Part shown: positions 1 through 64,000 of the stretch, piece by piece
How positions within the stretch are numbered: the stretch's first letter is position 1
Layout: each line of letters starts with the position of its first letter
Assembly (NCBI RefSeq): GCF_000341285.1
Contig: NW_005178443.1
Location: 96,260-160,259, forward strand
Direction of reading: 5' to 3'
DNA from: Galdieria sulphuraria
Lineage: Eukaryota; Rhodophyta; Bangiophyceae; Galdieriales; Galdieriaceae
Length of the DNA stretch: 64,000 nt
Notes under the pieces: model-generated
The model's input: only the letters and a program-made list of their open reading frames with translations
Told to the model about the DNA's origin: nothing
Databases searched by the model: none
Translations under genes and position numbers: made by a program

Positions 1-1
1 C

Positions 2-838
2 CTAGGAATTGCTCCTGATTATAAAAATTATCGAGAAAGCGCCAGTCGTGGAATGAAGTCTCTACCAGGAGAAGCTTCCAAGTTTTGGAACCAAACAAGA
101 AGACCCCGTTCTCCTTCACAAGAAGATATTTCTGAAGATAGTGTCCTCGCAAAAATGGAACTAGGCTCCGGACATATCATGTCCCCAGTCTCCTCAGCAA
201 CAGATGACGATCCAAAAAATGACTTGTTTCAACCTCTTAAGACTACTGTGCTACCAGCGTATGGAAGGCAACCAAATAATTCTTGGCTCAACAAACCTAG
301 AGCAAAAAACCGAGTTGATGTGGCAGTTCAAGTTGATTTAAGTGAACGCAATACTAGAAGCACTTCCCAAGGTCATAATCCCACTCATACGAACCATTTA
401 GAGACCCTTCCTAAGGAGATCGAAGAATCATTGGATAAGGTAGACGAACAAGTAGAAACTGATGATCTAAGGCCACGGGAGTATTCACATAGACGGTTGG
501 AGCCTAGTGCGCTCCAAGAAAACTTCTTAGCTAGTCGAAGATACTCTTCCCAGTCTTCGAACAGTTTGTCACTTTCCTATGAGAACTTTAGTGGCGACAC
601 AAAAGACCTTGAGTCTGAAGCTAGAAGTCAAGGTTCATCTCAAAGTTATCACCATGAAGTACCAAGGACAACCCTAGTCAACAGCAAAAAGACGCATAAA
701 AGTTGTGAACGGCGACACTTGAACCAGCAGGGAAGTACTAGTCAGTTGTTGACGGCTGACACTGAGCTAACTGTGCCGAAAATTATTTATGCTAGTCTCT
801 CGGACGATGAAGACTACGACAACGGATACAGTAGTTGA
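2..838 (+). CDS. Unrecognised Ser-rich protein, C-terminal part (5' truncated by window edge)
   Basis: An open frame runs from the first bases of the window (frame 2) to a TGA at 836-838, so the 5' end lies outside the window. The first in-frame ATG (53) is probably internal, because the frame is open upstream of it. About 278 residues are visible. They are hydrophilic, rich in Ser, Glu and Arg, with no membrane segment, no Cys pattern and no domain I recognise, so this looks like a disordered tail. The final residues are acidic (DDEDYDNGYSS). A scaffold or regulatory role would be a guess. The next gene downstream is on the opposite strand and converges on it. Confidence 0.6.
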   Translation, partial: LGIAPDYKNYRESASRGMKSLPGEASKFWNQTRRPRSPSQEDISEDSVLAKMELGSGHIMSPVSSATDDDPKNDLFQPLKTTVLPAYGRQPNNSWLNKPRAKNRVDVAVQVDLSERNTRSTSQGHNPTHTNHLETLPKEIEESLDKVDEQVETDDLRPREYSHRRLEPSALQENFLASRRYSSQSSNSLSLSYENFSGDTKDLESEARSQGSSQSYHHEVPRTTLVNSKKTHKSCERRHLNQQGSTSQLLTADTELTVPKIIYASLSDDEDYDNGYSS

Positions 839-1239
839 ACAGGCGAGTGGAAGCAATGCAGCATTTTGTATTACCAATCCAACATAGGTGTCAATAAATA
901 TTTTTCCCATGTGATTGGATGGTTCTCGAAACCAAATTTTCCCCTCAAGTACCAACAACTAGCTTGTATACATTCACTACCAAAGAGAAACTTCATACTT
1001 TATTGCCAAAGGAGAATTGTGAGAAATTGAAGAAACTTGTCAGTAGTGAGAAGGTTTGCGACTTGAATCCAAACCCATCTCACCACAAAGAAAAAGGAAT
1101 CAAATGGCAATATGCAGCGTATTTAAAGGAACGCTCGATTTTTAGCGGGCTTGATTTACGCGCCAACACAATCCAAAGCCATACGAAAATCATCACATCT
1201 TTATTATTTATCACACAACGTAACAAAAGTGTACATTCC
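839..1239. other. Convergent intergenic region
   Basis: This lies between the 3' end of the Ser-rich gene and the stop of the minus-strand secreted-protein gene. A plus-strand open frame from 919 crosses it and runs into the other gene's last exon. It starts in a plausible ATG context but has no recognisable content, and I regard it as chance. I see no other signal. Confidence 0.5.
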
Positions 1240-2459
1240 TTACGAAAGACTCCCGTTTGGTAAGACTACAGCTGGTGGTGGTGGTAGATTAGAAAGAGAC
1301 AAGGGAAGTGTGGTTCCTTGTTTTGGCTGAGATGACTGTGCAGGAAGTGGCGCTTCAGTAGCATCCACCAGTCGTTCCTTGGAAATCTTGTATGAGTTCT
1401 TTCCAATAATATACTTTTCGAAATCATCATATGGCTCCTCTTCAATTCCATTAGCTTAAACAACTCATAGAAAAGAACTTTTCTTACCTTTTCTCGATAG
1501 ATATTCTAAAACTTGATCAAGTACCAAGTATCCAATCTGTTTCGACAACTCATCCTTATCTAAAACTACAGGGCATTAGCTATTTCAACCTCAACCAGTC
1601 TCAAAATACCTCTTGAAGATTGGGTCTGATTAGGCTCGAAAACAGTAGGAGGTCCCAGGAAATAGAAAGGCTGGTTGCTGCCTACTTGTGAGAAGGGTGG
1701 AGGTATTTCTGTTGGAACAGGAACGTCGGTAGGTAAAGCCTCGACTGGTGAGGCTAACACTGCTGTTGGCAAGGCCACTCGGATGTTATCATTGGAACCG
1801 ATATGGATCTGCAACTCTATTGTTCGACCTTGAGAAAACGACTTGGAGTCTTTCAACGGAACACGAGCAGCGTTTGGTCCCAATTGTTCTGGAGAAGGGA
1901 ATAAAAGCAAGTCAGAAGGACCTGATGTGGTTGGCTCGGGTATCAAAGTTGCTAATTGTCTCATATTTGACCAAGCATCTTGCAGAGTACTATCCATTTG
2001 CTGCTCCTCTTGTAAAGAATCAAGTTGAATTTTTTCAACTAGTTTTCTAACAATACTTTCTAGATCAGCAGATGATATTGAATTTTGCTTCGCATTATAT
2101 GAGTTTTGATGAATTATTTTTGGATAATGACTTCTTGTGACGATTTCGAAGTCTCCTTCCGAAGTTTCAACAAGGAGGGTTTCTCCTGTTGGAATCGGAG
2201 CAGGTGCTTCTGTTGGATCTGGAAACACAATAGCAACGGGAACGCCATTTGAAACAATTACTTGAGGAGATAGCTGAGACGAACCTGTCGCACTTGTGCT
2301 ATTCTACATAGAGAAGCTTAGAAAGGTGCATGAATGCGAAACTTGTCTTCTTACTTGTACTCTGTCAGTAGATAGAATGGGTGCACAATGTACATTTTGA
2401 ACTGCTAAACCTTGAAGTGATAGCAATACGATAAGTGATACAGCCACAAAGTATTTCAT
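1240..2459 (-). CDS. Unrecognised secreted protein with signal peptide (4 exons)
   Basis: Modelled as complement(join(1240..1439,1488..1565,1610..2303,2355..2459)), 358 residues; all three introns (48, 44 and 51 nt) are GT-AG and keep the frame. The start ATG at 2459 opens a clear signal peptide: Lys2, then a Val/Leu/Ile-rich core, with a likely cleavage after VHCA (about residue 26). The mature part is rich in Pro, Thr, Ser and Glu, with repeated P/T/E spacers such as PVPTEIPPP. It has a short predicted helical stretch of acidic/Leu residues around 85-120 (DLESIVRKLVEKIQL) and a second near VLDQVLEYLSRK. One N-x-S/T site follows the signal peptide directly. No enzyme domain is recognised; a wall or extracellular-matrix component is possible. 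Exon joins are inferred from frame and splice signals only. Confidence 0.68.
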
Positions 2460-3388
2460 TACAACAAGAAAATCAATTAAAGCTCGAAGGCAAGACGCTT
2501 CCAGCTATCTTTTTAAACTCACCTTGAGAAGGAAGAAAAATGCTGCCCTCCATATTTGATTTAAATAATTGTGGAAAAAAATGCACACCAAAAAAAGCAG
2601 CAGCATTGTTCTATACCCAAATTAATCCACGCAACGATTTCATATGGCAACGTGACTATGTTTTCAATATCACGGAGACAGTCTATTTCTAAGAAAATAT
2701 TGAAAAAGTCGAAGCTTTTCTAAGAAAGAATGAGAAGTCCACATGACAAGGAAACATTGAGCTGCAATATGCTGCGACTGCCTGAAAGTGAAATTTTATT
2801 TAAATAGTACCTCATATTCTACAGTCTCTTACAACCGGATATAGGCAGTTTTATACAGAATGACTTGTGAATATTTACAACAAATGGTCAAACTAGAAAA
2901 CAGAAAATTCCAACTCACAAGTTGTTGTCAACAGTTGAACAGAGGCTAGAACTAGACTCCTTGCGACATAGTGTGCACTAAAAAACCCACAACAGGTTCT
3001 TACTATCTCCGTTGTTCCTTTTATATTAAGGTTAGCTAGTGATTCATTTACATTTCTTATTATTGTGTCCATACAAATAATGGTGTGACCCAAAATTTTC
3101 TTTCTAGAAAAGATTCTTCCCAGCGGGTTTCTTATCCGTGTGTGTCGAAAAGCAGCATTGCAGCTCACTTGGGTTACTTTACAACAACTCGACTAGCTTT
3201 TTTGACACTTTTTTGGGTCCTTTTAAAAGCTTTGAATACTGTCACTTTTAGACATTACTTGTAACTAGTTTTTGTCGTGATAACTACCTACTGGGAAATT
3301 GCAACCAATAGCAGCGTGCCATTTTATGTATTTGCCAAAACTGATAAGCTAATTCGGATAATTATATTGGTCAACTATACTTTTGTGA
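2460..3388. other. Divergent intergenic region, no gene seen
   Basis: This separates the start of the secreted-protein gene (minus) from the start of the RING-protein gene (plus), so it should hold both promoters. A minus-strand open frame at 2893-3168 shows no recognisable protein features and is not called. Confidence 0.5.
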
Positions 3389-4805
3389 ATGGGAAACAGT
3401 CCTTCTTCTGCAGTTTGGGACTTCAACTCAAATAGACCACTTGGGCAATACATACGAAGGTCTGAAAGCAGTTTGAGGTTTCCAATCGCTACTGAGGATC
3501 AAGCTGGTAACTCAAGGCGAAGTAGTGGTTCAACAAGAGCCAATTCAGCGTCTGGTCGTAGCTCAAACACTGGCGTTTCCCGACATGTTCCAAGGAGAGT
3601 AACTCGTCGAAACCGCAGTCCCTCACATCATTCAGTCCATAGAGCAAGTAGGACTTCAAGAGTTGCTTTAGAAAGATTGATGGCAGAAACTAGACGAATG
3701 CATCATAGTGGTGATGGAGGAGAGAACAAGTGGACGGAAACAAAAGTGAAGCAAATGGTGGATTCTAAGTCGTTGGCTCCTCGTGACAGAGGCACTGACG
3801 AACCTATAGGGGAGAACTTGGATGAATGTCCTATCTGTTTTGCATATTTTCCTATGTTGAATACAACTTGTTGTTGTAACAAAGTAAGCATCATTTTCCA
3901 ATTATTTTTTTTATATTTAGTTGTTATAGGCTCTGTGTACCAATTGTTTCTTGCATATTCAGAGGCATGGTAAACGGAAGAGTTGTCCTTTTTGTAATCG
4001 GCCCAAATTAGAAGTCATGTTCTTTGGTCCTCGAACGGATGAAGAGCGTTTTCTAGAGTATGTAGAGGACATATCTTTAGAGTTGAGAAAGAGAGCAAGT
4101 TTGAAAGATGAAACGGAATGTGTGTCCAAAAAAGATGCTGTTTTACAAACTGATGATAATTTTATTCAGTTCGATTCAGAGGAAGACAAAAGAAGTTCAT
4201 CTTTGTCTCATTTGAGTTCTTCTTTATTGGAAAGAGTCCGGAATAGACTAGTTTTGTCGAATAATTCCGATTATTACGAGACAAAGGGTTTATCCCTTCA
4301 AAATGTTTGCAATATTCTCCAGCAAGAAGAAATTTCAGAGGAAGACTTGGCTGTCATTATAGCCTTGCATCGTTCATATATGGAACACAAATCCAAAAGC
4401 AGGGAGAGTTCAACGGAGAAGAAAGGTAATTTTTCTTTGTACTTATTTTTGAGCATGAATAGATATGATGTTGTAGATGAATCACTTGGTGGAAGTTCAC
4501 ATTCAGAACACCTAGTGGATATGGATGAAGACGACTCTAGTTTTCTTGATATATTTTCACTTTCTGGTTCGAGTAGCCATCTTTACAAGCCATCTTTGTC
4601 CACATCTTGTCCAACTCATTTCAATCAGCTCAATCAGACACGTTGTAGTGAGGATAGCGTTGCAACTGGGAATTCGTCATCCCGTCTGGTGGATATAGAA
4701 GATCCAGAAAGGTCCGAGTCTACCACATTTTACTTGGATGTACCTCCGATATCTCCCAGTCTACATTTTATGTCTAAAAGTCAGTCGAGTGAAACACAGG
4801 AATGA
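3389..4805 (+). CDS. SIP5/DA2-like RING-type zinc-finger protein
   Basis: Modelled as join(3389..3883,3930..4425,4477..4805), 439 residues. The zinc finger spans the first intron. C147 and C150 (ECPICF), C161-C163, then C168, C171, H174 or H178, C184 and C187 (SCPFC) follow the spacing of the SIP5/DA2 (GW2) RING family. The stretch after it (LEVMFFGPRTDEER) matches the family's post-RING strand. The N-terminal third is Arg/Ser-rich and disordered; the C-terminal half is acidic/Ser-rich. The N-terminus MGNSPS fits an N-myristoylation consensus (Gly2, Ser6), which would put the protein on membranes. E3 ubiquitin ligase activity is the family expectation, not shown here. The second intron (51 nt) has no stop and is a multiple of three, so an unspliced form of 456 residues would also be open. 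Confidence 0.85.
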
Positions 4806-4826
4806 TTGAACTTGTAGACAAAAGTC

Positions 4827-4844
4827 ATATATATATATATATAT
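4827..4844. repeat. (AT)9 dinucleotide repeat
   Basis: A run of alternating A and T lies 22 bases after the stop codon of the RING-protein gene, probably in its 3' UTR. Confidence 0.8.
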
Positions 4845-4901
4845 CGATGTACAAACAGTTGTAGAAACCAATGTTTTCCTTATAAAACGATTGTAATTTT
4901 A

Positions 4902-6203
4902 GTGGTACTTCAAATCCATGAATGGAAATGTTGGTGGTTGGTGGTGAAGATGCAACGAGAGTCTACCAACTGTATCACTTCCACTTCTCCTACAACTAAC
5001 AACGATACTTACTCCACAAGTTGGTTAGTCAAGTTACAAAACTGGTTTGCCTCATGGAAGCCACGAAAAACGTCACTAGTTCAACCTCCCATTTATTGTC
5101 AACAAATTGCAGAGTCTGAAACAAAACTGTTTGAAATGTTCGTACAACAACGGTGGGAACGTCGTTTTGTTGAGCTACCTAACGGAGAATTGATGAATAC
5201 GGTGATATTAGGAGACCATGATAAACCTTGCTTAGTACTCACCCCAGGTTAGGAGTATCTTCTTTGCCATTGACTTGTTTGAATTTCTGTAGGCTATTGT
5301 TCAGGTATTGGTGTGTTTGCTAGAAATTTGGATACTCTATCTCAACACTTTAGAGTATATTGTGTTGACTGGCTGGGATGTGGTGCTTCTTCCAAGCCAA
5401 AGTTTCCTTTGAAAGGAACAGTTGAACAAGCCGAGTCTTATTTTGTGGATAGTTTGGAACTGTGGAGACAACAAATGGGAGATAGTTTATCAAAGCCTTT
5501 TATCCTGGTGGGACATAGTTTAGGTGGATATTTATCTGCTGTTTATGCCAGCAAATATCCTGAAAATGTAGAACGTTTAGTATTACTGAGTCCAGTAGGA
5601 ATACCTCACGCACCAGAACAACAAACTTCATTATCATCGCCTTCACAAGCGTCCAGTGCTCAGCCTATGAAAGATGATGAAAGAGTACAGCAATATAGAA
5701 GGAAATATCGACATTGGATAGCACTGTTTACTTGGTTTTGGAAACATGATATTACTCCTCACTCTGTTTTGAGAGTCACAGGTCCCTATTTTGGTCGTTG
5801 GTTGACTATGAAATATGCCCATCGTCGTTTTCAACATTGCTTACCTGAAGCAGCTCGTGTACAAGTTGCAGAATATGTTTATGAAATGTGTGTGAGAGGA
5901 ACGCCTAGTGGAGAATATGCTTTGAATGCTATTTTGCTTCCTGGTGCTTGGGCAAAACAACCTTTATGTGATCGTTGGGATAAAGTTCGAGTACCAACGA
6001 TATTCATTTATGGTGAACAGGATTGGATGGACTATCGTGCTGCACTGGCATTGAAACAACAATACAATTCCTTTATTACGGATATTCGAAGAGTACCTTT
6101 TGCTGGTCATTATCTATTTTTGGAAAATCCTCAGGACTTTCACAAACAATTTTTGGAAGCTTTGAATAGTACAACGTTATCTCATGAAGAGTCAACTACT
6201 TGA
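4902..6203 (+). CDS. ABHD4/ABHD5 (CGI-58)-type alpha/beta hydrolase
   Basis: Modelled as join(4902..5247,5293..6203), 418 residues from the ATG at 4902; a second in-frame ATG at 4950 would give 402 and is equally possible. The fold markers are in order: LTPGYCSG (oxyanion region), DWLGCGAS, the nucleophile elbow GHSLGG with Ser191, the acid in YGEQDWMD, and the catalytic His in FAGHYLF. Plant and animal CGI-58/ABHD4 relatives act on lysophospholipids or as lipase coactivators. Serine is kept here, unlike human ABHD5 where it is Asn, so hydrolase activity is plausible. The HX4D acyltransferase motif of the family reads HYLFLE, with Glu in place of Asp. The 3' end of the coding region overlaps the BRR2 coding region on the other strand by 22 bp. 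Confidence 0.88.
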
Positions 6204-9200
6204 ATGGAAATAGATTCTTCTTGATCAACTCCTAAATAGGAGTCGCAAATTAAATATAAAATATATTCATGACTACCTATTTCGTTAGGTGCCATCCATT
6301 CTAACTTGACTTGGTTACTCTTTCCACCTCCTTTAATGACCAAACGCTTAATAGCAACCAGAGTTTGACTACTTCCCAACTCGCCTACTAATAACCACCA
6401 ACTTTCTTCTTTCTTTTCTGGAAAACGAGTACTATAAGCAATGGGATGATCGGCAACCTCTTCCGTTGTCTCTTCTTCTTCTTCTCGTGTTAATTGGGCA
6501 ACTAAACGAATAGTGGAACCAGGATAAACCACCTCTGATGAAGAGCTTTCTTCACAAATAAGCTGAAAACTCAAATCAACGTTGGGATAAGCTGCACAAG
6601 CGTCAACAATATCCGCAATCTGTTGCCTACTCAAACCTTGCAATGACTGTCTACGTTGTTCATCTTCCATTTCCATAAAATCAAAAACGCTTTCAACTCC
6701 CATCTCCTTCAACTGATCACAACGCTCCTTATCCATATGTGGCAACTGCAGAAGCAAAGAATCTCTTTCCCACATTCCTTGAATAATCATTTGACACGTT
6801 TCCATTGCTGCCAATGCTGCCTTCAAATAACCAGCAGAACTAATAACATCCACCAAGGCTTGAATCAATCGAGGTGCACCAGCTATAACTACTTCCCTAT
6901 CTTCTGCTAATTCTCCTTTTAATGGAATTCTAGAAAAATGAGACTGGAAAAGAATATGAGTTTTCACATGGGGATCTGCATATCTTACAACTCCTCCACT
7001 ACTTCCAATAGGAGCATATGGTGCATGACTAGCTATCTTTCTCAAAACTTCATCTTCACCTACTCTTATGGGTACCGTATAATATTCAGATGCTGAAGAT
7101 AATACTTCAAGAAGACCTCTTAAACGAATCTTTTCACTTATACTCGATGCAAATAATTCTACAGTAGTATAACGTATATAATAAAATGCCGCTATCATAC
7201 CCAAATTAAGTGGACCTATTGCAGTATCTGCATCTTCCTTTCTACTTGGCATCTCGTCAGTCATCTCTTCATCTTGCTTCTCTTCAAAACCTTCTAAAGC
7301 AACACATTTGCAATTCTCCAATTCATTTAAAGCATTATCAATACATTCTGATAAATGGTCACTGATATGTTTCGGAGTTGCCCCAGTTATTCCATAGTAA
7401 TTGGGATTTTGTGCCAATCGTCGATAATACAAAGTCCATGTAATCAAGTCTACAGCATCTTGCTTCGTTTCTACAATATGCGATGCAACTTCTGCATTTA
7501 ACAAGTCCGCCAGAATCATATCTAAATGAGACTCCACAGGCAGAGGATCTTTTAAGAATTTTTGATAATATTCTTTGCTCGAAGGATCCGTCAATATAAC
7601 ACATGTACCACTGACATCTTCTAGTGGTCTACCTGCACGTCCCATCATACGCATAATATCGGCAACTGCATAATCTGAACGTCTCAATGCATCACTATAA
7701 CCACCAACGCTACTAGAGCCTCCAGCTCCACCAAATGAAGTTCCAGCGATAATCACTGTTTGTGCACATACTGAAGACGTCCATGTAAAAGCTTCAGTAG
7801 TGATTAGCAGTCGACAAGCACCTGTTCCGAATAATTTTTCGACGAGTTTTTGGTCATAGTTATCCATCGACTCATGACAGAACAATATTCCCATAGACAT
7901 ACATTCTTTAAGAGATGAACTTTTCACCTCCTGCTTTAAGGGTTCTATATCTTGTTGAGATAAACTAAGGAAGTCAAGTTGCTGTGTAGATAGATTATAT
8001 ATCAATTCTGTCGCAAGTGCCCTCGTTAGTCTACGAGAAGGGACAAAAATAATGACAGAAGACGCAGTGTTGTTCCAATACTTCCTTAGTAATGATGAAA
8101 TAGGACGAACCATTGCTGCTGCTGCAGCTGAGACTGAACCGCTAAATGCATCCAATCCAAATCCAAATCCTGTTCCTCCAAACTCATTTGATTGAATATG
8201 AGTAACTAGAGGTATAGGTCGAGCACTATGATGAAAAGTGAAAATATACTGGGAAGGTACAAATAGCCAATCACCCAAATCTCTGGCATTCGCAATGGGA
8301 TCTGAAAGACCAATCATTCGACAAGGTTTTCCTCCCGCCGCTGAGACTTGATGAGACATGAGACGCATTCTTGAACAAGAAATTTCCATTGCCACACCAT
8401 TTACTGCATTTCTATTACCAATACCACCCCCAATTCCACAACTTACCAAATGTAAGTCGTCAATAATGAATAGAGAAACTTGACGAACTGCTTTGCGATG
8501 TTTCCACCTACGAGAAAGGGCATCCCAACGCTCCGGCGTGGCAATCAACACTGAACCTGGAACCGCCAAATAGCCAAGATCAATGGTGGACTCCCCCGTC
8601 ATATAATGTACTGAAAACCCTAATACTTGGGCTAATCCCAAATTCAACTCTTCCAAACGACGTTGTGCCAAATCTTCTTTGGCTACGACATAAACTGCCG
8701 TCGCAGCAGGATCTAAAGCAAAAAGTCTGCCCAGTGCAAGTTCTATTAGGACCAATCTGCCCGAACCAGGAGGAGAAGCAACGAAAATATTTTCATTTGT
8801 CTTAAATATAGCCGCAAATGTTTGGGTTTGTATTGGATTGAAATGTTCAAATGACTTTGAAAAATGAGCTTCCAATCCACTCAAAACATACCACATGGCT
8901 TCAGTTTCTTTTTCGAGAGGAGAACGAAATGCACTATATACAGACAAAGGTTGCATATCCAAAAGATCTGTAAAAGGAGAAAATTTGGATGGAAGAATAA
9001 GATGCTTAAAGGAAACTGGCAATGTGACTTCAGGAGATATCCATCGATCACTAATACATCGTATGAAGTATTGGGGAGGTAAAGGATCCAAAACTGGGAC
9101 AATAAAGGCTACAGTATGTTCCTCTTGGCTTAAACTTGCACGAAGATAAAAAGGCTCTACATGCAATAAGTTCTCTCCATCAGGATCCTCGACCCATATC

Positions 9201-12200
9201 CAAAAAGGTTCTCCTGCACCATGAACCTTGGAATCAAAAAGAAAATCCGGAGTCAACGTCAATTCCATGCGAATCGTTGAGCGAGTTATGGGTTGAACAT
9301 GAACCGCCAGTTCCATTCTGGGCAATAAATGCAAAAGACGATGAATCGTCTTACCATCCTTAGGACTTCGGAACAGCTCTCCCAACTCGGCAGGAGATAA
9401 ATCCAAGTACTGTTCGATTTCCAAATCCGTTTTTCTTTCAATTCGCTTCAATACTTCTTCAGGAAGATGCGAAGAGAACTGTCGAAGAGGCGTATGCGAA
9501 TGTGGCCAAATTCGTCGATCAATCGCTTTTGCTAAATTCAAACAACGAAGAGATACTTGAGCATATCTACGACGTAAGGAAATTTCAAATAGTGCTCTTG
9601 CAAGTCTTCCAGCCGATTGTGAAATGAAAACAGCATCAGCAGCTAAAGCTAGACCTTCCAATTTCAATTTGGAAATATAACTTTGTAACAAAACATTCGC
9701 TTTTGCAGTTGGCTCATCTAAAGACTCTTTGATGGGAATAGGAGTCCGTTCCGCTAATCTTTCGAGCTCAAGTTTCTCTTCTTCTCTTACTCTCATAAAG
9801 CAAAATTCACTCGACAAAGTAATTAGTCTACATATATCTACTTCAGTTAAATTCAAAGATATATTTTCCGAATAGATTGTGGCAGTATGGTAAGTTACAT
9901 AATAACGAGCAGCTACTCTTCCTAAATCTGTGGGCTGTATACTTCCGGAACGTTTTTCATATCTTATCAGGCCAGCATTATCTAAAGTTACAGCTGCCGA
10001 ATGTACTAATTGAAGACGTCTCTGTTTCAAGGTTGGGTCCTGTTTCACCAACTCTGGAGTGATTCCATATAAAACGGGATTCTTTAACATTCTTACAAAC
10101 AAATAAGTATAACTCAACCAGTCTGCACAGTCTTCCAAGTCATGCACTGTTCCCAAAGCAATTTCAGCATTCATAAAGTCAGCCAAACGTGCAATCATCT
10201 GACTTTCGATAGGGAGCTGCGTATTCAGCAAAGACAAATAATACTGTAGTTCATTTGCAGATGTAATGATAATACCTTTGCCTGAAGTATCGTACTGAGG
10301 TCTACCCGCTCTTCCCATCATTTGCATAACATCCATCGCTGACAGTTCCGTCCATTTAGCCTTTTCCGGAGAATAGACTTGAGTTCCTTTAATGATAACT
10401 GTATGTGCAGGTAAATTAACACCCCAAGCAAGGGTTGCCGTACTCACTAGGCAACGAATGTGTCCATCAGCAAACAAGTCTTCGACCAAGGTTCGATCAC
10501 TTCTAGTCAAGCCTGCGTGATGAATAGCGAATCCATGAGTTAAGAGTCCTGCCAACTGTTGATTCTTTACGTTTTCCAGTTCAGACTTGATTATTTCCGC
10601 AGAAGCAGAACCTGGAGTTAAAAATGAGTCAAATATATTCTCTTGAACAGCCATGTCTCTAAAATAACTGGCAGTTTTCGCCGTTTCCTTTCGAGAATGA
10701 ACGAAAACCAATATCTGTTGATGTTGTGACGCGCCTCCCATTATTTCTTGTTTCACCTTTTGATAAGCAATTTCATTCATTGCTTGATATCTTTTCAATG
10801 CACTTTTCACAGTTACTCCTACAAATTCTTGCTGCAAAGGAACAGGCCGATATGAATTGTCAAAGTAAAATAGGCCAACATTGGGATCTACTTTCATAAA
10901 CACACTAACATCGTGGTAATTTGGCAAAGTAGCAGAAAGACCAACAAGGCGACAATTCCAGTTGGATGTTTCCATCGACCGAATAGTTCGTGCAACAATA
11001 GACTCCAAGACGGGACCTAAATGAAATCATATTAGAAAATCCCATCCTTTCCACCTCAAAGTTCTTACCTCTTTCATCATGCAACAGATGAATTTCGTCG
11101 ATAATCAAAAGTTTCACATAATCTACTACAGCTCTTTCTCCTGTCTTTCTGGTTACAATATCCCACTTTTCAGGTGTTGTCACAATGACGGATGTTTCCA
11201 TGATTTCCTTCCATGTCATACTCACATCTCCCGTCAATTCATGGACCGTTAAACCTAAGTAAGATAACCTCCTATCCAAATTGCCAACCACTTCTGCAAC
11301 AAGTGCTTTCATTGGAGCTACATAAACTGCTTTGAATGACTCAAGACTTTCGTCTCCTTCCTCCAAAGCTTGACTGATTAACCTTAAAATACTCAGAACT
11401 GCAACATTGGTTTTGCCAGAACCCGTTGGGGCACATAACAATAAATTCTCATCGCTCTCAAAAGCAGCTTTGTACAATTGAGACTGAATACGGTTGAGTG
11501 AACGCATGCCTTTGAACGCCTCACGAGCCCACTCCGGAAGTTGTTCAATTGGAACCAACTTCTCATCTCCCGAGACAGGCTTTGATTTGGGAGCAGGAAC
11601 ATAAACTTCTTCATAATCCTTTTTCTGAACTCTGACAGAACCTTTTGGAAGCTCTACCTTTGCAATGGACATAAAATGTGAACCTCCTTGAAGTGCAAGA
11701 GATTCTAAGTCGACAACAGGTAATATATTACTATCAGAATTCAATGCAGAACGTTCTCTATCATGTTTCATGGTAGCTTTCGTATCCAACATGCGCTTAT
11801 CCTCTTGCATTACATTGTCTTCACTTACAAGTTCCTCTAAGATTCCAGACAATTGAGGATCATCCTTCATCTTTCCTTGCAATATCTTGCGCTCGTCCTC
11901 ACTTGATGATAAAGCTAGCTTTGTGCAATAAACTATTTTCCAACGATTGATAAGCAACTTTTTTACCAACTCAAATTTATCAAAGCCCAGCAAAAGCACA
12001 AGTTGATTTTCACACTCTCTAATATTCATACTTTCATCCGAAAGAATGCGAAAAACTTGTTCTGCCACTTGGCGACTCTTATCCACATCTGAATAGTGCT
12101 TCACCAAACTTCGCTGTAACCAGTAACCGTCAATCTCACGGACGTGAACATAATATCTCGACTCGGCGTTGTCCTTCGTATCTATTTCACTTGGGACGTT

Positions 12201-13140
12201 TGTAGATTCTAGAGTAGAGTCTATATTTGCTTCGTCCCCTTCTCCCTCATTTTCATAATCGTCGTCATCTAAAACAACCAACTCGACCAAATTGCTCTCA
12301 GTTTCATTTTCTTCATCTTCAAAAACAACTGCCACGCCAAGATCTTCGTCCATGGTTTGTCCCGCAGCAGTTTCTTCCTCTGTTTGAAACTGGTCCTCTT
12401 CCTTACCGTAATCCGTGATAGAACGGGAGATATTGGAAAGTTCTGCAAAACTGTCTGCATCCATTTCACCGATAAGTTCTTTTACGTCTTCTATCTTTTG
12501 TTCCTCCTTAACAAAGTACGTCAGTAAAATATCAAACAACAACCTCAAGTATCGCAATATATCAGAAAATTGGAAAACGGTTCCTCACACTGTAAATATC
12601 GGAACAGGTCTGTATTGTTTCATCCTTCAAGCGATACTAAAGGCGTTAAGGAAAAAAACTCACCGTTGTCTTTTGCTCCTTTAATATCGCAAGCACTTCA
12701 TTTGCAGCTCCATGCAAGACGTCCTGTGGCTGGTCACCAATTCTTTTGGTTATAAAATCGAGTAAATATTCATAAGCAACTCGTGTTTCGGAAGTCGTTG
12801 GTCTGTAAACTCCCAACTCCAAGTCGCGAGCAGCTGCAATCACGTCACCGTAGTCCCCCGTGAGGTTTCTAGCTTCTTTTCTTCTCTTCTTATCTGCAAA
12901 TATTCCTCTATTCTGCATACTTTTACTTTTTTGTAGTCGCTGCAGCCTCTCTTCAAGTTCTGGCGCCCTTTCGTGACTAACTCTGTCTCCCATGCGTCCT
13001 TTCAACTCGCTCACTTTTAAAGGTTCAACTTCACCAGTAGGTTCCGAGGGATCCCTTCTTCTTCTTTCTGTCTGGGCCAGAACAAGGTTGGCGTTGGCAG
13101 CATAGTCATATTGTTTTAACCGTGACAACTCGTCTGCCAT
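6182..13140 (-). CDS. BRR2: BRR2 / SNRNP200 U5 snRNP RNA helicase
   Basis: Modelled as complement(join(6182..11016,11069..12506,12664..13140)), 2249 residues against 2136 in human. BRR2 unwinds U4/U6 to activate the spliceosome. The N-terminus (MADELSRLKQYDYAANANLVL) and the RNRGI..ITDYG region match BRR2 rather than its relative ASCC3. Cassette 1 has motif I APTGSGKT near residue 520, DEIH near 630 and MMGRAGRP. Cassette 2 is degenerate: motif I reads PPGSGRL near 1380 and motif II DDLH near 1490. A Sec63 unit follows each cassette. The 157-nt first intron is the longest in the window; its acceptor was chosen because it restores the family alignment (EQKTT joined to EEQKIE). The last 22 bp overlap the convergent hydrolase gene. 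Confidence 0.95.
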
Positions 13141-14646
13141 AACTTTGAAATGCTACGCCCCAAAACGAGCACAGCAAATTCCTAAAAAAGTTTGGGCGGT
13201 TGGTCATGTTGAAGCATCCCGAGTATCCCTGAAATACCATACGAAGACTAACCAGAGTTTCACTTGTGAATGCAAAGGATTACTTCTTGTTGAAAAAAAT
13301 TATTTATTCTTCACTTCTCTTGTTTATATTACAAGTAAATTCCGTGACTTTAAGAGGTGTCGTCCATTTATTGACAGTGAATAAGAGAATCGGAGTAACT
13401 ATTTGCGTTTTTTCTGAAAAGTAAATTAATAGTTTCCGAAAAAAGTCTTTTTCACAAAAATATATTATAGAACAAGCTAATAAGTCGCCTGAAAACCTTT
13501 CAACTGTTCATATTATTACTGTAGGGTTTACAAGTTTCCCGCAATTAGCGTTTTTCAACTTTGCATTTCAGTTATTCTTCACTAGTTACTTGTCATCGTC
13601 TGAGAGAATCTAAAACAAAATCCAATAATAGCACTCCTAATTTCAAGACTGCTCATTCTTAGGATTAAAAACCGATAAAAGCTCATCCACGTTTTCTAAT
13701 TATTTAACAGCCGACAAAGGAATGCATGTCTTTCCCGATTGTAGTATTCTGTTCCAATGATATGCCTCATTTTGCTTTAAATAAGACGGATTGATGGAAA
13801 AAACTTTACGCTGTTCAACGGTTTCTTAGCTTGTTCACCATGAAATATTTAAGAGTAGCAGCTCGAAGGAAACTGTCTCTGGCTTTTCAATTTTCATCCC
13901 TCGACTTGTTATGCTTAGCTTGAAAAGTACTCCAAATCATTATAAAGCATTAAGTGAGTGTCATTTTGAAGAAGACAAAGCACAGCCATCCATTGTAGAC
14001 ATTTGCGTTTATGAGTTACAAACAAGCAAGTTATCCTGAAATCCATTCCATCGAAACAAGGAGTCATGTGGTGAAATCAATCCAACGTACATGGAAATCT
14101 ATACAGGTTTATTCTCAAGTTGAACAACGCTGTAATATCGTCTAGAAGGTTTGAAGAGGAAAAGAATCGCTTGTTCCTGGGTACAAGGAATCAAAAAAAT
14201 TCGATTTAGAGAAAATCTATATCAACACAAAAGAAATTGTTGTCAAGCACAAGGTGGCTCTACTAAAGGACTTGGATCTGTTCATTTCCTTTTTGGGACG
14301 AGTGCTCGTCCGATTTCTCGATGTCCAACAGACATGAAGGGAGAAAGGATTTTCTATTTTTGGAAATAACATTTTTCCTTTGTATTTGGCGCGATCATTT
14401 GGCTTCATCCAATAAGCATTTTTCCTTTTCCATAGATTTTCATCAGACTGAGTAAAACAAGTTGTCTCTTGGTTTATTTCTTGAGAACACTACTACCAAC
14501 ATCTTTGTGAACTAAATATAGACAAGACAAAATTTTCTACAATTGCATCACGTTTTCTTTGGCTTCTAGCAACAGCGAAAAGTCTACAATAGGTTTGAGA
14601 TTCCTTCTATGAAAGCTTAGAAGACACAGAAAACTTGCAACTGTCC
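13141..14646. other. Long intergenic region, no convincing gene
   Basis: About 1.5 kb lies between the divergent BRR2 and bZIP starts. Small open frames at 13145-13384 and 14151-14369 (plus) and 14217-14408 (minus) show no recognisable features. There is one short ATG frame at 13840 of 28 codons. I see no tRNA or snRNA. The region should contain the promoters of both flanking genes. Confidence 0.5.
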
Positions 14647-15914
14647 ATGAATAACGAGTCTGAAAACGAAAAGTTACACGAAAACCAGGAAACTTCTCAA
14701 GGCAACGTCGTTGGAAACTTATCTGTAAATATACCCTCATCCAAGTCAAATAAAAGGGTTCGTGCAACTATCACCACTTCGGGCGTCAATGACAATGAAG
14801 ACTTTCGGGTAAGGAACGAACTACGGTGTATATCTAAAAGCAACTGAAAGAGAATAGTTTCTACCTCCCATGAGTTCACATTCAAGAAGCTTGTTCTCTC
14901 CATTTGATCAGACTGGTGGTAAGTTTCATAGCAAAATACTTGTTGACTGTTTGATCCATTCAAATGCGCAGAATTTCTGTCCAATTTTGAGCTACCGTTC
15001 CTAGAAATGTTTCACGGAATACCAAGCTCGAGCGGTAGCGAAAAGCGAACACCCACTTCGATTCCAAGTCCCAGTTCTAACATGCCAGAAATATCCAACA
15101 AATTATTTGAAACCAATTCAATGCATCAGCCTCTTGATTCGTTTCCAGATAATCTTCTATTTGGAGAGACAAAAAAGGGGGATGAATCTCGAGATGATTT
15201 TTTCTTAGATGAACAAGAAAGCACTGAGAAACTGAAAAGCTTTGAATCGGAGGATAATACGAAAGTAGATCAGTCTTCTACAGGCTCAGTAAGCTCTCAT
15301 TTGCAGGATAATACGAATGATGATGAAGAGAGACGTAAACGAGAACTTCGAATTCAAAGAAATCGTGAGTCAGCTATGAGGTATGCGTGTTTCCACGAAT
15401 CCAATATACTTTTTGTTCCTAATTCTTCAGGTCACGCATTCGAAAAAATAATTATATTGCTGAACTGGAACGCAGAGTGGAAAATCTAACAGCTGAAAAG
15501 GTATGACGTGGCATTTTATTTCCCTTCGTTGCTCAGTGGACTATCGATCATTAGATGAGACTGGAAGGAAGTCTACTACAGCTATGGATGGAGAACGAGA
15601 TTTTGAAACGGGGAGGAGGATCAGGTACTGCTACTCAACGTCTTATGGGAGGAGATTCTGTTGGCAGTGTTTTAAACAATCCGTTTTTGCTTTCATCCTT
15701 TCTACAAAGGGTTGATCCACTTTTATCTACAGTTCAAAGCTCTGGTGTGTCTCGTCTGACTTCTTCCTATTCAGGAGGTAACGTTTCTTTCGGTAGTGAA
15801 CTAGCAGCAAGTAACCCGGAATATAGTCGGGCAGTTGCTAAGGAAAATGTGAATAATCCTCCAGGAAAGTCAGTTGCTTATCCCAAAAAACGCAAAGGAA
15901 AGAAATCCTTTTAA
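14647..15914 (+). CDS. bZIP transcription factor
   Basis: Modelled as join(14647..14808,14858..14918,14972..15380,15431..15500,15555..15914), 353 residues with four introns of 49-54 nt. The basic region is NRESAMRSR, giving the bZIP signature N-x7-R, preceded by RKRELRIQR. It is split by intron 3 between the two halves of an Arg codon. The zipper continues across intron 4 with leucines at heptad spacing (ELERRVENLTAEK, then RLEGSLLQLWMENEIL). The N-terminal 200 residues are Ser/Asn/Asp-rich and could be an activation or regulatory region; the tail ends in a Lys-rich patch (KKRKGKK), possibly a nuclear signal. DNA-binding specificity cannot be read from this. The gene converges on the importin gene with a 66-bp gap. 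Confidence 0.9.
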
Positions 15915-15980
15915 ACTAGCTATTTCTGTTCACCTTTCCTTATTTTCTTCTTACGTTAAAAAAAACAGGATTGAATTTAT

Positions 15981-18900
15981 TCAACTCTCTTTCCAAATCC
16001 CATACAGTTTTTGTTGTAAGCCTTCCTCAAGCTCAGCCAATGTCCTTTGTAGATCAGAATAGTCATTACTTAGACTCTTCAGAAAGTTTACCAGTCGACA
16101 ATTTGAGGTATCACTCACTAGATTGGAACCTACGATATTCAGGGCAATTCGGACAACTTGTAAAAGCCTTTCATATTGCTGCCCTAATATCATAGCATCC
16201 CTTCTTTCTAGCCATATAGAAAACAGTTCGTGCGCAATAAGTGCTTCTGACTCATCTTGTTTTAGTGGAAGACCATTCAGAATGGGGTCTATGAAGTTGG
16301 AAACATCACAAAGAGACCTTTGATATTCTACCATCTTCATGAGAGCTGATATCACGTTTTCCGTGGAAGAAACATTTTCCGATGTGTACGCTCCTTGCCA
16401 GGATAAGTAGCTTAGTAGTTTTTGTCCTACGGAAGAAGAATAACTACTAAAGTCTGTTCCACCCAATTGTGCACATAAACCTAACCCATAGGCAGCTGAT
16501 TGTCTCACGTTGGCATCTTTGTCAGTAACAAAAGCATCCAATGCAGGCAACACCTGACGTATATATCTGCGACCTTCTTCACCACCCCATTCAATAATAT
16601 CATCAAAAACACAAATAGCTGCTTTTCGCTCGACTGGCTCAACTTGATTGGACAACATTTCCGCAAATTTTGCCACCAGAGAAATAGGTGTGCCTTCATT
16701 TCCAACTGGGGTTTCTAATGCTTTGATAAATCCGACATTTGTATGCGTCTTGATAAGACAAGCCACACAATCAATAACAGAGTCCAATAAGGTATCTTCC
16801 TATATGAAACACTTGAAAATGAAATAATATTGTCATAAAGTGGCCATTCTAACCTTTTCCCGGGCTTCTCCTGCTGCATGACCAGATTCCTCATCTTCCA
16901 AACCCTCGTCTTCATCATCCAAATCTCCCAATTCTTCTAAACGACTCTTTCGGTCTTGCAACACATTCTTCAGAAGCTGACAAATCTGAGTCATTGTTTT
17001 ATCGGAGAGAATTGGAAACTTTGCCAAAACACAACATTCTCCAAGAGAATCTATCATCACATCCAAAACATCCGGCTCAGGTTCCAATTCAATAGCTTCA
17101 AGTAATTTGGGAATCATATAGTCAACCAAACCCTGTATCCCAGCTCTACGTGACTGTTCATCTGCTCGAAATTTATCATTCACTGAACGTAACAAGTCTG
17201 GAAGGCAACTAGCGGCCGCAGATCGGACATCTTCATGAAACAAGAATTTCAACAAAGGCACCATTATCTTGGTCACTTCTTCTACATAGTCATAAAAATA
17301 GCCTCGTAGTTCCGAAGCAAAACAAGCAATCATTCCGCAAGCCGTAGCTTTATCTTCCAATACGCTGGTCTTTATTCCTATTCTTTTGTCACCCACTCGA
17401 AAAGTATCCAATTCACCGTCAGTATCTTCCTCTACGTTATCTTCGAGAGCATCTGCTACCTAAAGCAAAACTAAAAACTTCTTTGTGGTTGAGCATTTCA
17501 TAATTACATACCTCAATATCTGGTTTTACTTTTGCAGCAATCAACAGAGCTGGCATGACATAAGGAAGATATGGAACAAACGCTTCTCGAAGACACCGAC
17601 ATATTCTTGCATAAGCTTGCATGAGATATGCCGCTTGAGGATCGTCTGGTTCTAGTTGTGCAGACTGAGTTCTTACCAATAGGTCCATTATTTGTGCAGC
17701 ATCTACACCAAATTTATCTCTTCCAACAGCTACTCCAATAAGTGAAATACATTCGATTACTTTTCCTCGAAGTCGGCGAAGGGGTTTATGTCCTTCTGTC
17801 GAATACAAAATATTCTTCAAAAGAGGCATAAATGAGTCATAATATCTGATGAAAAATTGTTCAGCAGAGTCAGCAACTGCAGCGATAGCTGAAACTGCTT
17901 GTTCTTGAACGATTCGACGATTGGAAGCTAAAAGTTCCAAAAGCTTTTGTAATAATCCATCCAAATAAGGAGAAATAATATCTGGAGAAGCATCTTCACA
18001 AAAGTTGATGATAGCAGCAGCTGCATGCGCTTGAACGCGTGGATTGGCAGTATCATTCATTAAAGATATGAGACCTGGAATAATCTTTTGATGAAGTCTT
18101 TGTTGCATCCAGGGAGCGAAGTCGGTACACATTTGTCCGATACAGTTAATAGCAGCCCAACGAACACGAGGATGAGGATCTTGCAGTCTCTGAAGAACCA
18201 TATCTACAACAGCTTCTAATTGCTCAACCATTTGGTCTCGACATCCTTCTCCAATTTGGCTAATAGCTAAAATCGCTGCGTGTCTATGAACCCAAGATTG
18301 TTGACTGGCTAGAAAATGTGGCAGTACTTGAAATGCAATAGGCAATAATGTCTTTCCTCCGAGTGAAAGTGCGATACGATCTAAAGCCTCCTGACCTGCA
18401 TCGAAGTTGGGACTAAATCCTGAATCATCTTCATCCTCGTCATCGACAGTATACCACTCGGGATCATCCTCCAGTTCTAACATCATAGACAAAGAGACTC
18501 GGAACAGTTCAGGTACAAAGTTTCTAGTCTTTTTAGAGATGCTTGGTAACTTTTCACATATAGCAACCAGAAACTCTAGTGCTTCCTGTCGAATATCTTC
18601 TTCCATATTGATCTCTGCAGCCAATTTGGTTAGAAAATCACAATATTGTGCAATGACTCGTTTAAAGTATTTGGGTTCACTGTCCGCAACTTCGACCAAA
18701 CTTTCTAGACAAGATTCTGTTTCTTCGAAAAGTCCTTGACTGATCAAGTTATTCAGTGTTTGTAACATAAGAGGAGCCAAATCTTGAAAGTGTGCACATA
18801 ACTTGCTCTCGACTGTAGTTAAAACACTGCAAGTAGCGCGTAGTGCAACCGACTGTAATTCCTGTTGACCACTTGACAAAGCGCTATGAAATACGGTATG

Positions 18901-19525
18901 GAAAGAAGGCAATTGAGGCTCTATCCAGGACGAACTTACATATTCCACCATTTGGCATAACAGTTCAAGACCACAAACTTTTTCTCCTACGTTGTTTGAT
19001 TGCATGAGTTGAAACAGAAAAGGCAACAATTCGGGCCACGGTTGATCGTCTACTGTACCGCAGTTACAAGAAAGGAACGTTAAAGTGTCACAAAGCTAAA
19101 AACACACACAACTTGAGAAACAAAAGCTCAACACAAACAATGAACGTCGTACTTTCTTTCTTAGGCTCTTATTATTCAGTTCGAGTCTTAAGACGTTGAA
19201 AATATTTTCCTTTGCCATCTTCCTGCTTGCTTCATCGGAGCCATTCCAAAGTTCGATTCCGTTTCTTCGAAGTAATACCGGTGCAGAAACCTTTACAATT
19301 GGGTTCTAAAACTAGTTGAGGATTGGACCCATTTGAAGGAAGAACAACGCGAACCTGAGAAGAATGTGGTAAACCGACCAATGCCTTCAAACATGCGGAA
19401 GCGTGTTGCTTTGCTTGTTCAAACTCCTTCTCTGCTTCTGAACGCACACTATTATTGGAATCTTGTAGTTGAACCAAGACGTTTTCCAAATAGGACGCCA
19501 GTTGTTGAGCGTCGTTGTCCATCAT
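15981..19525 (-). CDS. Importin-5 / karyopherin beta-3 (RanBP5, Kap121 type)
   Basis: Modelled as complement(join(15981..16799,16854..17459,17512..19095,19153..19290,19355..19525)), 1105 residues against about 1097 in human IPO5; every intron is phase 0. The protein is built of HEAT repeats throughout. Family landmarks are PVLLRRNGIELW in repeat 2, DWxxxDDEDED-like acidic loop (EWYTVDDEDEDD) in the middle, LQDPHPRVRWAA, RVQAHAAAAIINF, LRGKVIECISLIGVAVG, and ICVFDDIIEWGG near the C-terminus. It should carry ribosomal proteins, histones and other cargo into the nucleus and be released by Ran-GTP. The first intron (64 nt) was placed by alignment, since the unspliced frame is also open for a while. 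Confidence 0.94.
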
Positions 19526-19662
19526 CGGCCTTAGTTTCCCTCAAAGACGGTTTTTGAATCCAATGGAAAAAGGAATCGATTTATGATTATCAACATTTTT
19601 GGAATAAAATAAATACAACTATGTTAGAAACCAACTGTACTACAACGAATTGTTCACAACTC

Positions 19663-20059
19663 TTAACCTCCGTGTAAAGTGGAAATAAAAGTAATACGAT
19701 CTCCTTCTTGAATAACGTAACTGGTCTTTCCTTCCAATTCCCAGTCAACGTCATTGATAAGCACAAGAATACCCGGACGACTTGTCATATTCAGTACAAT
19801 AAACCAATATCAACCTTAATATATCTTACTCACATATGTTCACCTTGTACAAAGTATTCATGTTTCTCTTTAATCAAGCACGTCCTAATCCAGTCGATAA
19901 CTCGCCCTAGAACAACTTGTTCTCCAGAAAAGTTAGCTGGGACAACCTTGTTTCCACCTGTCAAGCTTTCCAGACCACCACTACAAAAATAAAAGTCATC
20001 TATTGTGACTTGAAAACTTTTAATAAACATTACCCGAACTGCAACTCTACTTGAGGCAT
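19663..20059 (-). CDS. URM1: Ubiquitin-related modifier 1
   Basis: Modelled as complement(join(19663..19780,19834..19980,20034..20059)), 96 residues, with a first exon of only 26 nt. The protein aligns over its full length with URM1: FGGGLESL near the start, [19 protein letters not shown] in the middle, DWELEG, and the end [10 protein letters not shown]. The C-terminal Gly-Gly is where the thiocarboxylate forms for 2-thiolation of wobble U34 in cytosolic tRNAs and for protein urmylation. Joins are strongly supported because all parts of the family alignment fall in place. The gene starts 88 bp from the divergent aminotransferase-like gene, so the two probably share a promoter region. Confidence 0.95.
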
Positions 20060-20147
20060 ATTTCCAAGTCGCGAAAGAAACAAAAACACAATTGAAGTAA
20101 CGACGTCGATTGCATTTGATCCAACATTCTTCAAGTTGTAAAACAAT

Positions 20148-21713
20148 ATGATCAAGTTACTACAAACATGTAGAAAGATTTGTCCATATAGCAGTATAAG
20201 AAGAAGTTTCTATTCCTCTAGATATAATGGACGACCCTACAGAGACCTTTTCTCGGAACGCAAAGAACCTTTCGGGAAGATGCCAAAGGAAGGCACACAA
20301 GATATATGGAAAAACTTGTCTCCAGCTACATTGGAAAATTATTTGAACACGAGTTTGTCTTACCAGAAAAGTGAAGAAAGCAACAAGTTGGATCTGGCAA
20401 CTGATGTTTTATTGGACGAAAATGGAAACCCTTTTGTGTTTGAAAGGTATGCTGTCCTCTTTATATCTGAAATAATAATATCAACTCATCTGTTGTTTGA
20501 TGTAGTGTACTAAAAGCTCAAGAGAGAATCTCACCACAAGCCATCTTTTCCACAGAGTCTTCTATTTTAGGCGACCAAGAGTTCTTAGACTGTGCACTGG
20601 AGTTGGCATACGGTTCTGAAATATATCAAAGAGAACATGTAGGTTCCTTGAGTATTTTGTGTTTCTTATGACAAGAATGTGCTTTAGATTGCAGCAGTTG
20701 AGACAGTTGGAGGCACTAGTGCTTTGCGTACGGCTTTTGAGTTTATTAGTCGTTGTTTTATAAGTTTGGATGGTCAAAAACCTCGTGTCTATGTGCCCAA
20801 TATGACTTGGCCTAATCATAAAGATATTATTAGGAGTGCTGGTCTGAAGATGAGAGACTACAGAAGTTATAGAAAGAATTTACAAGGAGTTGACTTGAAG
20901 AGTTGTTTGTCGGATCTCTTTCGGGCAACAAAAGGCTCCGTAGCACTGCTTCAAGCAAGTGGTCAGAATCCCACTGGTATGCATATGAAAGCGGCGTTTT
21001 ACCTGTTGGTCATTGAATGCACTCATTTAGGAACTGATTTTTTGCCTGAACAGTGGCAAGAATTGTCTCAAATACTAAAAGATAGGAAATATCTATGTGT
21101 AGTGGATATGGCTCATCAAGGTCTTGTCCATGGCAATATAGATACTGATGCCTTAGGATTGCGTCAGCTTATCCAAGATGGTCATCAAGTGATTGTATGT
21201 CAGAGTCTATCCAAAAGCTTTAGTCTCCAAGGCAATGCTATTGGTACGCTCTCAGTTGTTACTAGCAACCAACAAGAAAAGGAAAGTGTTTGGTCTCATC
21301 TTCGTTCTTTGACCCATTCGATGTATTGTCATGTTCCTAATTATGGACGTTTGATAGTAAAAACGATTTTGTTGAATGAAGAGTTGAGGAATGAATGGAT
21401 AGAGGAGTCACGAAAATTAGTTGAAAGGATTCAAGAAACTCGTCAAGCTCTTCATGACAAGCTCGTTTCTCTTGATACTCCTGTAGATTGGTCATTTCTG
21501 CTGCAGCAAAAGGGAATGTTTCTATTTACAGCATTAGAAATTGAACAAGTGGAACAACTTCGCAAAGGTTACGGTATTTATCTTCAGCCAGATGGGCGTT
21601 TGAATTTAGGAGCTTTAAGAATGAGTCAAGTTGAGCGTGTAGCAACCAGTATCCAGAAAGTGATCCATATAAAGGAGACTCAAGTAAAGGAAAAGGAGGC
21701 TGAGGAAGAATGA
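20148..21713 (+). CDS. Divergent aspartate-aminotransferase-like PLP-fold protein
   Basis: Modelled as join(20148..20446,20506..20638,20688..20976,21031..21713), 467 residues. The first 30 residues are basic with no acid, like a mitochondrial presequence. The rest aligns with aspartate aminotransferase subgroup I: ETVGGTSALR, the W-N-H of TWPNH, NPTGTDF, VVDMAHQG, the Schiff-base lysine in SLSKSF (about residue 305), and GRLNLGAL holding the substrate-carboxylate Arg (Arg386 in pig cytosolic numbering). Several active-site residues differ: Tyr225 is His (MAHQG), Arg266 in the GERVG segment is Ala (GNAIG), and Arg292 in RPMY is His (HSMY). The intron at 20977-21030 is in frame and stop-free; removing it restores NPTGTDF. 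Ordinary aspartate specificity is therefore unlikely. Confidence 0.85.
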
Positions 21714-22012
21714 ATTTCTGTATCTAATAGAGGAAGAACAGAAACATGATAGGATATGACGTAGTTGAAAGTATTTTGAACAATAAGAAACTTTGGTTAA
21801 AAAATGTTGGTTACTTGAAAACAGCGTTTGCATTGGCTTACAGAATAATTATTTTGGTTGAAACTGATTTTGAGTTGCCCTTTCCATTATAAAAGATTGA
21901 GAGCAGTTGTTATGATGGAATGAAATTGTTTTGTTATATCAATAGCTATCTATCATATGATATGCAAATCGGATTGAATTTCAACATGTTTTGATTGTCG
22001 TTTAAATTTAAA

Positions 22013-23682
22013 ATGACTTTCACAAGGATTGAAAATAATCTCAAAAAGTACTTTGGATACGAAAACTTTCGTCCTTTACAGCAAGAAGTTATCACCTCTG
22101 TACTAGAGGGTAAGGATGTGTTCTTTTTGGCTCCTACAGGAGGTGGGAAATCTCTTTGTTTCCAACTTCCAGCTTTGCTATTGGAGGGAAAAGTGTCTTT
22201 TGTCATCAGCCCTTTAGTGGCTTTGATAGAAGACCAAGTGAATAAACTAACAGCCTTAAATATAAGAGCCTATAGTATACTGAGTTGCCAAGGAAAGAAA
22301 CACAAGGAAAGGATTTTCTCCCTATTGGAACAAAGTCACAAGGAGAGATTACCTTCTTTGATATACCTGACGCCTGAGTGTGTTTCGACAAACAGATTCC
22401 AGAAATTGTTAAAGTCTTTGTATAGAAACAAAGAGATTGGATTGTTTGCAGTAGATGAAGCACATTGTATTAGTTGCTGGGGTCATGACTTTCGACCAAA
22501 ATATCGAAGACTGGAGATATTGAAGCAGTTATGTTGTGATATACCTATCTTGGCACTTACTGCAACAGCCACAAAAATGGTAGTGGATGATATCATTACT
22601 TGTCTTGGAATGAAGCAATGTATTCAATTTCGACAAAGTTTCAATAGACCTAATATTTTCTACCAAGTAATTCATGAGGTATTTAAACGACTGGCGAATT
22701 CGTTTTCAGAAATGCTCAATTGTATTTTATGATATCTGCTTATGTCACTAAACCTTAGAGCCAATTGTCAATGAATGTCATGGATGATTTGAAATGCTTT
22801 GTATCCTCTTTTGGAAATTCTAGTGGAATAATATATGCAAGGCAAAGAGAAGTGACAGAATACTTGTGTCAAAAACTCATTGCATCAGGTATAAAGGCAG
22901 GTGTTTATCATGCTGGAAAAAAGGCTTGTGAAAAGCAAAAGACTTTAAAGGATTGGCTTTCTAACGACCTCTCTGTCATCTGCTGTACGGTTGCTTTTGG
23001 AATGGGCATTGATAAACCAGATGTTCGATTCGTTATCCATTTCAATCTCCCAAAGAGTTTGGAAAACTTTTATCAAGAAAGTGGAAGAGCTGGAAGAGAT
23101 GGGTTTCCAAGTTGCAGTCGTTTGTATTACTCCTCATCCGACTTTTTCAGTTTGCAAGAAATGTCGAGAGGTAAAGAGTATATGCCATCCACCTACTTGG
23201 ATAAATGTAGTAGAGGTATAGAAGCACTATATGAGTTTTGTAATCAACCCATCTGTCGGAGAAAACAACTTGTCAAATATTTCGGAGAAACTTTTTCAGG
23301 CATTTGTGACTCTTGCGATATTTGTTTCTCAAAATTCTGTACGATGTCTCCTAATTCATCAGTAATGAATAACCTTCCGAAAGAGACTGAAGCATCTCTT
23401 GGGGATCCTGTTTCCGATAATCGATTGGCTTCTACCTTTTGTACAGCTTTTCAATTGCTAGCTGAAGAAGGAAGAGCAAAACCGAAATATAGAGAAGACA
23501 ATATAAGAGCCATTGGTATTGTAGACCATGGGAATCATCACGAAACGAACACTTGTCACAAACGTAAAATATCCGATGATTCTATGGTCAGAGATGAAAA
23601 ACAAAGACGCCAAACTAAAATGTCCAAAACCCAAAACATAAATCAGAAAACGTTGCTAAGGTGGTTTTCTGAGACAATGTGA
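22013..23682 (+). CDS. RecQ-family DNA helicase (short, RECQL5-like) with C-terminal PIP-box-like motif
   Basis: Modelled as join(22013..22678,22759..23682), 529 residues. The ATG at 22013 is the first in frame. RecQ motifs are in order: FGYENFRPLQQEVI (motif 0), motif I APTGGGKS with Lys46, DEAHCIS near 150, the WGHDFRPKY that follows, SATA-type LTATAT, and motif VI QESGRAGRDG near 330. A RecQ-Ct zinc-binding region follows (FCNQPICRRKQLVKYFGE then CDSCDIC). There is no winged-helix or HRDC domain I can make out. The tail ends with Q518-KTLLRW-F525, which fits the PCNA-binding pattern QxxLxx-aromatic-aromatic. The 3'-5' helicase should act in replication-linked repair; the PCNA link is an inference. 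Confidence 0.92.
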
Positions 23683-23921
23683 CTTTATTGTATGAGAATT
23701 TTCTGAATTTCTTTGCAGACATTTCTTTCGCATGTATCTTATAAACAACTATAAGATTGTTTCGTGCACAGAAATAATAACTTGTATTATAGAGTTGGAA
23801 TCTCTTGCTTTGATTTTGCTCTTAAAATATTCAGAAGCTTAGCTTTGTGAATACCAAATGATGATGAATGAGAAATAAATGATGACAGTCCATTCAAATT
23901 TTGGCAATACTTTGAAAATAA

Positions 23922-25143
23922 ATGGTGAAGAGAGCTGCTGAGAAACAGCTAACCAAAGATGACCAAGAAAATGAAGAAGAGGAAGAGAAACAAGAAAGCA
24001 ACATATCATCACGCACAGTACGAGTGTGTTTCAGTGTTCCCTGTCTTATTTTAAGTTTTGCTCGTTCTTTAGGAGAGCAGCTTTACGAGAGCTTCGGAGG
24101 AAGAAATAGCGAGGAGAAGGGTTATCAAAGCAAGAAGATTGCGACCAGCCTTTTCCAGTGAAAACAGTGCAGTATCTATGACAAGTGTAGATGAGTTTCA
24201 CAGCTCATCCCAGGATTCGAGACCACTTGCTTCCAATCCTTTTGCTTCTGTTTCCCTTGTGCCAACCACCTCAACTTTGTCTCAGAAAGGAGGAGACGAA
24301 AGCATTCAAGAAGATTCAAAAGGCCAGAGTTCTGGCAGGGATAAAAGTGAAGTCCAACAGGAAGAAAAACTTGAAAGCACGAATGGGACTCACGGCAATC
24401 CTACGACAACCGTTCAAAGGGACGAAGGTGTTGACAAAGTTGTTGAAATCCGTTTCAACGATACAAATGAAGAGAATAATTCTGCTGTAGAAGAAAAAGT
24501 TTCAAAGGAAGCACAAGGAAAGAGTCATCCTTTTGTACCAAAGAGTTTCGGAGGCTTTTCTGGTGGTGAGATTCATATGGATCAACTTGTCAAACAAAGC
24601 AAAGGTTTACAGTCATCTACTGATAGTAAGGAATTCTTCTGGAAGGATGCCAAGAAAATGAGGCCTTCTGGTAAAAGCGACTCTCAAGTTGAAGAGTCGG
24701 AGGATACGGTTGATGATGATGGCGAGAAAAAGTCATATGAAGTTCCAATTGAAACCAAAGAGCCTATTTTACCGGAGCAAAAGACGGTGACTGGTGAAGA
24801 AGAGGAAGAAAATCTTCTCAGGATACGTGGTAAGCTATATGCGTTGGAGGACAAACAGTGGAAGGAGAAAGGAGTAGGCCAGTTACGTTTCAATGTTCAA
24901 CAAGAGGACGACTCTCGAGGTCGATTTGTGATGCGAGCAGAAGGGAATCTCCGTGTACTGTTAAACTTTCCGATTTACTCAGAGTTTCAAATAGATAGAG
25001 CTAGTGAGAGAAGTGTGCGGTTCTGTGCTCCTGGAGAAGACGGAAAACCAAAGAGTCTTCTTTTTAGAGCTTTTTCAAAGGAAGATGCCACAAAACTAGA
25101 AACAACTTATGTAGAATGGTTAAAAAGGATCGAACAAAAATAA
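23922..25143 (+). CDS. NUP50/Nup2-like nucleoporin with Ran-binding domain
   Basis: Modelled as join(23922..24017,24073..25143), 388 residues. The start MVKRAAEKQLT and the helix SEEEIARRRVIKARR match the importin-alpha-binding N-terminus of animal NUP50. The middle is Ser/Glu-rich with a few Phe-Gly-like pairs (KSFGGFSGGEI). The C-terminal ~110 residues form a RanBP1-type domain (IRGKLYALEDKQWKEKGVGQL, then FVMRAEGNLRVLLN). This class sits at the nuclear basket, binds importin-alpha and Ran-GTP, and speeds cargo release. The intron removal joins a phase-0 donor after ISSRT to ESSF and is supported by the NUP50 alignment on both sides. Confidence 0.88.
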
Positions 25144-25299
25144 TAATTGAAATAGAAGAAAAGCCCGCATCTGAACTTTTGTAGTAAAGGCATATCTAAC
25201 ACATTTTTATTTTTTGTTGGTCTTTTGGGGGGAGAAAAGAGGATTGGCGCCTCGCTTCGTTTGATATAGAGCAGCTTGTTCTGTTTTTGTTTCTTGGAA

Positions 25300-26876
25300 A
25301 TGAATTCCTACAAAAATGACGTTAAAGAGGACCAGGGTGGACCGGTTATGGGACAAGTTTCAAACTCAAGTCCTCCCTATAAGCATAAAGCGCCAGAGGT
25401 TCTTGCCAGGTCGGCAGTGCCTTTCTCAGAACGCTTTCCCATCCCTCAGGACCAAGTGAGTATAGATGAAACTTCCCTGTTTCACATCTCATAGCTACCT
25501 AGGTTGGACCGCAACACTTTACAAAGCTAAAACTTTTGGGCAAAGGAGCAGTAGGTAAAACGTATTTGGTTGCGTTGAAGGGAACAGACAAACTTTATGC
25601 CATGAAAGTGTTAACCAAGGAGGAAATGATTGTGAAGAACAAAGTAATGCTTGCTCGGACACCAAAAACTTTGCTGATATGGGTGTTAGGTAAAAAGAGT
25701 TTTGACAGAACGAGAAATTTTGGCAACTGTGAACCACCCTTTCATCGTCACTATGTATGCCTCCTTCCAAACTGAAAAGCGGTTGTACTTCATAACAGAA
25801 TACTGTGCTGGAGGAGAATTTTTCGCTGTGCTCCAGAGGCAACCTAAGAAGAGGTTAAAAGAGGAAGCGGCTAAATTCTATGCTGCTGAAGGCAAGTGTC
25901 TGTGAAGTGGTTGCTTAGTACTAAGCTTCGCCTTTAGTCTTATTAGCACTGGAATATCTGCATCACATGGGGTTTATATATCGAGACTTAAAACCGGAGA
26001 ACATTCTTATGAGAGGTGATGGACACCTCGCTCTCACCGATTTCGACCTTTCGAAACAAGCTCAAGCTGTTTCTCCTCGTGTTGTCAGTCATCAAATGTC
26101 TCTTCTTGAGAAGATACGCAACAACTTCCAAGGGAAAAACGTGGATCCTTCTCAAAAACTAGACATTGTTGATTCAGAACCCGTGCTCTCATATGCTACA
26201 AATTCATTTGTGGGAACTGAGGAATATGTAGCACCAGAGGTATGTCTACAGAGTTTCTTTGCCGGTTATGCTTACATTTTGACAAGGTCGTTAGAGGAGT
26301 CGGTCACTCGTCCAGCGTGGACTGGTGGACTTTAGGTATCCTTATATACGAAATGATATTTGGTTCAACCCCTTTTAAGGGTTCCTTTTCTGATGAAACG
26401 TTTAGCAATATTATAGCAAATGGTGTCAAGTTCCCTGAAGATGTTGTTGTGTCACCTGAGTGCAAGAGCTTAATTAAGAAGCTACTTAAAAGAGATGTAA
26501 GTGAATCAAGTTTTTTTCCAAGCTGAAATTGAAGTCCTTTTGTTTTAGCCCGAGCGTCGCTTAGGCCACGAGAATGGAGCGTCAGACATTAAGAGGCATC
26601 CGTGGTTTTCCAATATCAATTTTGCGCTTATTCGTAATGAACGCCCGCCCATAATTCCTTCCATACCTGATCCTCGTGATCTTTCTTTATATGCCTCATT
26701 GAACGTCGAGGTATATGTACTTTTTCTATGATCTGGGTTGTTATTATTTATAAAGTGTTTAGGACGATGATGACGACGTGGATACTTTGAGCGATTGGAG
26801 TTCTAATGACCCAAGTAATCCTTTTATCAACTTTAATTGTTATCGTGACGAGAAGCAACTTGGTCATCATTATTAG
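25300..26876 (+). CDS. AGC protein kinase, phototropin/Fpk1 (flippase kinase) type
   Basis: Modelled as join(25300..25455,25503..25643,25690..25891,25938..26239,26287..26496,26549..26710,26763..26876), 428 residues, six introns of 46-52 nt. Kinase features: glycine loop GKGAVGKT (65-72), ATP lysine K87 (AMKVL), catalytic loop YRDLKPEN with D183, and DFD (201-203) in place of DFG, as in phototropins and fungal flippase kinases. An insert of about 45 residues precedes the APE motif, which is typical of AGC-VIII kinases. The C-terminus ends with PFINF, an FxxF hydrophobic motif without a following phospho-Ser. There is no LOV domain, so it is Fpk1-like rather than a photoreceptor. Intron 3 begins GC, not GT (25892-25937). 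Confidence 0.93.
25892..25937 (+). other. GC-AG intron in the AGC kinase gene
   Basis: The exon ends GAAG and the intron begins gcaagt and ends tttag. Using this donor gives the conserved kinase sequence [17 protein letters not shown]. The nearest GT donor, two bases further, gives a wrong frame. Confidence 0.85.
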
Positions 26877-27488
26877 AAGTCACGTTGTTTTTGGTATATT
26901 TCTGTAAAATGCTACACGATAATGTGATGATAATAATAATAATAATAACCTTGACTGCATATGTTCTTGTTTGAATTTCATGGTGTTTTGTTTCGTAACC
27001 ACTGTTTTCTCGTAGTATCAAGAAAGCAAAATCAGTGGATACAACCTAGTGTAGAAATTCCGTTTGGCAAAATACACTTGCAGCATGTCAATAGACTACT
27101 TTCACATTTAGGCATTAGGTAAGGTTGAGTGCCTATGTTGCATGGTCCAAAAGGAGAGTTTTAACTCTTTGGCATTAGTCTATATGCGCTATTGTGGTGG
27201 TATCCAAATATAAATGTGTCTAATGACAACTTTTGACTTTTATGTTGAAGTGGATACAACTAGTTTGCAGCCTATGATAAACTAACGGCCATGCCCCATA
27301 TACAGTGATAATACAACTATGTCTCACAAGGAATGTACCTACAGCAAGTTATTAAGAGGCTACAAGACACGAGTTGGAAAGTTTCTGTCGCAAAATGCGA
27401 ATAATATTGATGGATTGATTGAATGCCCATAGAGAAGAAGAGACAATTTCAAAATAAAAAATGCAGTTTTGGCGCCTTTTTTTGTGTA
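26877..27488. other. Intergenic region with a short TAA repeat
   Basis: No gene is seen between the kinase stop and the FANCI start. A trinucleotide run (TAA)6 is at 26931-26948, likely within or just past the kinase 3' UTR. Open frames here are short and low in complexity. Confidence 0.5.
26931..26948. repeat. (TAA)6 trinucleotide repeat
   Basis: Six perfect TAA units lie 54 bases after the kinase stop codon. Confidence 0.8.
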
Positions 27489-30400
27489 ATGTCCCACATT
27501 CAAACGATACAAGAAGAACTTCGAAAACTTGTACACAGAGACCCCAACGACGTTGAACTCTTTTTGGATACTCTTCCCGAGAAGACGCGGAATGAGTTGT
27601 TGAATCATGTGCGTAGTGGTATAGAGAGTCACTTTCAAGAAGATTCTGTGGCAGAAGATCTCGTTTCTATCTTGGAAACAGTAAGAGCTTTGCTACTAAA
27701 TCAATCCTTACGAGTAAGTTGCAGGAAACTTTTACGGAAATCAAGTTGAATGATTAGGAGCAAACGCTTCTAGCTTTGTTAGGACGGATTCTGGTGGAAG
27801 GATGCTCTCCAAAAGAAAGAAACGTACTAATAACAGAGCTAGAACAAGGCTTCCTTTCAGTCTTGAGAGACTCGAAGCTATCAGTTAGTGAAAAATTCCA
27901 GGTATGTGAATTTCCTTATTGGAGCATCATTTCAGAGGCCAACATGTAATAAGGAGATTCAAGGAATATGGTTGCGCATGGAAGCTTTGCTACAGTCTTT
28001 CGATTCTAGCACAAGATGCAGAGTTGTGGACGTTTTTGTGTCCATTAGTAAAAGTGCTGTTCAAATTGATAAATCACGCGGTAAAAAATTCTGCCATGCA
28101 ACGTTTATTCGTGAAACTAAGAAATAACTAGGTAAAATGCTCTCCACGCGGATAGCACGCTGTATGATCGACTATATATTTGATTTAGAAAGTTGCTCTT
28201 TGGTGTTGTCCGTTATCAACGATCTGCATTTGGATCAAGAACTATCCCAAATTTTGAGGCAAGTCTTCAATTGTTAACTATATTGTCAACTCAAATATTC
28301 GAAAAGGCGCAAAACGATTCAATTGATAGATAATCTCGACGCATCGCAATGTCTTCCTTTTATGAAAGGACTGTTTGAAGTCATAAGAAACCGTTTGAAA
28401 GAGACGAATGACAAACTCTTTCCTTGGATAGAAGTTTTTCGAATTTTTATCTACTCTGCACCGTTGTCAGTATTCAGAGATATATTATGTTTGTTAGATA
28501 TTGAAATTAGTAATATTCCCAGCATTGGTATGACTATACAGCGATATTATGAAACCTTTGCTGGTACAGATGACTTTTTAACTGCTTTTCGCATGCAGGA
28601 TCTAGCTTTGTTAGTATTGATTTTCAGTATTCATGAGGATATGAAGAATAATATCACTAGCACGCTGGAGCGCTTGGCAGATTGTCCTGAAAAAATCCAA
28701 GCCTCTGCTGAAAGTTCAACAGAAGATACCTTTTGTGCTTTATTTACAGAGTTGATAAACTTTCAGGACACAGAATACTTACTAATCTACGTTTTAGAAA
28801 TTTGTTACCACTGGATGTCAGACGAGAAATGCCGTAAAACCTCTACAAAACAGAAAGCAACTTCAATCATCGTCAGCATGTTTCAGAAGCAAGCGTGCTC
28901 ACGTGGAGAAATTGTTCATTACATTTTCTTTGAAATGGCTGAGCCAAGTCATAGCATACCCTATCGTCTGCATCTATGTGATATAATTGAACACTTGTTG
29001 CGTACCAACATCATCGATCTTGCATCTTTTGTTCCGAAGATTCAGGATGCACTGCAGTTCTTAGAATCATTGCCAATTGTAGTTTGTAAGAGATTTTTGA
29101 AATCTCTTTGTCGCTTGGCAACTATTTCTCATTCTTTTACCAACTTTTTAATGAAATTTTTGCAACAAAAGGCGTTTGGGCGTTATCTTGGTGGACAGTG
29201 CTTAGGAGCAATCGGTTTTATCGCTGTCCTTTCTGAGAAAAGCTTACAACGGGTTCATTCGAATGCAATCAACATTTTACAAAGCTTAGCTACCAGAAGC
29301 AGTTACGGCATCCGTCTGGTGATATATGAAGGATGGAGACAGCTTGCAATGTTTGAAATGAAATCTCAAGATAGCTTAATTTTACCTATGATGCAGGAAT
29401 TTCTTTTGCATAGACTCGAAGAACTATCCATCGACTGGAAAAATGGGGAATTCTCTTTGAAAGAGTCCTTTGAATTCACTAGTAGTAGTTGTGTTTCGTA
29501 TCCCAAGGAACCGATTGCACACTTATTGCGTTGTCTTTGGACTATAGACTCGAAGCATCCTAGTCTTGGGAAATGCATGGAATGGTTTTGCAACTTATTT
29601 AGATTACTCAATTGCATATTTTCCAAATGTTCTCTGGGCAGTGATGAAGATATCGCGTCTTCTGTATGCCTTGTAAAAGCTTTACATAATGTTGGCGATG
29701 TGCTGTTGCAGTTTTTCGATGATCAGTTTAACCGTGCTAGAGTAATACCATGTCTAACAGTCTTGTATGAATTACAAGATTTTATGCTCTCTCGTTCTTC
29801 TGGAACCTTAGAAATAGATCCCATTGCTTTTGGTGTTTCCGCTTCAAATGTTTTAGTTGAAAAGGAAGTCGTACGAGATATTTCCCTTCTTGAAGAATGT
29901 CATAGCTTTGAAATCCTGTTCAAGTTCGTGTCTTCGAGTTTGGACTATGTCAATGCACTGTACATATTTTTGAGAAAGCTAAGTGGTTATGCCTTAACAG
30001 AAATTAATCAAGAAAACGCCAGTTTCTTGGGAAACCTAGCTTTGCAGTTGGTTAGTTATAGCAACCGACTCGAGTACAGCAAACTTTCTAGAAATGACTT
30101 GAGTGAAATAGAGTGGAAGACTCAGCAGACAGGTATGGAGTGGTGGGAAAACTTTCTTCAGAAATATTCTTCAATTTCTCCACGTCAAATGTGTCTATTT
30201 TACATTTTGACAATTCTAGACACATTATGTTGCAAAGGACATTTTGTATTCCATCGAGACGTTTATCCAGAAACTTTGGATCAGCTTGAAGAATCTTTTA
30301 TGGACGATGAGTTGAAAACAGTTGCACATGAGCACAAAGTGCTTATATCTCTTTGGAATTTTTACGAAACAGAATTTGCAAGAAAGACAGGCATTCCAAT

Positions 30401-31622
30401 CACTCATGCACAATTGCATCTTCAACTTATACTCCACGGACTAAGCCAAGTTCAAACTAGCACCGAGCAAACAAACTATTTTTCAGTTGCTCGAAAAGTG
30501 GTACGCCTCCTCGGTCAATATTCCATGCAACAAACATCGGTCCTTCGACTGTTGATTCGCATACTTATAAAATGCTGCAACAACTCGAAATTTATCTTCT
30601 CCTTACTTCATCATTTGGCGTATACATGTCGAGTCGCAGCTTTGCCTAAGTCATCCGACAACTTTGCAAAAAGACGTATTGACGAAGACACTACGAAATA
30701 TCAGAAAATTATGACGAATTCTGTAGCGAGTTCGGATTACGACCAAATGTCTCCTGGTCTAAGTGAATTACTTCAATCGAGTAAGATTCCTCTACCGGAA
30801 AGTGAATCATGTCGAACAGTAGTTTTGATTGTAGTCTTACAGCATTTGGAAACTCGTTATAACTCGGTACCTACAAAGAAACTTCCTAATCAAGAATCCT
30901 TGGACGAATTGGTAAATATCTTGATGGTCGTCCATACTATCTTAGTTGGTGAAGAAAATTATGAAATGAGAGGTGAACAATTGCCTCATACTCTTCACTA
31001 TCCTCCAAGTTTTGTCAATCGTTTGCTTCAACTTATTTCCAGAATTTCAAAGACTGCTTTTCAGTGGATCAATAGAAATCGCAAGACGATATCCGGTTGG
31101 AAAAAGGATGAAGTTTACATCAAGAGCTTGGCAACATTTGTAGAGAACGTGGCGACTCGTTTGCAAACTATCATCGGATGGATTTGGAAAGGAAGGAGCA
31201 AGTTTCACATTAAAACAACACGTTCGACGACATTACCTCGAATTCAATATCACTTTGCCAAATTACATGTAGAGTGTAGTAAAATTCTACACCTTCTGGA
31301 TATGGAGATGCGTCCACTATTTCAAAAAGTGGTTCAAGATTTTCAAGGATTTCATCAGACAACAGAAGCTGACACCGAGTCTTTGACTTTTGACCAATCA
31401 TTCCAACAAAATGAAAGCAAGCTATCAAGAAAAGTTAATCGACGGAAGTTTAGAAGTCGGAATCGCTTTATCGATGCTTGTTTGGTGGAAGAAGAATCCG
31501 ATGGTGACGACTATGCAGATCTCGAAGATTTTTTGGTTGTAGATAAAGAACTGGAAGGAAATGGCAAACAGCCAGCTCAAGTCATCGACTGGATGAAACG
31601 AATTTTTCCTCAGTATCATTAA
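27489..31622 (+). CDS. FANCI: FANCI, Fanconi anaemia group I protein homologue
   Basis: Modelled as join(27489..27713,27758..27901,27954..28080,28132..28258,28307..31622), 1312 residues against 1328 in human. The protein is all-helical. The best landmarks are DALQFLESLPIVVCKRFLK with the following helix, FGRYLGGQCLGAIGFIAVL, GIRLVIYEGWRQLAMFEM (human VRLMLYEGFYDVL) and EPIAHLLRCL. FANCI pairs with FANCD2 and clamps DNA at interstrand crosslinks after mono-ubiquitination. Exons 1, 2 and 5 are well supported. Exon 3 (27954-28080) is the weakest part of the model: another frame there is also open and hydrophobic. Intron 4 has a GC donor (28259-28306). The gene ends 29 bp from the convergent DPH7 gene. 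Confidence 0.82.
28259..28306 (+). other. GC-AG intron in FANCI
   Basis: The exon ends TTGAG and the intron begins gcaagt and ends aaaag. The join gives SQILRRKTIQLIDNL, continuous with the long last exon. A GT donor two codons later would bring in a stop after a few residues. Confidence 0.8.
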
Positions 31623-31651
31623 ATAAATTACCCTTTCAGGTGGATGTCTCT

Positions 31652-32701
31652 TTACGACTGTGCGCTGACTCTATCTTGAATTTTCCAATGTTGTAAAAGG
31701 CCATCATAAAATGTGCAAGTTATAGCTTCACTGTCTTTTTCCAAGGGCAACCAACAAACGCCATAAGCTATTGTAGAGGCACTTTCACCAAAACGATGCA
31801 AGTCGATGGTGAAGTCGCTATTATAATCGAGTCGAAAAAATTTGAAGCCATCATACATTGTAGCAGCTAAAAAATTGCTCGGTCGATTTCCATCTTGTCC
31901 AAGTCTCCACACACCACCTCCCACATTGTAAGCAAATAAGGACTTGCACAACATGCGAATATCGTGTCCAACTAAATGGTCATCGTATCCACCGGTCAAT
32001 AGAACGTTACTGTTAAAAACAGGAAGAATACTGGTGATGCCAATACCACTGTGTGATGATGTTACTGTTTTTAAGGGTTCCATATTCAGTTGATGGGAGG
32101 AACCTGTTCTACATCGAATATCCCACAAAGTGAGCAGACCGTCATCTCCACCACTGCAACAAAGAACTTCGTCATAGAAGGCTGCGCACCAGCCCTCTGC
32201 AGAATGGGCTTTGTAGGTATTCTGTTTAACTCCAGTGAAAGCATCAATCAGAGACAAGTTACCCAGAGAATCGCTACAAATGATCATATTGTTCTTTGGA
32301 CTATAGTCCAAGGAAAGTATGAGCGAATGACTGTCGACTAAAAACGAGGAAATGGGATTATTATCGCTCTCCTGAGCAGTGTACTTCACCAGTACAACCG
32401 TTCCGTTTGCACAAGCAACTGCAATGTGGTCAGAGTCTAACCACTGACAATCCAACACAGCTGGTAAATCCCATGAGTGCTCAAGAGTAAAGTAACCACG
32501 TTGTTTCAAGCTATAAAGTTGGAGAGATCCGACACGTGTTTGTTCTTCCTGCAAAAATTGATAAAGTCCACAAGCAACAAGTATTTCGGAATCTCTGTAA
32601 CGGCACTCTACGACGTCCGCTGATAGAAAAGTTTTGGTTTCTGCCACGATACTAATGTCATATTTATTCATTTCACTGGAGACTTGTGTTCCTTGAGACA
32701 A
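31652..32701 (-). CDS. DPH7: DPH7 / WDR85-type diphthine methylesterase (WD40)
   Basis: A single exon of 349 residues; a second in-frame Met at residue 11 (MNKYDI) could be the true start. WD40 blades are visible, with the family's own signatures: VVECRYRD...LVACGLYQF at the N-terminus, GWCAAFYDEVLCCSGGDDGLLTLWD, TGGYDDHLVGHDIR, GGGVWRLG and the C-terminal IAYGVCWL. DPH7 removes the methyl ester from methylated diphthine on elongation factor 2, the step before the final amidation to diphthamide. The gene is intronless, which is rare in this window, and lies between FANCI (29 bp, convergent) and the ARF-GEF (63 bp, same strand). Confidence 0.88.
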   Translation of the reverse strand: MSQGTQVSSEMNKYDISIVAETKTFLSADVVECRYRDSEILVACGLYQFLQEEQTRVGSLQLYSLKQRGYFTLEHSWDLPAVLDCQWLDSDHIAVACANGTVVLVKYTAQESDNNPISSFLVDSHSLILSLDYSPKNNMIICSDSLGNLSLIDAFTGVKQNTYKAHSAEGWCAAFYDEVLCCSGGDDGLLTLWDIRCRTGSSHQLNMEPLKTVTSSHSGIGITSILPVFNSNVLLTGGYDDHLVGHDIRMLCKSLFAYNVGGGVWRLGQDGNRPSNFLAATMYDGFKFFRLDYNSDFTIDLHRFGESASTIAYGVCWLPLEKDSEAITCTFYDGLLQHWKIQDRVSAQS

Positions 32702-32764
32702 GTGACTTTACAAAACACACAGTGGTTGGAAAAAAATGAAAACCCCATTTTTGGATTGTACTTT

Positions 32765-35700
32765 TTAAGAATGAAACATCAAACGGACTTTTTCTTGCAA
32801 CAGCTTGGCAACAGCATCTCGAACTTGTGGTGACTCACTACGTACCAAGTTCATTAAGCAATCGTAACTTTCTTGCAAAGTTTTCTGGAACTGAAAATCG
32901 GACATTGCTATCAACTGATGAAGAACACTCACTACAACGGAACTCGCAGCTTGTAATTCTCTTTGTTCTTCGGTTTTCTTGGGAGAAGACTCTAAGCTCC
33001 TTTCCAGGAGGGTACTATATTCTTTCAAAATTTGTTGGCAAAGATGTATTCTATGTAATTCCAATTTTTCAATAAACTCTGAGGATCGCTTGTTTCCACT
33101 GTTATCGTTACTCAAGATCCATCCTAATACTTGTAGTAAATTCATAGTCCCGTTCATCTCCTGCTTTAGTAAATTGGGTATCTGATTCATAAATCCTGAC
33201 TTCCAAAGAGCAAAACGTAGTTGATAATTACTATTGAAACTACGTGCAAAGGATATACTTGTTTCCATACTAGATATCATCTTCTCAATGGCAACGTCTG
33301 GGATACGATGGAAATGTTCTTCTACAGTCTCAAGAATCAACTGACTCAGTAACAACTGCACTACACTTTTACATCGTACCACCTTAAAGTTGGCTGTGTG
33401 ATGGAACGCATTGGTAGTATTAGAAGAAGAATGTTGGTTTCCTGACTTGGAAGAACTCCCCTTTTCCGTAGAAAACTTGGTTGCTTGGGATATTAGCTCT
33501 TCTTGGGCTCGGTCTCTTTGACTAGTCTCTTCTGGATGATATTCGTAGAAGCACATAGGACCAGGCCATTCATCATCTTCAACGAAAACTACAACCTCAT
33601 TTTCGTTATCTTCCTTGTCTTTTGCTGACTTTTGCGTTGGCACAGTTTGGAAACTTCCTGGTGACTCAGTCATTTCATCCAAGCGGGAGCCTCCAGATAC
33701 GTCTACATTGGATGATGTCCTTTCTGTTTCAGTAATAAGGTTACTTGGAACGGATGTATTGGCTTTTACTCTTTCAGAATCTATACCGTTAGAATGTAAC
33801 TGCTCCATTTCATTAAGCAACTCCAAATTATCAAACAGTTCGTGTGGCAACGTGGATTGAACCAAGGTTTCCAGAAAAGAAGTAAGCGTGATCCATTCTT
33901 CCTCGCTGAAACTCTCTCCTCCCTTGCGAGAGAGACGAGACAACGCACTAACTCCTTCTCTGGCCAAATTTTCAGATTCTTGATTTATCCAACTCTCTAA
34001 TAACTTCAACAGTTCCCATAAAAGGTGTTTGGTTGATTGCATATATCTGACAAAAAGATCTATTAGATTGTTCAGAGCCATGGTTCCAGTGGAAACAGCC
34101 CACTGCTTATTATGATCCACTTCTATATGACTTCGTTCTTGCTCATCATTTCCCCCAGGAAGATGTCGAATATCATCAAAAATAGGCACTAAAATACCAC
34201 GAACAACAAGTTTCCAGAATCCCGGGGAAAACTTATTACCAAACTGTCTTAGCACTTCAAATAGTGCATCAGTTGCACTTGAACGAACGGATTCCCGTGC
34301 ATCACCTGTGCAAGATGACAACGCCATTAATAAAGGGAACCATAACTTTACATGTAGATCGCAATCATCTTCGAAAACCATATTTTCATCAAATCTATCT
34401 TCCAATAGAGACGAGACTCTGATAGATAAATGATTGATGGCTGAAAGAGAAATAGACACCGACAGTGGAGACTTCGCATATGCAGCTAAACAATGGACAG
34501 CTTCTATAAACATTTCATCGGTGGAATCCTTCAAATGGTCCCGGAGAATCTGATCCAATAACTGATAACTTTGTGACATAACAGAATAGGTTGTTTCAGT
34601 AGCTTCAGAATGAAAATCTGAAGTAGAATGCACATTCCATTTGGTAGTCTTATCCTCTGCAGCTTGAGACAATATCTGAAATATAGACTTCCAACCAGAG
34701 CGTAATCTGTTGTACCTCTGACAGACTATCTGTGCCAAACAACTCAAAATTAATTCCTTTAAATTAGCTGATACTGTTTTTGCAAAAATGAGTTGAAAGG
34801 GTTTGAGGAAGCTCCTTTGAAAAGCATATTGTGAGAGTTCCTCCCTTTCTAAAAATTCAAGAGAAAGCTGGCGCAATGCATCTATCGCAAACATTGCTAT
34901 AGCTTGTTTTGGATGACAGCCTGATTTGGAGAAGAGTGGCTCTAAATGGTCCCAAACTTGTTTCCATTCTACTCGAATTCTGGCTTGCATATTATAGTGT
35001 GCGACTTCAACAGCCTTGAGTAACATATAAAAACTTGGTGTTTTGGCTTCAGCAATTTCTTCCCAGGCAATGTAACTTAAAGCTTTGCAAAAATCAGCGA
35101 TACCTGTTGAAGATAATTCTACAGAGTTGCTAAAGACTCTTTGTATTTCATCATCTTTGATAGTTGATGCAACCAACGACAAGTTCGGATCCACACTCTT
35201 CGAAACATTACCATTACTATCATTGTGATGAACGTTAGAACGCCCACTTTGTCTTAGTGACTTCCTTGAATGATCACTGCTTTCCTTTTCCTTAGTTTCC
35301 TTGTCAGGCACTTGAAACAATATAGATTCACTCGAAATTCCAACAGCACTTCCGCCCTTTTCAAGCATCTGAATGGCTGCTGATATCTGTTCTTCTATTC
35401 GATTGGATTTTGCATCCGACACATGATATCTTTCTGGATCTCCTGCAGCTATAGCTCGAATTTCCTCTAGTTGACTTATTGCTTTCAGAATGTGCATCCA
35501 AGTATCACCAAGAAAGTCTCCATCTGAGATCGCAACTTGTAATATAGCTCGAATACATTCAATATTCTTGATTTTCATATCAGAAATACCACTCAAATGA
35601 GTAAATTTGGCCAAGGACGAAGCCAAAGCATTTCTCTCAGTATCCATACCATATATGGAGGCAATCACTAGAGCATCTCGAAAACATTGCGTACATAAAC

Positions 35701-38700
35701 CCACAACATCTGTATCATGCGAACCTGCACGCTCTAACAATACTGAAATTGCAGCGAGGATGGCACACCACGATACTTCAAACATAAGCTTCCCATGGAA
35801 AGGATTCGTAGCAGAGTAATATGTATAATCAATACCATTGTTCGGATTCTCATTTTTTATCTTGTCACGAGATGAAAAAAGTTGCTTAGTGTACTTCATA
35901 AGCCTTTCTGACTCACGAAATGAGTCATGTAGTTTGTTAGAAGAAGTGTACTTTGACGAAGATGAATCTTTCACGAAATCTCCCAATCGTATCTCTTCAT
36001 TCACAATTCTATCATAAAGTTCTCCGAGAAATTCTTCCGGCAGATCTTCTCCATCGTTTATTCCTCTGTTATTTTTAATAAACTCTTCTTTACTCATTTT
36101 GTGCTTCACTTGTGGGTGATGTGCATCGGTATTTAACATAATAACAGCGTATGCTAAAACATAAGCTGTGTCTGCGTTGGCAAATAACTCCGGGTTGCAA
36201 GCACAATAGCGACTGGCAAACTTTTCCATGATGCGATCTATCTTCTGTGCTTCTCCAGGCAAACGAAAGTTAGAGAGAAATAAACGAATAGCTTCATCAA
36301 ATTTCAAGTCTACAAAATCATGTAAATCGACAAATTCGTGCATAACTTCCATATGAAACTCGTTGCCATCTCCCAAATATTGCCCAACCATAGTGGCATC
36401 TAAGCCTTCAGTCTTCAGCAAGAATTTGGCAATTTCCTTTGGATCCCTCCTCAGATACCCTACTTTACAGAGATAATCAATTCCTTGATCAGCATCAAAA
36501 TTAAAAAATCTTATGGCTTCGTCTACTTCTCGCTTTATTTGCAGTCTCTTTTCCACAACAGATGTGTCCAAATGCTCCTCTCTTGAGCCATCTTCAGTCT
36601 CATTCAGAACGTTGTCGGAATGACCTGTTTGTATTCCTTGAACTATTTCAGTAACACTGGAATTTGGGAAACTTCCTTCTGTCAAATTCGAGTTTTGTTG
36701 GACTCTTTGCGATGATATTAGCGGTTTGCTCCATTCCTTTAATGAGCTAAGTAAGTAAGATATCCCTGTGAGAGCAAGCTGTCTCAATTCGACTTCCTGC
36801 GCGGCGTGTTGTCCTTCTGAAGGTTGGCTCAAACCAACTCCACCCTCAAAGACTGAGTTTGCACTTAGTGAAGCATTCTTTTGTATAATTCTACTGAGGT
36901 CACTCACAATCCTTTCATACACATTATTTGAATTGATATCACAGTCATAGTTTAAGAACAAATCAGCAAGCAACTGGGGATCATTCACTAACTTATTCAC
37001 TAAAAGCAATGCTCGTTTGGTTTGAGCATGTGTGGAGGTGGCTGACTCCAAATACCGAAAAATCACCGTGTGAAAAATTGCAGATATTTCCCACTTGAGA
37101 CAAGAACGAAGTTTGTAAAGCAACAATTCTACAATAGATAGTGCCAATTCCATAATTGCCATTGTTGGTGCCACGCAATTCGTAAGCAATGAAGGAATAA
37201 GAAAGTTACGGACGGCATAAACAAACCGAGGACTTGAACGGAAGGCAGGGCCACTTGTTTCAATAATCTCCTTAATCAACTCTAATGAGAGAATTTTGGA
37301 ACGAGTACTCAATGATGTTGATGACGATAACTCACTCTGCTCACGGGAAGACAGCTTGCAAAGTGCTCGGAATAAAAGATATGCATCTCTTTCTAATACC
37401 TCATAATGAAATGTCTCACTTGATGACTCGGTCACACTTTCTGTAACAACATTTTCCGTTACAGACTTGACTCTTTCCTTTTGTGTTTGAGTCTCCCAAA
37501 TTTTTGAAGAGACTCCATTATTTTCATTTGTAGTAACACTTGAGGTTTCTACTTTCTCACTGCCGTATTCTGGTTCCTCAATGCTTCTAATATAAGATGC
37601 TCTATCACTTTTCTGTAAAGGCTCTGTGTCAAGTGAAGTATCCTCCTTCAAGTCTTCCGACTCAACACCCGGAACTTTAAATGAAAGTCGACTTTCTACA
37701 ACATCATCGTTTCCGTTTTCCGAAGACGAAGCAGGTCTATTCCCCTCCGCTACTGTTTTCTCCATACGTGAAAAAACTGTGTCCAAGACTTGTGTCAGCG
37801 CAGCTCGTGAAATAGTTCGAACACTTGAGGAGCGGGCACTTAAGTGAATATTATAAAGAGTCCTTACGTTAAAGACTAATATTCCCTCGTGAATGCCAAC
37901 TTCAGGCGACAGTCCAGAAACTATATTTAACAAGATTTGCGTCATTCGAAGAAAGATAGAGTCATCTTTCATTTGAAAACAATCACAAACTGACTTTACG
38001 ACATCATCTACAACTCGCGTTTCCTTCTTGTCACGAAAGGCTTTAGCTTGAATCCAGCCATACGCAATTAGTTTTTGTAAAGTATCCAACGAAACAACTA
38101 CAACTTGAGTCTTTCCTGAATCACAGCCTAACAGTAAAGCTTCAAAAACCTTTTCGTTACCAATATCACTGGCATCCGCTTTGACGATTTCAACAGCCTC
38201 CTTGCAAACGTTCCTTAATTTCCTGTATTTTCTACTAGAAGCTAGCTTCGTAATCTTTAACAACGATTGCTCTATTAACTTTGCGAGAGGCTGAATCTTT
38301 GAATTTTCACCATACGAACCGTGTTCGTTGGTCTGATGTGTCTCTGCCTCTGCGTTTGAGGACAAGCTTGGATCCTGTTGTTGCGTGACAGTGATTCCCT
38401 CATCTGCCAGTTCAGAAGTTGAAACATTCTCTTCAGAGCCATCTGTGTCGTTTTCTAAAGCAGCCCGTGCTTCTGTCGACTCTTCACTTGGTAGTCCGGC
38501 ATTGTTCTCCCTGCCTTCGACCTCTTCCATCTCCAAATTGTTATGCCAGTGTTCGTGCGGATCTTCCTCGAAGTTAGAGGAGTCTTCCTGGTTTGTAGCC
38601 ATTTCTTGACCTTCTGTATTTAAGGGTGTCACTGACTCCTCTTCTGGCTCAGTTAACCTTAATTCGGAACTCGAAGTAGGTTCTACGTTCTCTTCGCTTT

Positions 38701-38746
38701 TCTCCACCATATGTACCCATTCCCCTCTATCTTTTGGCTCTTCCAT
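32765..38746 (-). CDS. BIG-type Sec7 ARF guanine-nucleotide exchange factor
   Basis: One uninterrupted frame of 1993 residues. The Sec7 domain spans about 733-925 (REVDEAIRFFNFD to NEEIRLGDF), with the catalytic glutamate finger FRLPGEAQKIDR near 829 and the loop AVIMLNTDAHHP. Before it lie the DCB and HUS helical regions. The HUS box appears in changed form. After Sec7 come the HDS repeats (for example YNRLRSGWKSIFQIL near HDS1). The first 150 residues and several linkers are acidic and Ser-rich. BIG proteins load GTP on ARF at the trans-Golgi. A 6-kb coding region with no intron stands out against the intron-rich neighbours. Confidence 0.93.
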   Translation of the reverse strand: MEEPKDRGEWVHMVEKSEENVEPTSSSELRLTEPEEESVTPLNTEGQEMATNQEDSSNFEEDPHEHWHNNLEMEEVEGRENNAGLPSEESTEARAALENDTDGSEENVSTSELADEGITVTQQQDPSLSSNAEAETHQTNEHGSYGENSKIQPLAKLIEQSLLKITKLASSRKYRKLRNVCKEAVEIVKADASDIGNEKVFEALLLGCDSGKTQVVVVSLDTLQKLIAYGWIQAKAFRDKKETRVVDDVVKSVCDCFQMKDDSIFLRMTQILLNIVSGLSPEVGIHEGILVFNVRTLYNIHLSARSSSVRTISRAALTQVLDTVFSRMEKTVAEGNRPASSSENGNDDVVESRLSFKVPGVESEDLKEDTSLDTEPLQKSDRASYIRSIEEPEYGSEKVETSSVTTNENNGVSSKIWETQTQKERVKSVTENVVTESVTESSSETFHYEVLERDAYLLFRALCKLSSREQSELSSSTSLSTRSKILSLELIKEIIETSGPAFRSSPRFVYAVRNFLIPSLLTNCVAPTMAIMELALSIVELLLYKLRSCLKWEISAIFHTVIFRYLESATSTHAQTKRALLLVNKLVNDPQLLADLFLNYDCDINSNNVYERIVSDLSRIIQKNASLSANSVFEGGVGLSQPSEGQHAAQEVELRQLALTGISYLLSSLKEWSKPLISSQRVQQNSNLTEGSFPNSSVTEIVQGIQTGHSDNVLNETEDGSREEHLDTSVVEKRLQIKREVDEAIRFFNFDADQGIDYLCKVGYLRRDPKEIAKFLLKTEGLDATMVGQYLGDGNEFHMEVMHEFVDLHDFVDLKFDEAIRLFLSNFRLPGEAQKIDRIMEKFASRYCACNPELFANADTAYVLAYAVIMLNTDAHHPQVKHKMSKEEFIKNNRGINDGEDLPEEFLGELYDRIVNEEIRLGDFVKDSSSSKYTSSNKLHDSFRESERLMKYTKQLFSSRDKIKNENPNNGIDYTYYSATNPFHGKLMFEVSWCAILAAISVLLERAGSHDTDVVGLCTQCFRDALVIASIYGMDTERNALASSLAKFTHLSGISDMKIKNIECIRAILQVAISDGDFLGDTWMHILKAISQLEEIRAIAAGDPERYHVSDAKSNRIEEQISAAIQMLEKGGSAVGISSESILFQVPDKETKEKESSDHSRKSLRQSGRSNVHHNDSNGNVSKSVDPNLSLVASTIKDDEIQRVFSNSVELSSTGIADFCKALSYIAWEEIAEAKTPSFYMLLKAVEVAHYNMQARIRVEWKQVWDHLEPLFSKSGCHPKQAIAMFAIDALRQLSLEFLEREELSQYAFQRSFLKPFQLIFAKTVSANLKELILSCLAQIVCQRYNRLRSGWKSIFQILSQAAEDKTTKWNVHSTSDFHSEATETTYSVMSQSYQLLDQILRDHLKDSTDEMFIEAVHCLAAYAKSPLSVSISLSAINHLSIRVSSLLEDRFDENMVFEDDCDLHVKLWFPLLMALSSCTGDARESVRSSATDALFEVLRQFGNKFSPGFWKLVVRGILVPIFDDIRHLPGGNDEQERSHIEVDHNKQWAVSTGTMALNNLIDLFVRYMQSTKHLLWELLKLLESWINQESENLAREGVSALSRLSRKGGESFSEEEWITLTSFLETLVQSTLPHELFDNLELLNEMEQLHSNGIDSERVKANTSVPSNLITETERTSSNVDVSGGSRLDEMTESPGSFQTVPTQKSAKDKEDNENEVVVFVEDDEWPGPMCFYEYHPEETSQRDRAQEELISQATKFSTEKGSSSKSGNQHSSSNTTNAFHHTANFKVVRCKSVVQLLLSQLILETVEEHFHRIPDVAIEKMISSMETSISFARSFNSNYQLRFALWKSGFMNQIPNLLKQEMNGTMNLLQVLGWILSNDNSGNKRSSEFIEKLELHRIHLCQQILKEYSTLLERSLESSPKKTEEQRELQAASSVVVSVLHQLIAMSDFQFQKTLQESYDCLMNLVRSESPQVRDAVAKLLQEKVRLMFHS

Positions 38747-39189
38747 TAAACAAGAACCTTCCTTCTGCAGTCACAGAGTGTTCACTGCAAGCAACTGCAA
38801 GCAGCACCCCCCAAAAGTAGCCAAAGTACAAACCAACTTTGCAATTCCAGCTCGAATGGGACAAAGAAAAATGCAGTGTGGAAGGCGCCATCCTCCAAGT
38901 CTCTCTCAAAACAATTTGAGCCAACAACGAAACAAATGAACTTGCTACACAGAGAATCTTTACCACAATTTAAACAAATTATGCCAATAATATGGCATAG
39001 CATACAAGAAGTATCATCTAAATATACGTATTATTCTAAGTCATCACCAGGACCGCAAATCTATACATAGCAACGACTATTTCAACGATGAAGACCTTCA
39101 GTCTGGCCAAAGAAATTTTTCAAAGGCATGAAGCCCATGAAATTGAAATTTTTGCAACATTCGAAGAGATATAACAGTAGAACTCAAGC
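38747..39189. other. Intergenic region upstream of the ARF-GEF
   Basis: This holds the 5' flank of the ARF-GEF gene and the 3' flank of CCDC25, on the same strand. Small open frames in several phases show nothing recognisable. Confidence 0.5.
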
Positions 39190-39931
39190 TTATAGGAAGC
39201 TTTCTTCATATTCTTCAAAAGTGGAGCTTTCCAAATCCTTATTGCTAGTCATGTTGTCTTCAACCATGATCCGTGAATAGCTGAGTTCCTGCCTTCTCAA
39301 CTCCTGTTCTTGTCTTTGCAGTTTTTCTGCCTTTAGTTGTTCTTTAAAAGCCTACATTTGAGTATTAATAACCACAACGAAATTTTTTGCAGCAAGCGCA
39401 CTTGTTTTCGTTTCAATATGTGCTCTCTTTCGTGATCTTCCTTTTCTTGCGCCAAGTTTGGAAATGCCTCTCTTTTCGACTTTTCAAGCCGGTTGATTAT
39501 GTCATTTTTTCTCCTTTCAACAGTAATAGTTTTTACGCTCTTTCTATCTTTAAAACCCACTTGTCCAACATCCATATCTCCTGTTTTCTTTAGGTTGCTC
39601 CAGGACGTATATACAACGACAACGCTATGAAGCTTGTTTCCTTCTATGGAATTGTACTTTACCAATTGCGCACAATCTTCTAATATATTTGAAGGAATTT
39701 CATCTATAGTTTTGCCTGAAGGTAGTCTCAAATATACGTGTGCAGAAGAATGCTAAAGCTCACAAATAAGTCATGCCTTTGCTACTTTCATACCTACTGA
39801 CCACTTGCCTTATCCACGTGGAACCAAACATCTTCCTCCCAGCCATATTGAAGTAAGTGCTCGTTCTCAAATTTATCCCTTCCCATATAAATAATATATT
39901 GAGTATCATGTGTAGTGAAGAAGTAAACCAT
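39190..39931 (-). CDS. CCDC25: CCDC25 homologue (NFACT-R/DUF814 domain)
   Basis: Modelled as complement(join(39190..39351,39402..39752,39809..39931)), 211 residues against 208 in human. The alignment runs end to end: [82 protein letters not shown], then a Lys/Glu/Arg-rich coiled coil and an acidic end ([20 protein letters not shown]). The NFACT-R domain occurs in ribosome-quality-control proteins; in animals CCDC25 is also described as a membrane DNA sensor. The function in an alga is unknown. The first intron has a GC donor (39753-39808). The start codon faces the IleRS start, 145 bp away. Confidence 0.93.
39753..39808 (-). other. GC-AG intron in CCDC25
   Basis: On the minus strand the exon ends GATAAG and the intron begins gcaagt and ends ctttag. 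Removal gives [14 protein letters not shown], matching human [14 protein letters not shown]. Reading through meets a stop after four codons. Confidence 0.88.
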
Positions 39932-40076
39932 ATTTGGAATATCAATTAATTACTCATTCATTTTTTGCAATTGTGAAGTTTTGTTTTTGAGGACGACGGA
40001 GACTTTGATTATCGGGCGATATTGGAAAACTGGTCAGTTCTTGACAAGTCAGACAGGCAAAGTTTTAAGGTTTTTA

Positions 40077-43000
40077 ATGAACATGTCAAAGCGAGATGCT
40101 CTCGATGAAGTTCCTGAAAGAGTTTCTTTTCCTGAAGAAGAGAGAAAAATACTTCAATTCTGGGAAGAGAAAAGTGCCTTTCATACTTCTATGGATATGA
40201 GTAAAGGTCGACAAACATTTAGTTTTTACGATGGACCTCCTTTCGCTACCGGGTTACCGCATTATGGCAATATCTTGGCAGGAACTATTAAAGATGTAGT
40301 GACTCGCTATGCATATCAGGTACGAGACTTGATGTGGAAAGTGCATCTTGTAAAATATACTTTTGTGTAGACAGGGCATGATGTTCCGAGACGATTTGGC
40401 TGGGACTGTCACGGCTTGCCAGTAGAGCACGAGATTGATAAAAAACTTGGAGTGAAGTGTCGAGAGGATGTCTTGAGGTTGGGAATTGACAAATACAATG
40501 CAGAGTGTCGGTGGGTATGATTACACTGTGGTTACTTCCAATCTGAAAGTTGTATAAGATCCATCGTTTTACGCTATGCTTCAGAGTGGGAAACAATTGT
40601 GAAACGTTTGGGTAGATGGATTGATTTCAAGAATGACTATAAGACGTTAGATATGACTTACATGGAAAGTGTTTGGTGGGTTTTTAAGCAATTGTATTTG
40701 AAAGGATTGGTCTATCGAGGTTTTCGTGTAATGCCTTATTCGACAGCTTTGAACACTCCAATGAGTAATTTTGAAGCCAACCTGAACTACAAAGAGATTA
40801 GCGATCCCTCCGTCATAGTTTCTTTTCCGTTATTGACTGATCCCAATACTTGTTTACTTGCATGGACTACTACTCCATGGACCCTTCCTTCGAATCTTTC
40901 CTTGTGTGTGCATCCAGATTTGGATTATGTAACTGTGGAGGACACTATACAAGGAAAGAAATATATCTTTGCTGAAGGGAGAAAGGAAGAATGTTTGAAA
41001 GCGCTGAGACGCGATTCTAAGAAAGCTTCATCGGAAGTGCTTAGGATTACCTCTCGCTGCAAAGGAACGGACCTCAAAGGCCTTCAGTACCAACCTTTGT
41101 TTGAATACTTTTATGAGCGTTTTAAAGATAAAGCATTTCTGGTTTTGGTTGATGAATATGTAACGAGTGATACAGGTACAGGTATTGTTCACCAGGCTCC
41201 TGCTTTTGGTGAAGATGACTTTCGGTAAGTTTCAAGTTTTTATCATGCAGTTATATTTATGTTGATTGGGACAAGTGTTTGCTCCAATGCTGGCATTATT
41301 TCTTATAATGATGAAGTACCTTGTCCAATCGATGACAATGGACGTTTTATACAACCTGTAACCGACTTTTGTGGATTGCATGTGAAGGAAGCAGACAAAT
41401 CCATCATACAATTCATCAAATCACTGAATCGCTTAATTACGAATGAAAGAATAGTTCATTCGTACCCTTTTTGTTGGAGATCGGAGACCCCTTTAATCTA
41501 TCGAGCTGTTCCTTCTTGGTTCGTCAGAGTGGAATCTTTCCGAAACAGATTAACGGAAAACAATAAAAAGTCATCCTGGGTCCCAGAAGCAGTTCAGTTT
41601 AACCGGTTTGGAAATTGGTTGGAGAATGCTCGTGATTGGAATGTTTCTCGGAATCGTTATTGGGGAACTCCAATTCCCATTTGGATGAGTGACGTGAGTT
41701 TTCATTCTGTATTGAAATGCACAGTAATTGAAATTTTATAGGATAAGCAAGAGATAGTTGTTATTGGGTCGGAAGAAGAACTTCGACAGCTAGCAGGGCT
41801 TCAAGAAAAACTCACCGATCTACATAGAGACTCAATTGACCACATAACTATTCAGTCAAAGTCTGGCAAGGTTCTTCGAAGAGTAGACGAAGTATTTGAT
41901 TGTTGGTTCGAGTCGGGTTCGATGCCGTATGCATCGATTCATTATCCTTTTGAACCAGATTCTGAGGCAGTATTTCGCAGTACCTTTCCTGCAGTTTTTG
42001 TTGCTGAAGGGTTAGATCAGACGAGGGGTTGGTTTTATACTTTGATGGTCTTAAGTACTGCCCTATTTGATAAGCCAGCGTTTCAACATTGTATCGTCAA
42101 TGGTTTGATACTCGCAGAAGATGGAAAGAAAATGTCTAAGAGACTGAAGAACTACCCCGATCCCATCCAAGTTACAGAAGTAAGTAACGTTTGGTTGAAA
42201 GTATTTGGTTAATTGAGTTCTTGTAGTCACACGGAGCCGATGCTCTTCGACTATATTTGATTAACTCTCCTGTGGTTCGAGCAGAAACTCTCCGTTTCAA
42301 AGAATCGGGAGTGAGAGAAGTGGTGCGAGATGTTATTTTGCCTTGGTATAATGCGTATCGTTTCTTTGTTCAAAATGTAAAGCAATATGAGCTTGAAATG
42401 GATGAAGAGTTTGGTGCTATTGAGTTGGATTTGCTTTCCAAGTCTAATGTGAATGAAATGGATCAGTAAGCGCTTCTTTTTGCATGATATATTGACAGGT
42501 TTTTGATTTTGTAATAGTTGGATTGAGTCTTCTCTTGCCTCACTTGTGTTGTACGTACGCAAAGAAATGGAAGCGTATCATTTATATAATGTAGTTCCTC
42601 GTTTGTTGGGATTCATAGATTCTCTTACCAATTGGTATGTGAGACTAAATAGGCCTCGTTTGAAAGGCAACAGTGGAAAGAAAGAATGGAAGACTTCCCT
42701 AACAGTATTGGGCGACGTTCTTATCGTATTTTGTCGTCTTATGGCCCCATTTGCTCCATTTACTTCTGAAATGATCTTTCAAAACTTAAAGAAAGTAGCA
42801 CCTCTAGATTCTTTTGCTGATTCTGTCCACTATTTGATGATTCCAGAGCCAAGGTTGCATTCAATCGATCAAAAGTTTGAACAAACTGTTTCGTACATTC
42901 AGCAGGTTATCCTTTTGGGACGCATAGCTCGTGATAGACGAAATGTTCCTCTCAAACAGCCTTTAAGGAAATTGGTGATTATTCATCGGGATGCCCAAGT

Positions 43001-44024
43001 TTTGGAAGCTATTCGACAACTTGAAAGTTATATTGTTTTGGAGTTGAATGTAAAGCAGTTGGTTTATACCACAGAAGAAAAACAATATGTTTTACTTCGT
43101 GCAGATGCCGATGGAAGAGCACTTGGCTCGAAACTGGGAAAAGATTTCGCAAAAATTCGCAGTGCAATACAGCAACTAAGTAGCGATGATATTTTTGAGT
43201 TGGAACAAAGTGGAAAATTGGATATCGAAGGACATTGCATATTATTAGAACAAGTGAAAGTAATTCGTCAAGTCAAGAAAGATATCACTATGTTACAGGA
43301 AGAATATGAAATGGTCGCATCCAATGACACTAGCGGGCTTTTAATATTTATGGATATGAAACAGGATGAAAATTTGTATGAAGAGGGCATCGCACGGGAA
43401 CTTATCAATCGAGTACAAAAGCTCAGAAAGAAGGCAGGGCTCTTACCAAGAGATGAAATTGAAGTTTTTGTAGATACCGACGATGTTCTTCTCAGAAGGT
43501 ATATGACTTTGTCATTGAAATGCGTATGTAGTTGCAACATACTAACATAACTTCCTCTTAGAATACTTCAAAAGTATCGCAACAACCTAAAAGAAGCTCT
43601 CCATACTCCACCACCTTTGACATTCGAATATAAGCCCAATTACGTTCCCATCATTGAATACAGCCAAGTTGAAGCAATTCATGATATGCCATTGAAAATA
43701 TGTTTGGTTAGAGCTGGATTGCGTCCGAGCAGAAAACTGATTAAAGAACTTGTGGGAGATGATGCGAGAACCGAATCTGTGGTTCGATATTGTCTAATAA
43801 GAGAAACTTCTGAAATTCTTCATCCAAGTATGTTTTTGTATTGCCATTTTGTTCTAGTTCTCACTCTATTGTTCTCCTCAGATGAAGGTAGCGTTAGTCT
43901 CATACTAGACAAACAGCATATCCGACTACAACTAGGGAAGCATATATTTGCTTCAACATGGGAACTCGTTCAAGCAGAAGAAGAGAGTGTTAACAATCAC
44001 CAAGGACAGAATACTACTTGTTGA
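40077..44024 (+). CDS. Cytosolic-type isoleucyl-tRNA synthetase
   Basis: Modelled as join(40077..40319,40371..40510,40559..41224,41276..41693,41742..42179,42227..42465,42518..43498,43562..43827,43882..44024), 1177 residues with eight introns of 47-63 nt. ATP-site motifs are [11 protein letters not shown] (HIGH variant) and [13 protein letters not shown] (KMSKS). The editing domain holds [14 protein letters not shown] and [17 protein letters not shown]. The C-terminal anticodon region includes [10 protein letters not shown]-type and [18 protein letters not shown] segments. The human UNE-I repeats at the C-terminus are shorter here. The frame is open upstream of 40077 without an ATG, so a longer organelle-targeted form from a non-AUG start cannot be excluded. 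A second ATG is six bases downstream (40083). Confidence 0.95.
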
Positions 44025-44045
44025 ATGTTTTCACGCATGCAACAA

Positions 44046-45017
44046 TCATAAAAAATAGTCTGGAGCTTTTACTCTTCCCTTTTCCGGACGACTGCTTTCT
44101 GGTGCGGCTTCGAATACTTTGAAGTTTCTCTCCAGATTCTCGTCCAGTTCCATAATAGATGCAACGTTACCACAACGATAGCAATAGTTTGGTGCTGACC
44201 AAACAGTCACAACGCGTCCTTGAAACATTTGTTTATAACCCTCCATAACCAGTTGATGGGCTCGAGCAATAAAGTTCAGGTGGTTGACATGCAAAAAGTG
44301 TTGGACAGCTTCCTCACCAAAAAGATATCCAGCCCCACGAGGACTCAAAGTCCATCCCTCGACTTCTTCTGGATCTGACCATAATAAATCACACATAGGA
44401 CCTTCATGGGGAACTTCTTGTTTCCTATCAATGGCCTCAATATCTTCCAAACTCTCTATACCCGGTGATAGTCCTCCGTGAACACAAAAGACTCTTTGCT
44501 CTACTACTGCGCTGAGACTCATGCAATCGAATATCTCAGCACAAAGTCTCCAAACAGTGGCTGAACCAAACTTCCTCACACATTCTTCATAAAACCCATA
44601 GACTTGCGTGACTTGGCGACTTTCGTGATTTCCTCGTATAAGGGCTACCCTATCGGGAAATCGAACTTTAAGGGCTAGTAGTAGCAACAAGGTTTCTACG
44701 GAGTTATATCCACGATCAACAAAATCCCCCAAGAAAATATAGTTTGTCCAAGGAGGCTCACCTCCTACTTTAAAAAGTTCTAAAAGGTCGTAGAATTGAC
44801 CGTGAACATCACCAACGACCTGGTTAACGAATAAGCCTCTATTAGTACACCACCGAAAACAAATACTTACAACTACAGGGGCATAGACAACTTGAACGTT
44901 GCCTTCTTCGACCAAAATTTCTCTAACCTTTCCGCAAAGTACTTTTATTTCGTCTTCACTAGGGAGAACACTGTCTTTCAGTTTTTCTATCCAAGCATCC
45001 AGATCCGAAATACCCAT
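44046..45017 (-). CDS. PPP4C: Serine/threonine protein phosphatase 4 catalytic subunit
   Basis: Modelled as complement(join(44046..44819,44871..45017)), 306 residues against 307 in human PP4C. PPP-family metal-site motifs: [30 protein letters not shown] and [11 protein letters not shown]. The C-terminus ends DYFL, as in PP4 (PP6 and PP2A differ before it), and its Leu should be methylated. The 51-nt intron is in frame and stop-free: without removal 17 extra residues would split the GD(V/I)HGQ motif region. Removal gives [12 protein letters not shown]. It ends 21 bp from the convergent IleRS gene. Confidence 0.93.
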
Positions 45018-45721
45018 TAAGGGAATAACATGTAATGGTACGGAATTGTAATAAATGTTGTCAAAACAAATACATTTATTTATCCTTTTTATGATTAGCT
45101 TTCACTCAAGATTTTTGACATATTTAACTTATTCAATCATTATAAAATTTCTCTTTTGGTTCGTCTCTTCCAATTATGTTCTCTTCAGTATGCAGAACAA
45201 CAGCTTCTGAGTATAAGTGACGATGTGTAGAGGCAAGAGTAGTGTGAACCAAAACAATGTATGTAAAAATCGACAATAAGAATTCGCAAAGTTATGAATC
45301 GGCCTTTCATTTTTGAAATCTCTGATCAATTTTGCGCGCCATTTTAGGGCATTTTTTTCATATTTGCTGTCCAAATTACCTTTTGGATTTTGTCACTGTT
45401 GTCTTGACCGTTGTGCCAAACTTGTTTAGTCACTGTTTGTTTTGTTTTGGTAAGTATGGCGCATTACAGTGGGAACGTCTTTTTCGAGTGTCGACAAAAG
45501 CGTATCAACTACATATTAACGTCGTCATTTCTCAATTTTCACCTTGACTAAAAGAATCTTAGTTTGTACTTGGACGGATCGCCCGTTAACACTGTGTTTG
45601 TAGGAGAAAAGGTATTCAATTTTTCTTCTCGTAATTTAAAATAGAGTCTTGAAGAGGCCTTGAAGTTTGCCTCTTTACTGTTATTGGTGTCACCTGTCTA
45701 ACTTCATCGTTGGTAGGTTTG
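45018..45721. other. Divergent intergenic region with possible 14-3-3 5' UTR intron
   Basis: There is no coding gene. Just before the 14-3-3 ATG the sequence gttggtag followed by GTTTGATGG looks like an acceptor. With a donor such as aaaag/gtattc near 45617 it would make a 5' UTR intron of about 100 nt. This is a guess from splice signals alone. Confidence 0.35.
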
Positions 45722-46611
45722 ATGGACACAGAGAGCCGAGAAAAATCTGTTTACTTGGCCAAACTTGCTGAGCAGGCTGAGCGTTACGACGGTATTGTTT
45801 TAGTGTTTAATTCAACTTGTGTCTTATATCTGTATTAGAGATGATACAAGAAATGAGAAAAGTTGCTTCAGATGCCAACGAAAATGTACCTGAGCTCAGT
45901 GTGGAGGAACGCAATCTACTCTCAGTGGCATATAAAAACGTGATTGGAGCCCGACGAGCTTCTTGGAGGATTATTTCTTCTATTGAACAAAAAGAAGAGT
46001 CAAAGGGGAACCAAACTCATGTATTGATAAACAGAGAATATCGGAAGAAGATAGAGAACGAACTGAGCTCTATTTGTCGAGATATTTTGTCCATACTTGA
46101 GAACAATCTGATTCCCTCTGCCAAGTCAGGCGAGAGCAAAGTATTTTATTTTAAAATGTGAGCACGGGATATTTTTCGAACCTTATTTTTATAGTTTTTA
46201 TGTAGGAAAGGTGATTATTATCGTTATCTCGCAGAGTTTACAAATCAGGAAGATAGAAAAGTATCTGCTGAAGCATCTTTGGAGGCTTATAAGGCAGCAA
46301 GTGAAATTGCCTCAACAGAATTGGCTCCGACACATCCCATCAGATTAGGGCTTGCTCTCAACTTTTCAGTCTTCTATTATGAAATAATGAACTCTCCTGA
46401 TCGTGCTTGTCAGTTGGCAAAACAAGCATTTGATGATGCCATAGCAGAGTTGGATACTCTGTCGGAAGAAAGCTATAAAGACTCGACCCTTATTATGCAA
46501 TTGTTACGTGATAATCTTACCTTGTGGACCTCGGACATGGGTGGTGAAGAAGATGGAAACGCAACGAAAGCAGATGGAAAGGACGAACAGGATCGGAGTA
46601 AACAAGAATAA
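45722..46611 (+). CDS. 14-3-3 phosphopeptide-binding protein
   Basis: Modelled as join(45722..45791,45839..46157,46206..46611), 264 residues. Signature 1, [20 protein letters not shown], is intact, followed by YRKKIENEL, the phosphate-binding segment [23 protein letters not shown] and signature 2 [21 protein letters not shown]. The start [25 protein letters not shown] is the usual first helix. The C-terminal tail is acidic and Lys-rich. It forms dimers that bind phosphorylated Ser/Thr proteins. It lies between a phosphatase (PP4) and the phosphatase methylesterase. Confidence 0.96.
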
Positions 46612-46880
46612 TTTATAAACGGCATTTGCATTATGTGTGTTCGTGTTCTGTGTGTCATCGTAGTGCGCATTGCCTCTTTTGGTTGGCAAAAGATAGAGAC
46701 GCGCGAAAAAGATTTGCCAAAAGTTGATTTTTAATAAAGAGTGATGACAAGTCATTATTGAAACGATTGCATATGGAAGCGACCGTAATGGATTGGGTCG
46801 AATAGAGAGCTTTGTAGGAAACTATCATGAGTTGGCTTACAAGTATAACTATGCAAAGAAATAATTATACAAGCAGCAAA

Positions 46881-48144
46881 CTAGTTAATTATAGAATGTC
46901 TTCGTAGAAACTCTACAAATATTTGAGCAGTACCTTCTGGTTGATCTTCATGCAAATTGTGACCACTATCACGAACCACACTCAATTGAAACTGCCCTTG
47001 CATTTGCGCAATAGTTAAAGGCTTATCCAATCTATCTTGACCTGCCAATATCAGCAACTTTGGAACAGCAATCTTAAGAAAAGTTGGCGACAAATTTTCA
47101 AACCAGCTCTTCCAGTAGCACTCACTTTCCTAGAAAAAGAGATTGAAAAGATACAACTCTAACAATAAACATGCTAACCTCAAGATTGGTCCTCCAGGAA
47201 TAGCACTTTTCGTCCTCATTCCACCTTAACTGTGAAGGTAGTGACAAGCGACAAGATTCTCTTGACTTGGTTTGACCAGTTTCCAACGAGTATAGAATGG
47301 CTTTTTCCACGGATGAAAAGGATTTGGGTCTTTTCATCAAAACAGTCTATCCTCACAAGTTCTGAACCCAACTAACAAAATAACATAAAAAAAGACTAAC
47401 CTGCATATGAGGCAGAGATGCCATCGCTGTTCCTTCAACAACATCTATAACAATAAGACCACACAAAGTTGGTATCTGTCCAGATGCACCAACACGTACG
47501 GCAATAGCACCGCCCATACTATGTCCTGCCAAAACAATTGGAGGTAAATCAGAGTCAAGTTTTCCGAATATACTCTTCAGTAAGTCCAGAGCGTCTTGAA
47601 CCTGTTGTTCAGCAGAAAGGTTCTGCTCATTCTCCACATCAGTCTCCCCGTGGCCTCTGGCATCAAAAGCAAGAACAGACAAAGACTCAGGATTGGGTAA
47701 CTTCTGAACCAAATATTTCACAAGTAACCCAAAACTCAGAGCTGAATATCCTCCCCCGTGAAAGAGCATCAAAAGAGGTTGTTTAAAGGAACTTGCAGCT
47801 CGATGAGAAGTATATAAACTACTCGTTTCATCTGTCTGCGAAGAAACGGTAGATTGAGCCAACAACAATTCTGTTAAAGATCCTGTAGCATACACGCGAA
47901 AGCCAATACCTTTGCAATTTTCAGGTAAAACCAAGGTACGCGTTCGAAAATAATCATTCCACGGCAGCGGTGACAACTCACTTAAGCGCTGATTGTCTTC
48001 AGCAAGAAAATGGGTGCCACTTGCAAAACTATTATTTCGGCTATTTTTCTCTTCAATAATGGGTTGTAGCAAACTGTGTTTAGAAAAGTTTGATTCAGAC
48101 TCACCAACTGAACGAATCGGCTTTAAAGGTGGTGGACGAGACAT
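46881..48144 (-). CDS. PPME1: Protein phosphatase methylesterase 1
   Basis: Modelled as complement(join(46881..47129,47179..47346,47401..48144)), 386 residues. It is an alpha/beta hydrolase with FHGGGYSALSF, DARGHGET, the nucleophile Ser209 in GHSMGG, DVVEGTAM, then AGQDRLDKPLTIAQMQGQFQ and the catalytic His in GHNLHEDQPE. These are PPME1 signatures, including the DxxEGTAM loop. PPME1 removes the methyl ester from the C-terminal Leu of PP2A-type phosphatases. The neighbouring PP4 subunit carries that kind of C-terminus. The N-terminal 50 residues are a disordered extension. The exon 1-2 join was set by alignment (PHMQ to TVLMKRPKSF). Confidence 0.93.
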
Positions 48145-48853
48145 GTGCGATAAAAATAATTCATCTGTTCACTTTATATTTATTTGGATGGACAACAATG
48201 CTGTTTACGACTCCTGTTGCGCAGTTTCTCTCAGTTTTAACAAAGTTTCTAAATATTCCAACAACTCCATCCGTCAATAGTTCTGTAGCTGTAAACAATT
48301 GTTAGAATCTAGATGCATAGCAAACTGCTTTCTATATAAGATAGAAAGACTTTCCAGAGTTTTTATTCTCAGGCTGTTTTGCAACGTATATTCAACGAGT
48401 ACTGGTGACGAATGTCAAGCACAAAATTGAAAAGGCTAAAGGAACGTTTGGTTTTGAAAGACATTGCCACTAGCACCATTCATTGTTAAAAACGCTAAAA
48501 ACAGTCAGAAAACTACAAGGCACTCGAAGGATGATAGAAAATACTCAAGCCAACTTTGTGGTGAACAGGACTTCAAAAAACACCCGAGAACAAGGAAAAG
48601 AGTCTTTTAAAACCAAAAAAGCAACGTTCCGTCTTACGTTGAGATATAAGTAAATTTCTCAAAAAAGTTGGAGTCAACTCAACCAAGTTGAACCGTGAGT
48701 GAGACTTGAACTTTCAGAAACTGTAAACAAGCTTTCTTCCCACTTCTTTTAAAAACTTCGAACGTAGCCAACAGTGCGAGGTTTAATAATAAAAAAAAGG
48801 TTTCCATCGTATTTGCAATAGCTGATTGTCTTACCAAAAACCAGACAAAACAA
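48145..48853. other. Intergenic region, no gene seen
   Basis: About 0.7 kb lies between the PPME1 start and the 3' end of the tRNA gene. Only very short frames occur. The end next to the tRNA holds the T-runs that serve as its terminator. Confidence 0.5.
48836..48850 (-). terminator. RNA polymerase III T-run terminator of tRNA-Val
   Basis: On the minus strand TTTT (48847-48850) follows the tRNA 3' end by three bases, and TTTTT (48836-48840) is a back-up. Confidence 0.65.
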
Positions 48854-48926
48854 TGTCGGAGGCGAGGTTCGAACTCGCGACCTTCAGTGTGTGAGACTGA
48901 CGTCCTAGCCACTAGACCACCCCGAC
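48854..48926 (-). tRNA. tRNA-Val (anticodon CAC)
   Basis: The 73-nt minus-strand sequence folds as a full cloverleaf without an intron. The acceptor stem GTCGGGG pairs with CTCCGAC with one G-U, and the discriminator base is A. The D arm is GTCT/GGAC. The anticodon stem TCAGT/ACTGA encloses the loop CTCACAC with anticodon CAC, reading GUG valine codons. The T arm GCGAG/CTCGC encloses TTCGAAC. The A and B box promoters are present. No CCA is encoded, as expected for a nuclear gene. Confidence 0.95.
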
Positions 48927-49803
48927 AACATTTAATATGGAAATTGTATTGATTACAAATGATAAAAATGTCGTTGATCCTTTATCATTTTCCTACATTC
49001 TTTGTGAGTTTAAACTTGACATTCTACTCAACTTGGAAATCCCTTCACAAAAATTTGTAGAAAAATTCTTTTCAAATGTCGCAAACGCTAGGAAGAAAAT
49101 GAACAGAAAAATTGCGGATACGCAGAGAATAATGGTTTCAAGGTGAACAATGCAACCAGGACGCCATAAAGGTGGCGTAGACAGCATTGTCATTTGATAA
49201 AATTTTATAATGAATCACTGCTGGCATATATTTCAATAAATTTGGTGGCACATATGCATTGGGCCTCAGAATAGTTGCAATTACTATGGGACACCTTTTT
49301 AGTCGGACATGTCATGAAACTTTCTCAAGCAAGACAGTTTGTATCGATTTAAAAGCTACTAGACAAATTTATGTCGTTTTGTAGTTCAATATGGATAGAA
49401 TACTTAAAAAAGCAAAAAAACTTCTTCGATGCTTTTTTATATACATAATTTCTCAAATCTGTCTTACGCTTCAAGGAAAACTCATTACATACTGACGATT
49501 GGATCCCATGTACACAATAAAAAAGAGTGTACAATAGAAAGATGACTTTTAATATCTTTCCAGGATCAGGTTTTTCATAAGTTCCAATGATAAATTATGA
49601 AAGGATTTTAAACTGTAAATACGACTCTTATAGAGGAATGAAATGAAGTGTTTTGAATGGAAGTTGTTTTCTCTGGACGAGAAACTTGACATTTACTTCA
49701 AACAATTTGTTTACAATTTTTAGTGATACAAAGGAATGCCGTATAAACGAAATGAGTCGAAATCTTTCTAATCACGATAAAAAATAACTCACTTCTACAG
49801 TTT
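48927..49803. other. Intergenic region, no gene seen
   Basis: An AT-rich stretch between the tRNA and the end of the TPR gene. No frame has recognisable content. Confidence 0.5.
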
Positions 49804-51239
49804 TTATACACAGTGAAAATGCTTTAGCGATTCATCACAATACCAACCAGGTAGAAATCGATTCATTTCCGAATTTGAACAACCAACTGAAGGAAAAATT
49901 CCAAACAGCATTTGCTTTTCCTTCCGAAAATGTTCTGCTTCTGCTTTGCGACTTTGTTGGTTCCATTCCAGTTTCTCTAAAAGCATGGCAAAATCTTCAA
50001 GCAGCTGACATCTTAGTTCAACAATGGTCAAGATCGACATAGTATCAAACGCATTATCAATATCTAAACTACTCTTCAAAATATTTATGTCTCGTGGCAA
50101 TGCCCAAGAAGGGATAGCAACTCGATCAAGACAACTTCGATATAAGCCTTCTGCATAGATTGGCTCCAGCTTATGTTCATAGAGCTTTGCCAATAACCTC
50201 AAAGGCTCAACCTGTCGAGGATGTTTCCGTGGATACTAGGTCGTTACAAGGTCATATTGAGCAACTTGTTAACCACACAAGTCTAACTTACCAACTGTTT
50301 CGCAGTCTGCAATGCACGTGTTAAGGTTGCTTCTGCATCATCTAACCGATTTTGTTTGATATAAAGCTCACCTAGATAACATAAAGACAGGTATCTAGCA
50401 AACTCACGATGCAAAGTAATGTCTTTGAATGACGGAGCTTCGTCACTGTCATATCGAACAACGGCAGCTGATACAAAGTCAATCAAATCCTTCGGCAAAT
50501 TGCAACACTTTAGTCCGTAATTTGAGGCAAGCAACAAAAAATATCCAACAGAGTCACCATATTCTGGGCATATCTCGAAGTTGCGTGCTGATTCGACAAG
50601 TTCCTTCCAACTATCTGCCATAAAATCCTTTGATTTATTCAATTTCAGCTGTGTGAGAAAGTCATGTGCCCTGGAAATAGTAAAAAGTTTCTCAAGACAA
50701 GGTGCAGAATCCTTCTTAGCAGCTGCAACTCCTTGCGTCTGCAGTGACGACGGCGGTTCTCTTGGTTCCACTGTCCCCTGTCTCAAATAACAAAGTTTCA
50801 AGGAGTTCTCTGCGCGGCTAACGACACCAGTTAACCTCCCGTCTCCAAGCGAATTCAACATAGTAAATATTATCTTCCTCTCACTATATTCTTGCTCTAT
50901 TTTACCGTACCAGTTGAACGTTTCAGCCAACTTTTCCCTAAGCAATACTTCGTATGCTTTGTTCCGCATATTTCTAAAAACATGGAGTGACCTTTGAAAG
51001 CAAGGAATAATAGCCTCCAACTTTCTTCTTTCCTTTAAAAGTTCGTCCACTTGTATAAGTTCAGGAAACGCTTGAATCTCTTCGGCTACACTCTTCCATT
51101 CGGTTGGTGTATCTTCATGAGAACGGTTGAATTCTCTAAAAGTTGTTGCATATTTTCGAAAATCTGAAAATATTAAAGACTTTTTGAAAGAAACGCAAGT
51201 TTTTCTTAGACAGTAGTCAAGTGGAAAGCATAAGCTCAT
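49804..51239 (-). CDS. TPR-repeat protein, probably mitochondrial, function unknown
   Basis: Modelled as complement(join(49804..50235,50292..51239)), 459 residues, one 56-nt intron. The N-terminus has Cys, Lys, Arg and hydroxylated residues and few acids over the first 35, compatible with an organelle presequence, but not certain. Helical repeats run through the protein. At least one clear TPR spans the exon junction (YLSLCYLGELYIKQNRLDDAEATLTRAL), followed by a second-helix pair (RLLAKLYEHKLEPIYAEGLYRSCLDR). I do not recognise the family. An upstream acceptor-like sequence (gggtcag before the ATG) leaves open a further 5' exon, so the start is provisional. Confidence 0.65.
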
Positions 51240-53567
51240 CAACCTGACCCAAAGCTGCAGTATTCAACGAAAATAATAATAATTAAAAAGTGGAATCGGT
51301 TGATTCGTCGCAGTAGAATTATAGTTTACAACTGAAAACCTCTTCTCACTGCAGTTGGCAATTGTAAGAGACAGCTACATGACAGTTACCAAGGTTCGTA
51401 TCAAATCTCTTGAAGCTCTTGATATTGTGACTCCACAGAGTAACATATGAAGACTTGTTCTATCGTATAACTAATGTAAATGAGCTTTCAAAGATCAAGT
51501 TGAGATGTGAATAGCGAAAACTGAGCTATTCATACAATTTGCAATGACTTCAAATTGAAATGTCTGTTCGAAATTGGGCAACTGACCTTTACACTTCTTG
51601 TTTATATACGTGCGAAGTTTGAACAAATGACCCGAAGTCTCATCTGTCCTCGTGATCTCAATAGCTACAACTTCTACGCGCCTTGTAGTTTAATGCTACA
51701 TGTCTTTGAGATTTCCTTTTGCATGTTCATTTGAGATGTTCGTCTTCGACTCGAATGATTCTTAATAATTTCCCATCAATTTTACTCATATTATTTCCAA
51801 CAATATATTATTAATGTATATCAACCAGCATGTTTTCAGAGATCAACGCAGTCTCAAAAACTCTTTCCAATTAAAGCCTAGACAGATTGAGCAGTCTCTG
51901 TTCCCACTTGAGTATTTAGTCTGACAATGCCAACTCTCCTTGACTTTTCTCTTCCTCTTGGAAATTGCATCAACAGTTAAAGTTTTCTAACAGAACAAGT
52001 TCCATTCTAATCATTCTTGTTTATTTTCTGTCTCATAGTTCTATCCTCTATTGGATAGTTTTTTTTGATTTTTTTAGCTTTAAAGGCTTCCTCTACATCC
52101 TATCATTTTTCAAAAAATGTCTGGCACCACGTAGCATCCTTGCATGTTCTCACAGATTTTCATCAAGGTATCGCAAATCTCTTAAAAAAATTCTTGTTAT
52201 TCCGAGGAGAGACAATAATTAATGCGTTAAGAATAAGAATATACGAAACTAAAGAAATCTTTCTATCTAGGACTGGAGATCTATATCAGAACAGCCTTCG
52301 GAACTGCGTTTAGTTCTAAAGAATAATACTCTCAAATCTACTGTCTTGGTGTGCAATCTAGTCGCCAAAAAGTTTGTGAGTTGTACTATTTCACTTCCTT
52401 TTCACGACAGTAAATAGCCTTACTTCCTACCGCAAAAACGCTCAACACTCACATTAGTTTTAACTTTAGGGTCTCATAAGCAATTTCTTCGTGCGAGGAA
52501 CAGCGAAGCTCATTTCTATCCCAAATTGCAAACAGTTTATCCTAGAAGACTTCTCGTATCAGACACTTGCTGCCAATCGGTTCCAGCTCCGAATTTTGGA
52601 TTAGGCTCAAGTCTTTACGCACAAAATTACCAGAAGAAAATAGACGTCAAAACCTTAGAAAGACTTCGCAAGAGTCACCTGCAATATATTTCAAGTTGCT
52701 CTAGTTCTTCTGATAGAAGAATTTGTCCATCCAGTTCCACCACAACCAATACATATCGGCCCATAAGTTTATGTCTGGTGTGGTACCCTTTTGAATTCAA
52801 GTTCTGCTGAATCAGTTTGTGTCTAATTAACTGTTTCACTTAAGATTCTGATCAAGTTTCAAAAGAACACCAAACGTTTGGAACACGGCCGTTTTACACG
52901 AGTTGCCAATATATATATATAATATTTGCATAAAATACGTATATATATGGACTTAGCCTGACCCGGAGGGTTACCCACCACAAGTTGTTTCAAAACTTGC
53001 TAGACTGGAACACCTTTCCGCGAAGGAAACAAGTGGCATTTCACTCAAGGAATACGAGACAGGAGTCTTCGTCATACTGTTTCATGGTCCGCTTATATAC
53101 TGGTTCTTATCACTCTTCAAACCTTTCGTGATAGTTTTGGCGGATATTATTCTACCTATATGTGAAGAAGTCGCAAAACTCACCTGACAAATGGTTTTTT
53201 GTAGCAATGCAGAGACTCTAAGTTTAACTGTCGTCTACCGTAACTTTCCAGTTGCCAAGAAGATCACGTATTGATTTCTTTCAAGTCAGTGGGAAGAAAT
53301 CAATCGAAGAAAACGACTATTGCTACTGAAACAAACTTGTGGGAGACTTGAAATTTTATGCCGAGGCCCCCACCAAGGCCATTTTGGTAGAAACGAATTT
53401 CTCTTCATCTCCATGAATCGTCAATATCCAAAGATGATGTTCTAGAAATTCAAAATTGCATGTGCCATCTAAAGGCAGCGATTCATGACGATTCGAAGCG
53501 ACAGATTCATCTTATAAAAAGTACGACAAATCTATGCAAAATTTAGTTACAAGAATTTTGACTGGAC
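51240..53567. other. Gene-poor region; one unassigned open frame
   Basis: About 2.3 kb with low coding density. The only protein-like stretch is a plus frame ending at 52810, open from about 52455. It has no ATG near its start and contains RARNSEAHFYPKLQTVYPRR and paired Cys; it could be a last exon or a relic. Short (AT) runs occur at 52909-52924. Nothing else is identified. Confidence 0.4.
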
Positions 53568-54309
53568 ATGCATCAAAGTAACCTACGAATACTGCAATCT
53601 TCCTTGGCAGCTAGCCTTGTGGTACTACTGTTCAGTATAATTTGTACGGTTCATGCAGTAACAGAGGAAAAAGTAACCACCGTTGAAAGAGGATACACAG
53701 TTTCGCCTACTCAGACGCAACAATGTCAAAAGGTAAAGTTTTAAAACTGCTCCTAGTTAAATGGCCTCAGAGGATAACCCTTGGTACTTTGTAGATCTGT
53801 GTTACGGCCACACAAACGCAATCTCAAAGTTGTATTTATACTCAAACACAGGTAAAAAGACCCAGTCTATATTCAAGGCTTCAAACCTTAGTGATGTGCT
53901 AGGCTCCTTATATGTCTCAATGTGTAACCTCATCACCAACTACGTGTTATAAATATGAGACGGAATATCAGCAAGTTTGTTGTGAACAAGAGTATGAACA
54001 ACAGAATTATCAACAGGAGCAAGTTTGTCAGCAGGTATGTCAATATTGATTTTCTTCAAAGTGATGTGCTGAAAAGAATATGATGCATAGTACTGTCAAC
54101 TTTCGTATCAACAATCTGTGAGTTATCCATGTCAAACTCAGGTATGGAGGTATTTTTCTCCACATTTCTTGTATACTTAACAGTGCCACTAGATTTACTA
54201 TCCATGCCAAGAATACAAGCTGATAGAACTGCAGCAATGTTGCCAAATTCCAAAGATAATGTGTGTGCAGTATACTGAAGCATGTGTTGTTCCACAAGTT
54301 CAATATTAG
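53568..54309 (+). CDS. Small Cys/Gln/Tyr-rich secreted protein (5 exons), unrecognised
   Basis: Modelled as join(53568..53732,53795..53851,53903..54034,54091..54141,54193..54309), 173 residues. All four introns (51-62 nt) are GT-AG and phase 0, so each exon is a self-contained unit. Exon 1 has a strong signal peptide with core LVVLLFSIICTV and probable cleavage after VHA (residue 30). The roughly 143-residue mature part has 15 Cys, several as CC pairs, and is very rich in Gln, Tyr and Thr (TATQTQSQSC, EYQQVCCEQEYEQQNYQQ, YCQLSYQQ, LQQCCQ). I know no family with this pattern. Candidates are a cell-wall or adhesive protein, or a disulphide-rich secreted factor. Several exons are shorter than 60 nt and are invisible to ORF scanning. 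Confidence 0.72.
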
Positions 54310-55262
54310 CAGGAACCGTAATTGATTTGGCAGGAACGGCGATAAGTCGAAGAGGCGTAATATGAAGGATAGTATGTTTAGCAATTTATGGTTGTTTGAA
54401 CGTGCCAAAGAAGCACTAGTTGATTTGCATAATATAAAGGTACTCTGATTGACAATGGTTTCATCATATATTACGATATCTTCTGGGAGATTTCTTTAAA
54501 TAAGTTCTCTCATAAGAATTTGAGAGAAATTGCTCAGAAACATTTCATTGCAAAAAATTCAATTTTAAGTATGGAAACCAGCTAGTGTTTATATTGATGT
54601 GTTAGAAGAATGAAAAGTTAGCTTGAGTGTGAAAGAATTCTCAGTATTCGTCAACATGAAAGCAAAATTATCTATTCTATGCAACTGGCTTGTTTCGAGT
54701 ATTCTGAGCTTACTTTTGGGAAGATATTTTTTAGTCTATCCATCATTTTCATTCTTTGTTATAGACAGATTCAATTTTAAAGTGCTTTTGCATTCCATTG
54801 GTTGCAAACAATGTCACATCTTGCACATGACATTGAAGAATGATAAATAGAGCAAGTAAATCGTAAAATATGAAATAAACCAAATGAAGCTTTGAGAAAA
54901 CAGTTTGAACTGGATACTGTACAGAGAACTCAAAATAAATGAGCAATGAAAACTTCCAAAGATTTTATTAGAAATATTTCAATAAGAACTCTATATCAAT
55001 TTCTTAGATGGAATCGTTCTTTTCTGACCAAAAATATCCTCGACTTCCCAGTCTTCGTGCTTAACTGTTGAACAGTTTACTATCCATTAAACAAGCTTGG
55101 AATATTGTGCAAAATTTTACTGCTCATTTCACAAGGTTAATTCCAAATGGCTATATGTGAATATGTGATAGGATAGAGCGTATAGAAAGAATTTCAAGTA
55201 AGTGAATTGAAAAAATTAATATCTCTTTTTAAGAACAAAGGCAGCTTTTTCTAGGCAAACAA

Positions 55263-55945
55263 TTGATCCATATCAACTTTTTGCAGTTGAATCATAACAT
55301 TTATTTTAAAAAACATGAAGTATTTCAAAACTTGCATAAGCACTGCAATCTGCAAACGAATCGAAAAACTGCGACAGTTGACACACACATTCATCTAGTG
55401 CAACTCCAAAAAGATCCAAGTATTCTACAAAAACCATTTGTTTATAAAACAGACAATGTAGGGTTAGCTTCTCAGTGTTATTTAGTTTTAGAGGAACCTG
55501 AAAAAAGACTCAACCTTAATATCGTGATTATGAATACAATTCAGTTTCTCAAAACCACAAAGAGCTCTTGGAGAGATTCAACGAGCACCATTACTTCAAA
55601 ATGGCTTAATTATTCAATTTTGATACTTGCTTTCTCCTCCCATGTTTGTGAACATTCACTCACACTTTGTCTATCAACAGAAAGTTTTCCTGTTTTCAAA
55701 AAGTTCTCTTTGTCACTTCGCAAAAAAATTAAAGCAAGAGGCACAACAAAAACTTGCTGCAATGTCTTCCACTATTTCTTATCGTACAAAATTTAAAAAA
55801 CCAAAGACTCTTCAACCACTGACGAATCATTTCTGACTCAACAACAAACGATATATGTTCGAGCTTTCATGGAAGCGAGACATTTAGACAGGCTGACGCA
55901 CCATCGAGATATGAGGGAACAAATTGCGTTGATATTCAAATTTTG
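55263..55945 (+). pseudogene. Possible decayed coding sequence, one frame with a single internal stop
   Basis: One frame is open from 55263 to a TAA at 55794-55796 and then continues to 55945. The part after the stop reads like ordinary protein (TIYVRAFMEARHLDRLTHHRDM). No splice pair removes the stop neatly; the candidate intron around it would be only 23 nt. It may be a pseudogene, a relic of a mobile element, or chance. The family is not recognised. Confidence 0.25.
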
Positions 55946-56285
55946 ATTAATAAGAACTTTTCTAATCAAGATAACTAGGGTGATAGCTTATCCGGTTTCT
56001 GACAAATTCTTTGAGACTGCTTCAATACTTCGTTCCCCCAGTCTCAAAGATGCATTAAGGATGTAACGGAATTGATTGGGTTTGTAGTTTCGTTCGTGAG
56101 TCTGAAGAATAGAGACTGAAAGCTTATTATTCCGGTCTTTCCTGTGACTTATTTGACAGTCATATCGACTAGCAGCGACAGGGTTTGACAAGCGCAGGTT
56201 GTTTCGATGCCGTGTCATCAGCTGGGTTTGGTTTTGTAGAAGATGGTTCAGTAACCGCGGAATCATAAAGAAAGAACCCTAAACC

Positions 56286-56652
56286 TTGAATATTCTGGCT
56301 GGAGAAGGAACAAGCAGTTACCATTGGTTTTTGGCTTCAAGAATTAGTGTAGTTTTTAAGAGATTACGAAAATTTATAGTGCATAAGCAGGTTGATCTTT
56401 CCAACTCAGGAAAAGACAAGGATCCAGAAGACGCCAAGTTGGATTTTGAGACTAGGGTGACGTCGTTTACGGCATGGCTGATTACTTGGTAATTAATGTT
56501 TGCTCCCGAATACTCCTAATCTTCGAAACCGCCAGTGGAATAATCAACTCGCTAATTTGTTTCAGCGTGTCATATCACAGTTCGAGATAGCCACCGAAAG
56601 AACGTTTACCAAGAGAAAAACCGCCTGCGTTGATATCTATATAGCCTAACTG
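56286..56652 (+). other. Possible short spliced gene or relic
   Basis: A plus frame to 56492 contains DLSNSGKDKDPEDAKLDF. In an adjacent frame an acceptor-like ctag, a donor TTG/gtaatt and an acceptor cgccag would join GDVVYGMADYL to WNNQLANLFQRVISQF, ending at TAA (56650-56652). The pieces look coding but I cannot build one convincing gene from them. Confidence 0.22.
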
Positions 56653-57679
56653 GACGTATAGAGAGCGTTCTGTATTTTCCCCAAACGAGTTTTGTATTTA
56701 TTTGTTATTTTGGGTGTTAGGATATTATGATTACCTGAATGGATCTTTCGGTAGTGGTGACTGTTATTTCCAATAAAAACCATTCCGAAACCTCTTTTGG
56801 GAAAACAAGTGACAGCGGAGAAGGATGGTTAAAGTGATCCTGCTTTAAAGAAGACTTTCACATCGAGTATTCAGAAAGTTTATTTGACGACAGATGGAAG
56901 GCAATCATAGCAGTTTTTCTTATATGGAGATGAAAACTTGAACTGGCTATTATTGGCGTTGGAGATGTATCTTCCGCTGAAGAAGACACATGCTGTAACA
57001 ACATTCGTCATTTCCTTCTAAATTCATGATTTTTCAGCTATTATTATTCGCGAGACTATAAAGACTTTCTCACTTTGTTACAAAAGGAAAACTATTGGAT
57101 ATTTTCATAACCATCTTACAGAATCTAAATTTTAACAGAAAAGATAAACTTGAGAAGATTTCCAAAAAGGATAGACCATATATATCCTTGCCATTACTAG
57201 ATATGAAGTCACCTTGGCACATATTTGCAGTAAAAAGCAAAAAACTACAGATTTTAGGGCAATACCGACAAAGTTTCCAAATCAATCTTTATATAGAAAC
57301 CACAAGAAGAGCAAGCAATACTGGGTCAATAAAACTTACGTTCTCAACTGCTCGTTAAAAAGCTGAAGAGTTTGCATTATTGACAGGCTGTGCCTTTACA
57401 ATGCCAACCAAAGAAACAACAATGATTTCGAAGATTGAGTTTTTTCGTTTTAGTTCGCTAAAATAACCAGAGTTTCTTCAACCCAAAAAACATAGTTTTA
57501 TTCCTCATTTTCCTGAAAACAAAGAGAAAAGCTCACAAGTCAGAGTTAAGCTTTGCTGCTGTTGTAAGCTTCAATTAGAATGAAAGCATAAAGCACTCTC
57601 TCTATCCACTTACTAGCCAACTTTCCATTATTGTTCTAAAAAGAATGTCCGTAAATAACACAAATTTGAAAGCAGCTAA

Positions 57680-60190
57680 TTATTCTTTCATTTCTGTGTT
57701 TTCTTCCAGTAACATCGTTGCAATTAGAATTTGTTGAATATATTGTTCTGGTATACCCATCAACTCTAGTGACTTTCTTCGAATCACTTGAGGATTATCT
57801 CCAAATATGCGTAAAAATCTCGAAGCATGACGAGAGGCAAATTCTTCCGGTAATAACGCAGACTTGCAAAGAAACTCTTTCCAGTCAAAATGTGTAATAT
57901 CACTTGATACTTGTTCGCTTCTTGTTATACCTTCTTCCACTTGCATAGCACTTTGAAAACCTTCCATTTGCATCCTATTCTCCTCATTGGTTCTCGGTCT
58001 TATATTTCGAGCCACTCTTAAAGTAACAGTTGATTGCTCAGCTTCCAAAGATGAAACATATTCATTGGACATCGACTCAAAGACAGTTTCACACCATACT
58101 GAAAAGTTTTTAGAAAACTCTCCTCGGTTTGCTTCCCCAATTTTCCTCAACGTTTCGACATTATCTCTTCCCAAATACATTTCAAGGTTCCTTTGAGAAA
58201 CAATTACCAATTGCAGACATGATCGACTACTTTCATTCAAAGTTGATCCCGAAGAATGTTGAGTCACAAAACCACTTGCATCTTCAACAATATTATGTTC
58301 TTCGGTAGAGAAACCTACAGATTGATCATATCTAGTACATACTACCACAAACTGAAAACGAAGTTGAACAGATGAAAAAGATTCGTCATTCAAAACGGAA
58401 ACAACTCCCTTAAAAAATTTTTTGGCTTCTTCCTCAATATTTGTTTTCGAAAATTCAGTTTTGTGATAAAATTTGAATGAAAATCCAACAACATAACGTG
58501 TTTGTCCATTATGGAATACAACATATGCATCAGGACCACTCGAATTGCCCTCCTTTGGAACAAAAATACCACAATGTTGTAAATAATCTCTATAATGACC
58601 AGAAAATGAACGAGAGACATTTCTCAAGATGGGTATATCATTAGATTTTGTAGATTCCATAGAATACGAAACATTGTCCTGTTCAATAAAAGAACCCTGG
58701 AAAATTCCTGGAATAGCAGAATGTACAATAGGCGAGGAATTAGAATGAAGAAAAGTTAATAAGCGAAAACGAAAGATCTTCATAAATACAAATTCAAAGA
58801 AGACTCCTTTTGCTGTTGAAGTGTCGGGAATATAACTAAACGGAGATAAAGGAAAAAGTTCAGTAGCTTCACGGAAAAAGTTATAGTTGCTATGAGCTCG
58901 CAATATAAATTCACAACAACCAATCTTAAACTTAGTGCCCAAATCAATCCCGTCAGTTCCACAATTTTCAGAATAAAACCCAAAAGTTGCAACCAAGTCC
59001 ATCAAATAAGTTCTCGTTCCACATAGAGTAATTGCAAATCCGATTGGGAAAATCGTTCCGAGTTGATAATTCAAAAGGACAAATTGATATCGAAGAAGGG
59101 TTGCGGAATCTAGTATCTCCGGAATAATAAACGTTCCTGACTCATTTAGTATATCTTCAAAGACACCATCTAATAAAAATTCCATATTGTCGTTGTTGAT
59201 AGCAGGTTGCGATAAGTTTGCAACTTTCCCTACTAGGGCTAATAAAGTATTCTTTACAATCAACGGAATACCTCCTGTCTTCTTCTTCAACAATTCTACG
59301 AATCGATACCGTAATTCATCAGAGGGCAATAACCAGTCCTTCAAGGACTTTCCATCATAAATTGCCAGCTCAATATATTCGTTAATATCATGGAGATTAA
59401 AGGGATTCAGCCGCAACATATGGAGACTCACTCTACTGGAGCGAGCATCAGACAGGCGGGCTGAGATTTCAGCAGTCCGACCTGCCAAATAGACAATTAC
59501 CTTCCCTGTAATCAACAAATCACGTAAAATACGGAAGAAATTCCGGAAAGGTACATATTTTGGGTCAGACTCGACGAACTGTTTCGTGGTAAGTTCACTA
59601 TAGTATGTGGTGAGGTAACTCAGGTGACTAAGTTCGTCTATCATCAAAAATAAATATTGTTTCTGAAATTGTTCGAGAAGATACTGGACAAATAAAGAAA
59701 CACTAGGTTGCTTCATCGCTGCGTCCGTGAATTCTACAATTTCTCGGGCACTCATACCATTACACTCGGCTGTAGCCATAGCTATGTTATACATCAAAGC
59801 CTTTCGAAACCTTGGAAAAGGAGCATCAGAAAAGCTCTCTCTTAGTTCTAAGATAACTGACAAAGTGTTTTCCGCAAAGTGTTTCCAAGAAAAAATCTTC
59901 AAATCAACTTTTCCCGATGAGCTCTTGTTGAAAACCTCCGTCTCCGTCTGCTCTTCTTCTTCGTCGGCGAATTTTTTTAAAAACTCTAAAAAATTTTCAC
60001 CAACAAAACTCTTGCCAGCCCCAAAAATATGAGGAGAGAAACAAGCTGAAGGGCGTATGTTAAAGTTTCCCTCAACTGGAGAAAACTGGTGCAAATAAGT
60101 TAGAAGAATAGAGTAAACATCTTCTTTTCTATCTATTAACGGTACTTTTGTCATTCCAGGCAAACTTATGCGTATCTCTTGACTAGCCAT
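57680..60190 (-). CDS. P-loop NTPase with candidate PD-(D/E)XK-like nuclease segment, intronless
   Basis: One uninterrupted frame; the first true ATG is at 60190, giving 836 residues. It opens with IPLIDRKEDVYSILL-like sequence. A P-loop with a non-standard first position (HIFGAGKS, K60) and a Walker B strand YLFLMIDELS (D185, E186) follow. Next is VYLAGRTAEISARLS, resembling the helix after the sensor strand of STAND/AAA ATPases. Further on, KGVFFE (E466), GPDAYVV (D554) and VVGFSFKF (K573) have the order and spacing of a degenerate REase-type active site, with Ser where Glu or Gln is usual. The last 60 residues are helical and SAM-like. The NTPase-plus-REase order recalls Crinkler/RHS-type proteins and the archaeal-ATPase families reported from Galdieria. 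The role is unknown; both readings are inference. Confidence 0.7.
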   Translation of the reverse strand: MASQEIRISLPGMTKVPLIDRKEDVYSILLTYLHQFSPVEGNFNIRPSACFSPHIFGAGKSFVGENFLEFLKKFADEEEEQTETEVFNKSSSGKVDLKIFSWKHFAENTLSVILELRESFSDAPFPRFRKALMYNIAMATAECNGMSAREIVEFTDAAMKQPSVSLFVQYLLEQFQKQYLFLMIDELSHLSYLTTYYSELTTKQFVESDPKYVPFRNFFRILRDLLITGKVIVYLAGRTAEISARLSDARSSRVSLHMLRLNPFNLHDINEYIELAIYDGKSLKDWLLPSDELRYRFVELLKKKTGGIPLIVKNTLLALVGKVANLSQPAINNDNMEFLLDGVFEDILNESGTFIIPEILDSATLLRYQFVLLNYQLGTIFPIGFAITLCGTRTYLMDLVATFGFYSENCGTDGIDLGTKFKIGCCEFILRAHSNYNFFREATELFPLSPFSYIPDTSTAKGVFFEFVFMKIFRFRLLTFLHSNSSPIVHSAIPGIFQGSFIEQDNVSYSMESTKSNDIPILRNVSRSFSGHYRDYLQHCGIFVPKEGNSSGPDAYVVFHNGQTRYVVGFSFKFYHKTEFSKTNIEEEAKKFFKGVVSVLNDESFSSVQLRFQFVVVCTRYDQSVGFSTEEHNIVEDASGFVTQHSSGSTLNESSRSCLQLVIVSQRNLEMYLGRDNVETLRKIGEANRGEFSKNFSVWCETVFESMSNEYVSSLEAEQSTVTLRVARNIRPRTNEENRMQMEGFQSAMQVEEGITRSEQVSSDITHFDWKEFLCKSALLPEEFASRHASRFLRIFGDNPQVIRRKSLELMGIPEQYIQQILIATMLLEENTEMKE

Positions 60191-63100
60191 TTTCCACGCC
60201 GCCAATCCAAAATCAATGAATGAGTGATGATGATAAAAGGGTGATGAAAGCGATGACCTAAAAGCTTTCAAAGGAGCCGAGAACAAAACACTTGGAGGAG
60301 GACAAAGGAGATGGAAGAGAGTGTATGTTTTATTGTTCGAGAGATTGCTTTATTTGGTGATTGGTAAAACTGATCTCTTTGACACTTCTAGACTCACAAT
60401 GACAATAGAGAGAAAGCAGGAATATTTTCTTGCTTGTCATAACTAGAAACTTTCTTTTACTATAGACAAGAAATAGGTTTCTATGAGTTTTTGTGGTGAA
60501 TTAGATTGATGGGTACTATTTCTATGGCTTGTATACTGTAAGAGAGTTTTTCTACTATCTTCCACACCATCTTACACGCAAACTCCTATATACAAGTCTA
60601 ATAAGATACAAGCTTTTTGTAAGTTACAGACGAAATACAGTGGGAAACAGAGAATTGCAATGAATGGGAAGTCTGTTAGTTTGTAACCGTTCGTAGCAGA
60701 GTTTATAAATACAAAAATATCTAATTGAATTTGGAGAAGTGTATTATGTAGACTGTCATACTGACTTATCATTAAATACAAGCCATTATTGATATAATAG
60801 CTACACAAGTTGTCTATCCTTTGTTCGACTTTTAAAAAGTTCTGAATATGTCGTATATAAAAACATCAATAAAGGCTTCAAATATAGTAACTATAACCGT
60901 TCATTTTCCACATATCGATGCTGAAAAAAGAGTAAAAGACTGAGCCAAAAAATTATTTTGCTAAAGAAGAAGCCTTTTATACTTGAGTCAAGGTCGAGTA
61001 GTGTACCAACTTGAAAGCTTCAGCAATTCTCCAACTGAAAGCCACTCCATATTGAAGAACTTTTACCCAACATGACTCTTGACTGAAATACGTTGTAGTT
61101 CCTAAGTTATCTGTCAAGTGATTGTTGTGGAATGACAATACTTCAAGATTGGATATGGTTTCCTTTGACTAATTAGAAACAATTCTGTTCCACTCTCAAA
61201 GTTGTCCTTTGCAATGCAATATAAATAGAACTCCTCTGTAAATAGTAATTTTCTGAAATAGAAAGTTTTTTATCTGACTGTCACATGGATAGATTCATTT
61301 AAGATGCTCTTGTTCTATTAATAGTCAAACGAAATTTTTTATATCGAATATCATCTTTGCAACCGGGTTCCTTTCCCTATCTAAGAGTCGGTGAGTTTTC
61401 AGTCTAATTCACTAAAACAGAGTTTGAATATATAGTGTCGTGAATACTTTTGAGATAGAGTTTGAATTGCAAACCAAAATACTTTTTTTAGTATTTGTTC
61501 TTATCTTTACTATATTTTCTCTTAGTTCCAACAAGTTTCATATTTGTAGAAGCCATTCATATGAATTCCAAGGCTAGAAATGCAGTTTGAAAAAAACACA
61601 TAAAAACGAAAGGAATCTAAACTTTTATCGAATTTCAAGAAACTAAAACTCTTTTTTAGACCGCAGTGCAGGTCCTCAAGTTGGAGCCTCAAGTTTTTGC
61701 TGCCACTTTTTTCGTTTGGTCTAAAACCGAGGAAAACTCTCTTCTATTCATTTAACAAAAGATAGGAAGGACAGTCCAAGTGAAATCTACAAACAACCTT
61801 TTCCGTTTCAGTCTTTGAGATTTATAATACATAGAGTTACTGTTCTTCTTTCAACAGACTAGAAAGACAACGTAGCAGACACTTTAAGAATGTTTTGAGA
61901 TATTCTTTCGGTAACCACTTTACTAAGTATTTGGACAAGAAAGGATATTTTTCATTCTAGTATTCAACATGTATGTATGTATAGTCTATTCATTTTGAAT
62001 CATTGCTACAACTCTGCAATATTGCAAAATTGACACCAAAAATAGCCTTCAAATGAAAACCTTTTAGTTTTGAAACATGTTTAAAGGTATCTCCGAAATA
62101 TTTGAAAGATTGCACTAGTGTATTAACCGAGTCATTCTCCTGCACACAAGTGCATATTCAATATCCAATTTCTGTAAGAGTCAACAACTCCTGTTTCTTT
62201 CTCCTCTGAAAATACTTGCAGACAATACTGATATTTGATACTGTGGATTTTGTTGAGAGAAAACTTATTTTCAAAAAAGTTCAATTCAGTCCAACTGAGT
62301 CTATCCTCTCGATTCTCTTCTCGTTTTTCATCATAGCATTTGAATCATAGTTGAATTCTCTCTTCCATGTCGTCGACTGTATAGTTGAGGTGTTTTTGAA
62401 GGTAAACATGACTGCTTAGGTTTAAAGGCTTTCACTGCCTCCTCTTGAACTTTGTAAAAACCACAAACTGTGAACATATATAAGAAAGCAAACTATAAAT
62501 AGTACAAAGCTGCTTTAGGGCATGGATAACTCCAAGGGAACGCTTATTTCTTCCAGTACGAAGAAAACAAAACTTTTAAAAGCTCTGCAAATTCAAGGAA
62601 AGATTTGTTTAGCTCCACTTGTCTCCTACTCTTTTTCCACTCTCTCATCCATAAGCTCCTTGAATAAGTGAGTCATAATACAAAAAGTTATTCGCGTTAG
62701 ACACTAGGCAGAAGACTCGCGAAATATAAACAGATGGATACACTGGTGGAGGCTTCTTTTTAGATATTGGTAACAAGAATCAAAGACAACTCAAAGTTTT
62801 GTATAAACAAACTGTCTATATATACAAGAAACGTTCATTTCCAATAGAAACAAGTCAAACATAAAGAAGAAAAGATATAGTTTTATAAAAATTGTCACTA
62901 AAAAGAAAGAATAATGTCACTATGAAATAATACAACTAATCAGCAGAATAAAAGCTGAGCACAATTAACATAAATAATATGATGGTGATTATCCAAACCG
63001 GTAAAGGTCTTGTTCTTTTAAATATACTAGATAAATTTCGTCTACTAGTGAAAAGAAAAAAATAAAAACGTAGAAATAATGGAAAAATAAGAATCTTTCA

Positions 63101-64000
63101 TCTCCCCTCTTGGCAAAGTAAAAAAGAAAGGTGAATCTTGAAACATAAGTGCAAGGAGAACCAAAAGCATCACCACTCTTACTGTCGTTATACCAGAGAA
63201 AACTCTCAACAAGTTCTTTACGAAAAGAACAAACAAACTAAGACCTTGAAACGTTGGAGGCTCGATCCTACTTATCGTAGGTAGTTTATGTACGAATTTG
63301 TGTATAGACAAAAGTATTCCCAACCTTCGGTCAGTTTTTTACTATCGTCCTGTCCTCTCTATACTTCCCAACTCTACAGTTGAATATACGATTTAGTCTT
63401 CTATATAACTCGTAATCGAACAAAGATTGCTCCTTGAACGAATTTGCATAGAAGGAAAGATTATAGCTCTCACAATGCAAGCCAAACAGAGTTAATGTCA
63501 TTGAAATTAGAAAATGACAATTTTACACCTTCAAACAGTTTCCCTAAATTTTGAGTGACCAACAAAGAAAGGTTCTCAGATCGAGAAAGAGGTCAAAAAC
63601 TGGTGGTAGCAAAAACCGTTCTTGATTTGTTATCAAAATAGGCTCACAAGTAGTTTGAAATTTACCTTGCAGAGACAAGATTGAGCAAACTCAACTCTGT
63701 TAAAAGGCTACAGTGTCGCTAGGGAGTTGAGAGGACCTTTGTTACGACACTGTTCTTCTCGTTTCACAACAATACTGAGATGTGAGATTGATTGCATCTA
63801 GCACACAAATTGTTCCAGAAACTTTTTACATATCTCCAAGTGGAATATTTTCTTTCATAAAACTCACTAGTCACTCAAAATAATATATCTCCAGTGAAAG
63901 GAGAGAATACAAAGCGATCCTTCTCATAATAATCCAATCAGAAATGAACACAATGGTTTGAGTGTGGATGGGAAGGAAGGCTCAGTGAGGTTTCAAGAAC
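60191..64000. other. Long region without recognisable genes
   Basis: About 3.8 kb of AT-rich sequence. The longest frame is minus 63045-63323 (92 codons), which starts at TTG and has a hydrophobic stretch (VVMLLVLLALMF); without an ATG or homology I do not call it. No tRNA, snRNA, transposase or tandem array was seen. Genes made of short exons, like the one at 53.6 kb, could still be hidden here. Confidence 0.45.

What the first reader, a model, noticed from the sequence alone, without database searches (positions are those of the whole stretch)
57680..60190. NTPase plus nuclease-like protein of possible Crinkler/RHS type in an alga
Seen: an intronless 836-residue frame with P-loop (GAGKS), Walker B (LMIDE), and further on E466, D554 and K573 in motif contexts KGVFFE, GPDAYVV and FSFKF, then a SAM-like tail. 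Known: Crinkler/RHS-type eukaryotic proteins and some transposon-derived proteins join a STAND-like P-loop NTPase to a PD-(D/E)XK nuclease fold. Inference: this could be such a protein, or one of the archaeal-ATPase family described in Galdieria with an unrecognised C-terminal effector domain. The lack of introns, in a gene-poor flank, would suit transfer or mobile-element origin.
Basis: partly seen in the sequence, partly recalled or inferred. Interest (0 to 1): 0.75.

Follow-up and report, generated by a model that had tools for sequence, protein, structure and literature searches.

The report
Algal chromosome-end nuclease with swappable tails
A red alga carries, near its chromosome ends, a large family of genes for proteins that look like an energy-driven switch joined to a nucleic-acid-cutting domain and a tail domain that has been exchanged between family members since before the species split, which suggests a testable function for a family known mainly as "archaeal ATPases".

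Summary
It belongs to the known subtelomeric "archaeal ATPase" family of Galdieria (PMC6629376, PMC9812998); my searches found relatives only there.

What I add: (1) Predicted order: ORC/STAND-type NTPase, possible winged helix, PD-(D/E)XK-like nuclease, SAM domain. (2) The conserved residues E466, D554, K573 and E588 resemble the CCGG-family restriction enzymes, whose second acid sits on the next helix; they recur in two divergent subfamilies. (3) The SAM tail is an exchangeable cassette: seven tail lineages each span two to four species and both bodies (A and B, about 26% identical), and DNA similarity between A and B starts at one fixed junction. (4) Most long copies keep open frames and read away from the chromosome end.

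The Crinkler/RHS idea is partly supported: module order fits, but there is no header and no profile match. The nuclease fold rests on weak models, catalysis is untested, and 4 of 23 intact copies lack K573. I read it as an NTP-gated nuclease of an intracellular conflict system, with the SAM tail as specificity or assembly module.

The parts
57680..60190 (-). Intronless coding sequence, 836 codons plus stop (subfamily A)
59186..60190 (-). P-loop NTPase of ORC/STAND type, residues 1-335
   Evidence: AlphaFold2 model; Foldseek and VIA matches to ORC/Cdc6, TnsC, MuB, BrxC, 2qen, Avs4 NTPase
60008..60031 (-). Walker A, HIFGAGKS, residues 54-61
59633..59653 (-). Walker B, residues 180-186 (LFLMIDE)
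58886..59185 (-). Possible winged helix, residues 336-435 (inferred)
   Evidence: helices and short strands in the model; matches to 2qen and 1w5t run on to residues 435 and 442
58271..58873 (-). PD-(D/E)XK-like nuclease domain, residues 440-640; likely, not proven
   Evidence: topology; weak fold matches; conserved residues
58793..58795 (-). E466, candidate active-site acid in the first helix
   Evidence: E in 63 of 73 rows, K in 9, D in 1
58529..58531 (-). D554, candidate metal ligand
   Evidence: D in 72 of 73 rows
58472..58474 (-). K573, candidate catalytic lysine
   Evidence: K in 68 of 73 rows, T in 5; 19 of 23 intact own copies
58427..58429 (-). E588, candidate migrated acid on the next helix
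   Evidence: E in 73 of 73 rows; also in subfamily C
57933..57947 (-). Body/tail junction sequence TATGCAAGTGGAAGA, residues about 748-752
57683..57889 (-). C-terminal SAM domain, residues 768-836, tail lineage T1
   Evidence: profile of 15 tails to 3idw (SLA1) E 6.8e-5; Pfam SAM_1 in 5 of 15 tails, best E 2.4e-5, but none for this tail alone; model pLDDT 85-89 at 771-820; lineage
60191..61690 (-). 5' flank, on the chromosome-end side, shared with other copies
   Evidence: for example 96.4% over 1385 nt with L011 and 95.1% over 1392 nt with L002

Best explanation
The gene encodes an NTP-gated nuclease. An ORC/STAND-type P-loop NTPase with a possible winged helix controls a PD-(D/E)XK-like nuclease domain whose metal site is E466, D554, K573 and, in place of the usual (D/E)xK acid, E588. 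A C-terminal SAM domain serves as the assembly or partner-recognition module. The family forms a repertoire near chromosome ends: bodies cluster by species, while old SAM tail lineages are kept under purifying selection and are re-joined to bodies at a fixed junction. Most likely use: an intracellular conflict system (against invading DNA or RNA, or for self/non-self recognition) in which the SAM tail decides which partner or trigger switches the nuclease on. Shown by computation: the gene, its conservation, NTPase and SAM folds, tail exchange, position and orientation. Inferred: nuclease fold and activity, the migrated acid, gating, the conflict role.
Confidence: 0.55

Rival explanations
1. 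A selfish chromosome-end element: the nuclease, or the break repair it provokes, promotes copying of its own gene onto other chromosome ends. Repair from another end replaces everything on the telomere side (5' flank and body) and leaves the local tail and 3' flank.
For: 18 of 21 copies on contigs of 90 kb or more lie within 25 kb of a contig end, all 18 with the 5' side outward; similarity to other tail lineages breaks off at the junction, tail-sharing copies continue into the 3' flank; bodies cluster by species, tails do not; TATGCAAGTGGAAGA occurs 23 times against 1 for the reversed pattern.
Against: Ordinary subtelomeric recombination through a shared stretch would leave the same marks; no target site or cutting is shown; copies with T573 spread too; the junction motif is diverged in some copies with the T1 tail.
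Confidence: 0.2
2. A non-nuclease ATPase of archaeal descent that helps the alga at high temperature, as first proposed for this family; the central domain is structural or binds DNA only.
Against: PMC6629376 disputes both transfer and the temperature link; conserved E-D-K-E in 53 of 69 rows; exchangeable tails have no place in this reading.
Confidence: 0.1
3. A secreted Crinkler-type effector, or a member of the CR/RHS family in the strict sense.
For: Same module order NTPase, HTH, REase as described for CR proteins (PMC5289972); subtelomeric mosaic family, as trypanosome RHS (recalled).
Against: No room for a header before the NTPase; no Pfam Crinkler or RHSP match; a SAM tail, not mentioned in the CR passages I read; one RVT_1 match in the genome.
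Confidence: 0.08

Closest known systems
Galdieria subtelomeric 'archaeal (STAND) ATPase' family (PMC6629376, PMC9812998)
   Same: Same family by sequence, names, copy number and position
   Different: Published accounts that I saw give no nuclease domain, SAM tail or tail exchange (passages)
CR (Crinkler-RHS type) NTPase-HTH-REase proteins
   Same: Module order (PMC5289972); large family; nuclease after NTPase
   Different: No header, no Crinkler or RHSP profile match, SAM tail added
Avs antiviral STAND proteins (Avs3, Avs4)
   Different: Order reversed (nuclease first in Avs4: 30-177, then NTPase 209-472); large C-terminal sensor of Avs (recalled) replaced by a short SAM domain
CCGG-family restriction enzymes (NgoMIV, BsaWI)
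   Same: Helix acid, PD, K and an acid on the next helix (PMC4652773)
   Different: Spacing differs (18 and 14 against 21-53 and 12-13); no sequence match; no fused NTPase (recalled)
ORC/Cdc6, TnsC, MuB and archaeal ATPase 2qen
   Different: About 10-15% identity; no fused nuclease or SAM domain in these chains (recalled)

Membership tests
Galdieria subtelomeric 'archaeal ATPase' family | Sequence homology to named members | tested here: met
   47 proteins found, all from Galdieria, up to 97% identical
Galdieria subtelomeric 'archaeal ATPase' family | Many copies near chromosome ends | tested here: met
   55 stretches; 18 of 21 tested on long contigs within 25 kb of an end against 5.9 expected
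P-loop NTPase, ORC/STAND type | Walker A and B, ASCE fold | tested here: met
Pfam ATPase_2 (PF01637) | Score over the curated cut-off | tested here: not met
   no match for the window protein; relatives at best E 0.0044, 17.3 bits against 33.2
PD-(D/E)XK superfamily | Core topology alpha-beta-beta-beta-alpha-beta | tested here: inconclusive
   seen in the full model; weak matches only
PD-(D/E)XK superfamily | Acid, PD, K conserved | tested here: met
   63, 72 and 68 of 73 rows
PD-(D/E)XK superfamily | Active-site residues cluster in space | not testable with these tools
   no model coordinates returned
CR (Crinkler-RHS type) | NTPase followed by HTH and REase | tested here: inconclusive
   order fits; winged helix and nuclease inferred
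CR (Crinkler type) | N-terminal header / Pfam Crinkler PF20147 | tested here: not met
   no match at E up to 10 in the Pfam scan; NTPase begins by residue 22; the genome-wide test was silent in the controls too
Trypanosome RHS (Pfam RHSP PF07999) | Profile match | tested here: not met
   no match at E up to 10; the genome-wide test was silent in the controls too
Trypanosome RHS | Hot spot for retroelement insertion | tested here: inconclusive
   one RVT_1 match in this assembly, but PMC9812998 reports retroelement genes in Galdieria subtelomeres
Avs antiviral STAND | N-terminal nuclease, then STAND NTPase | tested here: not met
   order reversed here
SAM domain | Profile match and helical fold | tested here: met
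   the window's own tail alone gave no Pfam match

The most novel reading that the evidence does not exclude
A self-propagating chromosome-end element: the encoded nuclease (or the repair it triggers) drives replacement of the telomere-side segment of other chromosome ends up to a fixed junction inside its own gene, so that one body sweeps through a species' subtelomeres while each end keeps its old SAM tail as an address or compatibility tag.
Probability: 0.15. Interest if true: 0.85.

Novelty: new variant of a known kind. Interest (0 to 1): 0.62.

Why it matters
PMC6629376 counts 211 'archaeal STAND ATPases' in one G. sulphuraria strain; their role has stayed open, since transfer from Archaea and heat adaptation were proposed and then disputed. 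If the genes encode NTP-gated nucleases with exchangeable SAM tails, the family becomes testable as a eukaryotic counterpart, in logic, of STAND-nuclease defence systems and of CR/RHS proteins, in a free-living photosynthetic eukaryote. Tail lineages older than the species, carried on bodies that cluster by species, also offer a natural experiment in how chromosome ends exchange modules at a fixed point.

Tried and rejected
Viral origin: no relative in IMG/VR; viral fold matches are generic AAA ATPases. Recent transfer from prokaryotes: no relative by pattern scan and tblastn in 84,980 species; the three protein searches, each scoring about 8,000 candidates, gave Galdieria and a few rows without an organism name. 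Defence label: of 7 proteins scanned with PADLOC, one relative (P0041) gave a weak hit in its NTPase (REase_II, E 0.0053, residues 61-104), the window protein none. PDB by sequence: SLA1's SAM-type domain and chance-level rows only. VIA lists hold other folds beside nucleases (Mre11-Rad50 chains, macro domains), and a family missing from them is not excluded. Repeats: only short, imperfect pairs around the gene, and no telomere repeat at the contig end.

Literature: searches listed no paper that I recognised as joining this Galdieria family with a nuclease, Crinkler or SAM domain; one search listed only 8 of 657 papers. Passages (not whole texts) were read in PMC6629376, PMC9812998, PMC6652019, PMC13062707, PMC5289972 and PMC4652773. 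Zhang et al. 2016, the CR survey, is not held and may already list Galdieria; the 2013 Galdieria genome paper was seen only as cited.

Full report
The thing itself. The reported frame is on the minus strand: 836 codons and a stop at 57680-60190, open from 60349 if read from the previous stop. The window is the right end of a 160,259-base contig of a 12.05 Mb assembly. Three of its contig lengths (205,375, 121,273 and 190,679) equal those listed for G. sulphuraria 'archaeal ATPase' proteins, so I take the genome to be a Galdieria sulphuraria assembly. The best named protein is 97% identical.

A family at chromosome ends. The own genome gave 55 matching stretches, some of them pieces of one broken gene and one a distant paralogue. 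Of the 28 that span at least 740 residues, 24 have no stop (my count on that table). Random substitution to half the mean pairwise distance (0.159) of 23 intact copies left a mean of 9.2 stops and no open frame in 300 simulated copies, so open frames are being kept. Of the 30 best places, 21 lie on contigs of at least 90 kb; 18 of these are within 25 kb of a contig end against 5.9 expected, and all 18 have the 5' side facing the end. On short contigs 4 of the other 9 places have the 3' side nearer the end, but there the nearest end need not be a chromosome end. Copies are related, so these are not independent events. Two further subfamilies occur: B (about 26% identical; five long copies) and C (110 matching stretches, the weakest of which are subfamily A places). 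Subtelomeric position and copy number are already published: PMC6629376 counts 211 'archaeal STAND ATPases' and, from unpublished reads, puts them beside every telomere; PMC9812998 describes their subtelomeric duplication (passages).

A migrated acid. Position 571, where (D/E)xK would have its acid, is S in 38, A in 28, T in 5, Q in 1 and P in 1 of 73 rows, whereas E588 on the next helix is invariant and present in both subfamily-C rows. CCGG-family restriction enzymes have such a variation, PDX21-53KX12-13E, with a further acid earlier in the chain (PMC4652773, passage). Here D554 to K573 leaves 18 residues and K573 to E588 14 (14 to 16 across rows), so the likeness is in arrangement, not exact spacing. 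Of the 69 rows, 53 have E, D, K and E together; nine have K at 466, four T at 573, one D at 466, one G at 554, and one lacks the region. In the own genome 4 of 23 intact copies have T573. Some members may be inactive or depend on partners.

Tail exchange. Of 36 own-genome sequences with a tail (two, L043 and L045, are shortened duplicates of L025 and L015), tails fall into six groups at 60% identity, four of them on both A and B bodies. A and B loci do not align along the body at DNA level, but from A residue about 738-748 / B residue 798 the copies that share a tail are about 80-99% identical through the stop and up to about 1.6 kb beyond. The join falls at a short sequence, TATGCAAGTGGAAGA in many copies and diverged in some, with 23 exact matches in the genome against 1 for the reversed pattern (I did not assign every match to a copy). 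Trees of 83 proteins (25 of 108 dropped as incomplete) show 5 species changes for bodies and 15 for tails, and 1 against 11 changes of the A/B label. Holding all A tails together costs 460 log-likelihood units (p-AU 3e-39). Seven tail lineages each hold two to four species and both body types; three of the seven have starred support, the others 88-93% bootstrap. The tail alignment has only 69 columns, and the body tree was built with FastTree. Within lineages the own-genome tails have dN/dS 0.22-0.39. Whole A genes give about 0.55, with 1.22 at residues 601-640; I do not read that as positive selection, since gene conversion disturbs the measure.

How it may work. The simplest joint reading is a gated nuclease: NTP binding or assembly of the ORC/STAND-like module controls the nuclease, and the SAM tail sets assembly or partner. 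Large mosaic repertoires with conserved specificity cassettes are typical of conflict systems (general knowledge), and both modules find the phage-defence protein Avs4 in fold comparison, though in reversed order. Which conflict is not known. The selfish-element reading uses the same facts differently: the unit that spreads is the telomere-side flank plus body, up to a fixed point inside the gene.

The Crinkler/RHS resemblance holds for module order, as summarised in PMC5289972 (passages), but the header is missing and Pfam's Crinkler and RHSP models do not match. The genome-wide searches with these two models were silent in the controls too and prove nothing. I file the gene as a member of the known Galdieria family and as a likely new variant of NTPase-nuclease proteins, not as a CR protein.

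Noticed in passing
L031:6097-8140 and L039:3496-4821: A third subfamily (C), many copies in the same genome, keeps the E-D-K-E residues but its two nuclease frames read here end without a SAM tail.
   Followed up: partly
window 60191-61690: The 5' flank is in many pairs more alike between copies (about 91-96%) than parts of the coding sequence; similarity then breaks at about -113 to +47 around the start codon, where alternative N-termini differ.
   Followed up: partly
window 59684-59782 (residues 137-169): A short internal stretch of the NTPase differs between copies, with similarity resuming on both sides.
   Followed up: no
G000:C33:845-15089: The other end of the window's own contig carries subfamily B and C copies in a row, all read inward.
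   Followed up: no
window 28278-31622: A 1114-codon frame with a sub-threshold Pfam match to FANCI solenoid 2 (E 1.5e-6, 28.9 bits against 37.8): possible red algal FANCI.
   Followed up: no
window 21995-23682: RecQ-type helicase in two frames (DEAD, Helicase_C and RecQ zinc-binding matches).
   Followed up: no
P0099 and P0107 (G. phlegrea gene models): A CP12 domain is listed for two predicted family proteins (at residues 15-64 of P0099); perhaps fused gene models.
   Followed up: no
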